Positions 1 to 64,000 of a stretch of DNA of 64,000 nt are shown here, piece after piece; position 1 is the first letter of the stretch; the number at the start of each line of letters is the position of its first letter. The notes below the pieces were generated by a model. The model did not search any database, had not been told where the DNA came from, and was given only the letters and a program-made list of their open reading frames with translations. Source of the DNA: Opitutia bacterium Tous-C1TDCM (GTDB taxonomy: Bacteria > Verrucomicrobiota > Verrucomicrobiia > Opitutales > Opitutaceae); the NCBI GenBank assembly GCA_002288455.1, contig NEUS01000004.1:1-64000 (forward strand), written 5' to 3'. The position numbers were made by a program, and so were the translations under genes.

Positions 1-58
1 CACCACCACTCAGCCCCGTTTTGACCGCTTCGCCCTCTTCTTTGCTCTCTGGCTTCCG

Positions 59-104
59 AAAAAAAACGCCGCCGCTCCCACGCGGGGACCAGCGGCGCGT
101 TTTT
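59..104. terminator. Bidirectional intrinsic terminator-like hairpin
   Basis: AAAAAACGCCGCCGCT ... AGCGGCGCGTTTTT: GC stem with one bulge, A-tract on the 5' side and T-tract on the 3' side. Confidence 0.6.
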
Positions 105-202
105 CAGAGGCTCCTTGAGAGATTGGAGTGCGGGGAGCGCGAGAAACGGGGCGTCCTTGCGGGCGGGTGGCGCGTAGCGTACGTGTGCCCGATACCGGTC
201 CG

Positions 203-1666
203 ATGACACCCACGCTCCTTTGGTTCCGCCAGGACCTGCGCCTGCAGGACAATCCCGCCTTGCAGGCGGCGCTGGTGCGCGGCGGGCCGGTGGTGCCGGT
301 GTATGTTTTGGACGACGCGGGCGAAGGCCGTTGGCCGGCGGGCGGGGCGACGCGCTGGTGGCTGCACCATTCCCTGAACGCGTTGGAGACCGCGTTGCGC
401 GAACGCGGTTCGCGGCTGGTGCTCGCGCGGGGCGACAGTGCGGCGGAGCTGCACCGGCTGGCGGCGGAGACGGGGGCCGGGGCGGTGTATTGGAATCGGC
501 GTTACGAGCCGGCGGCGACCGCGCGCGACGCCAAGATCAAGGCGGACCTCGCGGCGGCCGGGCTCGAGGCGAAAAGTTTCAACGGGGCGCTGCTCCACGA
601 ACCGCACACGATCGCGAACAAGCAGGGGCGGCCGTTCCAGGTGTTCACGCCGTACTGGCGGCATTGCCTGACGTTGCCGGTGGCGGCGCCGGTGAAATTG
701 GCGGCGGGGCCGTTGCCGGCGCCGGCGAAATGGCCGATGGGCGACGCGCCGGCGGCATGGGCGCTGTTGCCGAAGATCAAGTGGGATGCCGGCTTCGGGA
801 CGATGTGGCAGCCGGGCGAGGCGGCGGCGCAGAAACGGTTGAAGGGCTTTGCCGCGGCGGCGATGGCGGCGTACTCGGACCGGCGGAATTTCCCCGGGGT
901 CGACGGGACCTCGATGCTTTCGCCGGCGTTGCACTTCGGGGAATTGAGTCCGCGGCAAATCTGGGCGGCGGTGCAGGCGGAGAGCCGGGAGAGCGGCGTG
1001 TTTCCGCCGACCAAGGGGGCGGCGGTGTTTTTGAGCGAGGTGGGCTGGCGGGAATTTGCGCACCACCTGATGTTCCATTTTCCGCATACGCCGGAGCGGC
1101 CGTTGCGGGAGGACTTCGCGCGTTTCCCTTGGGCGGAGGATGCCGACGGGAAGAAATTGCGGGCGTGGCAGCGCGGGCGGACCGGTTACCCGATCGTCGA
1201 CGCGGGCATGCGGCAATTGTGGCACACCGGCTGGATGCACAACCGGGTGCGGATGATCGTGGCGTCGTTTCTCGTGAAGCACCTGCGGCTGAACTGGACG
1301 GCGGGGGCGGCTTGGTTCTGGGACACGCTGGTCGACGCGGACCTCGCGGCCAACACGCTGGGCTGGCAATGGTCGGCGGGGTGCGGGGCGGATGCGGCGC
1401 CGTATTTCCGGATTTTCGCGCCGGTGCTGCAGGGGCAGAAGTTCGATCCCGAGGGCGACTATGTGCGGCGCTGGGTGCCGGAATTGAAGGAGCTGCCGAC
1501 GAAGTATCTGCACGCGCCGTGGGAGGCGCCGCCGCTGGAGCTCAGCGCGGCCGGCGTGCGCCTCGGGCAAACCTATCCGCGGCCGATCGTGGACCACGCG
1601 AAGGCGCGAAACGAAGCGTTGGCGGCCTTCAAATCGATCCGGGGAGGCGAGACCGATGAGCGCTAA
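203..1666 (+). CDS. phr: Deoxyribodipyrimidine (CPD-type) photolyase
   Basis: MTPTLLWFRQDLRLQDNPAL N-terminus, GYPIVDAGMRQLWHTGWMHNRVRMIVASFLVKHL and WFWDTLVDADLAANTLGWQWSAGCGADAAPYFRIF FAD-domain motifs; start set at internal ATG of ORF 128..1666. Confidence 0.93.
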   Translation: MTPTLLWFRQDLRLQDNPALQAALVRGGPVVPVYVLDDAGEGRWPAGGATRWWLHHSLNALETALRERGSRLVLARGDSAAELHRLAAETGAGAVYWNRRYEPAATARDAKIKADLAAAGLEAKSFNGALLHEPHTIANKQGRPFQVFTPYWRHCLTLPVAAPVKLAAGPLPAPAKWPMGDAPAAWALLPKIKWDAGFGTMWQPGEAAAQKRLKGFAAAAMAAYSDRRNFPGVDGTSMLSPALHFGELSPRQIWAAVQAESRESGVFPPTKGAAVFLSEVGWREFAHHLMFHFPHTPERPLREDFARFPWAEDADGKKLRAWQRGRTGYPIVDAGMRQLWHTGWMHNRVRMIVASFLVKHLRLNWTAGAAWFWDTLVDADLAANTLGWQWSAGCGADAAPYFRIFAPVLQGQKFDPEGDYVRRWVPELKELPTKYLHAPWEAPPLELSAAGVRLGQTYPRPIVDHAKARNEALAAFKSIRGGETDER

Positions 1667-3266
1667 AAGGGCCGGAGGCGGCGTCGGCCGGGTGCGGAAT
1701 CTTGTGCTCGTGCTCGGTGACCAGCTGAACGCGGATGCAGCGGCGTTCGACGGTTTCGACGCGGCGCAGGACGCGGTTTGGATGGCGGAGGTGGCGGAAG
1801 AGTCCACGCACGTGTGGTCGAGCCGGGTGCGGACGGCGCTGTTTTTGGCCGCGATGCGGCATTTCCGGGACGAGCAGCGCGCGCTGGGCCGGACCGTGGT
1901 GTATTCGGAAATCAATGACGCCGGGAACACCGGCACGCTGGCCGGCGAAGTCGGGCGGGCCGCGGCGAAGCTGAAGCCGGCGCGGCTGGTCGCGACGGAG
2001 GCCGGGGATTGGCGCGTGGCGGAGGCGCTGCGGACAGCGGCGGCAAAGGCGGGGCTGGAACTGGAAGTGCGGCCGGACCGGCATTTCCTCTGTACCAAGG
2101 AGGAGTTTGCGGCGCATGCGGCCGGGCGGAAGCAGCTGCGGATGGAGTTTTTCTACCGGGAAATGCGACGGCGTCACGGCGTGCTCCTGGACAAGACGGG
2201 CGAGCCGGCGGGCGGGCAGTGGAATTTCGACGCGGAGAACCGGACGAGTTTCGGCCGCGGCGGGCCGCCGGCGCGGCCGGCACCGCGGGCCTTTGCGCCG
2301 GATGCGCTCACGCGCGCGGTCATCGCGACGGTGGCGCGGACGTTTCCCGGACATCCGGGATCGCTGGCGGCCTTCGATTGGCCGGTGACGGCGGCGGAGG
2401 CGCGGGCGGCGCTGGACGATTTCATCGCGCACCGGCTGGCGGATTTCGGACGGTTCCAGGATGCGATGTGGACGGAGGAGCCTTGGCTGTACCATTCGCG
2501 GCTGGCGGCGGCGATGAACCTGAAGCTGCTCGATCCGCGGACGGTGATTGCGGCGGCGGAGCAGGCGTGGACCGAGGGGAAAGTGCCGCTGGCGGCGGCG
2601 GAAGGTTTCATCCGGCAGATCCTCGGCTGGCGCGAGTACGTGCGAGGCGTGTACTGGCTGCACATGCCGGGTTACCTGGAACGGAACGAACTCGGGGCGC
2701 ACGGGAAGTTGCCGGCGTTCTACTGGACCGGGAAGACGGAGATGGCCTGCCTGCGGGATGCGATCGGGCAGACCTTGGAATTTGGATACGCGCACCATAT
2801 CCAGCGGCTGATGGTGACGGGGCTTTATTCGCTCCTGCTCGGGGTCGAGCCGCGGGAGGTGCACGCGTGGTACCTCGCGGTTTACGTCGATGCGGTGGAG
2901 TGGGTGGAATTGCCGAACACGCTGGGCATGTCGCAGTACGCGGACGGCGGCGCGATGGCGTCGAAGCCGTACGTGGCGACGGGCAAATACATCCAGCGGA
3001 TGAGCAATTACTGCGGCGGATGCCGGTTCGATCCGGCGCAGGCGACGGGGCCGACGGCGTGTCCGTTCACGACGCTGTATTGGGATTTTCTGTTGCGGCA
3101 CGAGCCGCGGCTGGCGGCCAATCAGCGCATGGCGCTGCAGGTGAAAAATCTCGTCCGTTTGAAGCCGGCGGAGCGGGCGGCGATCCGGGCGCAGGCGGCG
3201 GCGATCCGGGCGAACGGCGGGGCGCCGGCGGCGGCCGTGGCGGAACCGGAACTTTCCCTTTCATGA
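1656..3266 (+). CDS. FeS-BCP / PhrB-like bacterial (6-4) photolyase-cryptochrome-related protein
   Basis: NLVLVLGDQL N-terminus; C-terminal CLRDAIGQ...(88)...YCGGCRFDP...GPTACPF cysteine pattern typical of 4Fe-4S photolyases. Confidence 0.88.
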   Translation: MSAKRAGGGVGRVRNLVLVLGDQLNADAAAFDGFDAAQDAVWMAEVAEESTHVWSSRVRTALFLAAMRHFRDEQRALGRTVVYSEINDAGNTGTLAGEVGRAAAKLKPARLVATEAGDWRVAEALRTAAAKAGLELEVRPDRHFLCTKEEFAAHAAGRKQLRMEFFYREMRRRHGVLLDKTGEPAGGQWNFDAENRTSFGRGGPPARPAPRAFAPDALTRAVIATVARTFPGHPGSLAAFDWPVTAAEARAALDDFIAHRLADFGRFQDAMWTEEPWLYHSRLAAAMNLKLLDPRTVIAAAEQAWTEGKVPLAAAEGFIRQILGWREYVRGVYWLHMPGYLERNELGAHGKLPAFYWTGKTEMACLRDAIGQTLEFGYAHHIQRLMVTGLYSLLLGVEPREVHAWYLAVYVDAVEWVELPNTLGMSQYADGGAMASKPYVATGKYIQRMSNYCGGCRFDPAQATGPTACPFTTLYWDFLLRHEPRLAANQRMALQVKNLVRLKPAERAAIRAQAAAIRANGGAPAAAVAEPELSLS

Positions 3267-4168
3267 AAATCGCAATTGCGGGAGCGTCGGGGTTGATCGG
3301 CCGGGCCTTGGCCGCGGCGTTGCGGGAGCGCGGCGACCACGTGCTGCGGCTGGTGCGGCGGGCGTCCGCGGGGGCCGACGAGATTGCCTGGGATCCGGCC
3401 GCGGGGCAAATCGACGGCGGGCGCTTGGCCGGCTGCGACGCCATCGTGAATCTGGCCGGGGAGAATATTGCCGGCGGGCGATGGACGGCGCGGCGGCGGG
3501 ACATGATTTTCAAGAGCCGGGTCGACGCGACGAGCACGTTGGTGCGGGCGATCGGGGCGATGGCGCGTCGGCCGGCGGTGCTGGTGAATGCGTCGGCGGT
3601 AGGCTTCTACGGCGATCGCGGCGACGAGCGATTGACGGAGGCGAGCGCGATCGGGCACGGCTTTTTGCCGGAGGTGACCCTCGCGTGGGAGACCCACGCC
3701 GAAGGGGCGAAGCGGATCGGGGTACGAACGGTCCTGGCGCGGTTCGGCGTGGTGTTGGCGGAGGAAGGCGGGGCGTTGGCGAAAATGTTGCCGCCGTTCC
3801 GGCTCGGGTTGGGCGGGCCGTTGGGCAACGGCCGGCAGTGGATGAGCTGGATTGCGCTGGAAGATGCGGTGGCGGGGTTGCGGCAGGCGATCGACCGGCC
3901 GGAGTGGTCGGGCCCGATGAACGTGGTTGCTCCGGGGGCGGTGACGAACGCGGACTTCACGCGGGCGTTGGGCGCGGCGGTGCGGCGGCCGGCGGTGCTG
4001 CCGGTGCCGGCGTTCGCGCTGCGGTTGCTGTTCGGGCAAGGGTTGGCGGACGAGGCGCTACTGGGCAGCACGCGGGCGGAACCGCGGGCGCTGGCCGCGG
4101 CTGGATTCCGTTTCAAGCATCCGGAATTGGCCGGGGCCTTGGCGGCGATCCTGGCCCCGCGGAAATAG
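3263..4168 (+). CDS. TIGR01777-family NAD(P)-binding SDR/epimerase (YfcH/SulA-like)
   Basis: MKIAIAGASGLIGRALAAALRERGDHV; NASAVGFYGDRGDERLTE; ATGA overlap with upstream stop. Confidence 0.88.
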   Translation: MKIAIAGASGLIGRALAAALRERGDHVLRLVRRASAGADEIAWDPAAGQIDGGRLAGCDAIVNLAGENIAGGRWTARRRDMIFKSRVDATSTLVRAIGAMARRPAVLVNASAVGFYGDRGDERLTEASAIGHGFLPEVTLAWETHAEGAKRIGVRTVLARFGVVLAEEGGALAKMLPPFRLGLGGPLGNGRQWMSWIALEDAVAGLRQAIDRPEWSGPMNVVAPGAVTNADFTRALGAAVRRPAVLPVPAFALRLLFGQGLADEALLGSTRAEPRALAAAGFRFKHPELAGALAAILAPRK

Positions 4169-4246
4169 GGGGCGACGGAGGCGAACCGGCGCCGGCGAAC
4201 TCTAGGCTTTTCAAACGCGGGGCGCGGCCTAGGTTGAGCGGTTCCT

Positions 4247-4666
4247 ATGCAGAAAACGTTCGTTATCTTTAAGCCCGATGCGATGGAGAAGCGCATTGTC
4301 GGCACCGTCCTCAGCCGTTTCGAAGCCGCCGGCTTCGACGTGATCGGCTGCAAGCTGGCCCGGTTGACGCCGGCCCTGCTGCGCGAGCACTACGCGCACG
4401 TGGCGAGCAAGCCGTTCTATCCGGAGATCGAGGCGTTCATGAGCTCCCGCCCCGTTATCATGGTGGCGTTGCAGGGCGACAACATCGTCCACCGCGTGCG
4501 CGATTTGCTCGGGCCGACCGATTCCCGCAAGGCCCCGAAGGGCACGATCCGCGGCGATTTCGGCACCGAGATGATGAAGAACGTCGTGCATGCCTCCGAC
4601 AGCGTCGAGAACGCGCAGTCGGAGCTGGCGCGTTTCTTCAAGCCCGAGGAATTGCTCGCGGTTTGA
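4247..4666 (+). CDS. ndk: Nucleoside diphosphate kinase
   Basis: MQKTFVIFKPDAMEKRIVG, KNVVHASDSVENAQSEL active-site motif. Confidence 0.95.
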   Translation: MQKTFVIFKPDAMEKRIVGTVLSRFEAAGFDVIGCKLARLTPALLREHYAHVASKPFYPEIEAFMSSRPVIMVALQGDNIVHRVRDLLGPTDSRKAPKGTIRGDFGTEMMKNVVHASDSVENAQSELARFFKPEELLAV

Positions 4667-4704
4667 GTCGGCGACGGGCGCCGGGCGCGCTCCTCACCTT
4701 TCGA

Positions 4705-4737
4705 CCCCGGTCGCCGAATACGGCGCCGGGGTTTTTG
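4705..4737 (+). terminator. Intrinsic terminator of ndk
   Basis: CCCCGGTCGCCG-AATA-CGGCGCCGGGG followed by TTTTT. Confidence 0.7.
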
Positions 4738-4769
4738 GTTTCCCGGCAACGGTGCGACGGGGGAAGGTG

Positions 4770-5882
4770 TCAACGTTGGCCGAAGCGGAATTCGGTGATC
4801 GAGCGGTAGGGACTGCCGGGGCGGACAATGGTCGACGGGAAGTGCGCGTGGTTGACCGAGTCGGGAAAATGCTGGGTCTCGAGGCAATAGAAGCCGAAGC
4901 GGCCGGCGGCAGCGGCGGCGCCCAGCGGGCTCGTGTAGAATTGGACGCCGGGCAAAGTCGTCCACACTTCCATGGTGCGGCCGGATTTCGGTTCGAGCAC
5001 GCGGGCGGCGAAGGCCAGCGAAGGCGCGCCGCCGGGGCGTTTGAGCACAAAGTTGTGATCGTAGCGTTGGTTGGCGGGCAATTGGGCGACCCGGGCGCCG
5101 AGGGCGCGGGGCGAGGTGAAGTCGAGGGCGGTGTTGCGGACCGTGCGGATTTCGCCGTTGGGAATCAGGCTTTCGCCGGCGCCGGTATAGAGCTCGGCGT
5201 TGACGGTGACCTCGTGGTCGAGGACGTCGCCGGTGCCGGCGAGATTGAAGAAGGCGTGATTGGTGAGGTTGACCGGAGTGGGACGGTCGGTGGTGGCGGT
5301 GTACTCTACGCGCAGAGTGTTTGAGAGGGTGAGGGTGTAGGTGACGGTGACGTCGAGGTTGCCGGGGAAACCTTCCTCGCCGTGGGGACTGCGGTAGCGG
5401 AGTTCGAGGGCGGGGCCGTCGGGGGTGACGACGGGCGACGGCGTCCAGACGACGCGGCTGAAATTAAGGCGGCCGCCGTGGATGTGGTGGCGGCCCATGT
5501 TGGGCGTGACCTGGTAGGTCTCGCCGTCGAGTTCGAAGCGGGCGAGGGCGATCCGGTTGGCGACGCGGCCGAAGACGGCGGCGGACTGGGCGAAGCCGCG
5601 CTCGAAGCCGGCAGGGGAGGCGGTGATTTCGCGCACCACGCCGACGGTGCGGCCGGTGCGGTCGGGAATGCGGAGATCGGCGACGATGGCGCCGTAGGTG
5701 ATGATTTTGGCGGAGGCGCCCTGGCCGTTGACCAAGGTGAACTGCTCGACCTCGGCCCCGGCGGGAGTACGGCCGAACGAGGCGCGTTCGATGGCGGGTG
5801 CGGCGCCGGGCAAAGTGGCGGCGAAAATCAGACCGCAGAGGGCGGCGCAGCAGGTGCGACGAAGGGAGGAAACGAGGGGCAT
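4770..5882 (-). CDS. galM: Aldose 1-epimerase (secreted)
   Basis: GRVANRIALARFELDGETYQVTPNMGRHHIHGG, NLTNHAFFNLAG, PGVQFYTS motifs with signal peptide. Confidence 0.9.
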   Translation of the reverse strand: MPLVSSLRRTCCAALCGLIFAATLPGAAPAIERASFGRTPAGAEVEQFTLVNGQGASAKIITYGAIVADLRIPDRTGRTVGVVREITASPAGFERGFAQSAAVFGRVANRIALARFELDGETYQVTPNMGRHHIHGGRLNFSRVVWTPSPVVTPDGPALELRYRSPHGEEGFPGNLDVTVTYTLTLSNTLRVEYTATTDRPTPVNLTNHAFFNLAGTGDVLDHEVTVNAELYTGAGESLIPNGEIRTVRNTALDFTSPRALGARVAQLPANQRYDHNFVLKRPGGAPSLAFAARVLEPKSGRTMEVWTTLPGVQFYTSPLGAAAAAGRFGFYCLETQHFPDSVNHAHFPSTIVRPGSPYRSITEFRFGQR

Positions 5883-5952
5883 GCGGAAGGGCGGGGGCGG
5901 CCGGGCAGAAGGGGTAAACCGGCGGGGCGGCGCGAGGGGCGGCCGCGGTGGA

Positions 5953-7332
5953 TCACTGCGCGGTCGTTTCCCGCCAGCTCGAAACCGAGTAGGGGACTTC
6001 GAGGCCGTCGAAGTGCACCTTGCTGAGGGCCAGGTCGTAGTGGATGGCGGGAGACGCGCTCATATTGACGCTCCGGGCGACGATGGCGCCGTAGAAGGCG
6101 AGACTGCTGGAGATGGAGAGGGAGCTGTTCGGAGTATAGATGACGCCATAGAAGGCGGCTCCGGTCGAGATGGAGAACGACTCATAGGGATTGAACGTCG
6201 AAATCAGGATGACGTTGCGCGGAACCCGGGTATCATTCTGAATGCCGAAGCCGCCGATGCCAAGGTCGCCACCGAAGTGCAGGCGCAGCGAACCGTTGGC
6301 CGTGACGCGGATACGGGCACCTTCGGAAATAAAAACATCCCCATAAACCCGGATCACAACCGGGCCGTCCACGGTGAGAGTTCGGGAATTATCGAGATCG
6401 ATTTCGCTTGCGTAGTAGAGCGTCGGTACGGTTGCTCCGGCCGTTCCGATCGTGGCCGTCCCCGACGGCAAGGTGGTGCCGGAACCGGTGGGCAACACCT
6501 CTTCGAAGATCGGTTGGTAGGGGCTCGTGCTGATTCTGGAGCTATCGATTTTAATCGTGGGCGAGGTGGCAGGGCCAATCAAACGGGCGCTGGTACTGAA
6601 GGAAGGTCCGGATTCCCAATAGGACGAGACATAGCCCTTGATCTGGGCATTGGTCAGTTGGATCGGTACGTTGGATCCGCTGCTTGCGGAACTGATCACA
6701 GCAGAGAAGCCGGGCGGGAAGCCTGGGGCATCGTATGCGCCTAGGCTGGAATCGTAGCTGTCCACCGAGCCGCCGGAGCGGAAGCGCACCCGGCCGGTGG
6801 TTGCCGCGACGGCGTTCACGAACAGCGGGGCTTTGACGGATTCGGAGGTGAGGGTGCGATTGAGGACCTTGCCGTCGGCTTGGGTCACGGTACCGGTGAC
6901 GGTCACGGTGCGGTTGGCGGGAAGGCTGCCGTTGTAATTCGTCACCGTCAGGCTGACGCTGCCGGTGGCGCCGTTGTCGAAGGTGAAGCCGCCGATAGTG
7001 CGGGTGGCGGTCGTGCCGGAAAGGGACCAGTCGGTCCAACTGTTCTTGTTGAGCGACCACAGCGCCTCTTCCATCCCGGTCTCCGCGAGTTCGAGGCCGC
7101 GCGTCGATTGCATCGTGCGACTGCTCAGCTCCAAGGTCCGGTAGCAGAGCGTCATGTAGCTGCCGAGGGAAAGCGCGAGCACGGTCGCGAAGCACATGGC
7201 GGCCAGGAGGGCGGCGCCGCGGGTGGGCGGGTGAATGCGCTGCGTCCGCCCAAGGCAAGATGCAGCGAACGGGAAGCGGGAGCACGACGCGGACTCGTTC
7301 AAGCGGCGGGACCCTTGCAGATCAGCGGCCAA
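5953..7332 (-). CDS. PilX-N-like pilus assembly/minor pilin-type protein
   Basis: Hydrophobic GAALLAAMCFATVLALSLGSYMTLCYRTLELSSRTMQSTRGLELAETGMEEALWSLNK N-terminus typical of PilX; start codon uncertain. Confidence 0.6.
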   Translation of the reverse strand: MAADLQGSRRLNESASCSRFPFAASCLGRTQRIHPPTRGAALLAAMCFATVLALSLGSYMTLCYRTLELSSRTMQSTRGLELAETGMEEALWSLNKNSWTDWSLSGTTATRTIGGFTFDNGATGSVSLTVTNYNGSLPANRTVTVTGTVTQADGKVLNRTLTSESVKAPLFVNAVAATTGRVRFRSGGSVDSYDSSLGAYDAPGFPPGFSAVISSASSGSNVPIQLTNAQIKGYVSSYWESGPSFSTSARLIGPATSPTIKIDSSRISTSPYQPIFEEVLPTGSGTTLPSGTATIGTAGATVPTLYYASEIDLDNSRTLTVDGPVVIRVYGDVFISEGARIRVTANGSLRLHFGGDLGIGGFGIQNDTRVPRNVILISTFNPYESFSISTGAAFYGVIYTPNSSLSISSSLAFYGAIVARSVNMSASPAIHYDLALSKVHFDGLEVPYSVSSWRETTAQ

Positions 7333-7472
7333 AATCCAGCCCTAGTTGGAACCGGGAAACACGCACCGCGCGCGCGGCCGCCGCGGCCGATACCCGTTTG
7401 CCGGCGCGGCAAGACGGCACGAAGCCGCGATTGACAACCGCGGTGCCGGAATGCTGTCCTGACCCTTTACCT

Positions 7473-7901
7473 ATGAGCATCCTGCTTGGAGTTCTCACCT
7501 TCCTCCTTATCATCGTTTCGATCTTCCTCGTGCTGGTCGTGCTCGCCCAGAAGTCGAAAGATGGCGGCATGGGTGCGGCGCTCGGCGGCGGGGCGGCCGA
7601 AGCTGCGTTTGGAGCGGACACCACCAACGTCCTGACCAAGGCGACCAAGTACGCGGCGATCCTTTTCTTCCTGCTGGCCTTCGCGCTGTACCTCGGCCGC
7701 ATCTATGAACGCAAGCTGGCGGCCGGCGCCGCGGGCAACGCGCTGCCGACAATCGCCGCCCCGGCGGCGACGGCGGCCGTTCCCGCGGCCGCTACGCCGG
7801 CTCCCGCCGTCACGGTGCCGGCCGCGCCGGCCCCGGCTCCCGCCGTCACGGTGCCGGCCGCGCCGGCCCCGGCTCCCGCCGCCGAGCAGCCGAAGAAGTG
7901 A
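7473..7901 (+). CDS. secG: Preprotein translocase subunit SecG with long Ala/Pro/Val-rich C-terminal tail
   Basis: LTFLLIIVSIFLVLVVLAQKSKDGGMGAALGGGAAEAAFGADTTNVLTKATKYAAILFFLLAFAL. Confidence 0.92.
   Translation: MSILLGVLTFLLIIVSIFLVLVVLAQKSKDGGMGAALGGGAAEAAFGADTTNVLTKATKYAAILFFLLAFALYLGRIYERKLAAGAAGNALPTIAAPAATAAVPAAATPAPAVTVPAAPAPAPAVTVPAAPAPAPAAEQPKK
7797..7883 (+). repeat. In-frame tandem repeat, 36-bp unit (two full copies and a 15-bp partial) in secG
   Basis: CCGGCTCCCGCCGTCACGGTGCCGGCCGCGCCGGCC repeated; encodes PAPAVTVPAAPA. Confidence 0.9.
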
Positions 7902-7906
7902 TCGCG

Positions 7907-8788
7907 ATGGCGCGGTCCGTCGGAATTTCGCCCGCCTGCTTCCGGCGGGCGTTTTTTTTCCCGGTCGGCTGTCTGCTGCTGGCGGCCACGGCGGGATTTG
8001 GCGCCGCGCCGCCGCAGAAAATGCCGGAACTCGCCCAGTGGGGAAAGCCCGATGCGGCGGAGGCGCAGCGGATAGTCGGCTTGGTGCGGGAGAGCGGCAT
8101 CGCCGGCGATCACTACTTGGATTTCGAATTGCAGGCTTTGCCGCGGCGCGGGGCGGAGTCGGTCTATCGCGGCCGCTATTGGGGCTCGCGCACGGCCGCG
8201 GGGGCGATCGCCCGGATCGAATTGGCCGACGCGACGGGAGCCGTGCACCGCTTCATCGTGGCGAACGGCGCCGCTCCCGCCGTGTGGCGGGCCCGGCCGC
8301 CGGCCTATGCGTCCGAAGCTCTCGGCGGCGACGAACTCTTCGCGCCGCTGCTGCCCGGCCTAGAGGTGTCGGCGTTCGATCTGCAATTGCCGTATCTGTT
8401 CTGGCCGGGCCCGCGGGTCGAACGGATCACGCGGCTCCGGGGCCGGCCGGCCTACGAGTTTCTTTTTCCCGCGCCGTCCGGCACCGGGGGCGGCGTGGCG
8501 GCGGTGCGGGCTTTTCTGGATACGCAGTTCAACGCGATGCTCCAAACCGAAGTCCTCGGCCCGCGGGGCACGGTGCTGCGTTCGTTCGCGCTGCAGTCGT
8601 TCAAGACGGTCGGCCGCCAGCCCTTGCCCAAGGTACTCGACTACCGGAACGAAACGACCCGGGACAAATCCCGGCTCACGGTCTTGGCCGCGGCCCTGGA
8701 GCAAACCTTTCCCCGCGGGCTTTTCGAGCCCGCCGCGCTCGGGCGGGACGCGGCCGTGCCGGCGGGCGCCGTGCGGCTGGAGCCATGA
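7907..8788 (+). CDS. Secreted hypothetical protein, LolA/outer-membrane-lipoprotein-sorting-like
   Basis: Signal peptide FFFPVGCLLLAATAGFGA; C-terminal FLDTQFNAMLQTEVLGPRGTVLRSFALQSFKTVGRQPLPKVLDYRNETTRDKSRLTV. Confidence 0.6.
   Translation: MARSVGISPACFRRAFFFPVGCLLLAATAGFGAAPPQKMPELAQWGKPDAAEAQRIVGLVRESGIAGDHYLDFELQALPRRGAESVYRGRYWGSRTAAGAIARIELADATGAVHRFIVANGAAPAVWRARPPAYASEALGGDELFAPLLPGLEVSAFDLQLPYLFWPGPRVERITRLRGRPAYEFLFPAPSGTGGGVAAVRAFLDTQFNAMLQTEVLGPRGTVLRSFALQSFKTVGRQPLPKVLDYRNETTRDKSRLTVLAAALEQTFPRGLFEPAALGRDAAVPAGAVRLEP
7929..7959 (+). terminator. Intrinsic terminator downstream of secG, inside the next ORF
   Basis: CGCCCGCC-TGCTTCC-GGCGGGCG followed by 8 T. Confidence 0.8.
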
Positions 8789-9444
8789 CGCCGCCGGCGC
8801 CGCGCAAGGCGGTCGTGTTCGATCTCGACGGCACGCTGCTCGACAGTCTGGGGCTGGTGCTGGCGGCGATCACGCATGCGGTCGCGCCGTTCGGCGGCAA
8901 GCCGACGCGGGAAATCTTCGCGAACCTGGGCGGGCCGCCGGAGCGCTTCATGCTCGATCTGGTCGGCGACGCGCGGCACCTGCCCGAGGCCCTGCGCCGC
9001 ATGGGCGATTTCCATTCGGAACACGAGGGGCTGATCGCGCCCTATGCCGGCGCCCTGGATTTGCTGGCGACGTTGCGCGAGCGGGGCGTGGCGGCCGCGG
9101 TCTGGACCGGGCGGGATCGCAAATCGGCCGAACATCTCCTGCGGTCGCGCGGTTTGGCGGACGCGATGCACGCCGTGGTCTGCGGCGACGATTTTACCTC
9201 CCACAAGCCGGATCCGGAAGGACTCAGGCACATTCTCGAAGGGCTGTCGGTCCGGCCGGAGGAAGCGCTGCTGGTCGGCGACGCGGACGTGGATGTGCTC
9301 GGCGGCCGGGCGGGCGGGGTGGATACGGTGCTGATCCGGCACGAGCGCCGGGTCGCCGCGGAGGTGGGCGAATTGGCGTGGCGCACCGTGGCGACGCCGG
9401 CGGAGGCCTATGCGCTGGTCCGCGGTGCGGCGCCGATCCGCTAG
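8785..9444 (+). CDS. HAD-superfamily hydrolase (phosphoglycolate phosphatase-like)
   Basis: AVVFDLDGTLLDSLGLV and SHKPDPEGLRHILEGLSVRPEEALLVGDADVDVLGGRAGG motifs. Confidence 0.88.
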   Translation: MTPPAPRKAVVFDLDGTLLDSLGLVLAAITHAVAPFGGKPTREIFANLGGPPERFMLDLVGDARHLPEALRRMGDFHSEHEGLIAPYAGALDLLATLRERGVAAAVWTGRDRKSAEHLLRSRGLADAMHAVVCGDDFTSHKPDPEGLRHILEGLSVRPEEALLVGDADVDVLGGRAGGVDTVLIRHERRVAAEVGELAWRTVATPAEAYALVRGAAPIR

Positions 9445-9561
9445 CGGCCGGCGCCGGCACGGGGAAGCGCCGGTTTGGCGGGCGCGGAAGTTTTTCGTTG
9501 CCGCCGGGGCGGTGCCACTGCCAGTTAGGTGCCGTCGTCAGCAACAGCCCCGTACGTCGTC

Positions 9562-9879
9562 ATGGCCAAAAACTCCCGCAAGCCGTCCGCCCCGCTCACA
9601 TTCGATCTGCCCGAGTCGCTCATCGCCCGCATTGAAGCCGTCCGTCGCGGACACGGTTTCGCCACCGCGAGCGAGGTCGTCCGCACGGCGATCGCCGGTT
9701 ACGATTTCGACGGCGCCGTGCCGACCCGGGATCCGCACCGCCAGATTTCGGTCCGCATCACCACCGACCAGCGTGCGACGCTGAAGCGCTTCGCGAAGAA
9801 GAAAAACGCGAGCGTCGGCGAACTCCTCCGGCTCGCGATCGAAGCGATGCCCGCGAAGGCCGCGAAGAAGAAGAGCTGA
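9562..9879 (+). CDS. Small protein with two ribbon-helix-helix-like segments
   Basis: LTFDLPESLIARIEAVRRGHGFATASEVVRTAI and QISVRITTDQRATLKRFAKKKNASVGELLRLAI. Confidence 0.6.
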   Translation: MAKNSRKPSAPLTFDLPESLIARIEAVRRGHGFATASEVVRTAIAGYDFDGAVPTRDPHRQISVRITTDQRATLKRFAKKKNASVGELLRLAIEAMPAKAAKKKS

Positions 9880-9910
9880 GACGGTCGGCTTCCGGCCCCC
9901 GCCCTTTCCG

Positions 9911-9936
9911 GCGCCATCCAGCGATGGCGCTTTTTT
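9911..9936 (+). terminator. Intrinsic terminator
   Basis: GCGCCATC-CAGC-GATGGCGC followed by TTTTTT. Confidence 0.85.
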
Positions 9937-10008
9937 GTGCGTGCGGCAGCGCGCGACCCGCGGGCTTGCTTTTGGCGAGGCGCGACCTTTTCGTCGCCGG
10001 AATTGTCC

Positions 10009-11202
10009 ATGAGCAACCCTCCTGCGCCACTGTCCACCTGGGCCCGCAACGTTTCGCCTTCGCCGACGCTCGCGGTCGATGCCAAGGCCAAGGCCCTGCA
10101 AGCCGCGGGTGAAGATGTCTGTGGTTTCGCCGCCGGCGAACCCGACTTCGACACTCCCGAACATATCAAGGAGGCGTGCATCGCCGCCCTGCGGGGCGGG
10201 AAAACAAAGTACGCGCCGACGCCCGGGATCGAGCCGCTGCGGCAGGCGATCGTCGACCGCTACCTCGCCGAGTACGGCCTGAAGGCGGCGCCGTCGCAGG
10301 TCATCGTTTCACCCGGCGGCAAGTTCAATTGCTACCTGGGCGTGCTGGCGACATGCTCGCCCGGCGACGAAGTCATCGTGCCCGCGCCCTATTGGGTCAG
10401 CTATCCCGAGATGGTGAAGCTCGCCGGCGCGGTGCCGAAGTTCGTCCTCGCCGACGACAAGACCGGCTTCCGGCTCACGCCCGCCATGGTCGAGGCCGCG
10501 ATCACGCCGCGCACCCGGCTGCTGATCATCAATTCGCCCTCGAATCCCACCGGCGCCGTCTACACGCGCCAGGAACTCGAGGCCATCGTCGCCGTCGCGC
10601 TGAAGCACAATCTCTACATCCTCTCGGACGAGATGTATGAACATCTCGTATACGACGGCGCGAAGCCGACGTGCATCGCGACGTTCTCGAAAGAGGCCGA
10701 GGCGCGCACGATCACGGTCGCCGGATTCTCGAAGACCTACGCGATGACGGGATGGCGCATCGGCACGACGCTGGCGCCGGCGCCGATCGCGAAGGCGATC
10801 TCGGAGCTGCAGAGCCAGATGTCGTCGAACGTGACGACCTTCGCGCAATTCGGGGCGCTCGCCGCGTTGAAGGAAAAGGAAAAGACCGCCGCCGCCCTGA
10901 AGGTGATGCTGACGGCCTTCGACCGCCGCCGGAAGCTGTTGCACGCCGAGCTGAACAAGATCCCCGGGATCTCGTGCCTGCTCGCCGAGGGTGCGTTCTA
11001 CCTGTTCCCGAATATCTCGAGCTTCGGCCTGACCGATCTCGAATTCTGCAACCGCTTGCTCGACCAGGAGAAGGTCGCCGCCGTCCCCGGCAGCGCGTTC
11101 GGCGCCGAGGGCTACCTCCGGCTCAGCTACGCCACGAGCGACGAGATTATCGTCAAGGGCGTGACCCGGCTGGCGAAGTTCTGCGCGGAACTGAAGAAGT
11201 AA
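10009..11202 (+). CDS. Pyridoxal-phosphate aminotransferase, aspartate aminotransferase type (AAT Ib)
   Basis: [47 protein letters not shown] motifs. Confidence 0.92.
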
Positions 11203-11229
11203 ACCCGCCGGATCGATCCGGATTTACCG

Positions 11230-11259
11230 ATGCGCGGCCGGCCGGCCGCGCATTTTTTT
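11230..11259 (+). terminator. Intrinsic terminator (perfect 24-bp palindrome plus T7)
   Basis: ATGCGCGGCCGGCCGGCCGCGCAT followed by TTTTTT. Confidence 0.8.
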
Positions 11260-11270
11260 GCCGCCGGCCG

Positions 11271-11666
11271 TCAGCGGCGGCCCGATTTGGCCGCAGTCCG
11301 GACGGGGCCGTCGACGATGATGGCGAAGCCGCCGCAGAGCATGCGCGCGGGATCGAAGGGCAGTTTTTGCGGGTCGCACATGGCCTGAAGTCGCGGGTCG
11401 GCGAGGGCGCGGCGGTTGACGCGGTCGCGGTGCGCCCGCGACTTGAAGCGGATCCAGGCGAAGATCGCGGTTTCGCTTTGCTTCAGTTTCAGGGAGCGCA
11501 CGAACGTGGCGCCGAAGGGCAGAGCGAGATCGTCGCCGGCGCATTCCTGATAGTCGATCGCCCCGTGCCCGAGCCAGACGGCGGCGGCGCGCCGCGCGAG
11601 ACGACGGTAGGCGGGAAGATTGCGCTTGGGGAGGGGAATGACGAAGCCGTCGACGTAGGCGGGCAT
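11271..11666 (-). CDS. DUF1428 (YbaA-like) protein
   Basis: MPAYVDGFVIPLPKRNLPAYRRLA...WLGHGAIDYQECAGDDL. Confidence 0.85.
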   Translation of the reverse strand: MPAYVDGFVIPLPKRNLPAYRRLARRAAAVWLGHGAIDYQECAGDDLALPFGATFVRSLKLKQSETAIFAWIRFKSRAHRDRVNRRALADPRLQAMCDPQKLPFDPARMLCGGFAIIVDGPVRTAAKSGRR

Positions 11667-11843
11667 GGGAGATTCGGATTTGAAAGGTGGGGCTGAACCC
11701 GGGAAGGAATACCGAGAGGCAACGAATCGGAACCGGCCGCGCGGACAGGCCGCGGCTTTTTCGCGGGGGGTGTCCGTTTGCGGGGCGCGGATTCGTTGTG
11801 GCAGTGAACCCGCTCAACCGCCTTAGCTTTTCCGCCGCGCGCC

Positions 11844-12251
11844 ATGAATCCGCCTTCACCCCCGCCGAACCCGACCTACCTGCTGCTCTTCCGGAACACC
11901 GGTCCGGAAACCCACCGGCATCTGTCCGCCGAGGAACGCCAGCAGCTCATGCAACGCTGGAACGCCTGGTTCGAGGGGCTGCTTGCCACCGGTGAGGCGG
12001 TCGAGGGCCAGCCCTTGGAAACGGAGACGCGCCTGGTGTCCGGCGCGACCGGCCAGCGCGTGGTCGACGGACCGTATCCGGAAGCGAAGGAGGCGATCGG
12101 CGGTTACGTGCGGCTCGAAGTGCCGGATCTCGCCGCGGCCACGGCGATCGCGCAGCGGCATCCGGGACTTGAATACGGCCTGGAGATCGAAATCCGGAAG
12201 CTGGTCGACGACTGCCACCTCGGCGTGACGACGCGCCGGCAGCCGCGCTGA
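11844..12251 (+). CDS. YCII-related / DGPF-domain protein
   Basis: TYLLLFRNTGPETHRHLSAEE...RVVDGPYPEAKEAIGGYVRLEVPD. Confidence 0.85.
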   Translation: MNPPSPPPNPTYLLLFRNTGPETHRHLSAEERQQLMQRWNAWFEGLLATGEAVEGQPLETETRLVSGATGQRVVDGPYPEAKEAIGGYVRLEVPDLAAATAIAQRHPGLEYGLEIEIRKLVDDCHLGVTTRRQPR

Positions 12252-12267
12252 ACGGGACGGGGGCGCG

Positions 12268-13551
12268 ATGGCGAATCCACCGGACGACCCCGGCACGCGG
12301 CGCCCGGCGCAGCTGGTGGAGCATTTTTTCCGGCACGAAACCGGCCGCCTGCACGGCGTGCTGATCCGGATGCTGGGGGCCGAGCACCTCGCGCTGGCGG
12401 AGGACGTGGCGCAGGAGGCGCTGTTGCGGGCGTTGCGGACCTGGTCGATCGGCGGGGTGCCGCCGAATCCGTCGGCATGGATCACGCAGGTGGCGAAGAA
12501 CCTCGCGCTCGACGCGCTCCGGCACCGGCGGATGGCGCACACGAAGGAGCCCGGGCTGGCGCGGCATTTCGAGCAACTGCGCGGCGGCGGGGAGAGCGAG
12601 CCCGAGATCCGGGACGATACGCTCCGGCTGCTGTTCGGCTGCTGCCATCCGGCGATCGCGGCGGATGCGCAGGTGGTGCTGGCGCTGAAGGTCCTGTGCG
12701 GGTTCGGCAACGGCGAGATTGCGCGGGCATTCTTCGCGAGCGAAGCGGCGATCGAGAAACAGCTGACGCGCACCAAGCAGCGGATCCGGGACGCGGGGAT
12801 CGGCTTCGAGGTGCCGGCCGGGCCGGACCTGGGGGCGCGGCTCGACGGCGTGCTGGCCGCGCTCTACCTGCTGTTCAACGAAGGCTACAAGGCTTCGGAC
12901 GGGGAGCGGCTGGTGCGGCAAGAGCTTTCCGCGGAAGCGGTGCGGCTGATGGAAATCCTCGTCGCGCATCCGGCGGGCAACGTGCCGCGGGCGCACGCGC
13001 TGCTGGCCCTGATGCTGCTGAATGCGGCGCGGTTCCCGACCCGGCTGGACGAGGCCGGCGCCCTGCTGCGGCTGCGGGACCAGGACCGCACGAAGTGGCA
13101 CGGCGGGCTGGTCGCGCGCGGGCTGCACCACCTGGCGGAGGCGGCGCAGGGTTCGGAACTGGGCGAGTACCATTTGCAGGCGGGCATCGCGGCGCTCCAC
13201 TGCACGGCGCCGGATCATGCGGGCACGGACTGGCCCGGAATTTTGCGCCACTACGACGCGCTGGCGCGGCTGAAGCCGTCGCCGGTGGTGGCGTTGAACC
13301 GGGCGGTGGCGTTGGCCGAAGTGGCCGGCGCGCAGGCGGGGCTGGACGCGGTGGCGGCGATGCCGGAGCGGGAGCGGATGGAGTCCCACTACTTGCTGCA
13401 CGCGGTGGTCGGGGAGTTGCAGTGGCGGCGGCAGGACCACGCGGCCGCGGCGCAGAGTTTCCGGCGGGCGCTGCAACTCGCGCAGGTGGGACCGGAGCAG
13501 CAGTTTCTCCTCCGCGGGCTGGAGCGGAGCGCCGGAACGGCCGGGCCCTGA
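12268..13551 (+). CDS. ECF RNA polymerase sigma factor with long TPR-like C-terminal extension (ECF42/DUF6596 type)
   Basis: RMLGAEHLALAEDVAQEALLRALRTW, NPSAWITQVAKNLALDALRH, LRLLFGCCHPAI, LYLLFNEGYKAS, LNRAVALAEVAG. Confidence 0.88.
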   Translation: MANPPDDPGTRRPAQLVEHFFRHETGRLHGVLIRMLGAEHLALAEDVAQEALLRALRTWSIGGVPPNPSAWITQVAKNLALDALRHRRMAHTKEPGLARHFEQLRGGGESEPEIRDDTLRLLFGCCHPAIAADAQVVLALKVLCGFGNGEIARAFFASEAAIEKQLTRTKQRIRDAGIGFEVPAGPDLGARLDGVLAALYLLFNEGYKASDGERLVRQELSAEAVRLMEILVAHPAGNVPRAHALLALMLLNAARFPTRLDEAGALLRLRDQDRTKWHGGLVARGLHHLAEAAQGSELGEYHLQAGIAALHCTAPDHAGTDWPGILRHYDALARLKPSPVVALNRAVALAEVAGAQAGLDAVAAMPERERMESHYLLHAVVGELQWRRQDHAAAAQSFRRALQLAQVGPEQQFLLRGLERSAGTAGP

Positions 13552-14050
13552 TTCGCCGCTTGCGGTTCCGGTTCCGGGCGGAATGCTGCGCGTATCACCA
13601 CGGGGTTTTCTTCGCCGGTTCCGCGCTCTGGACCGGTCTCGTAGCGGCAGAGCCGGCAGTGTTTCCGACTCGCCCATGCAATCCAGCCCCTCTTCAACCG
13701 CGCCACGCCGTTCCGGGATCCGGACGGCGGTTTCGCGCGGGCGGGCGGGAGCGGACCGGCGGACGCGCCATCACCCTTTAGAACGGCTTCGGCCGGCGTT
13801 TCTCGTTCCGAGAAACACAGGAGACGACAACCCGATGGAAAATGATGCAGCCCTTCCTGCCCGCGCCGCCCCGCGCGACCCAAAGTCCGACGAGGATCCG
13901 TAGCGGCCGGCCCGGACCCGGTCCGGCGACCGGTGGCGGTCGGCCGGGATCGGCGAGCTGAAAGATGAACGACGAGGGGCGAACGTCCGGAAACCGGAGT
14001 GTTGCCCGGACGGAAAAGACTCCGGCCGACCCGGGAAGAACCGGCGGCGA

Positions 14051-14106
14051 GGCTCAGGCGGAATCAGGCGGTTGAAAGTTGAAGGTTGAAGGATCGATCC
14101 GCCGAG
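14051..14106 (+). repeat. Heptamer-repeat intergenic element (GTTGAAA GTTGAAG GTTGAAG)
   Basis: GGCTCAGGC...GTTGAAAGTTGAAGGTTGAAGGATCGATCCGCCGAGG; shares flanks with the copy at 45555-45620. Confidence 0.7.
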
Positions 14107-14200
14107 GCACGGAAAACGGCGCCGCAGCGGGTAACCCGGGAAACCGGACGGTTCTGCTCCCGGCTCCCGACCCAGCGCTCTCGCCGGCATGGTTTTCGGC

Positions 14201-16450
14201 TCAGAACATGAGCCGATACGTGGCCGCCAGTTCGCGGCCGGCGCCGAACCGGGCCTGCGATTCGACGAGGTCGTAGTCGAAGAGGTTGCGCAGCGCGAAG
14301 CCGACACTGTGGAGAAATTTTTCCCGCCGGAAGCTGTAGTTCACGCCGAGCCCGGAGAGCGCGTAGCCCGGAAACCGCAGCGCATAGCGTTGCCGGTCCT
14401 CGTAGGCGGCGATGTATCCGGAAAGGTAGGACCAGCTGTAGGAGCAGGAGAGGCCCTGCCAGCGCCCGGGGCCGAAGGCGTAGCCGAGGGAGGCGGATGC
14501 GTTGAACGGCGGGTAGCGGGTGAGTTCGCGGCCGACTTCTTCCGGGAGATCGGGCGAAGCGGTGGTGACGGCGCGGGTGTAGGTGACGCGGGTGCCGAAA
14601 GCGAGGCGCGGCGTGAGCCGCCAGCGGCCCTCGAGTTTCGCGCCGCGGAAGGTCTCCTCGCCGGAGGCGACGAGCTGCGGCTGGGTCTGGGTGGCGTCGC
14701 GGATCGGGTCGTTGTAGAGCGGGTTGCGCCGGAGGATATTCTGGTTGAAGAGCGAGAAGGCGGTGAGGGTGAGATCGACGTTGGGCGAGGGCAGCCGGGC
14801 CTTGAGCCCGCCTTCGACGCCGCGGGTCGATTCGTTGCCCTGGATCCGGCCGGTGCGGGCGTCGACGCGCATCGAAGGCTCGAACGCGGTGCTGGCGGTG
14901 AGAAACAGCAGGAGCCGGCTCGGGATCGCCTGGTAGTTGACCCCGGAGTGGTAGGTCAGGCGCGAGGTCCGGTCGTCGAGGAACGCGCGGGCGGCACCGG
15001 GCCGGCGGTCGTGGATCCGGATGGCGGCGAGGTCCTGGCGCAAACCGGCGGTGAGCACGACGCGGCCCGCGGCGAAGCCGGCGCGTTCGCCGAGTTCGAA
15101 GGAGGCGTAGCGGCCGCGGTCGCGGCGGTCGGCGATGACGCGGCGGTAGAGTGCGCGGCTGAAGGGCGGCCGGTAGTAGTCGGGGGCGACGGGATCGAAA
15201 TTGCGCACGGCGGCGGGCAGGGCGTTGCGGTCGGCGGCGGTCAGGCCGAATTCCTCGCGCAGGGCGTCCGTCCACGTGTGGCTGGCGGCGAACATCACCT
15301 TGTGCTCGGCGTGCCAGCGGCGGAAACGGCCGGTGGCCTCGAAATGGGCGAGCCAGGTGCGCATCGGCTGCTCGCTGTGGGTCGGTTCGCGGATGCCCTC
15401 GAAGCGGCCGAGGGCGACGTTGTAGAGGGAGGTGGTGAAACGGTCCTGCTCGATCCGGCGCATCCAGGTTTCGAGCCCGGCGCGGACGGCGACGCGCGGA
15501 TGCGGCTGGCCGTCGAAGACGACGGAGGCGGCCGCGGTGCGGCGGCGGAGACCGGCCTGCGGACCGACGGTATTGAAGCCGGCGAGCGGGAGGTAGGGGC
15601 CGACGATGCGGTCGCCGGCGAAACGGCGGTATTCGGGCGTCCCGGCCGCCGCGGTCGCGCGCGTTTGCCGGAAATCGACGGCGAAGAGGGTGCTGGCGGC
15701 GGAATTGTGGCGCCAGGTGACGGCGGCGTTGACGCTGCGGGTGTCGGTGGCGGCGTCGGTTTCGGGGCCTTTGCGCCGGCTCCAATCCGAGGCGAAGCGG
15801 TGCCAGACGCGGTTGGGGACGGTGGGGCCGGTGACTTCGAGCAGCGCGGATTGGCGGCGCAGGGAGGACAGCGAGTAGTCGAAGCGTTTGCCGGCGGCGG
15901 CGCGGGGCCGGGCGGTAATAAAATCCTGGATACCGCCCGGGGCGGCGCGGCCGAGCACCGGCACCAGGGCGCCCTGGATGACGACGGTGCGGTTGGTGTT
16001 GAGCATGTCGGACGAGCCCATGGTCGCGAAGCCGTTGCGCAGGAGCGGGGCCGGGAAGCCGCGCAGGGCGACGCGGCTGTCGGCGGTGGCGAGATCGACG
16101 GCGGACGGATTGGCGATCAGCACCAATTCCGCCTGGATTTCCATGGCGCCGGGATCGTCCTCGAGGGATTCGGCGGTGATCAGGTCGTTGGAGAAAGGGG
16201 AATCGCGGAGTTGCTGTTCGTAGGAGCCCATGCCGGTGGCATCGAAGCCGGGGTCGTCGTTCCGGGCGCGGACCTGGACGGCGTCGATTTTGACCACGTC
16301 CTCGTCCGGGACTTTGGCGGCGGCGGGCTGGGCGGTGCCGGGGGCGGGCGGGGGCGCATCGGGGCGGACCGTCTGGCCGGCCAAGGGGATGCCCCCGAGG
16401 AGAACGAGGAGAAGCGCGAGAAGCGGGGGTTTCGCCGCGGAAAAAACCAT
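14201..16450 (-). CDS. TonB-dependent receptor
   Basis: Signal peptide; plug-like SRVALRGFPAPLLRNGF...RTVVIQGALVPVLGRAAPGGIQDFITA; C-terminal beta strands ending ELAATYRLMF. Confidence 0.82.
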   Translation of the reverse strand: MVFSAAKPPLLALLLVLLGGIPLAGQTVRPDAPPPAPGTAQPAAAKVPDEDVVKIDAVQVRARNDDPGFDATGMGSYEQQLRDSPFSNDLITAESLEDDPGAMEIQAELVLIANPSAVDLATADSRVALRGFPAPLLRNGFATMGSSDMLNTNRTVVIQGALVPVLGRAAPGGIQDFITARPRAAAGKRFDYSLSSLRRQSALLEVTGPTVPNRVWHRFASDWSRRKGPETDAATDTRSVNAAVTWRHNSAASTLFAVDFRQTRATAAAGTPEYRRFAGDRIVGPYLPLAGFNTVGPQAGLRRRTAAASVVFDGQPHPRVAVRAGLETWMRRIEQDRFTTSLYNVALGRFEGIREPTHSEQPMRTWLAHFEATGRFRRWHAEHKVMFAASHTWTDALREEFGLTAADRNALPAAVRNFDPVAPDYYRPPFSRALYRRVIADRRDRGRYASFELGERAGFAAGRVVLTAGLRQDLAAIRIHDRRPGAARAFLDDRTSRLTYHSGVNYQAIPSRLLLFLTASTAFEPSMRVDARTGRIQGNESTRGVEGGLKARLPSPNVDLTLTAFSLFNQNILRRNPLYNDPIRDATQTQPQLVASGEETFRGAKLEGRWRLTPRLAFGTRVTYTRAVTTASPDLPEEVGRELTRYPPFNASASLGYAFGPGRWQGLSCSYSWSYLSGYIAAYEDRQRYALRFPGYALSGLGVNYSFRREKFLHSVGFALRNLFDYDLVESQARFGAGRELAATYRLMF

Positions 16451-16588
16451 GCCGCGGCCAGCTTCGCGGAAAGGGCCGGCGGGTCGCAACGCCGAAGCGG
16501 CGGCGGCCGCCGGTTTTTCGCGGTCGGACGAGGCGGCTGAACTCGGCGCTTTCCAGAGCGGGCCGGGCGCGTTGTGCTCGCCGGCGCG

Positions 16589-17881
16589 ATGCCGTCACCC
16601 CGCATTTCCCGCCGTCAGGCTTTGGCCGCGCTCGGTGCGCTGTCGCTGCCGCTGGAGCGGTGGGTGGCGCAGGCGTCGCCGCTACCCGCCGCACCCATGT
16701 CCAACGCGCCCCTGCCTCCCTCGCTCGCCGGCGTGCCGGCGGACCTGCCCAATTTCCAGCCGCTGCTCGAGTGGATCGCGGCGGAGCATCGGCCGCGGTC
16801 GACGTTTATCGATCCGCAATGGCGTTCGCTGGACGCATGGAAGGCGGCGGTCCGGCCGCGGCTGGCGGAGAAGCTGGGCTATGCGCCGGCCGTGGAGCCC
16901 GTGACGGCGGAGGTGCGGGGGAAGGAAGAGCGGGACGGGTTCACGGTCGAGACCGTGTCGATCGGTGCGACGCCGGCCTACCGGATCCCGGCGCGGATTC
17001 TGGTGCCGACCGGGCGGCGGGGACGGCTGCCGGCGGTGCTGGCGCTGCATTGCCACAGCGGGCGGTACACGTGGGGGCACGAGAAGATTGTGTCGGCGCC
17101 GGGCGAAGCGGCGCATCTGACGGAATTCCGGCGGGGCACCTACGGGCGGCCGTGGGCGGAGGAGTTGGCGCGGCGCGGATTTGTGGTGGCGGTGATCGAC
17201 GCGTTTTACTTCGGGGAGCGGCGGCTGCGGGTCGAGGACCTGGCGCCGGAGCGGATTTTTGCGGAAGTCAAAGATGCGGCGGCGGCGGCGCGGAAGGCGG
17301 CGCCGGGCACGCCGGAATGGATGGCGGCGACGAACCGGGTGTGCGGTTTTTATGAGCACCACACGGCCAAGGCGCTGACAGCGGTCGGGACGACGTGGGC
17401 GGGAGTGCACGTCTGGGACGACCGGCGGACGATCGACTATCTGGGCACGCGGGCCGACGTCGATCCGGCGCGGATCGGTTGCGCGGGATTGTCGGGCGGC
17501 GGATTCCGCGCGGCGTTGACGATCGCGGCGGATCCGCGGGTGAAGGCGGCGTGCGTGACGGGGTGGATGACGGAATTTGCGGCGCAGCTGAAACACCACC
17601 TGCGGCACACGTGGATGATCTACGTGCCGGGGCTATACCGGGAATTGGACCTGCCGGATGCGGCGGCGTTGCATGCGCCGGGGGCGTTGCTGGTGCAGCA
17701 ATGCCGGCGCGACACGTTGTTTCCGAAGGAGGGGATGGAAGGCGCGGTCGCGAAGCTGGAAAAAATCTACGCGAAGGCGGGAATTCCGGAGCGGTTCAAG
17801 GGTTCGTTCCACGACATCCCGCACAGTTTTCCGCCGGCGTTGCAGGACGAAGCGTTTGCTTGGTTGGAACGTTGGCTTTGA
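16589..17881 (+). CDS. Alpha/beta hydrolase (dienelactone hydrolase/acetyl esterase-like) with Tat-like signal
   Basis: RRQALAALGALSLPL; LPAVLALHCHSG; IGCAGLSGGGFRAALTIAADPRVKAACVTGWM. Confidence 0.78.
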   Translation: MPSPRISRRQALAALGALSLPLERWVAQASPLPAAPMSNAPLPPSLAGVPADLPNFQPLLEWIAAEHRPRSTFIDPQWRSLDAWKAAVRPRLAEKLGYAPAVEPVTAEVRGKEERDGFTVETVSIGATPAYRIPARILVPTGRRGRLPAVLALHCHSGRYTWGHEKIVSAPGEAAHLTEFRRGTYGRPWAEELARRGFVVAVIDAFYFGERRLRVEDLAPERIFAEVKDAAAAARKAAPGTPEWMAATNRVCGFYEHHTAKALTAVGTTWAGVHVWDDRRTIDYLGTRADVDPARIGCAGLSGGGFRAALTIAADPRVKAACVTGWMTEFAAQLKHHLRHTWMIYVPGLYRELDLPDAAALHAPGALLVQQCRRDTLFPKEGMEGAVAKLEKIYAKAGIPERFKGSFHDIPHSFPPALQDEAFAWLERWL

Positions 17882-17917
17882 GGGATTCGGAGCGGAAGGG
17901 GCGCCCGGGACGGAGAC

Positions 17918-17947
17918 AAAAAACGGCGCGCCCTGGCGGGCGCGCCG
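17918..17947 (-). terminator. Intrinsic terminator of the chemoreceptor gene
   Basis: Minus strand CGGCGCGCCC-GCCA-GGGCGCGCCG then TTTTTT. Confidence 0.8.
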
Positions 17948-17974
17948 GTGAACGGTTGTCCGTTATCGATTTGG

Positions 17975-19975
17975 TCAACCGGAGAAGTGCTCGTCGTGGC
18001 TGTCGACGTGCGGGGCCTTGTCGCCGTTGAAGCTGAGGGTTTGGTGACGGACGGGAGCCGCGGCGGGGGCGGCGGATTTCCGCGCCATGGCGACGGGCGC
18101 CCGGGACGAGGGCGGGGCGTGGCGGGCGGCGGGTTTGTAGGCGGCGACGCCGTCGTTGGCCGAAGCCTGGGCATCGCGGGTGATGAGGCGGCGGAGATCG
18201 GCGACGGAGCCCTGCATCGAGACGGCCTGGGCGTTGAGTTCCTCGGCGGCGGCGGCGCTTTCCTCGGCGGTGCTGGCGTTGGATTGCGTGACTTTGTCCA
18301 TCTGGGAGACGGCGGTATTGAGTTGGCCGATACCTTGGTTCTGCTCGTTGGAGGCGGTGGCGATCTCGACGACGAGTTCGTCCATGCGGCGGGCCTTGGT
18401 GACGATGTCGGCGAGGGCTTCGGCGACTTTGGCGGAGATGACGACGCCGTGTTCGCTCTTGGAGATGGCGTCCTCGATCTTGCCGGCGGTTTCCTTGGCG
18501 GATTGGGCGGAGCGTTGGGCGAGGTTGCGGACTTCCTCGGCGACGACGGCGAAGCCCATGCCGGCCTCGCCGGCGCGGGCGGCCTCGACGGCGGCGTTGA
18601 GGGCGAGGATGTTGGTCTGGAACGCGATCTCGTCGATCGTCTTGATGATTTTGGCGATGTCGTCGGAGGACGCCTTGATGGCGGCCATGGCGTCGCGCAT
18701 CTGTTCCATGTGCGTGGCGCCGGAATCGGCGGCGGCGCGGGTCTGGTTGGAGAGGTCCTTGGCCTGGTTGGCGCTGTCGGCGTTGCGGCGGGTCATCGAG
18801 GACATTTCCTCGAGGGAAGCGCTGGTTTCCTCGAGGCTGGAGGCCTGTTCGGTGGAACCTTCGGCGAGGGATTGGCTGGCGGCGGCGACCTGACCGGCGG
18901 CGGCGGTGACCTGGACGGCGCTCTCGTTCATGCTGTTGGCGACGGCCTTCAGGACCTTGGTGATGGTGAAAATGATGAACCAGGAAACGGCGATGCCGAG
19001 GGCGAGGGCGACGGCGACGCCGATGGAAATGAGGACGATGGTGGCGCCGAGCTCGGTGTTGGAGTGGTCGGCGGACTCGACGGTCCGCTTCATGCCGGTG
19101 GCCTGGATCTCCTCGGTGATGTTGGAGACTTTTTCGGCGGCGGCGAAGCGGGCTTTGCCGAGTTCGTCGAGGTCCTTGAGGTCGCCGGAGAGGTCGATGA
19201 GAATGGCCTTGTAGGCGGTGGCGGCCTGGAGGGCCTCGTTGGTTTCGGTGAGGTCGGTCTTGTCCTTGAGGGTGCCGATGAGGGTCGCGAACCGTTCTTC
19301 CATGACGGGGAAGACCTGGATCGCGGTGCCGAAGAGGGCGGTGTCGCGCAGGGCCTGGGCCTTGAAGGCGGTGACGCGGACGTTGTTGCCGTGGCCGCGG
19401 ATTTCCTGGGCGAGGGTCAGTTTGGCGAGGCGGTCGCTGAGGGCGGCGGGCGGGGCATCGGCGGCGATTTCCTCGGTGAGGCGTTTGCGCTGGGCGGTGT
19501 TCACGAGGTCGATGCTCTCGATGAAGACACCGGCGGCTTGGTCGAGCTTGGTGCGGTTATCGTCGACCTCGTTGTTGCGCTTTTCGGTGAGGTTGAAGGC
19601 GTCCTCATAGGCCTTGAGGCTGACCCGGAGCTGTTCGACCTGGGACTTGAGGAGGACTAGGGTCGGGAAGTCGCGGGCGAGTTTTTCGGCTTTCTCGAGG
19701 TCGAGTTTGAGTTTGCCGAAGGCGGCCTTGGCTTTGGCCAAAGCTTCCTTGTTGCCGGTGTAGCCGTAGGTGCGGGCCTGGATCTGCAGGTCGGAGAGAT
19801 TGACCTGCATGGAAGCCGCAACGGCGACTTCGGGGACGTACTCGGTGGCGAGGGTCCGGGCGGACTTTCGGACCGAGAGCATGTCCGAGATCGCGATGCC
19901 GCCGAGGATCGCGGTGATGAGGAGCAGCGCGGCGAAGCCCAAGGCAATCTTGGCTCCGATGGTCATTGATTTCAT
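17975..19975 (-). CDS. Methyl-accepting chemotaxis protein
   Basis: [44 protein letters not shown] hairpin-tip signature; two TM segments. Confidence 0.96.
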
Positions 19976-20189
19976 GAGGGGGTCGATCAGGGAGGTGGAC
20001 CGCGGGGGCAATTCCCCGGAGCCGAGCGCGAGTTCCACCTCTTTCGGTCCGATTGGAGCGAGAAAGGTCGAACTGACTCGCGGTATGTATCGGATCACAG
20101 GAACAACGACTTGATGAATACCTAGGCCGTGGGCCGCCGGCATAAGGTGCGGCGCGCGGTTTCTCGCTCGTGGCTTCTGCGTACTAGGG

Positions 20190-20261
20190 AAAAACGAAAC
20201 CGGCCGGGCGGGTATCCGCCTGCGGCCGGTGGGCAAAAAAACCAGGCCCGGACGGGCTTGG
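20190..20261 (-). terminator. Tandem intrinsic terminator-like hairpins downstream of the Ldh2 gene
   Basis: Minus strand CCAAGCCCGTCCGGGCCTGG+T7, then ACCGGCCG...CGGCCGGT+TTCGTTTTT. Confidence 0.6.
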
Positions 20262-20281
20262 CCGGAGGGGATGATCGGGCG

Positions 20282-21376
20282 TTATTCGGCGATCTTGAAT
20301 TCCGCCAGCGACCACTTCGGCTTGCGGGCCTCGGCGGCGAGTTCGTTGAAGGCGCCGATTTCGGCTTCGGAGAACAGCAGGCCGCCGTTCTTGGCGGAGC
20401 GGGCGGCCCAGGTGGCCTCGAGTTGGCCGGGGAGCATGCAGGCTTCGTTGCCGTGGCCGAGGATGTCGGCGAGGACGGCCTTGACGTTTTCGGATTGGTT
20501 GCGGCCCTTGGCGAAGGCGCCGGCGTTCATGGCTTCCGGTTTCCAGACCTGGAAGAAGAACGTGCAGGTGCCCTTGTCGTCGCCGACCTTGTCCCAGCGG
20601 TTGCGGATCGTGGGGAGCGAGCCGCCGATGAAGGCGCCGACGATCTCGTTCATGAGCGCGAGGCCGTAGCCCTTGTGCGCGCCGAAGGGGATGAGGTACT
20701 TGGCCTGGGTCGGGTCGGTGGTCGGGTTGCCGTCGGCGTCGACCGCGGCGTTGGGCGGGAGCTGCTTGCCTTCGCGGGCGAGCTGCTGGACGCGGCCCAT
20801 GGCGACAACGGACGTGGCCCAGTCGATGACGATGGGGTAGCCGATGGCGTCCTGGGTCGGGAAGCCCCACGAGTGCGGGTTGGTGCCGAGGGTGGGGAAC
20901 TTGCCGCCGAAGGGGACGACCTCGGCGAGGGCCGCGGTGCAGTTGGTGTAGGCGATATAGCCGCGCTTGGCGGCCTCCATCACATAGCCGCCGCCCCAGA
21001 GGTAGTGGAAGGCGTTGTCGACGGAAACCATGCCGACGCCGTATTTGTCGGCGAGCTTGATGGCCTGCTCGATGGCGGCGTAGCCGGTGGCCTGGCCGAG
21101 TTTGCGGTTGGCGTTCCAGATGGCGGAAGCGCGGTAGGGACTCTTGACCTTCTCGAGTTTGGCTTTCGGCACGCAGCCGCCGGCGGCGGAGCCGAAGAGA
21201 TGGTCGAGGTGGAGGGCCTTGAGGGCGTTGTGGGTGCGGATGCCGTGGCGCGTGGCCTCGGCGCAGAAGCGGGCGCCGGCGGCGGCTTCCTGGCCGGAGT
21301 AACCGCGTTTCTTGTACGCGGCTGCGACGAGGGCGTTGTGCTGGGCTTCGGGGACGACGTAGAAGGTTTCGGACAT
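20282..21376 (-). CDS. Ldh2 (malate/L-lactate dehydrogenase-type) family oxidoreductase
   Basis: HGIRTHNALKALHLDHL, VSVDNAFHYLWGGGYVMEAAKRGYIAYTNCTA, PFGAHKGYGLALMNEIVGAFIGG. Confidence 0.9.
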   Translation of the reverse strand: MSETFYVVPEAQHNALVAAAYKKRGYSGQEAAAGARFCAEATRHGIRTHNALKALHLDHLFGSAAGGCVPKAKLEKVKSPYRASAIWNANRKLGQATGYAAIEQAIKLADKYGVGMVSVDNAFHYLWGGGYVMEAAKRGYIAYTNCTAALAEVVPFGGKFPTLGTNPHSWGFPTQDAIGYPIVIDWATSVVAMGRVQQLAREGKQLPPNAAVDADGNPTTDPTQAKYLIPFGAHKGYGLALMNEIVGAFIGGSLPTIRNRWDKVGDDKGTCTFFFQVWKPEAMNAGAFAKGRNQSENVKAVLADILGHGNEACMLPGQLEATWAARSAKNGGLLFSEAEIGAFNELAAEARKPKWSLAEFKIAE

Positions 21377-21389
21377 GGGAGGAAGGAGC

Positions 21390-21538
21390 GGTAAGCCGTA
21401 AGCGGTAAGCGGTAAGCTATAAGCTTTAAGCTACAATAGCTGGGAGTGATTGAACGGAACTTGGGCCGATTGGGATGAAAGTCGGGCGAGGGCGCAGGAC
21501 GGTGCTTTCGGCTGATAGCTTAGAGCTTACCGCTTACA
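21390..21538. repeat. Inverted heptamer-repeat intergenic element (NNTAAGC)
   Basis: GGTAAGC CGTAAGC GGTAAGC GGTAAGC TATAAGC TTTAAGC (21390-21431) opposed by the reverse complement of TGTAAGC GGTAAGC TCTAAGC TATCAGC (21511-21538). Confidence 0.8.
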
Positions 21539-21550
21539 GTCCCTCAAGCA

Positions 21551-22531
21551 TCAGACCACCTTCTTCACCGGCACTTCGGGATTGATCTGGGCGAGGGGCT
21601 TTTCGCCGTGCATCGCGAGGATGAGGTTCTTCACCGCGGCGGTGGCCTGGCGCTGCACGCTCTCGAAGGTGCGGGAGCCGACGTGCGGCGTGACCACGAC
21701 GTTGGGCAACTTGAGCAGCGGGTGGTCGGCCTTCGGCGGTTCCTCGTCGAGGACGTCGGTGCCGTAGCCGCCGACTTGGCCGGACTTCAGGGCTTCGACC
21801 ATATCGGCGGTGTGGACGATCTCGCCGCGGGCGCAATTGAGGATGAGCACGCCCTTTTTCATTTTCGGGAAGGACTTCGCGCTGATCATGTCGCGCGTCT
21901 CGGGCGTGAGATTCGTGTGGAGGGAAATGTAATCCGCGGCGGCGTAGATCTCGTCGAGGTTGGCGGCGCGTTTGACGCCGTGGGCGGCGGCGAATTTTTC
22001 GTCCCAGTAAACATCGAACGCGATCACATTCATGCCGAAGGCGCGGGCGCGGATGGCGACTTCCTTGCCGATGCGGCCGAGGCCGACGATGCCGATGGTC
22101 TTCTCGAGGAGTTCGTGGCCGGTCTTGCGTTTCCAGCCGCCGGCGCGGGTGGAGTCGGTGTGGAAGAGGAGATTTTTCTCGAGCGCCAGGAGCAGGAGGA
22201 ACGTGTGCTCGGCGACGGTCGTGTGGTTGACGCCGGGGGTGAAGAGCAGGGGCAGGCCGAACTCGGTGCAGGACTTCACGTCGATCTTGTCGACGCCGAT
22301 GCCGTACTTGGAAATGACCTTCAGTTTCGGCAGCGCCTTTTCGAGCACCTGGCGGGTGATCAGGTCGTCGCCGCAGATGTAGCCGTCGATGTCGCCGACG
22401 AGGGCGAGGGTGTCGGCTTCGTTGAGCGGGCCGCGGGCGCGGATGACTTCCCAGCCGGTGGCGGCGAGGAGTTGGTGGTGTTCGCCCGGGGTGTCTTGGA
22501 ACGACGTGGTCGTGAGGAGGATTTTGGTCAT
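21551..22531 (-). CDS. D-isomer-specific 2-hydroxyacid dehydrogenase (phosphoglycerate dehydrogenase-like)
   Basis: GKEVAIRARAFGMNVIAFD after TIGIVGLGRIG; LNCARGEIVHTADMVEALKSGQVGGYGTDVLDEEPP. Confidence 0.9.
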   Translation of the reverse strand: MTKILLTTTSFQDTPGEHHQLLAATGWEVIRARGPLNEADTLALVGDIDGYICGDDLITRQVLEKALPKLKVISKYGIGVDKIDVKSCTEFGLPLLFTPGVNHTTVAEHTFLLLLALEKNLLFHTDSTRAGGWKRKTGHELLEKTIGIVGLGRIGKEVAIRARAFGMNVIAFDVYWDEKFAAAHGVKRAANLDEIYAAADYISLHTNLTPETRDMISAKSFPKMKKGVLILNCARGEIVHTADMVEALKSGQVGGYGTDVLDEEPPKADHPLLKLPNVVVTPHVGSRTFESVQRQATAAVKNLILAMHGEKPLAQINPEVPVKKVV

Positions 22532-22658
22532 GACAAAGGGAAGGGAGTTTTCGCACACGCGTCCGCGGGAGGGAAGCGAAACTTTGGTCATGAGGTTAGG
22601 CGAACGGCCGGACGGGTTCGCCCTTGCGGGGCGCGGGCGGAGGCCGTGGTTTGGGCGG

Positions 22659-23585
22659 ATGACGCCGCGCCCGAAACTTCCCTGTTTGCTCCGGAGTCTC
22701 GTCCTGGGGGTGGCCTTGGTCGCGGCGCAGGAGCGTTTGCCGGCGGAGGTTAAAGTCGGGGCGTGGCAGCCGTTGTTCCAAGGCATCGAATTCGCCGCCG
22801 GGTCGGCCGACGAAGCGGAGCCGCGGCGGCAGGAAGTGCGCGTGCTCCGCGTCGATCTGCGGGCGGACGGCATCGAGCTGTTTTCCACGCCGGCCAACGG
22901 CGACGCGCCGAAGGAAACGACGAGCGAAACGGCGACGGAATTTCTGGAGCGGCACCGCCTGCAGGCGGCGATCAACGCCAATTTCTTCAGCCCCTGTTGC
23001 AGCCCCGGCGACAAGGACCTCGGCGGGTTGGCGGTGTCGCGCGGCGAAATTGTTTCCCCGGCGGCCAAGTCCGGTCTCGGGGCCAAGGTCCTCGTCGTCA
23101 CGCGCGATTTGCGGGCGAGCATCCGGGAAACGGGACCGGATTTCCGGCCCGACGGCGTGTGGACCGCGGTGGCGGGATCGGACATCGTGCTCAAGGCCGG
23201 CCGGCCGGTGCCGTACGAGCCGACGGCGTTCCGGACCACGCCGCATCCGCGTTCGGCGGCGGGGATTTCCGCCGACGGCCGCTACCTGCTGTTGCTGACG
23301 ATCGACGGCCGCCAAGCGGGCTACAGCGAGGGTGCGACGCTCGAGGAACTGGCGATGTGGCTGCGGCGTTTCGGCGCGCAGGAAGGACTCAATCTCGACG
23401 GCGGCGGCTCGACGGCGTTGGTCAAAGCGGCGGGCGGGCGGGCGGTGCTGTTGAACCGGCCGAGCGGTTCCTCGCTCGGAGCCTTGGCGGTTCCGGGGAC
23501 GGAGCGCGCGCAGCGGTCCAACGGCAACCACTTCGGCGTGTACGCGCGGCCGCTGGCGGAGGGCCTGCGGCCCGTTGAAAGGTGA
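22659..23585 (+). CDS. Phosphodiester glycosidase (NAGPA) family secreted protein
   Basis: AAINANFFSPCCSPGDK...LTIDGRQAGYSEGATLEELAMWLRRFGAQEGLNLDGGGSTALV. Confidence 0.85.
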   Translation: MTPRPKLPCLLRSLVLGVALVAAQERLPAEVKVGAWQPLFQGIEFAAGSADEAEPRRQEVRVLRVDLRADGIELFSTPANGDAPKETTSETATEFLERHRLQAAINANFFSPCCSPGDKDLGGLAVSRGEIVSPAAKSGLGAKVLVVTRDLRASIRETGPDFRPDGVWTAVAGSDIVLKAGRPVPYEPTAFRTTPHPRSAAGISADGRYLLLLTIDGRQAGYSEGATLEELAMWLRRFGAQEGLNLDGGGSTALVKAAGGRAVLLNRPSGSSLGALAVPGTERAQRSNGNHFGVYARPLAEGLRPVER

Positions 23586-23601
23586 AAGTTGAAGGGCGAA
23601 A
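23574..23601 (+). repeat. Heptamer repeat overlapping the 3' end of the phosphodiester glycosidase gene
   Basis: GTTGAAA GGTGAAA GTTGAAG GGCGAAA then GATCGG. Confidence 0.6.
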
Positions 23602-23722
23602 GATCGGAGCCGGAGATGGGGCGTCGGAGCGGTCCCGGCAGCGGCGCGTTGAACGCCGGCCGGACCGGGCCACGGTCGGCTTGCACGCGGGGACCAAGGC
23701 CGCCATCTCCGAAAGCTCCGCG

Positions 23723-25159
23723 ATGAAGTCCTTTGCCGCCGCCACCGCCCAGCTCCGCCGCCGCCTCGGCGCGAACGTCGTCCTGACCGACGACACCGCG
23801 CGCACCGCGGCGTCCTACGACAGCGCGAAGCTGCCGTTCCGGCCCGAGGCCGTGGTGCGGGTGACGCAGGAGGCGCAGATCGGCGCGGTGCTGGCGCTGG
23901 CGAATCGGCACGGCGTGCCGGTGACGACGCGCGGGCGGGGCACGACGCTGACGGGAGCCGCGACGCCGGTGCAGGGTGGTTGGGTTTTGGATACGCTGGC
24001 GCTCAACACGATCGCGATCGACGACGAAGCCGGCATGGCGCACGTGCAAGCCGGGGCCAAGGTTGCCGACATCCAGCGGGCGGCCGAGGCGAAGGGCTGG
24101 TTCTATCCGCCCGATCCCTCCTCGAAGGAATACTGCACGATCGGCGGCAACATCGCCTGCAACGCCGGCGGCATGCACGGCGGCAAGTACGGGGTGACGC
24201 GCGACTTCGTGATCGCGTTGCGCGGTTACCTGCCGACGGGCGAGGCCGTGACCTGGGGCACGGCGACGAAGAAGTTTTCCGCCGGCTTCAACCTGCGCGA
24301 TTTGTGGATCGGCAGCGAAGGCATGCTCGGCGTCGTGACCGGCGCGGTGCTGAAACTTATTCCGCAGCCGGCGGCGCGCTGGACCTTGCTGACCTCGTTC
24401 AAGGACGAGACGGCGGCGCTGCGGGCGGCGTTGGCGCTGTTCAAGCTGCGCGTGCAGCCGGCGATCTGCGAATTTCTCGACCGCGAGAGCGTGCTGTGCG
24501 CGGAGCGGGCGACGGGGCGGGCGGTGTTTGCGGGGCAGGCCGGGCGGCCGGTGCTGTTGTTGGAATTTGCCGGCGGGAAAGCGGAAGTGCGGGAAACGAA
24601 GCAGATCGTTTTGGGGTGGGCCGCCGAGCATGCGACCGGGAGCCGGGCCGCGAAGAACCGCGAGGAGGCGGAGCAACTTTGGGCGGTGCGGCGGAAATGT
24701 TCGGGCGCGATGTTCGAGCTCGGCGACGCGAAGCTGAACGAAGACATCGTCGTGCCGATGCGGAACTACGTGAAGTTCGCGCAATTTCTGGCGAAGCTGA
24801 AACGCGATTCGGGGCTGGCGATCCCGACCTTCGGGCATTTGGCCGACGGGAATCTCCACGTGAACATCATGTACCACAAAGCGGTGCCGGCGGAGTGCCG
24901 CACGGCGGAGCGGACGGTGCGCACGCTGATGGAAACCGTGGTGGCGCTCGGGGGCGCGATCTCCGGCGAGCACGGCATCGGGCTGGCGAAGACGCCGTTT
25001 CTGCGCATCCAGCATTCGCCGGCGCAGGTGCGCGCGATGCAGGCGGTGAAGCGGGCGCTCGATCCGAACGGCGTGCTCAATCCCGGCAAGATGTTCGAGC
25101 CGTTCGAAGTGTGGAAACACCCGCGGCTCGAGGTGAAACTGCCGTGGGATCACAAATGA
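23723..25159 (+). CDS. FAD-binding oxidase, glycolate oxidase GlcD type
   Basis: PVTTRGRGTTLTGAATPVQGG, GGNIACNAGGMHGGKYGVTRD, FGHLADGNLHVNIMY, SGEHGIGLAKTPFL. Confidence 0.92.
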   Translation: MKSFAAATAQLRRRLGANVVLTDDTARTAASYDSAKLPFRPEAVVRVTQEAQIGAVLALANRHGVPVTTRGRGTTLTGAATPVQGGWVLDTLALNTIAIDDEAGMAHVQAGAKVADIQRAAEAKGWFYPPDPSSKEYCTIGGNIACNAGGMHGGKYGVTRDFVIALRGYLPTGEAVTWGTATKKFSAGFNLRDLWIGSEGMLGVVTGAVLKLIPQPAARWTLLTSFKDETAALRAALALFKLRVQPAICEFLDRESVLCAERATGRAVFAGQAGRPVLLLEFAGGKAEVRETKQIVLGWAAEHATGSRAAKNREEAEQLWAVRRKCSGAMFELGDAKLNEDIVVPMRNYVKFAQFLAKLKRDSGLAIPTFGHLADGNLHVNIMYHKAVPAECRTAERTVRTLMETVVALGGAISGEHGIGLAKTPFLRIQHSPAQVRAMQAVKRALDPNGVLNPGKMFEPFEVWKHPRLEVKLPWDHK

Positions 25160-27561
25160 ACGGGCCGGGGACGGCCCGGGCCGCGCGCTGGTTCGAGCGG
25201 GCGCTGGTGGCCGCGACGATGGCCGCGGCGGTGTGGTTTTTCCATTGGACCACGGCGGCCAACGCCGGCTTCGGCGACTGGGACGAGGTCGATTATTTCA
25301 AGCTGCTGGTGCGCGGCTGGAAGAAGGGCCAGCTCAGTCTCGATATCGCGCCGAAACCGGAGTTGCTGGCGCTGGCGGATCCCTACGATCCGGCGCAAAA
25401 CGCCCCGCACCGGCTCGGGGACGCGACCCTGTACAAGGGAAAGTACTACATCTATTTCGGTCCGGCTCCGGCCCTGACGGTGATGCTGCCGTGGAATCTG
25501 GTGACGGGCCGGGAAATGTCGATGGGCACGGCGGTCTTCGTGTTCAGTTGTCTCGGCTATTTCGCCGCGTGCGGGCTCTGGCTGGCGCTCCGGCGGCGCT
25601 ATTTTCCCGAAAGCCACCTGCTGGTCGCGCCGCTGGGAGTGCTCGCGCTCGGATCCGGCACCCATCTGCTGGCACTGGTGCAGCGGCCGATGTTCTGGGA
25701 ACTGCCGATCGCGGCGGGGATCGCGTTCGTGTTGCTGGCGGCGGCGGCGATCTATGCGGCGGTGCACGGCCGGCGGCCGCTCGCGATGATGGCGTTGGCG
25801 GGGGTGTTGCTCGGCCTCGGCGTGGGCTCGCGGCCGACGGTCCTGTTCGCCGCGGGCATGCTGCTGCTGCCGGTGTGGCTGGCGTGGCGGGAACGCGATC
25901 CCGCGCGGCCGGCGTGGTGGCGGCTGGGCTTGGCGGGCACGGTGCCGCTGGGGCTGTGCGGGCTGGCGATCATGGCGCACAACTATGCGCGTTTCGACAA
26001 TCCGCTCGAGTGGGGCCAGAACTACCAGTTGTCCGGCGCGTACGAGGGCAAGCTCGTGCATTTCGCGCTGCGGTTTTTGCCGCACAACGTGGGGGTGTAT
26101 TTTTTCCAGCACCTCCAATGGAGCGCGGACTTCCCGTTTGCGCGGGCGGTGGGCATCGAGATCAACCACATCAAGGACTACTTCGGCACCGAGGAAGTGG
26201 CGGGGCTGGCGGTGACGTTTCCCTACTTCTGGTTTCTGCTCGCGCTGCCGCTGGCGTGGTGGCGGCGCGGCCCGGACGAGACTCGCCGGCTGACCGCGGC
26301 GCTGGGCGGCGTCCTGGCCTATGCGGTGCCGGTCGGCGGCTTGGTGATGGGGTATTTTTCGACGACGACGCGCTACCAGACGGACTTCGCGGTCGTGACC
26401 GGGTTGCTGGCGCTGGTCGGTTTGCTCGCGGTGGAGCGCTGGATCCGGGTCGTGCGCCCGCGCCTGCGGGTCGGTGTCGTGGCGGCGGCCATCGCGGCCG
26501 TCGCGGTCACGGCCGTGATCGGCGGGCTTATGAGTTTCGATTACCATGGCCGGACCTTGCGGACGACCTCGCCCGCACTCTGGCAAATGCTGGACGGCCG
26601 GACCGAAGCGATGCTGGCATTCGTCGGGCAGAAATTCGATCTGGTGGACGGCCCGCAGGTCCTGAAGGTCCGTTGGCGGCAGCAGCCGGCGGGAACAATC
26701 GAACCGGTGTGGGAGCCGCTCGATCGGCGCGCGGACGAGCGGATCCTCGTCGAGCACATCGGAGAGAAGCTGATCCGGTTCGGCTATGCGCGGGGCGGCG
26801 AGGCGATCCGTTGGGGCCGCCCGCTGAAGTGGGCAAACAACCACACGCACACGGTCGAAATCCAGGTGCCGTCGCTGCACCGGGCCGGTCGCAACGACCG
26901 GTGGAGCCGGGTCCGGGAGCGGACGGAATTTCGGCGCCGCACCGGTGTGGCGGTGTGGTTCAGCGGCGGCCGCGCGCTCGACGCGATCGTGCCGGCGTGG
27001 CCGGCGGATTTGCAGATCGGAGGCCGGATCTCGCGGGAGTTCAGCGGCGAAGTCCGGTCGCAGACGACGCGGGCGTTCCGGCCCGACGAAGTGCCGTCGG
27101 GTCTCGTGGAGGAGTTCGCGAAACGCGGCGGCGTGTTGCGCTTCCGCGTCGTTTTTCCGGAGCCGCTCCAGGAGGCGGGCGAGCCGCTGTTCGCCGCGGG
27201 CGCGCATTTCCGTTCCAATATTCTGGCGGTCGAGACGTGGGGCGACGGTATCCGCTTCGCTTACGAGAACTACTCTTTCCCCCGCGTGAACTCCGAGCCC
27301 TTCAAGCCGAATCCGGCCGGGCATTGGGTGGAATTGGAGATGGCGTCGTTCCGTCCGGACGATTTCGGCGGCGAAGGCACGGGCGATGTCGTCGTGCGCC
27401 TGGACGGCAAGGAAATGATTCGCTCGCGGCAGGAGGCGTATCATTTTCCGTGGGGCCACGAGCGCATCGGCTGGAATCCTTTCGGCACCACGTGCGCGGC
27501 GGAGTTCCGCGGCTGGATCACCGAGGCGCGTTGGATCCAGGCGCGGCCGGCGACGGATTGA
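25156..27561 (+). CDS. Polytopic membrane protein with soluble C-terminal domain
   Basis: Multiple hydrophobic segments followed by a ~330-aa soluble region; ATGA overlap with glcD-like gene. Confidence 0.75.
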   Translation: MNGPGTARAARWFERALVAATMAAAVWFFHWTTAANAGFGDWDEVDYFKLLVRGWKKGQLSLDIAPKPELLALADPYDPAQNAPHRLGDATLYKGKYYIYFGPAPALTVMLPWNLVTGREMSMGTAVFVFSCLGYFAACGLWLALRRRYFPESHLLVAPLGVLALGSGTHLLALVQRPMFWELPIAAGIAFVLLAAAAIYAAVHGRRPLAMMALAGVLLGLGVGSRPTVLFAAGMLLLPVWLAWRERDPARPAWWRLGLAGTVPLGLCGLAIMAHNYARFDNPLEWGQNYQLSGAYEGKLVHFALRFLPHNVGVYFFQHLQWSADFPFARAVGIEINHIKDYFGTEEVAGLAVTFPYFWFLLALPLAWWRRGPDETRRLTAALGGVLAYAVPVGGLVMGYFSTTTRYQTDFAVVTGLLALVGLLAVERWIRVVRPRLRVGVVAAAIAAVAVTAVIGGLMSFDYHGRTLRTTSPALWQMLDGRTEAMLAFVGQKFDLVDGPQVLKVRWRQQPAGTIEPVWEPLDRRADERILVEHIGEKLIRFGYARGGEAIRWGRPLKWANNHTHTVEIQVPSLHRAGRNDRWSRVRERTEFRRRTGVAVWFSGGRALDAIVPAWPADLQIGGRISREFSGEVRSQTTRAFRPDEVPSGLVEEFAKRGGVLRFRVVFPEPLQEAGEPLFAAGAHFRSNILAVETWGDGIRFAYENYSFPRVNSEPFKPNPAGHWVELEMASFRPDDFGGEGTGDVVVRLDGKEMIRSRQEAYHFPWGHERIGWNPFGTTCAAEFRGWITEARWIQARPATD

Positions 27562-27858
27562 CGGGAGCGTACCGCCCAATCGCCCCGGGCGTTGCCTTCG
27601 GCCTCCGCGGCGGCCGGTGCCGCCGCCGGTGTATTCCCGGGGCGCCCGCACTTTGCCCTTGGCAAATCGTTTTCCGTCCGTTCCCGTCCAATCGGGGTCG
27701 CTCGCGTTTTCGCTCCCCGTGTCGTTCAGGCATTAGAATTCCGAAACGCGAGCGGCGTCATCGCCCCGGACTCTCCGGGGCCCGCGGTCACGGCCGCGTC
27801 AACGCACACCTGTCTCCGCCTGCGACTCATAGCCAGCGGCGACAAACCCAGTCCAACT

Positions 27859-29196
27859 ATGTCTGTTGTTTTCCCTGAGTCGGCGCTGCCGCGCATCGGC
27901 ATGATTTCCACCCACGGCTATGTCGCCGCGGAACCCCCGCTGGGCAAGGCCGACACCGGCGGCCAAGTGGTCTATGTGCTCGAGCTCGCCAAGAAACTCG
28001 CCCAGCTCGGCTTCGAGGTGGATATCTGGACCCGCCGCTTCGAGGACCAGCCCGACATGGATGTCGTCAACGAGCGCGTCCGCGTCGTGCGGGTCCCCTG
28101 CGGGGGCCGCAACTTCATCGACAAGGAATATCTGGTGCGGCACCTGAACGAATGGGCCGAACGGGCCCTGCGCCTGATCAAGCGGCACGGACTCCGCTAT
28201 CATTTTCTCAACAGCCACTACTGGGACGCCGGGTTCGCCACCCAGCGGCTCGCCGAAGCGCTCGCCGTGCCGCACGTCCATACCCCGCATTCCCTCGGAA
28301 TCTGGAAGCGGCAGCTGATGGAGAAGGACGACCCGGCCGACGCGGCGAACGCCGAGGCGAAATACAATTTCGCGCAGCGGATCGACGAAGAGAACCTGCT
28401 CTACCGGAATTGCGAGCAGGTCATCGCCACCACGCCGGACCAGGTGGACATGATTGTGAAGGACTACGGAGCGCCCGCCGAGCGCGTGGCCATGATCCCG
28501 CCGGGTTACGACGACAACCGATTCTTCCCGGTGAGCGGCGCATCGCGCGAGGCGCTGCGCGCCCGCCTCGGCTACGCGGGCCGCGCGGTGCTCGCCATCG
28601 GGCGGCTGGCCCGCAACAAGGGCTACGATCTGCTGATCGACGCGTTCACCCTGGTCGCGGCCCGGATTCCCGATGCCGTGCTGCATCTCGCGGTCGGCGG
28701 CGCCTCGCTCAATCCCGAGGAACAGGCGATCCGCGACGAACTCAAGGCCCAGGTCGTCCGGCTCGGGCTCGCCGAACGGGTCAAGTTCTCCGGGTTTGTC
28801 GCCGACGCCGATCTCGCCGACCACTACCGGGCGGCCGATGTGTTCGTGCTCAGCAGCCGCTACGAGCCCTTCGGCATGACCGCCATCGAGGCCATGGCCT
28901 GCGGCACCCCGACGGTCATCACCGTGCACGGCGGCCTTTTCCGCGCCGTCACATTCGGGCGCCACGCCCTCTATGCCGACTCCCTCGACAAGGAAGATCT
29001 CGGGATCTCCATCGTGAAAATCCTCCGGCATCCGCGTCTATCCCATCGCCTCGGCCGCATGGGGGCGCACAAGGCCCGCAGCCTCTTTACCTGGACGGGC
29101 ATCGCCCAGCAGCTCACCCGGCTGATCGAGGAGCGCACCGTGGCGCTCGCGTTCACGGACACCGAATGGGATGAACCTTGGAACGACGGAGATTGA
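27859..29196 (+). CDS. mfpsA: Mannosylfructose-phosphate synthase-like glycosyltransferase (GT4, sucrose-phosphate-synthase related)
   Basis: RIGMISTHGYVAAEPPLGKADTGGQVVYVLELAKKL, MIPPGYDDNRFFPV, VLSSRYEPFGMTAIEAMACGTPTVITVHGGLFRAVTFGRHALYAD, C-terminal EPWNDGD; resembles A. tumefaciens MfpsA as I recall it. Confidence 0.78.
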   Translation: MSVVFPESALPRIGMISTHGYVAAEPPLGKADTGGQVVYVLELAKKLAQLGFEVDIWTRRFEDQPDMDVVNERVRVVRVPCGGRNFIDKEYLVRHLNEWAERALRLIKRHGLRYHFLNSHYWDAGFATQRLAEALAVPHVHTPHSLGIWKRQLMEKDDPADAANAEAKYNFAQRIDEENLLYRNCEQVIATTPDQVDMIVKDYGAPAERVAMIPPGYDDNRFFPVSGASREALRARLGYAGRAVLAIGRLARNKGYDLLIDAFTLVAARIPDAVLHLAVGGASLNPEEQAIRDELKAQVVRLGLAERVKFSGFVADADLADHYRAADVFVLSSRYEPFGMTAIEAMACGTPTVITVHGGLFRAVTFGRHALYADSLDKEDLGISIVKILRHPRLSHRLGRMGAHKARSLFTWTGIAQQLTRLIEERTVALAFTDTEWDEPWNDGD

Positions 29197-29199
29197 GCG

Positions 29200-31314
29200 A
29201 TGAGCGCACCAGCATCCGCCCGGCCGATCCGGCTCTTCAGCTCGGACCTCGACGGCACCCTGATCGGCAATCCGGAGGCGACCCACCGGTTCAAAATTGT
29301 CTGGACCGGACTTTCGCCCGAAGCGCGTCCCCTGCTGGTCTACAACAGCGGCCGGTTGGTGGACGACCTGCGCCGTTTCGTGGACAACGGGACCCTGCCG
29401 GCCGCCGACTACTACGTCGGCGGTGTCGGCTCCCAGATCTTCGACGCCGGAGCCGGGCGAATGCTGGACGAGCTGCACGCCCATCTCGCCGACGGCTGGG
29501 ACGGCACGGCGGTGCGGGAACTCGTGGCGAAATTTCCCGGGGTTCGCCCCCAATCGCCCGAATTCCAGCATGAATTCAAATCCAGCTGGTTCCTCGATCG
29601 GGCCACCCCCGGATCGATCCGCGAATTGAAACGGCGGCTCGCCGATGCGGGTCTGCGGGTGAAGATCGTCTATTCCAGCAGCCGCGACCTCGATGTGCTG
29701 CCGTACCAGGCCACCAAGAGCGGCGCCCTCGCGTGGCTTTGCGCGCGGCTGGGCGTGCCGCTCGACACCGTGCTTGTGGCGGGCGATACCGGCAACGACG
29801 CCTCCATGTTTCGTCTGCCCGGCGTCCGCGGCATCATCGTGGAAAACGCCCTCCCCGAACTCTTCGAAGCCACCGTGGATGTGCCGACCTACAGTTCGCG
29901 CCAGATTCTCGCCGACGGGGTCCTGGACGGCCTTTGCCACTACGGAGTCGTCTGCGCCCTGCCCGCGAAGGACCGGACCCGGCTCAAACCCGCGGACATG
30001 GAACCCGGATTCCGGATGCTCTTTTCCGGCACCAAGCTCGGCACGCTCACGGATCAGGAGCGCGTCTTTCTCGCCACCGCGTACGAGCAGGCCCTCGTGG
30101 CCCTCCGGAAGAACATCACGCCGCGCGGGTTTTCCGCCTGCTCGCTCGCCGACAACACGGTGACGGGCACCGACACCAACTACCGCAGCGTCTGGGCCCG
30201 CGACGGCGCGATCACGGTTTGGAATACCCTGCATATCGAGGACGAGGACGTGCGCGCCGCCCAGGTCGCGACGCTCGAAACCCTGCTCAACGCCGCCACG
30301 CCCAACGGCCAGATTCCGGCCAACGTCCGGATCGACGACGGCGAGCCCGACTATTCCGGCGTGGGCAACATCGCGTCGATCGACAGCGGTCTCTGGGTCA
30401 TTGTCGCGCTGTACAACTACGCCAACCACACCGGAGATCTCACGTTGCTCTACCGGCACGCCGACCGGCTCCAGACGGTCATGAATTGGCTCGGCGCGCA
30501 GGATTCGAACAACGACGGCTTGCTCGAGATCCCGGAGGCGGGCGACTGGACCGACCTCTTCGGCCGCAGCTACAACGTCCTCTACGACGAGGTGCTCTGG
30601 TTCCGCGCCAACCTGTGCTACGGGCGCATCCTTGAACTGATGGGCCAATTCGACCGCGCGGCCGACTACCTCCGGTGGTCGCAACGGATTCGCAGCCGCA
30701 TCCTCGAGGTCTTCTGGCCGACCACGGCGCCCGAGGCCGGCAGCCCGGGCCGGAACCGTTTCGCCGAACGCCAGTCGGGCCTCGGCGATGCGCAATACCT
30801 CCTCGCCGAGATCACTCCGTTCTCCTTCAGCTGGCGCTGCGATCCCTACGGCAACATTCTCGCCTTCCTGATGAACGTCCTGGACGTGGACCGCGCGCGC
30901 ATCGCGTTCCGGTTCATGTGGGGCGTGGGCGTCAACCAGCCGTGGCCGGTCGCCAACCTGTACCCGGTCGTGCAGGCCGGCGATCCCGACTGGCGATCGT
31001 ACTACACGGTCAATCTGCTCAATCTGCCGCATCACTACCACAACGGCGGCATCTGGCCGTTCATCGGGGGGCTCTGGGTGCGATTCATCCACCGCCTCGG
31101 CTTCCACGAGGTCGCCTGCCGGGAACTCGTCCGCCTCGCCGAGCTCAACCGCCTCGGCCGCGATCGGGAGTGGGAGTTCAACGAGTGGGCGCACGGCCAG
31201 ACCGGCCGCCCGATGGGCAAGGCCTTCCAGGCTTGGAGTGCGGCTTCGTTTCTCCGTGCCTGCCATGAACTCGAGGCGAACGAGGCGAATCCCAAGGGGC
31301 TCGACCAGGAGTAG
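29200..31314 (+). CDS. Bifunctional protein: N-terminal MfppA/S6PP-like HAD phosphatase fused to (alpha/alpha)6 glycosidase-like domain (GDE/neutral-invertase type)
   Basis: RLFSSDLDGTLIGNPEAT, VYNSGRLVDDLR, VAGDTGNDASMF phosphatase motifs; then NYRSVWARDGAITVWNTLHIED, EIPEAGDWTDLFGRSYNVLYDEVLWFRA, YHNGGIWPFIGGLWV. Confidence 0.8.
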   Translation: MSAPASARPIRLFSSDLDGTLIGNPEATHRFKIVWTGLSPEARPLLVYNSGRLVDDLRRFVDNGTLPAADYYVGGVGSQIFDAGAGRMLDELHAHLADGWDGTAVRELVAKFPGVRPQSPEFQHEFKSSWFLDRATPGSIRELKRRLADAGLRVKIVYSSSRDLDVLPYQATKSGALAWLCARLGVPLDTVLVAGDTGNDASMFRLPGVRGIIVENALPELFEATVDVPTYSSRQILADGVLDGLCHYGVVCALPAKDRTRLKPADMEPGFRMLFSGTKLGTLTDQERVFLATAYEQALVALRKNITPRGFSACSLADNTVTGTDTNYRSVWARDGAITVWNTLHIEDEDVRAAQVATLETLLNAATPNGQIPANVRIDDGEPDYSGVGNIASIDSGLWVIVALYNYANHTGDLTLLYRHADRLQTVMNWLGAQDSNNDGLLEIPEAGDWTDLFGRSYNVLYDEVLWFRANLCYGRILELMGQFDRAADYLRWSQRIRSRILEVFWPTTAPEAGSPGRNRFAERQSGLGDAQYLLAEITPFSFSWRCDPYGNILAFLMNVLDVDRARIAFRFMWGVGVNQPWPVANLYPVVQAGDPDWRSYYTVNLLNLPHHYHNGGIWPFIGGLWVRFIHRLGFHEVACRELVRLAELNRLGRDREWEFNEWAHGQTGRPMGKAFQAWSAASFLRACHELEANEANPKGLDQE

Positions 31315-31437
31315 CGGGACCGCGGCCGCAGCCGGCCCCGCGGCATTTCCCCATCCGGAACGCGATTCGCGGCCAGGGCGTGCGGCCGGCGGGACACCGG
31401 GCGATGGTCCGGAGCCGCCCGGGTTCACCATCGCCGC

Positions 31438-32622
31438 TCACCGGCCCAGCGCGGCCGCGGCGGCTTCCTGGAAGGCGAGGCGGACGGGGCTGCCGTCGCT
31501 GTTTCGGAAGTTCGAGCGCTGCACCATGAGCAGGTAGGCGACGCCCTTCACGGGATCGATCCAGGCCTGCGTGCCCCAGGCGCCGCCGTGGCCGAAGGTA
31601 CCGGGCGAGAGCATCGCGGCGAGGCCGGGGTGCGGCGTCTTGAGGACGCAGGTGCCGAGGCCCCAGCCGTAGTTGAGGCCGCGGCGGCCCCATTCTTCGG
31701 TTTGGAAGAAACCCGTCGCGAGACCGCCCGTCTGCACGCCGGCAAGATAGCCCATCGCCTGTTCGCTGAGCAGGCGTTTGCCGCCGAAGGTACCGCGGTT
31801 GAGCAGCAGTTGGCAGAAGCGGGCGTAGTCGTTGGGCGTGGAGTAGAGGCCGCCGTTGCCCTGGGGCGGGCGCTCCTTCGGGCCGTACTCGGCGCGGGGC
31901 TTGGCGGGGGCGAGGGCGCCGGTGTCCTTGTTTTTCTCATACGCGACGGCGAGACGGGCGCGGTGTTCCGCGGTCGGGTAGAAGGTCGTGTCCTTCATGC
32001 CCAGCGGCGCGAAGAGGCGCTCGGCAAGAAAATCGTCGAAGGGCCGGCCGGAAACGACCTCGACGATGCGGCCGGCGAGGTTGATGCCGGATTGGCAATA
32101 TTTCCATTGGCTGCCCGGTTCGAACTGCATCTTGGCGGCGAGCCAAGCCGGCACGAGGTCGGTCAAGGTGCGGGCCTTCAGGGTGTCTTCGGATTTCGCT
32201 TCGCCCAGGCCCGAGGTGTGCGTGAGGATTTGGACGATCGTGAGGTTGGCCGGTTGGCCCGACGGCGTCTTGAGGTTGGCGAATTCGGGCACGTACTTCG
32301 CGACCGGGTCGGTCACCTTGAGTTTGCCCTCGTCCTGCAGCATCAGCACGGCCGTGGCGGTGATCGGCTTCGACATCGAGGCGATCCAGAAAACGGAATC
32401 GGGCGCGATCGCGCGGCCGGTGGCGCGGTCGGCGAGACCGGTCGAGGCCTGGTGGAGAACACGGTCTTTCGTCAGCACCATGGTCACGGCGCCGGCGATT
32501 TCATCTTTCGCAATCTGGGCCTCCATCGCGGCGGCAATGCCGGGCAAGGCGGGGGCGGAAAAGAGCGCCGGCGGAACGGCGAGGGCGAGGCTGAGGAACG
32601 CGGCCGGCAGGATTTTCAGCAT
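31438..32622 (-). CDS. Serine hydrolase, class C beta-lactamase/EstB-like, secreted
   Basis: SVFWIASMSKPITATAVLMLQDEGKL (SxxK), YCQSGINLAGRIVE, HGGAWGTQAWIDP. Confidence 0.88.
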   Translation of the reverse strand: MLKILPAAFLSLALAVPPALFSAPALPGIAAAMEAQIAKDEIAGAVTMVLTKDRVLHQASTGLADRATGRAIAPDSVFWIASMSKPITATAVLMLQDEGKLKVTDPVAKYVPEFANLKTPSGQPANLTIVQILTHTSGLGEAKSEDTLKARTLTDLVPAWLAAKMQFEPGSQWKYCQSGINLAGRIVEVVSGRPFDDFLAERLFAPLGMKDTTFYPTAEHRARLAVAYEKNKDTGALAPAKPRAEYGPKERPPQGNGGLYSTPNDYARFCQLLLNRGTFGGKRLLSEQAMGYLAGVQTGGLATGFFQTEEWGRRGLNYGWGLGTCVLKTPHPGLAAMLSPGTFGHGGAWGTQAWIDPVKGVAYLLMVQRSNFRNSDGSPVRLAFQEAAAAALGR

Positions 32623-32705
32623 GGGTCGAGGGGGGCGATCCGATCCCTGACGGAGTTCGGCCGGAGGTCAAACGCAGTCCGGCGGGACGGCCGAGAGGGC
32701 GGCGG

Positions 32706-34553
32706 TCAGTGCGGCGCGAGGTCGTCCGCGCGGCGATTTTCGAGCGTGTGGGCCGTCATCATGAATTCCGGTGCGCGCGCCAGATCGAAGCCGATCCCGA
32801 CTTGAAGGCTTCCTTGCGGCAGGCGTTCGCGCCGCAGCCGCAGTTCGAAACCCGCATGGATCCCATCCCAACGGGCGATGGACTCGGCGACGTCGGGGCG
32901 GACCTGCGGGAGCGCTTCGTAGGCGACCATTTGGTCCGGGGTCCGGAAGACGACTGCGATATCCCCGGGCCGGGCGGTTTCGTCGCGGCGAATCGCCCAG
33001 CCGCGCACGCGGACTTCCGCCCGATCGAGCGCCACGTCCTCGATGAAATAGGTCGCGTCCCCGATTTCGGTCGCCGCCCGCACGGGCAGAGCGGGCGGGC
33101 GGGCGAAGTGCAGGGCTTCCAGCTCCGGCAGACGGTAGATGCCGCGGGACTCCGCCTCCCGGATCAGGGCGTCGGCGCGGGCCGGATCCGGATAGGGCGG
33201 GGTCGCGGCCTGCGCGAAACTGCCCCGTTCCCGGAAAATGCGGACCGCTTGTTCGGCACCGGCGGCAAAAATCCGGCCGGTGTGCGCGTGAGCCGAGTTG
33301 GCGAGAACGTTGCCGAGCGCAAGCCCCCCGAAAACCGGGATCCGCCACCAGGCGCGACCGGGCCGGCGGGCGAGAAGCCGCTCCAGCAGCAGCCAGATGA
33401 ACAGGCCCCAGGCGATCGAGCTGAGAATCACGTAGCGCGAGGCGACCGGGGCCCACGCATTGGCCAGAAGTGCCCGCCCCCAGGCGATCAGGCCGATCGC
33501 GGCGAGGCACCAGAAGATGACCGCGACGGCGAACCACTCGCGCGGCGCGGACCGGCGCGCCGCGGCCGCCGCGAACCCGACCACGAGCACGGCTCCGAAC
33601 CAAGGCGCGAGCTCGGGGTGGCCGACAGCCGGCGAACTGCCCGCGATCCGCAACGCATACAGCAGCACCGCCGGGAGTTCCGGCGGGGCGGGCAGCCGAT
33701 GCCCCGGATTGAATTCGAAACCGGCGAGAAAGACGCCGCTGGCCGCGATCCCGAGCGCGGCCCAGACCAGCGCCGCCTGCCGGCGCCGCTGCCGCAGCAG
33801 CAGTCCGAACCCGACCGGCCAGACCAGGAGACCGTGGGCGAGGGAGTAACCGGCGAGGAGTGCGGCGCAGGTCGCGACCGGCAGCGCCGCGCGGCCGGAC
33901 GAGACCAAGGCGCCGAGCGCCGTCACGGCCGCGAGCACGACAAAGAAATGATCGATCGACGAGCCGGCCCAGAAGAGACTTTCGTGATGCTGCAGGTGGA
34001 AGACGGAAAGACTGAACACCGCCGCCAAGCGCAGCCGGGCCGCGGGATCGCCTTCCCGGGCCAGGAGCACGCCGAAGGCGGCGAGCAGAAACAGATTTCC
34101 CGCCGCGGCCAGCAGCGCAAAGTCGACCCCGCCGCCCAGCCAATACGCGAAGGCGAACAGCAAACGGCTGGCGAGCATGCGGTGCTCGTTGTTCACGGCA
34201 AAGCAGGCCTGCAACGTCTCCGTCCAGCCCGCCCCGCGTTCCAATTGCAGGAGGAAGTCGAGCACGGTGTCGTACTCGTCCCAGTGCGGGATATTGCGAA
34301 CCCAGACCGTTACCTGTCGGGCGATGTAGAACACCGGCACCGCCGCGAGCAGGGCATCGACGGCGGCGAGGCGGGTTCCGAGGGGGACGTCCCGAGGGGA
34401 AGCAGGTGAAGCTGACGACACGTGAACAGGTGTCCGGGGACAGGGGTGGCGCGGCGGCGCGAAGGATGGTTCGGCCGGAGCGGACAGGGCGCGGGTCGAG
34501 CCGGAGAGGCTTTGAAGGCCCGGGCGGGGGCAGGGGCGCAAAGCGAAGCGCAT
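32706..34553 (-). CDS. Polytopic membrane protein, hypothetical
   Basis: Several hydrophobic helices; HWDEYDTVLDFLLQLERGAGW; no confident family. Confidence 0.65.
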   Translation of the reverse strand: MRFALRPCPRPGLQSLSGSTRALSAPAEPSFAPPRHPCPRTPVHVSSASPASPRDVPLGTRLAAVDALLAAVPVFYIARQVTVWVRNIPHWDEYDTVLDFLLQLERGAGWTETLQACFAVNNEHRMLASRLLFAFAYWLGGGVDFALLAAAGNLFLLAAFGVLLAREGDPAARLRLAAVFSLSVFHLQHHESLFWAGSSIDHFFVVLAAVTALGALVSSGRAALPVATCAALLAGYSLAHGLLVWPVGFGLLLRQRRRQAALVWAALGIAASGVFLAGFEFNPGHRLPAPPELPAVLLYALRIAGSSPAVGHPELAPWFGAVLVVGFAAAAARRSAPREWFAVAVIFWCLAAIGLIAWGRALLANAWAPVASRYVILSSIAWGLFIWLLLERLLARRPGRAWWRIPVFGGLALGNVLANSAHAHTGRIFAAGAEQAVRIFRERGSFAQAATPPYPDPARADALIREAESRGIYRLPELEALHFARPPALPVRAATEIGDATYFIEDVALDRAEVRVRGWAIRRDETARPGDIAVVFRTPDQMVAYEALPQVRPDVAESIARWDGIHAGFELRLRRERLPQGSLQVGIGFDLARAPEFMMTAHTLENRRADDLAPH

Positions 34554-34704
34554 GACGATTTTGTCAGGTTCGGGCGGCGCCGATCCGCAGACTGCGCTTG
34601 CGGCGGGCGCGGCGGCGACGCGCCGTCCCGCCGAAACTCCCGGCCGGTTTTTCCGTTGCGGGGGAGGGGTGCCGCCGTTGAATGACCACCCTTTCCCACC
34701 CTGC

Positions 34705-37700
34705 ATGTATCTCAAGGCGCTCAAGCTCCACGGTTTTAAAAGCTTTGCCGACCCCACCACGCTCCGCTTCGAACCGGGGGTCACGGCCATCGTCGGGCCC
34801 AACGGTTGCGGCAAATCCAACGTCGCCGATTCGATCCGCTGGGTGCTCGGCGAACAGAGCGCGAAGGCACTGCGCGGCGGCAAGATGCAGGACGTCATTT
34901 TCGAGGGCGCGGACACCCGCAAGCCCGCGCAGATCTGCGAAGTGTCGCTGCTGCTGACCGATTGCGAAAAGCAACTCGGCTCCGAGTACCACGAGATCGA
35001 GATCATGCGCCGCGTGCACCGCGACGGCCAGAGCGAGTACGCGTTCAACGGCCAGCCCTGCCGCCTGAAGGATATCCAAAAGCTCTTCATGGATACCGGC
35101 ATCGGCCGGACCAGCTATTCGATCATGGCGCAGGGCCAGATCGACCAGATCCTTTCCTCCAAGCCCGAGGAACGCCGCGCGGTTTTCGAAGAGGCCGCCG
35201 GCATCACGAAGTACAAATCGCAACGCCGCGAGGCGATGCAGAAGCTGACGCTCACCGACCAGAACATGGCCCGCGTGGCCGATGTCATCGGCGAGGTCGG
35301 CCGCCAGATCGGCAGCCTCCGCCGCCAGGCTTCGAAGGCGATGCGTTACAAGCGGCTCAACCACCGCCTGCGCCACCTCGCGCTCGCGTGGAGCGGCTAC
35401 CAGCACGCGCAGTTATCCGACACCCTCGGCGCCCTGGAAACGAAGGTCGCCGCCCTGCGCGCCGCCGCGGACGAGCGCCGTTCCAATTTCGAAACCCAGG
35501 AATCCGCCCTGACCGAGAAACGCGCGCACCGCGGCCGGCTCAACCAGCGCGTGCAGGATGCGCAGCAGGCGGTCTTCGATCTGCGTTCCCAGCGCGAGGC
35601 CGCGGAAAACGCCGCCAATCTCGCCCAGATCAAACGCAGCGGCCTCGAGGACCGGCTCGGTTCCTCCCAGGCCAATCTCGGCGAAATCGAGATGCAGCTC
35701 CGCGAGGTATCCGCCCAGGTCGACACCGGCGCTTCCGACAAACAGATCCAGCTCGAATTGCTCGGCGGCAGCGACGCCACGTTCCAGGAACGCAACCGCG
35801 AGCTCACCGTCGTCGAAGGCGAATTGAGCCGGCTCGAACAGGAACTGAACCAGGCGAAATTCCATTTGCTCCAGATCGAGAGTTCGGTCGCCCGGCTCCG
35901 CACCGATTGCTCCGGCTACGAGGTCGACCAGAAGACCAGCGTCCACAAACACGATTCGCTCGCCCAGGAACTCGAGGGCGTGCGCCAGCAGCAGGCCGCC
36001 GCCGCCCAACTCGTCGCCGAGATCGAGGCCCGGCACGAAGAAGCGCAGGTCGAGAAATCGCGCGCGCACAACGACACCGTCGTCGCCCAGCAGACGATCA
36101 CCGACCTGACCCGCGAATTCCGCGACGCCCAGCGCAAGCTGCAGGACATCGACCGCCAGCTCGCGCAACGCACCGCGCGGCTGCGGCTGCTCCAGCAATT
36201 GCAGGAAAAGTGGGAAGGCTTCGGCGAAGGCGCCAAAGCCGTCCTCCAGGGCCGCCTCGAAGGCGCGCTGCAGGGCGCGAAGGTCACGCCGATCATGCAC
36301 GGCCTCGCCGTGAAGGCGGAGAGCGGGAAAGCGGTCGAAGCCATCCTCGGCAATGCCGCGGAAGCCATCAGCGTCAGCGATCTTTCCACCGCGCAGCGCA
36401 TCTTGGCCCAGCTTGAAACCGAGCAAATCGGCTCCGCGGTGCTCCGCGTCACCGAGATCGGCCTGCGTTCCGAAGGGTTCTTCGAATTGCCGCCGGGCCT
36501 CGTGCCGGCGGTCGACGCCGTCAGCGAGACCGAAGCCGGCCACCCGGCGCTCGGCGTCCTGCGCGAATCCTACATCGCCGACGACCTGAACGCGTTTCTC
36601 GAATTCTGGAAAGCCAACCCCGGCTTCGCGTTCCTCGCCGTCGCCACGCGCAAGGGCGACCTCGTCGACCGCCGCGGCCTCGTTTACGGCGGCCACCACA
36701 GCAGCAAGCGCGCGGCGCACAGCATCGTGCAGCGCGAAATCGATCTGCGCGAAACGGCCAAGGCCCTGGCCGACGACCAGAAGTCGCACGACGACCAGAA
36801 GGCCGTCATCGACGCCCTCAATCTCCGCCTCGCCGAGGCCGAGCAACTGCTCGAGCAGCGCCGCGCCGATGTGCTCGCCGCCACGCAGACGCTCGCGTCC
36901 GTGCAGGCCGAGCAGCGCAACGCGCAGCGCAACGCCGACGACCTCGCCAACCGCCTGACGCGGATGGAAAACGAAGTCACGGCCCTCGAACAATCCCGCA
37001 ACGAAGCCCACGCGCGCTGGGAAAAGGCCCAGACGGCGCTGGCCGCGGCCGACGGCACCGCCGCCGCGCAGCGCGAGACGATCCAGCGGCTCGAGACCCG
37101 CATCGTCGAGGTACGCACGGACCGCGACGTGAAGCGCGAGACGCTCGCGCAGGCGCGCCTCGAACTGGCGGAACGCCGCCAGAAGATCGAGGTGCTCGAC
37201 CGCGGGCTCGGCGAAATGGAACGCCGCCGCCAGCAACTCGGCGAGTTGCTCGGACAGCGCCAGGCCGAGATCGAGGCCTGGACCGCGCAGATCGACGAAC
37301 TGGAACAGACCTCCGCCGCGCAGCGCGCCCGCGCCGCCGAATTGGCCGAGACCTTCGGGGTGGCGCAGGATCAGGTGGAGCAGGTGCGCGTCGAGCTCGT
37401 CGAGGTGGAAAAAGAAATCCGCGGCCTCGAATCCGCGCAGACCGCGGTGCGCGACGAATCCGAAAACGCCCACGACCAGCTCAGCGCCCACGAGGTGAAG
37501 CTGGCGGAAAACCGGCAGCGCGCGCAGTTCATCGCGGAGGAAATCACCCGCGAGTTTTCCCTCGATATCTCCGGCATCGCCTGGCGCCGCCAGCTGTGGC
37601 GCGCCGACGACGAGCCCGAGGGCATCAAGGTGCTCGACCTCGACGAGGACGACGACGAGGGCGGAGCCGCGCCGGCCCCGGCCCCCGAGCCCGCCGCCGA

Positions 37701-38562
37701 ACCGGCCGCCGAGGGCGCCGAAGCGGCCGCGGCCCCGGCCAAGCGCCGCCGCAAAAAGAAGGAAGCCCGCGGCGAGCCGACGGACGACGATCTGAAGGCG
37801 CTGGACGCCACGGACTGGACGGCGATCAAGGTCGAAGTCGACGCGTTGCGCCAGCGGCTCAACAGCATGGGCGCGGTCAACCTCGTCGCGATCGAGGAAT
37901 ACGCGGAGCTCAAGCAGCGCCACGATTTCCTCGCCGGCCAGGTCAACGATCTCACCACGGCGAAGACCGAGCTGATGAAGGCGATCGACGAGATCAACCA
38001 GACCTCGATGCAGCAGTTCCAGGTCACCTTCGAGCAGATCAAAAAGAACTTCGAGTACACCTTCCACACGCTGTTCGGCGGCGGCCGGGCGCACCTCGAG
38101 TTGATCCAGGCCGAGGACATCCTCGAGAGCGGCATCGAGATCGTGGCGCAGCCCCCGGGCACGAAGCTCAAGGGCATCACGCTGCTCTCCGGCGGCCAGA
38201 AAACGCTGACCGCGGTCGCGCTGCTCTTCGCGCTCTACATGGTGAAGCCGTCGCCGTTCTGTCTGCTCGACGAACTCGACGCGCCGCTCGACGAATCGAA
38301 CATCGGCCGCTTCACGGAGCTGCTCAAAAAATTCGTCCACGAATCCCAGTTCATCATCATCACGCACAACAAGCGCACCGTCTCGGCGGCCAAGGCGATC
38401 TACGGCGTGACGATGGAGGAACGCGGTGTTTCCAAGACGGTGTCGATGCGCTTCAACCAGGAGCGCGGCGAGCCCGAGGCGCAGACCATGAACCTCGCGG
38501 AATCCGTCCGCGGCACGCAATTGGCGCCGGCGAAAACCGCTCCGGCGGCCGTGCCGGCGTGA
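34705..38562 (+). CDS. smc: Chromosome segregation protein SMC
   Basis: Walker A GPNGCGKSNVADSIRWVLGEQ, long coiled coils, hinge, C-terminal LLSGGQKTLTAVALLFALY...FCLLDELDAPLDESNIGRF. Confidence 0.96.
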   Translation: MYLKALKLHGFKSFADPTTLRFEPGVTAIVGPNGCGKSNVADSIRWVLGEQSAKALRGGKMQDVIFEGADTRKPAQICEVSLLLTDCEKQLGSEYHEIEIMRRVHRDGQSEYAFNGQPCRLKDIQKLFMDTGIGRTSYSIMAQGQIDQILSSKPEERRAVFEEAAGITKYKSQRREAMQKLTLTDQNMARVADVIGEVGRQIGSLRRQASKAMRYKRLNHRLRHLALAWSGYQHAQLSDTLGALETKVAALRAAADERRSNFETQESALTEKRAHRGRLNQRVQDAQQAVFDLRSQREAAENAANLAQIKRSGLEDRLGSSQANLGEIEMQLREVSAQVDTGASDKQIQLELLGGSDATFQERNRELTVVEGELSRLEQELNQAKFHLLQIESSVARLRTDCSGYEVDQKTSVHKHDSLAQELEGVRQQQAAAAQLVAEIEARHEEAQVEKSRAHNDTVVAQQTITDLTREFRDAQRKLQDIDRQLAQRTARLRLLQQLQEKWEGFGEGAKAVLQGRLEGALQGAKVTPIMHGLAVKAESGKAVEAILGNAAEAISVSDLSTAQRILAQLETEQIGSAVLRVTEIGLRSEGFFELPPGLVPAVDAVSETEAGHPALGVLRESYIADDLNAFLEFWKANPGFAFLAVATRKGDLVDRRGLVYGGHHSSKRAAHSIVQREIDLRETAKALADDQKSHDDQKAVIDALNLRLAEAEQLLEQRRADVLAATQTLASVQAEQRNAQRNADDLANRLTRMENEVTALEQSRNEAHARWEKAQTALAAADGTAAAQRETIQRLETRIVEVRTDRDVKRETLAQARLELAERRQKIEVLDRGLGEMERRRQQLGELLGQRQAEIEAWTAQIDELEQTSAAQRARAAELAETFGVAQDQVEQVRVELVEVEKEIRGLESAQTAVRDESENAHDQLSAHEVKLAENRQRAQFIAEEITREFSLDISGIAWRRQLWRADDEPEGIKVLDLDEDDDEGGAAPAPAPEPAAEPAAEGAEAAAAPAKRRRKKKEARGEPTDDDLKALDATDWTAIKVEVDALRQRLNSMGAVNLVAIEEYAELKQRHDFLAGQVNDLTTAKTELMKAIDEINQTSMQQFQVTFEQIKKNFEYTFHTLFGGGRAHLELIQAEDILESGIEIVAQPPGTKLKGITLLSGGQKTLTAVALLFALYMVKPSPFCLLDELDAPLDESNIGRFTELLKKFVHESQFIIITHNKRTVSAAKAIYGVTMEERGVSKTVSMRFNQERGEPEAQTMNLAESVRGTQLAPAKTAPAAVPA

Positions 38563-38572
38563 GGGGAAGGGG

Positions 38573-38602
38573 AGTTGAGAGTTGAGGGTTGAGAGTTGAG
38601 AG
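38573..38602 (+). repeat. Heptamer-repeat intergenic element
   Basis: AGTTGAG AGTTGAG GGTTGAG AGTTGAG AG. Confidence 0.8.
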
Positions 38603-38678
38603 AACGGACTTCGTCGCGGCGAAGGGCGGACGCGAAGGTCGGCTCTTCCCCGATGCGTTCCACGGCGGCTTCATCCTG

Positions 38679-39233
38679 ATGAAAGCGGAAGTTGGAAAAC
38701 GTAGCCGCCGGGGGCAAGCCGTGCCGGTGCTGCTGACGGCGCGGCTGCGGTTGCGGCCGCTGGCGGTCGGGCGGGATGCGGCCTTTGTGCGCGAATTGGT
38801 CAACGAGCCCGGTTGGTTGCGGCATATCGGCGACCGCGGGATCCGGACCCTCGCGGCGGCGCGGGCCTATATCCGGCAGGGCCCGCGCACGATGTATGCG
38901 GAATTTGGATTCGGGTTGCTGGCGGTGGAGTTGCGGCGGGGCGGGGCGCCGGTCGGCATCTGCGGACTGATCAAGCGGCCGGGGCTGGACGACATCGACC
39001 TCGGGTATGCCTTGCTCGCGCGGCGCGAAGGCCGGGGCTATGCCGCCGAGGCGGCGGCAGCCGTGCTGGCAGACGGCGTGGGGCGGCTCGGCCTGCGGCG
39101 CGTGGCGGCGATCACGTCGCCGGACAACGCGCGCTCGATCCGGCTGCTGGAGAAACTGGGCTTCCGGTTCGAGCGGAGGCTGCGGCTGAAACCGGACGGA
39201 CCGGAGAGCCGGTGCTTTGTCCGCGAAGTTTGA
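38679..39233 (+). CDS. GNAT-family N-acetyltransferase (RimJ-like)
   Basis: LLTARLRLRPLAVGRDAAFV...LGYALLARREGRGYAAEAAAAVLADG...RSIRLLEKLGFRFERRL. Confidence 0.88.
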   Translation: MKAEVGKRSRRGQAVPVLLTARLRLRPLAVGRDAAFVRELVNEPGWLRHIGDRGIRTLAAARAYIRQGPRTMYAEFGFGLLAVELRRGGAPVGICGLIKRPGLDDIDLGYALLARREGRGYAAEAAAAVLADGVGRLGLRRVAAITSPDNARSIRLLEKLGFRFERRLRLKPDGPESRCFVREV

Positions 39234-39252
39234 ACCGGGAAACCGCCGTTGA

Positions 39253-39316
39253 AACCGCGGATTGCACGGCCGGGCACGGATGAAATGTCGGTCGGGATCC
39301 GTGTGATCCGTGGTCC
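39253..39316. repeat. CACGGAT-type intergenic palindromic repeat (decayed)
   Basis: ACCGCGGATTGCACGGCCGGGCACGGATGAA ... GGGATCCGTGTGATCCGTGGTCC; arms are imperfect inverted copies of a CACGGATNN series. Confidence 0.6.
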
Positions 39317-39412
39317 AAACCGCCGGGCTTGGTCGAAGCATCCCGGCCGCCCGCTTGCGCCCGCAGCTGCAGGCGGGCGGAGCGGCCGGCAAGGGCCGGG
39401 CGAATCGGCGGA

Positions 39413-42085
39413 TCAGAAGTCCGTCGAGGCGGAGAGACGGAAGGTCCGCGGATCGCCCCACGAGCCGCTGCCGATGGCGGCGGAGCGGAAGTATTCCTTG
39501 TCGAAAAGGTTGTCGATGTTCAGCTGGAAGCTCGTGTTGCGGTTGAAGATTTTCCGCGAGTACCCGAAGAACGCGTTGTAGAGCGAATAGGCGGGCGACC
39601 AGACCTGGGTGGGAGTCGCGTTGGCGGCGGCGATCGCCGCGGTGCCGCGGTAGGTGCGCAGGCGCCAGTTCATGCCGCCGCCGACGGAGAAGCCTTTGAG
39701 GGCGCCATCGCCGAAGGCGTAACGGCCGAAGAAATTGCCGCGGGCCTTGGTGTAGCCGCCGTTGGGCACGCCTTCGGGAATCGTGATCAGGAGGTCGTCG
39801 AGAATCGGCGTGGCGCGGTTCTGCGCCTTGGCGGCATCGCGGAACGCCTTCAGGAGAGGCACGCGGTCGGTGTTGACGACCTTGTTGTCGGCGTAGGTGG
39901 CGGTGAGCCGGAGGCCTTTGAGCGGCGAGGCGATGACCTGGACTTCGTTGCCGCGGGTCAGCGTCGTCTGGTAGTCGGCGGTGGCCGTGACGTTGAAGTC
40001 GCCGGGGAAAATGGCGACGAGTTCGTCGCGCAGCGCGGTGGTGATGCCGGGGACGGCATAGCGGGCGTTCGGGGTGAAGTTCTTGTAGCGGACGAGATTC
40101 ACCTCGAGTTTGCCCTGGAGGAACGAGAAGCGTGCGGAGAGATCGGTGCCTTCGCCGACCGGGATGCTCTGGAGTTCGCCGGAATTGAAGGTGGCGGCGC
40201 CCTGGCCGACGGAGATGCGGAACGACTGCGCGTAGTTGTAGCCGAGGGCGAACATGTCGTTGAAACGGAGCACGCCGCCGTAATTGGCGCCGTCGACCTT
40301 GTACTGGACGTACTTGAGGGCGGGGGTGTTGAAGGACTCGATCTCGTCGACCTGCCACTGGGCCTGCGGGCGGACGAGGCCGCGGATCGTGCGCATATTG
40401 AAGTGGTCGCGCCGGTATCCGATCATCGTATACAGGTGGTTGTTGAAGTAGGTGCCGGAGGCGCCGACGCCCCAGGACGGGGTGTAGAAGCGGCGGTCGA
40501 TGAAGTGGCCGGTGGCGGCGCGCCCGGCGAGGTCGGGCAGGTAGGCGGAGACGCCGGGGATGGCCGACACATCGTCGGTCCGGTCGGGATTCAGGCCGTC
40601 GCGCAGGTAGTACCGGCGGTAGAAGCGGTTCGCGATGTGGACGGTGCGGTTGGCGGCGAAGGCGGCGGCGGTGAGGGCGGGGTTGATGGCGCCGACCCAG
40701 TTGGGACTGGCCGGATCGATGTACTCGACGTACTTGGGCTTCTTCTGGCCGGGATTGTCCTGGTGCTGCTGGACGTTGACGACGAACTGTTGCTTGAACC
40801 AGCGGGTCTCGAGGTCGTACACGGCGGAGAAGCGGATGTCGCGGACGATGTTGCCGTCGATGCTGCGGGTGCGGAAGTACTCGGTGTAGAGCTCGTTGAA
40901 GTAGGGGTTGGCCTGGCCGTTCGGGAGCAGGGGGCTGCGGTCGCGGACGATGTTGCGCGAGTTGATCGTACGGTTGTCGAGTTTCTGCTGGTAGAAATTG
41001 CCGGTGACCTGGAGGTGGAGATTTTTGCCGATGTGGTGCTCGGCCTCGAGGGTGAACGAGGTGGTGGCGTTTTGGTAAAGGCTTTCGGGGCCGTTCGTCT
41101 GCGTGCGCTTCGGGATCAGCGCCGTATCGGTGATGGCGATGGCGGGGCCGGTGCTGATGACGCGGCCCTGGCCCCTGAAGCCGGTGCCGGTGGCGGTATT
41201 GTAGATGTAGCCGACGTTGCCGAGCGTGGCGGTGGCGGCGCGGGAGAAGGCGTCGACGAACATACCCTGCGAGAGCACGGACTTGGTTTTGCCGTATTCC
41301 GCCATGGCGCTGATCGTGGTCTGCTTGAAGGGCCGGTAAGTGACGGCGCCGTAGAGACCGCGGAAGTCGCGGCGGACGTTGTCGATCCAGGATTCGCTTT
41401 GGTGCGAAACGGCGGCGAGACGGACGGCGACCTTGTTGCGGACGAGGGTACGGTTGAAATCGAGCTCGGCGCGGCGGGTCTCGAAGCTGCCGACCATGAC
41501 CTTGGCGCGGTTGAAGTTGCGGTTGATCTGGCCGCGCTTGGTGATCTGGTTCTGGGCGCCGCCGACATCGGCCTCGCCGTAGAGGAAGGCATTGGGCCCG
41601 CGGAGTTCCTCGACGCGCTCGGTCGAGAAGGCGTCCATCGGCGAGTACCAGATCCAGCCGTTGCGGAGCGCGTAGGCGTTGGCGACGCCGCGGAGGATGA
41701 CGCGGCTTTGCACGGTGGCATTGGGATCCGGGTTGGATTCGCCGGAAATCATCCACGTCGACATTTCCTCCATCGTCGTGAGGCCGAGGTCGGAAATGAA
41801 CTGGGCGTTCATGATGGAGATCGAGTTGGCGACGTTCTTGAGCTCCTGCACGGTGCGCATGCCGGAGGTCGTCTGCTGCGTGCCGTAGCCGGTGTCGGCG
41901 TCGTCGGTCACCGTGAACACGGAGAGCCGGATCGCCTCGTCCTTGCGGGCGGCCTCGGCGGCGGGCGCGGGGGCGACGGCCGGGGCGGCAGGCGCGGTCT
42001 GGGCGTGAAGGCCGGGCAGGGCCAGCGGCAAAAACACGGCGAGCGCGGCGGCTCGGCGAAGGAGGGCAATTACGGTGGATTTCAC
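39413..42085 (-). CDS. TonB-dependent receptor
   Basis: Signal peptide; VRFxVTDDADTGYGTQQTTSG-like plug start, RVILRGVANAYALRNGW, RVEELRGPNAFLYGEADVGGAQNQITKRG; C-terminal NIDNLFDKEYFRSAAIGSGSWGDPRTFRLSASTDF. Confidence 0.93.
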   Translation of the reverse strand: MKSTVIALLRRAAALAVFLPLALPGLHAQTAPAAPAVAPAPAAEAARKDEAIRLSVFTVTDDADTGYGTQQTTSGMRTVQELKNVANSISIMNAQFISDLGLTTMEEMSTWMISGESNPDPNATVQSRVILRGVANAYALRNGWIWYSPMDAFSTERVEELRGPNAFLYGEADVGGAQNQITKRGQINRNFNRAKVMVGSFETRRAELDFNRTLVRNKVAVRLAAVSHQSESWIDNVRRDFRGLYGAVTYRPFKQTTISAMAEYGKTKSVLSQGMFVDAFSRAATATLGNVGYIYNTATGTGFRGQGRVISTGPAIAITDTALIPKRTQTNGPESLYQNATTSFTLEAEHHIGKNLHLQVTGNFYQQKLDNRTINSRNIVRDRSPLLPNGQANPYFNELYTEYFRTRSIDGNIVRDIRFSAVYDLETRWFKQQFVVNVQQHQDNPGQKKPKYVEYIDPASPNWVGAINPALTAAAFAANRTVHIANRFYRRYYLRDGLNPDRTDDVSAIPGVSAYLPDLAGRAATGHFIDRRFYTPSWGVGASGTYFNNHLYTMIGYRRDHFNMRTIRGLVRPQAQWQVDEIESFNTPALKYVQYKVDGANYGGVLRFNDMFALGYNYAQSFRISVGQGAATFNSGELQSIPVGEGTDLSARFSFLQGKLEVNLVRYKNFTPNARYAVPGITTALRDELVAIFPGDFNVTATADYQTTLTRGNEVQVIASPLKGLRLTATYADNKVVNTDRVPLLKAFRDAAKAQNRATPILDDLLITIPEGVPNGGYTKARGNFFGRYAFGDGALKGFSVGGGMNWRLRTYRGTAAIAAANATPTQVWSPAYSLYNAFFGYSRKIFNRNTSFQLNIDNLFDKEYFRSAAIGSGSWGDPRTFRLSASTDF

Positions 42086-42289
42086 GGGCTTGCTTGTTGG
42101 GATCCGATTCCGCCGGAAGTCGGCGGAACGCCGAAAATCAGTCGCCGCGGGACCGTATCGGGTCGAGCCAAGTCAACGCCCGGTTACCAAGCAAGCGGGA
42201 ATCGGATTGGACTCGGTAACAATCCCGTTGCACAACTCCGCCGCGTGCCCGGAAGGCAACCCCGCCGGCTCCGGTCCGTCCCGCCCACT

Positions 42290-43462
42290 ATGAATCGCCG
42301 CAAGTTTCTCACCCGCGCCGCCGGCACGCTGGCCGCCGGATCCTTGGCCCCCGTGTTGGTCCGCTCCGCCGCCGGCGCCGAACCCGCGGCCGTGCCCGTA
42401 TCGAAATCGCCGTACGCGCCGCGGCCGAAGCCGCAGCCGGTGGTGAAACCGGGCGAATTTGTTTTCGCCTCGGCCCACTTCGACCACGGCCACATCACGG
42501 GACAGACTTCGGCGCTGATCGCCGCGGGCGCGACGCTGAAGTGGGCCTACGAGCCGGATCCGAAGAAACTCGCCGACTTCCGGAAACGTTTTCCGCAGGC
42601 CAAGGTCGCGCGGTCGCTCGACGAGATCCTCGCCGATCCCGAGGTGAAACTCGTCAATGCCGCGGCCGTGACTTCGGAACGCGGTGCGCTCGGCTGCCGC
42701 GTGATGCAGGCCGGCAAGGATTACTTCACGGACAAGGCGCCGTTCACCACGCTCGCGCAATTGGCGGAAGCCAAGGCCGTCGCCGCGCGCACGGGCCGCA
42801 AGTACATGGTTTACTACAGCGAACGCCTGACCTCCGAGGCCGGCATGTTTGCCACGGATCTGATCCAGGACGGCGTCATCGGCCGCGTCGTGCAGGTCGT
42901 CGGCCTCGGGCCGCACCGGCTGGGCAAGGCGGGCCGGCCGGCCTGGTTTTTCGAACGCGAGAAGTTCGGCGGCATCCTCTGCGATATCGGCAGCCACCAA
43001 TGCGAGCAGTTCCTCGCGTACGCCGGGGCGAAGGACGCGACGGTGACCTCGGCCGCGGTCGGCAATTTCGCGAATCCGGACCAACCGGAGTTCGAGGATT
43101 TCGGCGAGGCCTCGTTGGTCGGCGACAACGGGTCGACGAACCAATTCCGCGTCGACTGGTTCACGCCCGACGGCCTCGGCACCTGGGGCGATGGCCGCAC
43201 CTTTGTGCTCGGCACCAAAGGCTATATCGAGCTGCGCAAGAACCTCGACGTCGCGAAGGAGAAGCGCGGCAACCACGTCTTCGTCGTCGACCAGAAGGGC
43301 GAGCATCACCTCAAGGTCGACGGCCAAGTGGGCGCGCGGTTCTTCGGCGAGTTCATTCTCGATTGTCTGAACCGCACCGAAAAGGCGATGACGCAGGCCC
43401 ATGCTTTCAAGGCGGCGGAATTGTGTCTCAAGGCGCAGGCGGCGGCCCGGCGGCTGACTTGA
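42290..43462 (+). CDS. Gfo/Idh/MocA family oxidoreductase with Tat signal
   Basis: MNRRKFLTRAAGTLAAGSLAP; DPKKLADFRKRFPQAKVARSLDEILADPEVKLVNAAA...GKDYFTDKAPFTTLAQ. Confidence 0.88.
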   Translation: MNRRKFLTRAAGTLAAGSLAPVLVRSAAGAEPAAVPVSKSPYAPRPKPQPVVKPGEFVFASAHFDHGHITGQTSALIAAGATLKWAYEPDPKKLADFRKRFPQAKVARSLDEILADPEVKLVNAAAVTSERGALGCRVMQAGKDYFTDKAPFTTLAQLAEAKAVAARTGRKYMVYYSERLTSEAGMFATDLIQDGVIGRVVQVVGLGPHRLGKAGRPAWFFEREKFGGILCDIGSHQCEQFLAYAGAKDATVTSAAVGNFANPDQPEFEDFGEASLVGDNGSTNQFRVDWFTPDGLGTWGDGRTFVLGTKGYIELRKNLDVAKEKRGNHVFVVDQKGEHHLKVDGQVGARFFGEFILDCLNRTEKAMTQAHAFKAAELCLKAQAAARRLT

Positions 43463-43495
43463 TCCGCGGCGCCGGCGGGCGTTACGATGTCTGGC

Positions 43496-45547
43496 ATGTC
43501 TCGCGTATCCCTGCGTTTTCTTGCCGCGTGCCTTGCTTCGGCCGGAGCGGCCGCGGCGCAGCCGGCCGCGGAGGCGCTGCCGGTGAAGTTGGCCGAGGTC
43601 GTCGTGGCGCCGAGCCGCTTCGGCGTGACGGAGGAACGCGTGACCGTGACGGCCGCGCTGACGAGTGCGGAGCTGGAGACGTTGCCGCAGATCGGCGACG
43701 ACCTTTACCGCTCGATCGCGCGGCTGCCCGGGCTGGCGGTGGATGATTTCAGCGCGCGATTCTGGGTGCGTGGCGCGCCGAACCGCGAGGTGCTGGCGCG
43801 TTTCGACGGCGTGGAATTGACCGAGCCGTTCCACCTGAAGGACATCGACGGGGCGCTTTCGATCGTGGATCCGCAGGTGATCAGCCGGCTCGACCTGGCG
43901 ACCGGCGGCCTGCCTGTCGACCAGGGCAACCGGCTCGCCGGCGCGCTTACCCTCGAATCGAAGGCGCCGGCGCAACGCCGGGTCGCCCTCGGCCTCAGCC
44001 TGAGCGGCGTGGGCGCGATGGGGCAGGGGCGCACGGCCGACGGCAAAGGCGCATGGCTGGCGGCGGCGCGCCGCGGCTATCCCGATCTGGCGCTGCGGGC
44101 GGCGGGGCGCGACGACGAGATCGATCCGCGGTACCACGACGCGTACGCGAAATTCGAATACCGGATCGCCCCGGCGCACACCGTGTCCGTGCACGCGCTG
44201 CACGCCGGCGACGCGCTGCGCTACCGCCGGACCAACGATCCCGATTTGGACAGCGCCTACGCCAGCTCCTACCTGTGGCTGCGCTGGCGCGCGGAATTGC
44301 CCGGCGGCCCGACGGGCGAAACGGTGTTGTCGGTCTCGCGGCTCGAGTGGAAACGCACCGGCGGCGGCCGGAACGACGGTTTTCCGTTTGCGTTGCGCGA
44401 CGACCGCCGGCTCGACGCGGCGGCGCTGCGGCAGGAGTGGACGTGGCCGCTGGCGGAACGGGCGCTGGTGCGCGCCGGGTTCGAGGCGAAGACGGGGGAG
44501 ATGCGCTACGACTATACCTTGGCGCGGCAGCAGACGATCGTGGCGGGCGGGCGGCAGGTCACGGTACCGATCACGGCGCGCGCGAGTTTGCGGCCCGAGG
44601 GCGACTACGCGGCGGCGTTTGTGGCGGGCCGGGTGCGCGTCCTGCCGGTGCTGGTGCTCGAACCGGGGCTGCGTTACGACCGGCAGGATTTCACGCGGGA
44701 CAAAGATTGGAGTCCGCGGATCAATGCCGTGCTGAACCTTGGCCGCACGACGCTGCGCGCCGCCTGGGGCGCTTACGCGCAGGCGCAGGGGTTGCATGAA
44801 CTGGCGGTGCCGGACGGCGAAACCGTTTACCGGCGTTCCGAGCAGGCGGAGCAAAAAGTGCTCGGCTTCGAGCGGCCGCTCGGCGGCGGGTTGGCCCTGC
44901 GGGTGGAAGGTTACGAGCGGACCTCGTGGCGGCTGCGGCCGCGGTGGGAGAATCTGGACAACGGCTACGACCTCTTCCCGGAAGTGCAGGACGACCGCGC
45001 GCGGTTGGCGCCCTCGCGGGGGCGGGCGCGGGGCGTCGAGGTGCTCGTGTCGGGCCGGCCGGGCGGGAAGCTGACCTGGAACGCGAGCTACGCCTGGTCG
45101 AAGACCGAAGAGCGGCTGGGATCGCGTTGGGTGCCGCGGGCGCGGGACCAAACCCACACCTTGCACGGGACGGCGACGTATGCGCCGAACCCGCGGTGGC
45201 AGTTCAGCGCCGCGTTCCAATATCACACGGGTTGGCCGACGACGGATGTGGTGTACTCGTTGGCGCCGCTGACCAACGGCCGGCGCGTGCTGGTCTCGGC
45301 GAACGGCGTGCCGTACAACTTGGCGTTGCCGGACTACCATCGGCTCGACCTGCGGGCGACGCGACGGTTTGTGCTGAAGCGCGGCGAACTGCGCTGTTTC
45401 CTCGACCTCTACAACGTGTACGACCGCACGAACTACGTGGGTTATCTCCACCGGATCAGCATCAACGGCACGGAAATCCGGGACCGGCGCGAGCCGCGGG
45501 ACCAATTGCCGTTTCTGCCGAGCGTGGGCCTGGCGTGGGAATTCTGA
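43496..45547 (+). CDS. TonB-dependent receptor
   Basis: TLPQIGDDLYRSIARLPGLAVDDFSARFWVRGAPNREVLARFDGVELTEPFHLKDIDGALSIVDP plug domain; C-terminal FLDLYNVYDRTNYVGYLHRI. Confidence 0.88.
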   Translation: MSRVSLRFLAACLASAGAAAAQPAAEALPVKLAEVVVAPSRFGVTEERVTVTAALTSAELETLPQIGDDLYRSIARLPGLAVDDFSARFWVRGAPNREVLARFDGVELTEPFHLKDIDGALSIVDPQVISRLDLATGGLPVDQGNRLAGALTLESKAPAQRRVALGLSLSGVGAMGQGRTADGKGAWLAAARRGYPDLALRAAGRDDEIDPRYHDAYAKFEYRIAPAHTVSVHALHAGDALRYRRTNDPDLDSAYASSYLWLRWRAELPGGPTGETVLSVSRLEWKRTGGGRNDGFPFALRDDRRLDAAALRQEWTWPLAERALVRAGFEAKTGEMRYDYTLARQQTIVAGGRQVTVPITARASLRPEGDYAAAFVAGRVRVLPVLVLEPGLRYDRQDFTRDKDWSPRINAVLNLGRTTLRAAWGAYAQAQGLHELAVPDGETVYRRSEQAEQKVLGFERPLGGGLALRVEGYERTSWRLRPRWENLDNGYDLFPEVQDDRARLAPSRGRARGVEVLVSGRPGGKLTWNASYAWSKTEERLGSRWVPRARDQTHTLHGTATYAPNPRWQFSAAFQYHTGWPTTDVVYSLAPLTNGRRVLVSANGVPYNLALPDYHRLDLRATRRFVLKRGELRCFLDLYNVYDRTNYVGYLHRISINGTEIRDRREPRDQLPFLPSVGLAWEF

Positions 45548-45554
45548 GGCCCGA

Positions 45555-45620
45555 GCCTGAGCCCATAGGCTCAGGCAGTTGAGCGTTGAGAGCTGAGGGT
45601 TGAGAGATCGATCCACCGAG
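45555..45620 (+). repeat. Heptamer-repeat element preceded by a 9-bp hairpin
   Basis: GCCTGAGCC-CATA-GGCTCAGGC then AGTTGAGCGTTGAGAGCTGAGGGTTGAGAGATCGATCCACCGAGG. Confidence 0.75.
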
Positions 45621-45723
45621 GGGCCGCGCGGCGGGGAGTAAGCAGTTTCCGCAGGCTGGGGCGTCCGGAAATCCGGAGGACGGGCTAAACTCCGGGGCGG
45701 GACGCGCCGATGGTTGCTTCCAA

Positions 45724-46566
45724 ATGTTGGCTACGTCCCTTTCCGATGCCGAGCTGTTTGCCGTGGCGAAAGAGCTGCCGTCGGCTCCGCGCCTGCTGGT
45801 CGAATTGGGCCAGGCGATCCGGAATCCCCGCGTCGAAAGCAAGGACATCGTCCACTTGCTTCGGCAGGATCCGGCGCTGGTCGCCCGGCTGATCCGCATG
45901 GCCAATTCCGCGGCCTACGGCCGCGCCGAGCCCGCGGGTTCGATCGAGGACGCGGTCATGAGCGTGGGATTCCAGGAAGTCCACCGGCTCGTCGGCGCCG
46001 TTGCCGCCACGCAAATCTCGGATCAGAAGCTCGGCCTTTACGGCATCGGCGGACCCTTGCTGCGCGAGAACGCCCTGTTTGTCGCGGTGCTGATGGAGGA
46101 ACTCGCGGCCCACGCGGACGAGGATCCGCGGAGTTGTTACACGGTCGGCTTGCTGCGCTCGATCGGGAAGATGGCGCTGGATCTGATCGGGCGGCGCGAT
46201 CCGGCACTGCCGCCGTTTGCCGGCAGCGGATTTTCGACGTTGGATGCCTGGGAGCAGAAATACTGGGGTGTGACCAATTGCGAGATCGCCGAGCGCATCC
46301 TCCTGCATTGGCGGTTGCCGTCGGACACCGTGATTTCGATCCGGCACCACTATTTCCCGGAGAAACGCCACAACCCGATCATCCATTTGCTGAGTCTTGC
46401 GGCCGGTTCCGCCGAACACCGCTGCTTCGGCCTGCCGGGCGAGGAGGCATATTGGAAATTCACGCCGGAGAATTTCGCCAAGGCGGGCGTCGATGCCCGC
46501 GGTTTCCAGACCGTGACGGAACGCGCCCAGCGCACGTTCCAGCGCCTGAAGACGGCCTTGGGTTGA
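45724..46566 (+). CDS. HDOD domain-containing protein
   Basis: ELPSAPRLLVELGQAIRNPRVESKDIVHLLRQDPALVARLIRMANSAAYG...IEDAVMSVGFQEVHRLV. Confidence 0.88.
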   Translation: MLATSLSDAELFAVAKELPSAPRLLVELGQAIRNPRVESKDIVHLLRQDPALVARLIRMANSAAYGRAEPAGSIEDAVMSVGFQEVHRLVGAVAATQISDQKLGLYGIGGPLLRENALFVAVLMEELAAHADEDPRSCYTVGLLRSIGKMALDLIGRRDPALPPFAGSGFSTLDAWEQKYWGVTNCEIAERILLHWRLPSDTVISIRHHYFPEKRHNPIIHLLSLAAGSAEHRCFGLPGEEAYWKFTPENFAKAGVDARGFQTVTERAQRTFQRLKTALG

Positions 46567-46634
46567 CGGTTTCGGCCGCCGCGCCGCCCCGCTTTCGGTT
46601 TGCGCCGCACCGCGGGTTTGCGGTGCAGTGCGTC

Positions 46635-47387
46635 ATGGTTCGCGGCCGATGGATTGTGCGTTCGTTGCTTCGTTGGGCATTGACCGCCGCGCTCGTCGGC
46701 ACCGCGGTTGCCGCGGAGCGCGCGGCGGAAATCGCGGCGATTCACCTGGAGGCGCTCGGCGGCCGCGAGCGCGTCGCGGCACTGACGGCGGTGCGCATGG
46801 CCGGCACGGTGGTCACGGCCGACGGCCGCACCGTGCCGATCGTCCTGCTGGCGGCGCGGCCCCGGCAACTGCGGCTGGAAATGGAGCTCGCGGGCCGGAC
46901 CGTGGTGCGCGGGACCGACGGCGTCCGGCCGCCGTGGCAGTTTGATCCGGCGAGTCCGGTGCGGGTCTCGGTACTGAGCGGCGCCGAGGCGGAGGATTTT
47001 GTCGCGGACGCCGATTTCGACGATCCGCTCGTGCCAAGGTCCGAGGGTGGCCCGCGATTGGAGTTTGCCGGCGAGGCGACGGTCGGCGGGGAGCGGCAGA
47101 TCCGGGTGTTCGTCGTGCGGTCGCCGGCCGAAACGGTCCTGCTGACCCTGGATCCGACGACCTACCTGATCCGGCAACGGATCCAGCAGCGCATCCGGGA
47201 CGGGCGGAGGGTCGAATTGGCGACACGCTACTCGGACTACCGGCCGGTGCAGGGCGTGATGCTCGCGCACACCGTGGAGATGTTCGAGGACGGCCGGCGG
47301 ACGCAGCGGGCCGCGTTCACACGCATCGAGCCCAATCCGGCGGTGCGCGCGGCCGATTTCGCGCCGCCGGGCCCGGTGCGGTTGTAA
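46635..47387 (+). CDS. Secreted LolA-like/outer-membrane-lipoprotein-sorting-like hypothetical protein
   Basis: HLEALGGRERVAALTAVRMAGTVV...LDPTTYLIRQRIQQRIRDGRRVELATRYSDYRPVQGVMLAHTVE. Confidence 0.65.
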   Translation: MVRGRWIVRSLLRWALTAALVGTAVAAERAAEIAAIHLEALGGRERVAALTAVRMAGTVVTADGRTVPIVLLAARPRQLRLEMELAGRTVVRGTDGVRPPWQFDPASPVRVSVLSGAEAEDFVADADFDDPLVPRSEGGPRLEFAGEATVGGERQIRVFVVRSPAETVLLTLDPTTYLIRQRIQQRIRDGRRVELATRYSDYRPVQGVMLAHTVEMFEDGRRTQRAAFTRIEPNPAVRAADFAPPGPVRL

Positions 47388-47422
47388 CGAACTTCACGAT
47401 ACGCCGACCGCGCGAGGGCGGC

Positions 47423-47665
47423 TCAGCGTTTGAACACCATCACGGCGGTGCCGATAAGTCCGATGAGCCAGAGCCCGAGGATGACCGCGGGCGAGTATTC
47501 GCCTTTTTCAAAGGCGGCGATCGCGTTGCGGACGCCCATGCGGCCGTAGATGCCGAAGCCGAACACGCTGGCCGGCCCGGCGATGAAGGTGAAAACAATG
47601 AAGCGGAAAATGAAGTTGTAGCTCTTCTTTTCCGGTGGGTCCGATTCGTCGTCGTCCGCGCTCAT
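47423..47665 (-). CDS. Small membrane protein, hypothetical
   Basis: 80 aa, two hydrophobic segments. Confidence 0.55.
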   Translation of the reverse strand: MSADDDESDPPEKKSYNFIFRFIVFTFIAGPASVFGFGIYGRMGVRNAIAAFEKGEYSPAVILGLWLIGLIGTAVMVFKR

Positions 47666-47786
47666 GCCAAGGGTGAACCGGAATGTGGGTGCCGCGAAAA
47701 AGAGCCAAGCTTCGAAATTCCCCGGCGGTCGCCGGGAAGGAGCCCGGCCGGAAACGGCGGCCGCGACGGGGGCCGGAGGTATCGGC

Positions 47787-48410
47787 TCAGGGACGGCGCG
47801 TCGCGTCGATTTCCGCGATCTGGCGATCCTGCCGTCTTGCCAGCAATGCGAGTGCGGCCACGGCCCCGATCAGGGCGAGAAACATGTCCGACTGCGTGTC
47901 CCACTGGTAACCTTGGGTGCCGAGAAACTCGTCCGCCCCCTGGCCCAGGGCCAAGGCCGCGGCCCACTCGATGAGTTCGTAGGCGGCGCTCACGGCGAGG
48001 ACGATGCACACCACTATGAAGACGAGCATCCGGCGGCCGCGCACAAAGGCGCCGCGCAGCAGGATTTCCCGCGCCGCCAAGGCCGGCACGAAGCCCTGGA
48101 AAAAATGGCCGAGCTTGTCGTAGGGATTGCGTTGCCAGCCGAACCCTTCGGCGACCCAGAAACCGAGCGGCACGCGCGCATAGGTGTACGCGCCGCCGAC
48201 GGCCAGCACGACGGCGTGGGTCGCGATCAACCAATAGAGCAACGGCGTGAGCGGGCAGCGGGTGCGCGTCACCCAGAGCAACGGAAACACGACCATGATC
48301 GGAGCGACTTCGAGCGCCCACGTGGTGCGGTCGTAAGGTGAGAGGCCGGATCCGATCACCGCGACCGCGGCGACGACGGTGCCAGCCAGCAAGGTCAGGG
48401 GGCGGTTCAT
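47787..48410 (-). CDS. DUF2238 (YjdF-like) membrane protein
   Basis: GFGWQRNPYDKLGHFFQGFVPALAAREILLR...AYELIEWAAALALGQGADEFLGTQGYQWDTQSDMFLALIGA. Confidence 0.88.
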   Translation of the reverse strand: MNRPLTLLAGTVVAAVAVIGSGLSPYDRTTWALEVAPIMVVFPLLWVTRTRCPLTPLLYWLIATHAVVLAVGGAYTYARVPLGFWVAEGFGWQRNPYDKLGHFFQGFVPALAAREILLRGAFVRGRRMLVFIVVCIVLAVSAAYELIEWAAALALGQGADEFLGTQGYQWDTQSDMFLALIGAVAALALLARRQDRQIAEIDATRRP

Positions 48411-48522
48411 GGGGAAGGTTGGCCGGAATCGTGGGATAAAAACGTTTCGCGGGCGACAGGTCAGGCCAGCTGGCCGCGCCGCAACCGCAACGGGAAACGG
48501 GATCGGCGCGGCGGCGCGGTTC

Positions 48523-49002
48523 TCATTCCACGACGACTTCGATTTCGTTCGAAGTCGCAGGTGTCGGAAACGCGCTGCGCGCCTGGATGCGGTAGCGTCC
48601 GGCTTGGCTGAAACGGACGGTTCTCTCGCGCCGGGCCTCGCCGCTGAACGTGGCGAATCCGGCCGGGGCCACCAGCCAATGCAAGTTGCCAGTCACCTCG
48701 AATCCGCTCTGCCGGGCCGGAGGTTCCTTGGTCCACGGAGTCAATCCCGGCACGGCCTGGTCGGGCCGGACGCGTTGCCACGGTCCGTTCGTCCGCGTTG
48801 CCTGCAGCAGGACTTCCTCCCCGACCTTGAGGCGGGCGGGCACGGCGATCACGACTTCGCAGCGATACGTGCTCGCCGGCACGAAAATCCATTCCGGCGG
48901 CGGTTCCGCGCAACCGCCCAGCGCCAGCAGCGCGAGAACGAGGCCGGGGAATTTCGGGACGGCGCGCGGTGGGCGGAGGGAACGCGGACTCACCGCGCTC
49001 AT
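48523..49002 (-). CDS. Putative lipoprotein, hypothetical
   Basis: Lipobox-like LLALGGCAEPP; beta-rich remainder. Confidence 0.55.
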   Translation of the reverse strand: MSAVSPRSLRPPRAVPKFPGLVLALLALGGCAEPPPEWIFVPASTYRCEVVIAVPARLKVGEEVLLQATRTNGPWQRVRPDQAVPGLTPWTKEPPARQSGFEVTGNLHWLVAPAGFATFSGEARRERTVRFSQAGRYRIQARSAFPTPATSNEIEVVVE

Positions 49003-49055
49003 CTGGCAGAAATCGGCGTCGCGGCAAGCGAGGTCGAGCCGCGGGAGCGCGGCGC

Positions 49056-49844
49056 TTACAGCCCGGCCGGCGGCAGTTCGCCGCCCAAGGCTTGCAGGGG
49101 CGCGAGCTGTCCCGCCGGGGTCACCCACACGGCGATCGCCCGGCCGCCGCCCGGGGAGGCGTGCTCCGGCGGGAGCGAAACTTCGGCGCGGAAGAGGCCT
49201 CCTGCCGGCACCATCGGCTGCGTCGTCAGGCCGAGCGCGACGAAATCGTGCTTGAGGCGCCGGCCGCGGTTCTCGCCCGCGCGGACATCGGAAGCGACCC
49301 CGCGCGAGAGCAGCGCGATATGTACCTCGACGTTTCCGCCGGGGGCCGGCGGGGTGAATTCGATTTGCCAGCTTCGGCCGTCCGCCGACTGCGCGCTGAG
49401 CCGGCCGGCGTTGGCGGCAGTGGCGGACGGAACGGCGTCATCCCGGGCCCAGGTGCGCCATTCCTGGCCGTTCAAAACCAAGCCCGGCGTGTAGATGGTT
49501 CGGCTGTTCCACGCGGCGGCATAGGTGCGCTGGCGCACGGTGAATTCGCGGGCCGCCCAAGGATCGCGCCAGCCGAGATGGTCCCAGTAGTTGACGTGCA
49601 GGGCCACCGGCACGAACTCCGTCCAGAGGCCGGGCCGCGCGCCGAGGCGGTTCAACCAGGCTTCCGCCGGCGGGCAACTGCTGCAGCCTTCAGAGGTGAA
49701 GAGTTCCACGAGTGCCGTCTGCTTCGGGCCGCTGCGGAAGTGCAGGGCGGAGTCGGCGGCCCGGAGGATTGATCCGGCGCCGGCGGCCAACGCGACGGCC
49801 AGGCAAACTCCGGGGTGCAAGCGGGCGAGGGTAGGCGGCTTCAT
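49056..49844 (-). CDS. DUF1223 thioredoxin-like secreted protein
   Basis: ALVELFTSEGCSSCPPAEAWLNRL...ALHVNYWDHLGWRDPWA. Confidence 0.88.
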   Translation of the reverse strand: MKPPTLARLHPGVCLAVALAAGAGSILRAADSALHFRSGPKQTALVELFTSEGCSSCPPAEAWLNRLGARPGLWTEFVPVALHVNYWDHLGWRDPWAAREFTVRQRTYAAAWNSRTIYTPGLVLNGQEWRTWARDDAVPSATAANAGRLSAQSADGRSWQIEFTPPAPGGNVEVHIALLSRGVASDVRAGENRGRRLKHDFVALGLTTQPMVPAGGLFRAEVSLPPEHASPGGGRAIAVWVTPAGQLAPLQALGGELPPAGL

Positions 49845-49972
49845 CGGCGGAAGGCGTGCGGGTGGTTTTCACGGGGCATGCGAATGGGAGCAAGGGAACC
49901 GGAAACTATTCCCGGCCGGGAATAAACGGCCGCGGCGGGCGCTCCCAACGGTGCTTTTCCAATCCTTCAGTT

Positions 49973-50503
49973 GTGACTCCGCTTTCATCCATCCAAGTCG
50001 CCACGCTCGCCAATCTGGCCGTCATCCGGCAGGGCATCGCCCTGCTCTCGCCGCTGGGGGAGGCGCGATTCACGGCGCGCATTCCGATCTGTTTCGACGC
50101 GTCGATCGGCGGCCACGTGCGCCATATCGTCGAGCACTACCAAAGTTTTCTCCGCGGCTTGGACGAGGGGAAATTCGATTACGAGCACCGGCCCCGCGAC
50201 GCCTCGATCGAGGGCAATGCGGCCGTCGCCGTCGCCGCCCTGGAAGACATCTGCGTCCGCCTGCGAGCCGCGGGGGCGACCCTGCCGAACCGCGGCCTGC
50301 CGCTTTGCGCGGAAACGACGGCGGGCGAGCTGACGGGAACATCGGTGCTGCGCGAACTCGAGTTCCTCCTGAGCCACACGATCCATCACTACGCGCTCGT
50401 CGCGGTCATGGCGCGCCTGCAAGGGTGCGAACCGGAGGCGACCTTCGGGGTCGCGCCTTCCACCCTCAAATTCCAGCAGTCGCAGGCCGCATGTGCACGG
50501 TGA
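49973..50503 (+). CDS. DinB-like family protein
   Basis: GGHVRHIVEHYQSFLRGL ... ELEFLLSHTIHHYALVAVM conserved His pattern; GTG start inferred. Confidence 0.75.
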   Translation: MTPLSSIQVATLANLAVIRQGIALLSPLGEARFTARIPICFDASIGGHVRHIVEHYQSFLRGLDEGKFDYEHRPRDASIEGNAAVAVAALEDICVRLRAAGATLPNRGLPLCAETTAGELTGTSVLRELEFLLSHTIHHYALVAVMARLQGCEPEATFGVAPSTLKFQQSQAACAR

Positions 50504-51252
50504 GCTGGACCGGCCGGCCCGGGGGCTACGATCTCTTCTTCAACCGGGACGAACTCGCGACGCGTGCGCCCGAGCTGCCGCCGGCACCGGCGCAACGGGA
50601 CGGCGCGACTTACGCGGCGCCGCGCGACGGCGACCACGGCGGCACCTGGCTGCTCGCCAACGAATTCGGCCTGACGATCTGCCTGCTCAACGACTACGCC
50701 GCGACGTGGCGTCCCGCCGACACCGCGACCCGCGTCAGTCGCGGCCACATGGTGTTGGCGTGCGCGGCGGCGGCCGACCACGCGGGCGTCACCGAATTGT
50801 TGCAACGGCAACCGCTCGCGCGCACGCCGGCGTTCCAGCTCCTGGCGTTGGCTCCGGACGAAGGTGCGCTCGTGATGCACTGGAACGGAACCCGGCTCGA
50901 GCCGCGGACACGCGCGGCCGGCCTGCCGCTGCTTTCGTCATCGTCCTTCGATACCGCCGCCGTGATCGCGCGGCGCACCGCGTGTTTCGGCGCGACGGTG
51001 CGTTCGCCGCACCGGCCCGCGGTCGAGGAACTCGCCGCGTTCCACCGGCAGCACGAGCGGGGCGAGAGCGCGTACTCGGTTTTGATGCGGCGACCGGATG
51101 CCGCCACGCGGAGCGTTATCCACGTCACCGTGCGCCCGGATCAGGTCGGCCTTCGCTACGAGCCGGTGCGTTGGGCGATGCACCGGGCCGTGATGCTGGC
51201 CCCTACGCGGGTGAGTTTGCCGCGCTCGCGGCCGCGAGGCGGTTCAAAATGA
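50491..51252 (+). CDS. NRDE/TANGO2 family protein
   Basis: MCTVSW...YDLFFNRDELATRAPE...APRDGDHGGTWLLANEFG. Confidence 0.88.
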   Translation: MCTVSWTGRPGGYDLFFNRDELATRAPELPPAPAQRDGATYAAPRDGDHGGTWLLANEFGLTICLLNDYAATWRPADTATRVSRGHMVLACAAAADHAGVTELLQRQPLARTPAFQLLALAPDEGALVMHWNGTRLEPRTRAAGLPLLSSSSFDTAAVIARRTACFGATVRSPHRPAVEELAAFHRQHERGESAYSVLMRRPDAATRSVIHVTVRPDQVGLRYEPVRWAMHRAVMLAPTRVSLPRSRPRGGSK

Positions 51253-51868
51253 ATTCGGCCACGGCGGACTTGGGGGCCGGTCCGAAATCCGCCCGATCGC
51301 CGGCGGCACCGAGGAGAATGATCGCGTTGTCGTCCGCGTCCATGCCGAGGCCGGCCCGGCTCACATCGTTGGCGACGATCCAATCGAGACGCTTTTCGGC
51401 CAATTTTCGCCGGGCGTAGCTCTCGACGTCGTTGGTCTCGGCGGCGAAGCCCACGACCGTCTGGCGCGGCGTTTTCCGGGCGGCGAGGGTTTTGAGGACG
51501 TCGATCGTCGGTACCAATTCGAGCACGACGGGCCCGGGTTGTTTTTTCTGTTTCTGCGCGGCGGCCGTTAGCGGGCGGTAGTCCGCCACGGCGGCGACCG
51601 CGATGAACAGGTCGCAGGCGGCGAAGGGCGCCTCGCAGGCGGCGAACATCTCCGCGGCCGACACCACGCGCCGCACATTGACGCCGGCCGGTGCCGGGAG
51701 CGCGACGGGCCCGCTCACCAGATCCACGGTCCAGCCGCGCGCGGCGGCGGCGGCGGCGAGCGCGTAGCCCATTTTGCCGCTGGAGCCGTTGCTGAGGAAA
51801 CGCACCGGATCGAGGTGTTCGCGCGTGGGGCCGGCGGTGAGCAGGCAGCGGAAAGGACGGGACGACAT
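51203..51868 (-). CDS. coaB: Phosphopantothenate-cysteine ligase (stand-alone CoaB domain)
   Basis: LLTAGPTREHLDPVRFLSNGSSGKMGYALA ... AAVADYRP ... KLAEKRLDWIVANDV. Confidence 0.88.
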   Translation of the reverse strand: MSSRPFRCLLTAGPTREHLDPVRFLSNGSSGKMGYALAAAAAARGWTVDLVSGPVALPAPAGVNVRRVVSAAEMFAACEAPFAACDLFIAVAAVADYRPLTAAAQKQKKQPGPVVLELVPTIDVLKTLAARKTPRQTVVGFAAETNDVESYARRKLAEKRLDWIVANDVSRAGLGMDADDNAIILLGAAGDRADFGPAPKSAVAEFILNRLAAASAANSPA

Positions 51869-51989
51869 GGCGGGATACTTTGGCGAGAGACGGACGACGG
51901 GCAGCTTATTCCCGGGCCGAGCGGACAATATTCACCGGCCGGCCGACGAGGTCCGGGAATAACCGCGAGGGGTTGTTCTCCTACTGGCG

Positions 51990-52400
51990 ATGAACGCAAT
52001 TGTGCCCCCTTCGAAGTCCCTGCGCGTCGCGAGTTGGATCGCGCGCACCGTGGTCGCCGTGATCCTCCTGCAAACGCTGTATTTCAAATTCACCGGCGCG
52101 CCCGAGTCGGTCTATATATTCACTACGGTCGGACAGGAACCCTGGGGGCGTTACGGTTCCGGCGTCGTGGAACTCGTCGCGAGTGTTTTGCTCTTTGTGC
52201 CCGGCACGGTGGCCGTGGGCGCGCTGCTGGCGCTGGGGACCATGAGCGGAGCGATTTTCTTCCATCTGACGAAGCTCGGCATCGTGGTGCAGGACGACGG
52301 CGGTCTGCTGTTCGCCCTGGCGCTCACGGTGTTCGTTTGCGCCGCGTTTCTCCTCTGGCTTTTCCGCCGCACGCTGCCGCTCGTCGGCGCCCGCCTCTGA
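51990..52400 (+). CDS. DoxX-like membrane protein
   Basis: LQTLYFKFTGAPESVYIF...GSGVVELVASVLLFVPGTVAVGALLALGTMSGAIFFHLTKLG. Confidence 0.75.
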   Translation: MNAIVPPSKSLRVASWIARTVVAVILLQTLYFKFTGAPESVYIFTTVGQEPWGRYGSGVVELVASVLLFVPGTVAVGALLALGTMSGAIFFHLTKLGIVVQDDGGLLFALALTVFVCAAFLLWLFRRTLPLVGARL

Positions 52401-52413
52401 CTTTATTGCCGCC

Positions 52414-52860
52414 ATGAAATCGTTTTTCTTCCGCTTCGGCCTGCTGGTCGCCTGTCTTTTGCCGTCGTTCGCCCGCGCCGAGAAGCCGGTCAACGCCTCC
52501 CTCTTCGGGGTCGCCATCAAGGGCTACGACCCCGTGGCCTACTTCACCGCCGCCAAGCCCGTGAGCGGCAAGTCCGAGTTTTCGTTCGAATGGAAGGGCG
52601 CGACGTGGCGTTTCGCCAGCGCGGCCCATCGCGACACCTTCAAGGCGGCCCCGGAGAAATACGCCCCGCAATACGGCGGCTACTGTGCCTGGGCCGTGAG
52701 CGAGGGCCACACCGCGGGCATCGATCCGGCGGCGTGGAAAATCGTCAACGGCAAGCTCTACCTCAACTACAGTCTCGAGATCCAAAAGAAGTGGGAAGGC
52801 GACGTCCCCGGCAACATCGCCAAAGCCGACATCAACTGGCCGAAGCTGCTGCAGCGCTAA
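52414..52860 (+). CDS. YHS-domain secreted protein
   Basis: AIKGYDPVAYFTAAKPVSGKSEFSFEWKGATWRFASAAHRDTFKAAPEKYAPQYGGYCAWAVSEG. Confidence 0.88.
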   Translation: MKSFFFRFGLLVACLLPSFARAEKPVNASLFGVAIKGYDPVAYFTAAKPVSGKSEFSFEWKGATWRFASAAHRDTFKAAPEKYAPQYGGYCAWAVSEGHTAGIDPAAWKIVNGKLYLNYSLEIQKKWEGDVPGNIAKADINWPKLLQR

Positions 52861-52896
52861 TCCCTCCGGCGCCCGCCCCGGACGTATCCTGAAATT

Positions 52897-54525
52897 GTGG
52901 ACGCTTGGTTGCACTCCGTGCTCGCCGCCGCCGCCGCGGGCGGGCTCCTGACCCTTGCGGCCCTGGCTTTGGCCACGCTGGTCAGCGAGGATCTCGCCTG
53001 CATCGGCGCGGGGCTGCTCGTCGCGCAAGGTGCGCTGGGTTTCGGGCCCGCGGTCGCCGCGTGTTTTGCGGGGATCTTCGCGGGCGACCTCCTGCTCGTG
53101 CTCGCCGGGCGCGGGCTCGGGCGGCCGGCGCTCAACGCCGCTCCGCTGCGCTGGTGGATCGGCGCCGGGGCGGTGGCGCGGGCCGAGCGTTGGTTCCACC
53201 GGCGCGGGCCGGGACTGATTCTCGCCAGCCGCTTTCTCCCGGGCACGCGGTTGCCGACCTATTTCGCCGCCGGGTTGCTGCGGGCGCCGCTGGGGCCGTT
53301 TGTCGGTTGGTTCTTTTTGGCCTGTGCGCTCTGGACCCCGCTCCTGGTGGGGACCGCCGTGGTGTTCGGGGACGCGGCGCGGCAATTCTTCCTTTCGTGG
53401 ACCGAAGCGGTGCCGGCGCTGCTGGCGGCGGGCGGCGCGGCGCTGGCGGGCACGCGGTTGGTCACCGCGTTGGCCACGTGGCGCGGCCGCCGCCTGCTCC
53501 TGAGCCGCTGGCGCCGGCTTGCGCGTTGGGAGTTCTGGCCGATGTGGGCGATCTATCCGCCGGTCGTGGCCTACATTCTTTGGCTGGGCTGGCGGCATCG
53601 CAGCCCGACCCTGTGTACCGTGGCGAATCCCGGCATCGGGGCCGGCGGCGGATTGGCGGGCGAATCGAAGAGCGCGATTCTGCGCGGCTTGGCCGGAGCG
53701 GGTGAGGCCGTGGCGCCGTGGGTCCTGGTGGCCGCGGGCACGCCGGCGGAACGCACGGCGGCGGTGGCGGATTTCATGCGGCGCGGCGGTCTCAATTTTC
53801 CGATCGTGCTCAAACCCGATGTCGGCGAGCGCGGCCGGGGCGTCACGATCGCGCGCGACGGGGCGGCGGTCGCGGCGGCGTTGCGCGCGGAGCCGCGGGC
53901 GCTGATCGCGCAGGCCTATGTGCCGGGGGTGGAGTTCGGGGTCTTCTACGTTCGCTTTCCCTCCGAGCCGGCCGGTTGGATTTTCTCGATCACGGCGAAA
54001 CACGTGGTGGCCGTGACCGGCGACGGCCGGCGCACGCTGGAAGAATTGATTCTGGCCGACGACCGTGCGGTGTGCCTGGCGCGATTCTTCCTCGGGCAAT
54101 TCGCGGCGCGGCTCGACGATATCCCGGCCGCGGGCGAAAGGATCGCGTTGTCCGAGCTCGGCACGCACGCGCGCGGCGCGCTGTTTCTGGACGGCACGCA
54201 CCTGGTCACGCCGGCGCTGGGCGCGGCGGTCGAGCGGGTGAGCCGGGCGTACGCCGGGTTTTACTTCGGGCGCTACGATGTGCGGGCGGCGGACGAGGCG
54301 GCGTTCCGGCGCGGGGAATTCACCGTGATCGAGTTGAACGGACTCACGTCGGAAGCGACGAACATCTACGATCCGCGCCACCGCGTATGGTTCGGGTGGC
54401 GCACGCTGTGCCGGCAGTGGCAAATCGCCTTCGCGATCGGGGCGGAGAACCGCGCACGCGGGCACACTCCGCTCACGCTGCGGGAAGTGGGCACGTTGCT
54501 CGCGGCCCAAGGGCGCGTCCCATGA
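52897..54525 (+). CDS. DedA/VTT-domain membrane protein fused to C-terminal ATP-grasp-like domain
   Basis: N-terminal DedA motif RFLPGTRLPTYFAAGLLRAP; C-terminal FPIVLKPDVGERGRGVTIARD...LIAQAYVPGVEFGVFYVRFP...FTVIELNGLTSEATNIYDP. Confidence 0.8.
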   Translation: MDAWLHSVLAAAAAGGLLTLAALALATLVSEDLACIGAGLLVAQGALGFGPAVAACFAGIFAGDLLLVLAGRGLGRPALNAAPLRWWIGAGAVARAERWFHRRGPGLILASRFLPGTRLPTYFAAGLLRAPLGPFVGWFFLACALWTPLLVGTAVVFGDAARQFFLSWTEAVPALLAAGGAALAGTRLVTALATWRGRRLLLSRWRRLARWEFWPMWAIYPPVVAYILWLGWRHRSPTLCTVANPGIGAGGGLAGESKSAILRGLAGAGEAVAPWVLVAAGTPAERTAAVADFMRRGGLNFPIVLKPDVGERGRGVTIARDGAAVAAALRAEPRALIAQAYVPGVEFGVFYVRFPSEPAGWIFSITAKHVVAVTGDGRRTLEELILADDRAVCLARFFLGQFAARLDDIPAAGERIALSELGTHARGALFLDGTHLVTPALGAAVERVSRAYAGFYFGRYDVRAADEAAFRRGEFTVIELNGLTSEATNIYDPRHRVWFGWRTLCRQWQIAFAIGAENRARGHTPLTLREVGTLLAAQGRVP

Positions 54526-55268
54526 GCCCGCGCACCTTGTCTCTCCCGGCCACGGGGCGCTACGAGCTCACGCTGGCGACCCACCTCGACGACGTGCGCG
54601 CGGCGCAGCGGCTGCGTTTCGAGGTCTTCAATCTCGAACTGCACGAAGGTTTGCCGGAGGCGTTTCTCACCGGCCTCGATGCCGACGAGTTCGATCCCGT
54701 GTGCGACCATCTGCTCGTGCGCGAGCGCGCGACGGGCGCCGTGGTCGGCACCTATCGCCTGCAAACGGGCCGCAGTGCGGCGGCACACCGCGGCTACTAC
54801 AGCGCCCAGGAATTCGATTTTGGGCCTTACGAGTCCCGGCGCGACGAAATGGTGGAACTCGGCCGGGCCTGCGTGGCGGCGGCGCACCGCAACGCCAGCG
54901 TGCTGAATTTGCTGTGGCGCGGCATCGCGCGCTACGCGCAGGCGCACGGCGCCCGCTACCTCACCGGCTGCAGCTCGCTCACGACGCAGGACGAGGCGGC
55001 GGCGTTGGCGACCTATCGCGGATTGGCGGTGGCGCATCTGGTCGCGGCGCCGCTGCAGACCCGCCCGGTCCCGGGTTGGCGTTGCTCCGAACTCAACGGC
55101 CGGCCCGTGGCGCTCCCGGTGCCGAAATTGCTGCGCGCCTATCTCGCGCTGGGGGCGAAGATCTGCGGCGAGCCGGCCATCGATCGCCATTTCGGCACCG
55201 TGGACTTTCTGACGTGGATCGACCTGCAGGCCATGCCGGTGCGGGTCTGGCAAAAACTCGCCGGATGA
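54522..55268 (+). CDS. GNAT-type N-acyltransferase (OlsB/GlsB/hemolysin-like)
   Basis: AAQRLRFEVFNLELHEG...DEFDPVCDHLLVRERATGAVVGTYRLQT...SAQEFDF...VELGRACVAAAHRN...YLTGCSSL. Confidence 0.85.
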   Translation: MSPRTLSLPATGRYELTLATHLDDVRAAQRLRFEVFNLELHEGLPEAFLTGLDADEFDPVCDHLLVRERATGAVVGTYRLQTGRSAAAHRGYYSAQEFDFGPYESRRDEMVELGRACVAAAHRNASVLNLLWRGIARYAQAHGARYLTGCSSLTTQDEAAALATYRGLAVAHLVAAPLQTRPVPGWRCSELNGRPVALPVPKLLRAYLALGAKICGEPAIDRHFGTVDFLTWIDLQAMPVRVWQKLAG

Positions 55269-56020
55269 AAACGGACGTTGTCAGGCGCGGCCGCGCTGCC
55301 GGCCGGCTGCTCGCGTTCGCGTGGGTGCTGCTCACCGCGGCGGTGCAGCTCGGGTTCTGCGACCGTGGCCCGGCGGCGCGCGCCCGGTGGCTGCAACGGC
55401 ACTGCCGCCGCGCCCTCGCGGTGCTAGGGGTACGGATCCGGACGCGCGGCGCCGCTCCGGCCGGCGCGATCGTCGCGGCCAACCATGTCGGCTATCTCGA
55501 TATTCTGGTGCTCGGCGCACTGCGGCCGGTTGTCTTCGTGGCGAAGCGCGAGGTGCGCGGGTGGCCGTTGCTCGGGTGGTTGGCCGCGGGCGCGGGCACG
55601 CGCTTCATCGACCGCGAGCGCCGCCGGGATGTGGTGCGGGTGGCGGCGGAGTTCGCGCCCGCGGTCGCCGACGGCGTCGGCGTCGTGGTGTTTCTCGAAG
55701 GCACGAGCTCCGACGGACGGACCGTGCTGCCCTTCAAGTCATCGTTGCTCGCCCCGGCGGTGGCGCAGGACTGGACCGTCGCGCCGGTCGCGATCGCGTA
55801 TGCGGTGCCGGCCGGGCTCGACGCCGCGACGGAGGTGTGCTGGTGGGGCGAGATGACGTTTGTGCCGCACCTGCTCCGCCTGTTCACGCTTCCGCGGATC
55901 GAGGCGTCGGTCGCGTGGGGCGCCGCCGAGACCGCGGCCGGCGACCGCAAGACACTCGCCGCCGAGCTGCATGCCAGCGTGACGCGCCTGCACCTTGCGC
56001 TCGCGACGGGCGGAGGTTGA
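55265..56020 (+). CDS. 1-acyl-sn-glycerol-3-phosphate/lyso-lipid O-acyltransferase (PlsC/OlsA-like)
   Basis: IVAANHVGYLDILVLGALRPVVFVAKREVRGWPLLGWLAAGAGTRFIDRERRRD; FLEGTSSDGRTVLPFKSSLL. Confidence 0.88.
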   Translation: MKTDVVRRGRAAGRLLAFAWVLLTAAVQLGFCDRGPAARARWLQRHCRRALAVLGVRIRTRGAAPAGAIVAANHVGYLDILVLGALRPVVFVAKREVRGWPLLGWLAAGAGTRFIDRERRRDVVRVAAEFAPAVADGVGVVVFLEGTSSDGRTVLPFKSSLLAPAVAQDWTVAPVAIAYAVPAGLDAATEVCWWGEMTFVPHLLRLFTLPRIEASVAWGAAETAAGDRKTLAAELHASVTRLHLALATGGG

Positions 56021-56030
56021 TGTTTCGCCC

Positions 56031-56597
56031 ATGCCTGCTCCCGCCACCGCCTCGCCGCTCGCCGGCAAAACCGTCGTGCTCGGCGTCACTGGTTCCATCG
56101 CGGCCTACAAGGCGGCGGATCTCGCGAGCAAGCTCTCGCAGCTCGGCGCGATCGTGCGTCCGGTCCTGACGGAGGGCGCCCGGAAGTTCATCGCCCCGCT
56201 GACTTTCCAGGCGGTGACGCACCAGCCGGTCGCGCACGAACTGTGGAGCGAGGACGATCCGGCGAGCATCGCGCATGTCGCCTTGGCCGACCGGGCGGAT
56301 CTCCTGCTCGTGGCGCCGGCGACCGCCCATGTGCTGGCGCAATTTGCGCACGGGCTGGCGGCCGATTTTCTCACCGCGCTTTATCTGGTGAACCGCGCGC
56401 CGGTGCTCCTGGCGCCCGCGATGAACGGCAAGATGTGGCTCCACGCCGCGACGCAGGCCAACGTCGCCGTGCTGCAGGCCCGGGGCCATGCGTTCATCGG
56501 TCCCGAGGCGGGGATGCAGGCTTGCGGCTACGAAGGCGTCGGCCGGTTGTGGCCGGTCGAAGGGATCATCGCCGAGGCCGAGAAAATGGTGGCGTGA
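56031..56597 (+). CDS. coaC: Phosphopantothenoylcysteine decarboxylase (stand-alone CoaC domain)
   Basis: VVLGVTGSIAAYKAADLASKLSQLGAIVRPVLTEGARKFIAPLTFQAVT ... APAMNGKMWLHAATQANV. Confidence 0.92.
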   Translation: MPAPATASPLAGKTVVLGVTGSIAAYKAADLASKLSQLGAIVRPVLTEGARKFIAPLTFQAVTHQPVAHELWSEDDPASIAHVALADRADLLLVAPATAHVLAQFAHGLAADFLTALYLVNRAPVLLAPAMNGKMWLHAATQANVAVLQARGHAFIGPEAGMQACGYEGVGRLWPVEGIIAEAEKMVA

Positions 56598-56709
56598 TGC
56601 GGCGACTTGGCCCCGGGGGAGGGCGGGGGGAAACGGGAGTGCGCGCCCGGCCGGCGCGGTTCAGGCGCCGGCGATGGATCTGCGCGCGGGACCGCCGATC
56701 TCTCGGCTC

Positions 56710-56736
56710 CCGGTGGTACCGCAATAGTACCACCGG
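56710..56736. promoter_or_regulatory. Palindromic operator candidate upstream of sialic-acid TBDR
   Basis: CCGGTGGTAC-CGCAATA-GTACCACCGG, perfect 10-bp arms. Confidence 0.55.
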
Positions 56737-56812
56737 CTTAAGGTTGTTCGGATCGCGCCGGCGCGCCGCACTCGGAACGGTCAGTTCGGCAAAACCCCAA
56801 CCCCGTCCCGCC

Positions 56813-59800
56813 ATGTCCACCCCGCCGCTGTCGTTGCTTCGTTCCCTCCTCCTGCTCGCTGTGCTGGTTTTCGCACTTGGCTCCGGACTTCGCGCCCAGG
56901 GCGCCGCCGTCGGCGCCGTCGAGGGCCGCGTCTTCAATGCCGCCACCGGCACCGCCCTCGTCAACGCCCGCGTCGCGCTCGAGGGCACCGACCGCACCGC
57001 CGTCACCGACGAATCCGGTTCCTTCCGTCTCGCCGGCGTCCCGGCCGGTCCCGCCCGCCTCGTCGTCTCTTACCTCGGCATGCAGCCCGAATCCGCCGCC
57101 GTCAGCGTGCCCGCCGGCGGCGCCGCCCGCCGCGAATTCGAACTCACCCTCGACCGCGCGACCAAGCCCTCCGCCCCTGGCGCCGTCGTCCAGCTCGCTA
57201 CGTTCTCCGTCGTCGAAGCCCGCGAGATGAGCGCGCAGGCGATCGCGATGAACGAGCAGCGCAACGCCCCCAACCTCAAGAACGTCGTCGCGATCGACGA
57301 GTTCGGCGACCGCGGCAACGAGAACATCGGCGAATTCCTGCTCTTCCTCCCCGGCGTTTCCATCGCCACCTCCGGCTCCGAACCCACCACCGTCGCGCTG
57401 CGCGGTTTCCCCGGCAACAACACCGGCCTCACCGTCGACGGCGGCGAAATGGCCTCTTCGTTCAACGGCAACAGCCGCTCCCTCGATCTGCGCGAGATGC
57501 CGATGAACAACGTCTCCCGCGTCGAGGTGACCAAGGTCCCGACGCCCGACATGCCTGCCACCGGCCTCGGCGGCTCCATCAACCTGATCACGCGCAGCGG
57601 CTTCGAGGCGCGCAAACCGAAGTTCTCCTTCAACGCCTACACGATGTTCCACAACCGCAACGGCCTCACCTTCGACGGCGGCCCGCGCAACCACAACGGC
57701 GCCAACTCGCCGGACTTCATCCAGCCGTCCTTCGATTTCAACTACCTGCACCCCGTGAATTCGCGTTTCGCGCTCACGGTCGGCGGCTCGCGCACGTGGC
57801 GCTTCAAGCCGATGGAAACCGGCACCGAGGACACCGACGAATCGCCTACCTGGGACCGCATTCGCCTTGTCCAGACCGCCAGCCAGTGGAACTCCCTCGC
57901 GCAGACGTTCAAGACGGTGCAGGGCTCCGTCGGTCTCGACTGGCGCATCAGTCCTGCCGATACGCTCTCCGCCCAGGTCCAGTACCGGGACTACAATCTC
58001 TACATCACGCGCAGCGTGCTCGGCTTCGCCTACGGCGCCGGCGCCACCGGCGGCCCGACGTTCACGCAGGGCGCCGCGAGCGGCGTCGGCACCGTCACCA
58101 TGAACGGCTCCGGCGAGAACGTCGACGTGATCACCGAGACCAAACACTACACGCTGCGGTACCGCCACCGCGGCGACCTTTGGCAGATCGACGCCCGCGG
58201 CTCGTTCTCCGTTTCGGCCTCCGACCGCCTCGATATCGACGAGGGTTTCTTCAACCTCGCGCCGGCCACGCTCACCGGCGTCGTCCTCCGCGGCGACGAC
58301 ATCCCGGCCTCCGGCGGCACCATTCCGACGCGTTACAGCGCGACCCGCGGCGGCGTCGCCGTCGATCCGTACGACGGCGCCAACTACACGCTCGGCAACC
58401 CGACGACCGCCCAGCCCGATTGGAACACCCGCAAATCCAATCTGCGCCTCGACGTCGCCCGCGAGTTCGCCGGCCGCATCCCGTTCACGTTGAAAATCGG
58501 CGGCGCCGTCGACCGCTACACGAGCGACCAACGCCGCTACAGCAAGACGTGGAACTTCCGCCCCAACGGTTCCACCAACGCCGCCGATCGTCTCGCCGGC
58601 CGCTTCGATGTCTTCGACGAAGCTTTTCTCGCCGACGCCCCGACGGTCTTCGGCCGCAAGGTCCGCTGGATCAGCGGCCAGAAACTCTACGGGATCTACA
58701 AACAAAACCCGGGCTGGTTCGTCCTCGACGACGCCCTCGTGCACCAGAATTTCGTCACCAACTCCCGCGCGCTCCGGGAAACCGTTTCCGCCGGCTATTT
58801 CCGCGCCGACACCCGCCTGTTCCGCAACCGGCTCTGGATCGTCGCCGGCGTCCGCTACGAGCACACCGCCGACGAGGGCAAGGGTCCGCTGAACGACATC
58901 AACGCCCAGTACCGGCGCAACGCCGACGGCACCTTCGTCCGCAACGCCGCCGGCCAACGCGTGTTCGTCACGACCGACGCCCTCGCGCTCCGCAAACTGC
59001 GCTACCAGGAACGCGCCGCCGTTTCCGACCGCAACTACGACGGATTCTACCCGAGCGTGAACGCTTCCTTCAATCTTTCGGAAAAGCTCATCGTCCGCGC
59101 CGCCTACGCCCAGACCCTTGGCCGGCCGAACATCAGTTTCATCATCCCCGGCACGACGATCTCGGACCCCGACGCCGCCAACCCGACCATCACCGTCAAC
59201 AACACCGGCCTCCTCCCTTGGAGCGCGCGCAGCTACGACCTCGCGCTCGAGTCCTACCACGTGAAGGACGGCTTCGGCTCGATCGGCATTTTCCGCAAGG
59301 ACGTGAAGGACTTCTTCGGCAGTGTCACGACCGCCGCCACGCCGGAATTGCTCGAGCAGTACGGTTTGGAAAGCGACCCGGCCTTGCTCACCTACAACAT
59401 CGCCACCCGCACCAACGCCGGCGACGCGCAGATCGACGGCCTCGAATTGTCCTACCGGCAATCGCTCACGTTTCTGCCGAATTGGGCCCGCGGGTTCCAG
59501 GTCTTCGTCAACTACACGAAACTCAATCTCGGCGGCGGCAACACGGCCGACTTCTCCGGCTACAATCCCAAATCCCTCGGCGGCGGCCTCAACTTCATCC
59601 GCGGCCGCCTCGCGCTGAAAACAACGCTCAGCTACCTCGGCGACACGCGCACCGGCGCCGTCGCGGCCAGCGCCACTGTCGCGCCCAACACCTTCAACTA
59701 CCAGGCCAAGCGCACGCGCCTTGGCGTCAACGCCACCTATATTCTCAACCGCCGCTATTCGGTCTACGCCTCGGTCGTCGACTGGGGCGGGTTCGTGCAG

Positions 59801-59902
59801 GACCTGCAGCGCTACTCGCCGACGACGCCCGACTACGCCAAACCCACGCGTTGGCAGGAACTCGGTTTCTACACCAACATCGGCATCCGCGGCACCTTTT
59901 GA
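56813..59902 (+). CDS. TonB-dependent receptor with N-terminal carboxypeptidase-regulatory-like domain
   Basis: AVEGRVFNAATGTALVNARVALEGTDRTAVTDESGSFRLAGVPAGPARLVVSYLG; FLPGVSIATSGSEPTTVALRGFPGNNTGLTVDGGEM; C-terminus NIGIRGTF. Confidence 0.93.
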   Translation: MSTPPLSLLRSLLLLAVLVFALGSGLRAQGAAVGAVEGRVFNAATGTALVNARVALEGTDRTAVTDESGSFRLAGVPAGPARLVVSYLGMQPESAAVSVPAGGAARREFELTLDRATKPSAPGAVVQLATFSVVEAREMSAQAIAMNEQRNAPNLKNVVAIDEFGDRGNENIGEFLLFLPGVSIATSGSEPTTVALRGFPGNNTGLTVDGGEMASSFNGNSRSLDLREMPMNNVSRVEVTKVPTPDMPATGLGGSINLITRSGFEARKPKFSFNAYTMFHNRNGLTFDGGPRNHNGANSPDFIQPSFDFNYLHPVNSRFALTVGGSRTWRFKPMETGTEDTDESPTWDRIRLVQTASQWNSLAQTFKTVQGSVGLDWRISPADTLSAQVQYRDYNLYITRSVLGFAYGAGATGGPTFTQGAASGVGTVTMNGSGENVDVITETKHYTLRYRHRGDLWQIDARGSFSVSASDRLDIDEGFFNLAPATLTGVVLRGDDIPASGGTIPTRYSATRGGVAVDPYDGANYTLGNPTTAQPDWNTRKSNLRLDVAREFAGRIPFTLKIGGAVDRYTSDQRRYSKTWNFRPNGSTNAADRLAGRFDVFDEAFLADAPTVFGRKVRWISGQKLYGIYKQNPGWFVLDDALVHQNFVTNSRALRETVSAGYFRADTRLFRNRLWIVAGVRYEHTADEGKGPLNDINAQYRRNADGTFVRNAAGQRVFVTTDALALRKLRYQERAAVSDRNYDGFYPSVNASFNLSEKLIVRAAYAQTLGRPNISFIIPGTTISDPDAANPTITVNNTGLLPWSARSYDLALESYHVKDGFGSIGIFRKDVKDFFGSVTTAATPELLEQYGLESDPALLTYNIATRTNAGDAQIDGLELSYRQSLTFLPNWARGFQVFVNYTKLNLGGGNTADFSGYNPKSLGGGLNFIRGRLALKTTLSYLGDTRTGAVAASATVAPNTFNYQAKRTRLGVNATYILNRRYSVYASVVDWGGFVQDLQRYSPTTPDYAKPTRWQELGFYTNIGIRGTF

Positions 59903-59946
59903 TCTCGGCTCGATTTCTTCCGGCTTAACTCCCTCTGTTTCCCTCC

Positions 59947-61086
59947 ATGATCACGTTCACTTCTTCCTTTCGTCTCTGGGCCGCTCTTGGTCTGGCGGTC
60001 GCCGCGGGCTTCGCCGCCCCGGCCGTCGAGAAATCCGATGTCTTCGTTTCCGGCGCCGACGGCTACCACACCTACCGCATTCCCGCCGTGATCAAGGCCG
60101 CGGACGGACGGCTGCTTGCGTTTGCCGAAGGCCGGAAATCCGGCGGCGGCGATTCCGGCAACATCGACTTGCTGCTCAAGCATTCGACCGACGGCGGCAA
60201 GACCTGGGGCCCGGCCCAGGTCGTCTGGGACGATGCCGACAACACCTGCGGCAATCCCTGTCCCGTGCTCGACGAAACGACCGGCACGCTCTGGCTTTTG
60301 CTCACGCACAACCTCGGCACCGACCGCGAGCGCGACATCGCCGCGCGCACCGCGAAGGGCACGCGGACGGTTTGGGTCGCGCATTCCAAAGACCATGGCG
60401 CGACGTGGACGAAGCCCGTCGAGATCACAGCCGCGACCAAGTTGCCCGAATGGACCTGGTATGCGACCGGCCCCGGCGTCGGCATCCAGATCAAGCACGG
60501 CCCGCACGCCGGCCGTCTCGTGATTCCCTGCGACCACAACTACGACGATCCCGTCGACAAGAAACATCTCTCCGGCTCCCACGCGATCTACTCCGACGAC
60601 CACGGAGCGACCTGGAAACTCGGCGCGCCGATCCGCCCGAAGGTCAACGAATGCCAGGTCGCCGAACTCTTCGACGGCAAGGGCACGCTCCTGATGAACA
60701 TGCGCTCCAATCACGGCCGCAATCTGCGCGCCCACGCCCTCAGCAACGACGGCGGCGTCACCTGGAGCGCCTTGGCCGACGCACCTGCGCTCGTCGAACC
60801 CGTGTGCCAGGCGAGTCTGCTGCGCCACGAATTCGGCGGCGGCCGCGGCGTCTTGCTGTTTTCCAATCCCGCCGCGAAAACACGCATTCAAATGACAGTG
60901 CGGAGCAGCGCGGACCACGGTGCCACGTGGACCGATGTCGCGCCTTTGCACGCCGGCCCTTCGGCCTATTCGTCGCTCGTCTCGCTCGCGCCCGACCTCG
61001 TCGGTTGTCTCTACGAGAACGGCGAGAAACGCCCGTACGAACGGATCACGTTTGCCCGCGTGCCGTTGGCCGTTCCTGCTCCCTGA
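59947..61086 (+). CDS. Exo-alpha-sialidase (BNR/Asp-box neuraminidase), secreted
   Basis: [48 protein letters not shown]; repeated Asp boxes [32 protein letters not shown]. Confidence 0.92.
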
Positions 61087-61102
61087 TTTTTCAACTTCCG
61101 CC

Positions 61103-62035
61103 ATGTCCACGCGCTTCCGCGGCCTCGTTGCCGCCCCGTTCACGCCCTTCCATTCCGACCGCTCGCTCAATCTGGCGGTCATTCCGGCCTACGTCCGGAT
61201 GCTGCGGGAGAACGGCGTCGCCGCCGCCTTCGTCTGCGGCACCACCGGTGAGAGCTCCTCGTTGACGTTGGCGGAACGCCAATCGGTCGCGGCCGCGTGG
61301 ACCAAGGCGTCGGATTCCCGTCTGCCCGTCATCGTGCACGTGGGCCACACTTGCCTCGACGACGCGCGGATCCTCGCGCGCCACGCCGCGGAAATCGGCG
61401 CCACGGCCATCGCCGCGCTCGCGCCGTTCTTCTTCAAACCGCGCAACTCCGCCGAGCTTGTCGATTGGGTCGCCGCCGTCGCGTCCGCCGCGCCGCAATT
61501 GCCGTTTTACTATTACCACATCCCGTCGATGACCGGCGTGAATTTGCCGGTGGCCGACTTCCTCGCCGCGGCCCGCGACCGGATTCCCAATTTGGCCGGC
61601 GTGAAATTCACGTTCGAGGATTTCCCGGATTACCAAGCCTGCGTCGCCGCCGACGGCGGCCGTTACGACATCCTCTTCGGCCGCGACGAATTGCTGCTCG
61701 AAGGCACGCAGGCCGGCGCACGCGGCGCCGTGGGCAGCACCTACAACTACGCGGCGCCGGTTTACCTGCGCATGCTTGCCGCGCTTTCGGCCGGAGACCA
61801 AGCCAAGGCCCGCGCGCTGCAGGATGCCGCCGTGCAGATGATCACGATTTGCGCCGGCGTCGGCGTCACGCATCTCGCCGCTTCGAAAGCGCTCATGCCC
61901 GGTACGGGCATCGACTGCGGTCCCGTCCGCCAGCCGCTCGCGCAGCCTACGCCGGCCCAGATCGCCACGATGCAGGAACGGCTCGCGACCATCGCGTACG
62001 CGGGCTTCGCCTGCGTCCCGCCCACCGGAACCTGA
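61103..62035 (+). CDS. nanA: N-acetylneuraminate lyase-like DapA/NAL family protein
   Basis: GLVAAPFTPFHSD, FVCGTTGESSSLTLAER, LPFYYYHIPSMTGVNLP, LAGVKFTFEDF. Confidence 0.82.
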   Translation: MSTRFRGLVAAPFTPFHSDRSLNLAVIPAYVRMLRENGVAAAFVCGTTGESSSLTLAERQSVAAAWTKASDSRLPVIVHVGHTCLDDARILARHAAEIGATAIAALAPFFFKPRNSAELVDWVAAVASAAPQLPFYYYHIPSMTGVNLPVADFLAAARDRIPNLAGVKFTFEDFPDYQACVAADGGRYDILFGRDELLLEGTQAGARGAVGSTYNYAAPVYLRMLAALSAGDQAKARALQDAAVQMITICAGVGVTHLAASKALMPGTGIDCGPVRQPLAQPTPAQIATMQERLATIAYAGFACVPPTGT

Positions 62036-62050
62036 CCGCGGCGGCGCGCG

Positions 62051-63130
62051 TCAGAGCGCGGCCGTGGAACCGCCGGCGACGTAACGCGGCAGCAACTGCG
62101 TCGCCCGGTCCGCGCCGGTCCGGCCGTTCACCCAGCGCAGCAGTAAACCGAGAATCTGGGTCGCGAATACGCGCGGCGCCGCCACGTAGCGGGCCGGCGC
62201 CGGCGTCAGCGCCGTCAAAAACGGATCGTCGTCCCGCGAAATCAACGACAGGTCCCGCGGCACCCGCAGGCCGCGCTGGGCCAGCCAGCTGATCGCGGAC
62301 AGGTAGGCGTACGAGTTGCACACGACGATGCCGGTCGGCGGCGCCGGCTGGTCGAGCAGGCGCTGCAGCGCGCGGCCGACCGAGACGGCGTCGTCGCGGT
62401 GGTACGCCACCTCGGCGCGCACCTCGGCGCGCGCGGTCGACTTGGCGCCCGCGAGAAAACCGAGCTCGCTGTCGACGTCGCCGGCCCGGCGCTCCTCGCG
62501 GTTGAGCAACGCAATCCGCCGGTGTCCCAGCCGCAGCAATACGCCGGCCGCGTGCCGGCAGCTCGCGCGGTAGTCGAGATCGCAGCAGGGCAGGGGCACG
62601 CCGGCATAGACGGAGCCGGCGACGACGCAGGGCAGTCCCTGCCGGGCGAACCAACGCTGCATCGGTTCGGAGGAAAGCGTCAGCACCCAAGCCGCGTGCC
62701 GGTGCTGGCCGCCCAGGCGGGCGAGCGCGCGGTCCGGCTTGCCTTGGTAGTACTGCCGGCCGTCGTGCAGCCGCAGGCGCAGGCCTTCCTCGATCAGCAG
62801 GTCCTTGAGTTCGTCGATCCAGAGCGCGATGTGCGGCCGCAGCCGGCCGATCGGTTCGGGAATCAGCACGCCGACACTGCGCGACTCGGGTGCCGCCGCC
62901 TTCGCCGCTCCCCGCGGCACGATGCGATTGCCGAGGCCGCGCACGGGCGCGAGGTGGCCCTCCGCCTTGAGTTGCGCCAAGGCCGCGCGGACGGTGTTGC
63001 GGCTCGCCTGCAAGGTGCGGCTCAGGTCGCGTTCGCTGGGCAGCCAGTCCCGCCACGCGCCGCGCTCCACCTCGCCCCGCAGTTGGGCGGCGATCTGGCC
63101 GGCGACCGTGCGATGCGGAATGAGCGTCAT
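62051..63130 (-). CDS. GntR-type HTH with LacI/periplasmic-binding-protein-like sensor (AraR-like architecture)
   Basis: LPSERDLSRTLQASRNTVRAALAQLKAEGHLAPVRGLGNRI; C-terminal LRLGHRRIALLNREERR...VPRDLSLISRDDDPFL. Confidence 0.85.
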   Translation of the reverse strand: MTLIPHRTVAGQIAAQLRGEVERGAWRDWLPSERDLSRTLQASRNTVRAALAQLKAEGHLAPVRGLGNRIVPRGAAKAAAPESRSVGVLIPEPIGRLRPHIALWIDELKDLLIEEGLRLRLHDGRQYYQGKPDRALARLGGQHRHAAWVLTLSSEPMQRWFARQGLPCVVAGSVYAGVPLPCCDLDYRASCRHAAGVLLRLGHRRIALLNREERRAGDVDSELGFLAGAKSTARAEVRAEVAYHRDDAVSVGRALQRLLDQPAPPTGIVVCNSYAYLSAISWLAQRGLRVPRDLSLISRDDDPFLTALTPAPARYVAAPRVFATQILGLLLRWVNGRTGADRATQLLPRYVAGGSTAAL

Positions 63131-63199
63131 GCGGGAAAGGCGTCAGGCTTGGCGGAACGCGCCGCCGGTTTCACGCCGAAAGCTCGGCCCCGGTGGACG

Positions 63200-64000
63200 T
63201 CAACGCAGCGGCGCGGCCCAGACGGCGGTCGAGCGCACGCCCGGGCGCGCTTCGCCGCCGGGAATCACAATTTGGTCGCGCCACGTCGTCAGCGTGGTCG
63301 TCACGAGGGAAAACGGCATCTCGCCGCGCCGCCGCCATTGGTCCGCGGCCGGATCGTAGGCGAGCACGTCGCGGGGAAACCCACGGTGCGCCGTCGGCGC
63401 CGTGCTGACCTGCGCGCCGTCGTCGCCACCGAGCACGAGCAACTCGCCGCCGTGGTGCGGCGCCGGCGAAGGCGCGGCCACGGCCACCCGCGGCAGATTC
63501 GCGATCCGGCGCCAGCCGGTCGCCGCGTCGTAACGGTAGGCATCGCGCAACCACTCGCGCGCGACCTTGCCCGCGGCATCCGGCTTGAGGTGCGCGCCGC
63601 CGAAGAGAAACACCGCGTCGCCCGCCGTCCCGACGGCCGGAAAAATCCGCGCCGCGCCCGGCCAGGCCGGCAGGATTTTCCAGCCTTCGCCGAGCCGGTC
63701 GGCATCGAGCATCAGGAAAACGCGTTCGGCCTGCGTGGCCGTCGGCGCAGACTGTCCGCCGGCCACGAAGATGTTCCGGCCCGCCGCCGCGCCGGCCATC
63801 AGCGCGAGCGGACGCGGCAAAGCCGGCCAAGCGGTGAACGTCACGCGGCCCGCGGCGCTGCGCACGAGCCACACATCGTTGAAATTGCGCGTCGCGTCGC
63901 CGCCGCCGATGAAGACCGCGCCCTCGGCCAAGTTGACGGAGACGCCGTAGCCGCCGGCCTTCGGCAAGCGGTCGGAGCGGAGCCATTGGCCGTTCTCGGC
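63200..64000 (-). CDS. Kelch-type cyclically permuted mutarotase, N-acetylneuraminate epimerase (NanM)-like; truncated by window end
   Basis: Open frame to base 64000; LPKAGGYGVSVNLAEGAVFIGGGDATRNFNDVW, HHGGELLVLGGDDGAQ, LVTTTLTTWRDQIVIPGGEARPGVRSTAVW. Confidence 0.78.
   Translation of the reverse strand, partial: AENGQWLRSDRLPKAGGYGVSVNLAEGAVFIGGGDATRNFNDVWLVRSAAGRVTFTAWPALPRPLALMAGAAAGRNIFVAGGQSAPTATQAERVFLMLDADRLGEGWKILPAWPGAARIFPAVGTAGDAVFLFGGAHLKPDAAGKVAREWLRDAYRYDAATGWRRIANLPRVAVAAPSPAPHHGGELLVLGGDDGAQVSTAPTAHRGFPRDVLAYDPAADQWRRRGEMPFSLVTTTLTTWRDQIVIPGGEARPGVRSTAVWAAPLR

Follow-up and report, generated by a model that had tools for sequence, protein, structure and literature searches.

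A gene pair with a sucrose-phosphate-phosphatase-type domain fused to a GH100-like glycosidase domain as a candidate synthesis-and-turnover module for a hexosyl-fructose solute

Compatible-solute pathways have mostly been described for synthesis, and less is known about how the solute pool is cleared. Whether one locus may provide for both is the question raised by a gene pair in the window, the 64,000-nucleotide stretch of DNA analysed here, in which the last step of a predicted synthesis is fused to a putative hydrolase of its product, thus making the clearance question testable in one protein. From sequence comparisons, it appears probable that the pair is a module for making and clearing a compatible solute of the non-reducing hexosyl-fructose type, either mannosylfructose or sucrose.

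Layout of the gene pair and its enzyme domains

The first gene of the pair (27859..29196, + strand) encodes a mannosylfructose-phosphate-synthase-like glycosyltransferase of 445 aa with Pfam GT4 domains, referred to here as GT4, and ends with a TGA stop at 29196. The ATG of the second gene follows at 29200, leaving a gap of 3 nt, and this gene (29200..31314, + strand) encodes a 704-aa protein in which, on the basis of Pfam, sequence and fold matches in the PDB, and conservation, a sucrose-phosphate-phosphatase-type HAD domain is combined with a GH100-like glycosidase domain. Re-reading of the ORF ends reproduced exactly the coordinates of both genes and the 3-bp gap given in the first-pass annotation, and the domain sizes of ~245 aa and ~450 aa stated there were correct, with Pfam S6PP covering residues 11-249 and the glycosidase domain following. 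The phosphatase-glycosidase fusion and the (alpha/alpha)6 glycosidase fold, likewise claimed there, were borne out by matches to S6PP and Glyco_hydro_100 in one 704-aa protein and by fold matches to GH100. A promoter scan of the region found none, and the terminator-like sites of the region were at chance level. Within the 4.15-Mb assembly, which probably comes from a bacterium of the Opitutus group, judging by its genes and relatives, the fusion is the only S6PP match above the cut-off as well as the only GH100 match; as the assembly lies in 160 contigs and is 86% complete, missing matches elsewhere are no proof of absence.

The HAD-IIB phosphatase domain (29230..29946, + strand; aa 11-249) is matched by S6PP with 198.3 bits (E=2e-58) against a cut-off of 20.3. 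Compared with Synechocystis SPP (1s2o), all HAD catalytic motifs, i.e., DxDxT, (T/S)GR, K, and GDxxND, are present and intact in the window protein as SDLDGT, NSGR, K173, and GDTGND. The same structure is the top match of the domain both by profile (E=1e-45) and by fold (E=6e-17, TM 0.83 on target). Against TIGR01485, the plant/cyanobacterial SPP equivalog, the domain scored 137.1 bits, which is below the NCBIfam cut-off of 183.65 and marks it as SPP type, yet outside that equivalog.

The (alpha/alpha)6 glycosidase domain (29995..31311, + strand; aa 266-704) was recognised by Glyco_hydro_100 above the cut-off (55.7 bits vs. 23.6, E=4.5e-15, best stretch 531-689) and by fold search. The Pfam family GDE_C also exceeded its cut-off (39.5 bits vs. 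21, E=4.4e-10 over 332-686), more weakly than GH100, and the GH63 MGH1-like family (PF22422) reached 21.3 bits, below its Pfam gathering score of 27. Using Foldseek with a model of the glycosidase domain alone (mean pLDDT 76, conserved active-site loops of low confidence), ranks 1-21 were all GH100 invertases, namely Anabaena InvA and InvB and Arabidopsis CINV1, with a TM of ~0.6; given this value and the poor active-site loops, profile, fold, and residues together are the basis for the GH100 assignment. The next fold group consisted of GH63 glucosylglycerate (GgH) and mannosylglycerate (MgH) hydrolases, and no debranching enzyme was among the top 50 fold matches. A debranching enzyme as first choice for the domain was outscored by GH100 in both profile and fold.

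While identity to characterised GH100 enzymes is only ~20%, the presumed catalytic residues can be aligned. The presumed general acid D452 (codon 30553..30555, + strand) lies in the motif GDWTDLFGRSYN, opposite the Asp of 'MIDRRMG' when aligned with InvA, and the presumed general base E662 (codon 31183..31185, + strand) lies in WEFNEWxHGxTGxPMGK, opposite the Glu of 'FPEYYDG'; these InvA residues are its catalytic D188 and E414. Both D452 and E662, together with long flanking stretches, are invariant in 25 fusions, and a YHNGG motif is common to the glycosidase domain and InvA. By profile, fold, and catalytic residues, the domain appears nearest to the GH100 neutral/alkaline invertases rather than to alpha-1,6-glucan debranching enzymes, and activity solely on alpha-1,6-glucans, the case that the first-pass annotation had set against its own reading, seems disfavoured. 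The related GH63 enzyme MhGgH, for which inversion with Asp182 as the acid and Glu419 as the base has been proposed, hydrolyses gluco as well as manno substrates (PMC6608630), so that gluco/manno specificity is unreadable from the fold.

The closest solved structures to GT4 are TeSPS (6kih), which is the closest, and MshA (3c48). GT4 scored 192.6 bits with the sucrose-phosphate synthase model TIGR02472 and 226 bits with the MshA model TIGR03449, the respective NCBIfam cut-offs being 576 and 462.5. In a tree, GT4, its relatives, and a Paracoccus GT make up a clade to which SPS, TeSPS, and MshA do not belong (support 100/99; the deep joins are unsure, with long branches). Being below both cut-offs and in a separate clade, GT4 was rejected as an SPS or MshA equivalog. 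A plasmid collection contained only one close GT4 relative, from Paracoccus. Among the substrate-contact and catalytic residues published for TeSPS (PMC7264703, where the numbering is, by our own count, the PDB chain numbering minus three), those corresponding to Q36, K89, R174, H144, and E336 are kept in GT4. The TeSPS acceptor residues aligned with Q36, K89, and R174 represent the fructose-6-phosphate pocket, which is thereby kept, and GGQ (Q36) in GT4, where MshA has GGM, fits fructose-6-phosphate as acceptor. The assignment of GT4 as a mannosylfructose-phosphate synthase, which draws on the resemblance noted in the first-pass annotation and on elimination, is tentative, and use of GDP-mannose is unreadable from sequence.

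Occurrence of the fusion and its synthase partners

Full-length fusions with 54-82% identity were found in about 26 other genomes from several families among 390 genomes of the phylum, and a survey of the class with the glycosidase domain gave close matches in 4 additional genomes, all joined to HAD sequence. The fusion is present in about 28 genomes of the phylum, and being kept in this many rules out a chance or assembly fusion. In two of the 4 additional genomes (G523 and G575), the copies seemed unfused but are cut by contig ends and still have a HAD piece attached. Only in G254 and G180 are GT, phosphatase, and glycosidase encoded side by side by three genes of their own, the GT being Paracoccus-type and the glycosidase belonging to the fusion's glycosidase family. 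Identity to the window protein is about 58-87% for the glycosidase domain vs. 39-82% for the phosphatase domain.

Across 385 genomes of the class, the glycosidase domain is present wherever this GT4 occurs (25 of 25 genomes). This co-occurrence with the synthase and the GH100-nearest character of the domain support the proposal, made from the first inspection of the DNA, that the pair combines synthesis with turnover. The glycosidase domain occurs without this GT4 in 7 of the class genomes, comprising four with an SPS, two incomplete loci (G360 and G575), and one stand-alone copy (G641, 34% identical). The domain goes with three synthesis sets, i.e., that of the Opitutus-type GT, that of the SPS, and one in which a Paracoccus-type GT has its phosphatase as a protein apart. 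The phosphatase and GT of Paracoccus sp. TOH are preceded by a weak GH32-type gene. Several versions of the synthesis set are accompanied by a fructoside-cutting or invertase-like enzyme. A stand-alone relative of the glycosidase domain in Deinococcus has sugar-transport genes beside it.

In four genomes (G066, G246, G257, and G322), a true SPS takes the place of GT4 beside the fusion, and the three of these SPSs that were scored reached 597-636 bits against the cut-off of 576. The HAD-like tail of the SPS has lost DxDxT in all four, whereas the fused HAD next to it keeps this motif. The fused HAD is the sole intact phosphatase of these SPS-paired operons, and sucrose is therefore the likely product there; judging from sequence, the fused HAD is likely a sucrose-phosphate phosphatase and the invertase-like domain likely a sucrose hydrolase in these operons. 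A clade of the SPS-paired fusions is well supported (100/100); it has a long stem of 0.84 and is nested among the remaining fusions. Seven positions of the glycosidase region (283, 305, 329, 451, 455, 621, and 688) are fixed differently between the SPS-paired and GT-paired fusions, of which T451M and G455N lie on either side of the presumed acid D452, while 329 and 621 fall within conserved motifs. This pattern hints that specificity may differ between SPS-paired and GT-paired fusions, although clade history alone could yield the same pattern. The natural exchange of GT4 for a true SPS, with the fusion kept, offers a built-in comparison of specificity.

Product, alternatives and proposed pathway

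The seven fixed differences and the 0.84 stem lead us to lean towards mannosylfructose for the window's own pair. Roughly estimated, mannosylfructose would be the slightly favoured product, sucrose a strong second candidate, and any other compound hardly to be expected. The sucrose option within this explanation can be stated separately as plain sucrose throughout, with GT4 as an unrecognised SPS and the fusion as a sucrose-phosphate phosphatase joined to a neutral invertase, and it is a serious possibility, though not the preferred one. It would readily account for fusion relatives pairing with a true SPS whose own phosphatase-like domain looks dead, and it agrees with TeSPS being the closest solved relative of GT4 and with sucrose-cleaving invertases being those of the glycosidase domain, including the YHNGG motif common to the domain and InvA. 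However, GT4 lies outside the SPS clade and far under the SPS cut-off, and the seven positions that distinguish the SPS-paired from the GT-paired fusions, T451M and G455N beside the catalytic acid among them, look as if specificity differed.

A further alternative is that the glycosidase domain, instead of turning over the module's own product, acts on some other glycoside, such as an imported sugar, glucosylglycerate, or a glucan kept as storage, the fusion doing no more than link two carbohydrate steps. The GDE_C match above its cut-off, the GH63 glucosyl- and mannosylglycerate hydrolases as next structural group, and the sugar-transport genes beside the Deinococcus enzyme would all suit this reading. 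It is nonetheless unlikely, as GH100 outscores GDE_C and the MGH1-like score stays under its cut-off, the domain co-occurs completely with the synthase and follows three synthesis sets, and Paracoccus has its GH32-type gene at the equivalent place. Finally, a catalytically dead domain with a sugar-binding or scaffolding role for the phosphatase would have a parallel in the fused pseudo-domains of this pathway, e.g., the non-functional HAD of some SPSs (PMC4390843), a pattern also seen in the SPS-paired loci, but is very improbable given the invariance of D452, E662, and the long stretches around them in 25 fusions and the higher conservation of the glycosidase domain than of the phosphatase domain.

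According to the preferred reading of a synthesis-and-turnover module, GT4 would first transfer the hexose of a nucleotide sugar onto fructose-6-phosphate to yield an alpha-hexosyl-(1-2)-beta-fructofuranose phosphate, as its family and pocket residues suggest. The fused HAD would then dephosphorylate this compound to free mannosylfructose or sucrose, a step for which the case is well supported. In a third step, proposed from fold, residues, and genetics, the GH100-like domain may act as an inverting glycosidase, D452 being the acid and E662 the base, and split the same disaccharide into hexose and fructose when the solute needs clearing or its carbon is to be reused. A PfkB-type kinase, where present (about ten relatives), could return the fructose to fructose-6-phosphate. 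An always-on hydrolase would create a futile cycle, so some control of the glycosidase domain is expected; net accumulation would require the glycosidase to be regulated, and one may speculate that it is restrained, for example, at high ionic strength. No regulator of the domain was identified. A more daring version, in which one two-headed osmolyte enzyme both frees mannosylfructose from its phosphate and hydrolyses it on an osmotic or ionic signal, is tentative and rather doubtful. If true, one protein alone would hold the set point of the solute pool.

Related systems and neighbouring genes

The MfpsA-MfppA system of Agrobacterium is reported by Torres and Salerno (2007). In Agrobacterium, GT4 and HAD phosphatase are likewise encoded by neighbouring genes, but the phosphatase is a separate protein and, unlike the fusion found here, is not known to carry a glycosidase. 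The Agrobacterium mannosylfructose pathway is alike in product type, mannosylfructose being a salt-induced compatible solute in that organism (PMC2918589). Cyanobacterial sucrose clusters similarly group a synthase, a phosphatase, a fructokinase, and a sucrose-breaking enzyme (PMC11046441, PMC4390843), as in Synechococcus PCC 7002, where spsA-sppA-frkA-amsA places genes of synthesis and breakdown in one operon (PMC11046441). However, the proteins are separate there, amylosucrase or sucrose synthase takes the place of the GH100-like domain, and a phosphatase-hydrolase fusion is not mentioned for these clusters in either source (PMC11046441, PMC4390843). The bidomainal SPS (GTD-PHD) is another case in which the domains of sucrose-synthesis modules have been shuffled, some of the phosphatase domains being dead, but there the synthase is fused to the phosphatase, whereas here the phosphatase is fused to the hydrolase.

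Among the hydrolases, the GH100 invertases (Anabaena InvA/InvB and Arabidopsis CINV1) have fold, catalytic Asp/Glu positions, and YHNGG in common with the glycosidase domain, yet they are stand-alone enzymes at the low identity given above, and the surroundings of the acid read MIDRRMG there and DWTDLFG here. The GH63 glucosylglycerate/mannosylglycerate hydrolases belong to the same fold class and are intracellular enzymes that mobilise a compatible solute (PMC6608630), but they are more distant from the domain by profile and fold, stand apart from synthesis, and would have YW where the domain has YH in the motif for the -1 sugar, as judged by motif position rather than by residue-by-residue alignment.

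In the open literature, which leaves most subscription papers outside, no description of an SPP-GH100 fusion was found, and this is weak evidence of absence. The novelty would lie in how known enzyme types are fused, which is unusual in that a predicted releasing and a predicted destroying activity share one polypeptide. Should the glycosidase domain cut mannosylfructose, it would to our knowledge be the first described mannosylfructose hydrolase, and such an enzyme would also be useful.

The surroundings of the fusion vary between genomes. Downstream of the fusion, about ten loci have a gene for a PfkB-type kinase, and in six a gene for an MscS-type channel is close by. Neither of these adjoins the window's own pair, and a search of the window's own assembly (86% complete), run without a positive control, found no PfkB kinase. 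Neighbours of the PfkB, MscS, CLC, and BCCT types fit an osmotic role rather than prove it. The latter two were seen in a wider set of loci, where a CLC-type channel gene lies near one locus (L051) and a BCCT transporter gene near another (L061), which is an SPS locus without the glycosidase.

Degenerate phosphatase tails beside the fusion

The C-terminal HAD tail of the bidomainal sucrose-phosphate synthase (SPS) is missing the catalytic DxDxT motif at L046 (genome G257), L047 (G322), L050 (G066) and L055 (G246), and at each of these loci the synthase is adjoined by an intact fusion of the sucrose-phosphate phosphatase (SPP) and glycosidase domains. The SPS tail is likewise dead in genome G280 (L053), where the SPP stands alone and the glycosidase is absent.

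Variant loci in relatives

Plasmid p1 of Paracoccus sp. TOH carries a three-gene run (L062:3668-7260) encoding a GH32-type protein, a HAD phosphatase and a glycosyltransferase (GT) that shares 49% identity with the one in the window. The GH32-type protein, annotated as hypothetical and weakly assigned to its family, represents another hydrolase family than that of the fusion, filling the same role.

At L054 (G360), a 261-aa ORF keeps only the final part of the glycosidase domain, still adjoined by the PfkB-type kinase and MscS genes, on a contig extending past the shortened ORF; this may be the remnant of a decaying locus.

Genome G144 has additional GT copies at L059 and L129. The gene after the L059 copy encodes a phosphatase that lacks the glycosidase domain, and a GH43 gene comes next.

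Large flanking ORFs

Upstream of the window GT, an 803-aa ORF (25150-27561) has no Pfam match and very weak similarity to the putative glycosyltransferase family LA_3751/LA_3752. Another large ORF of ~800 aa (32706-35102, minus strand), also without a Pfam match, immediately precedes the SMC gene (~34705-38562) on the opposite strand.
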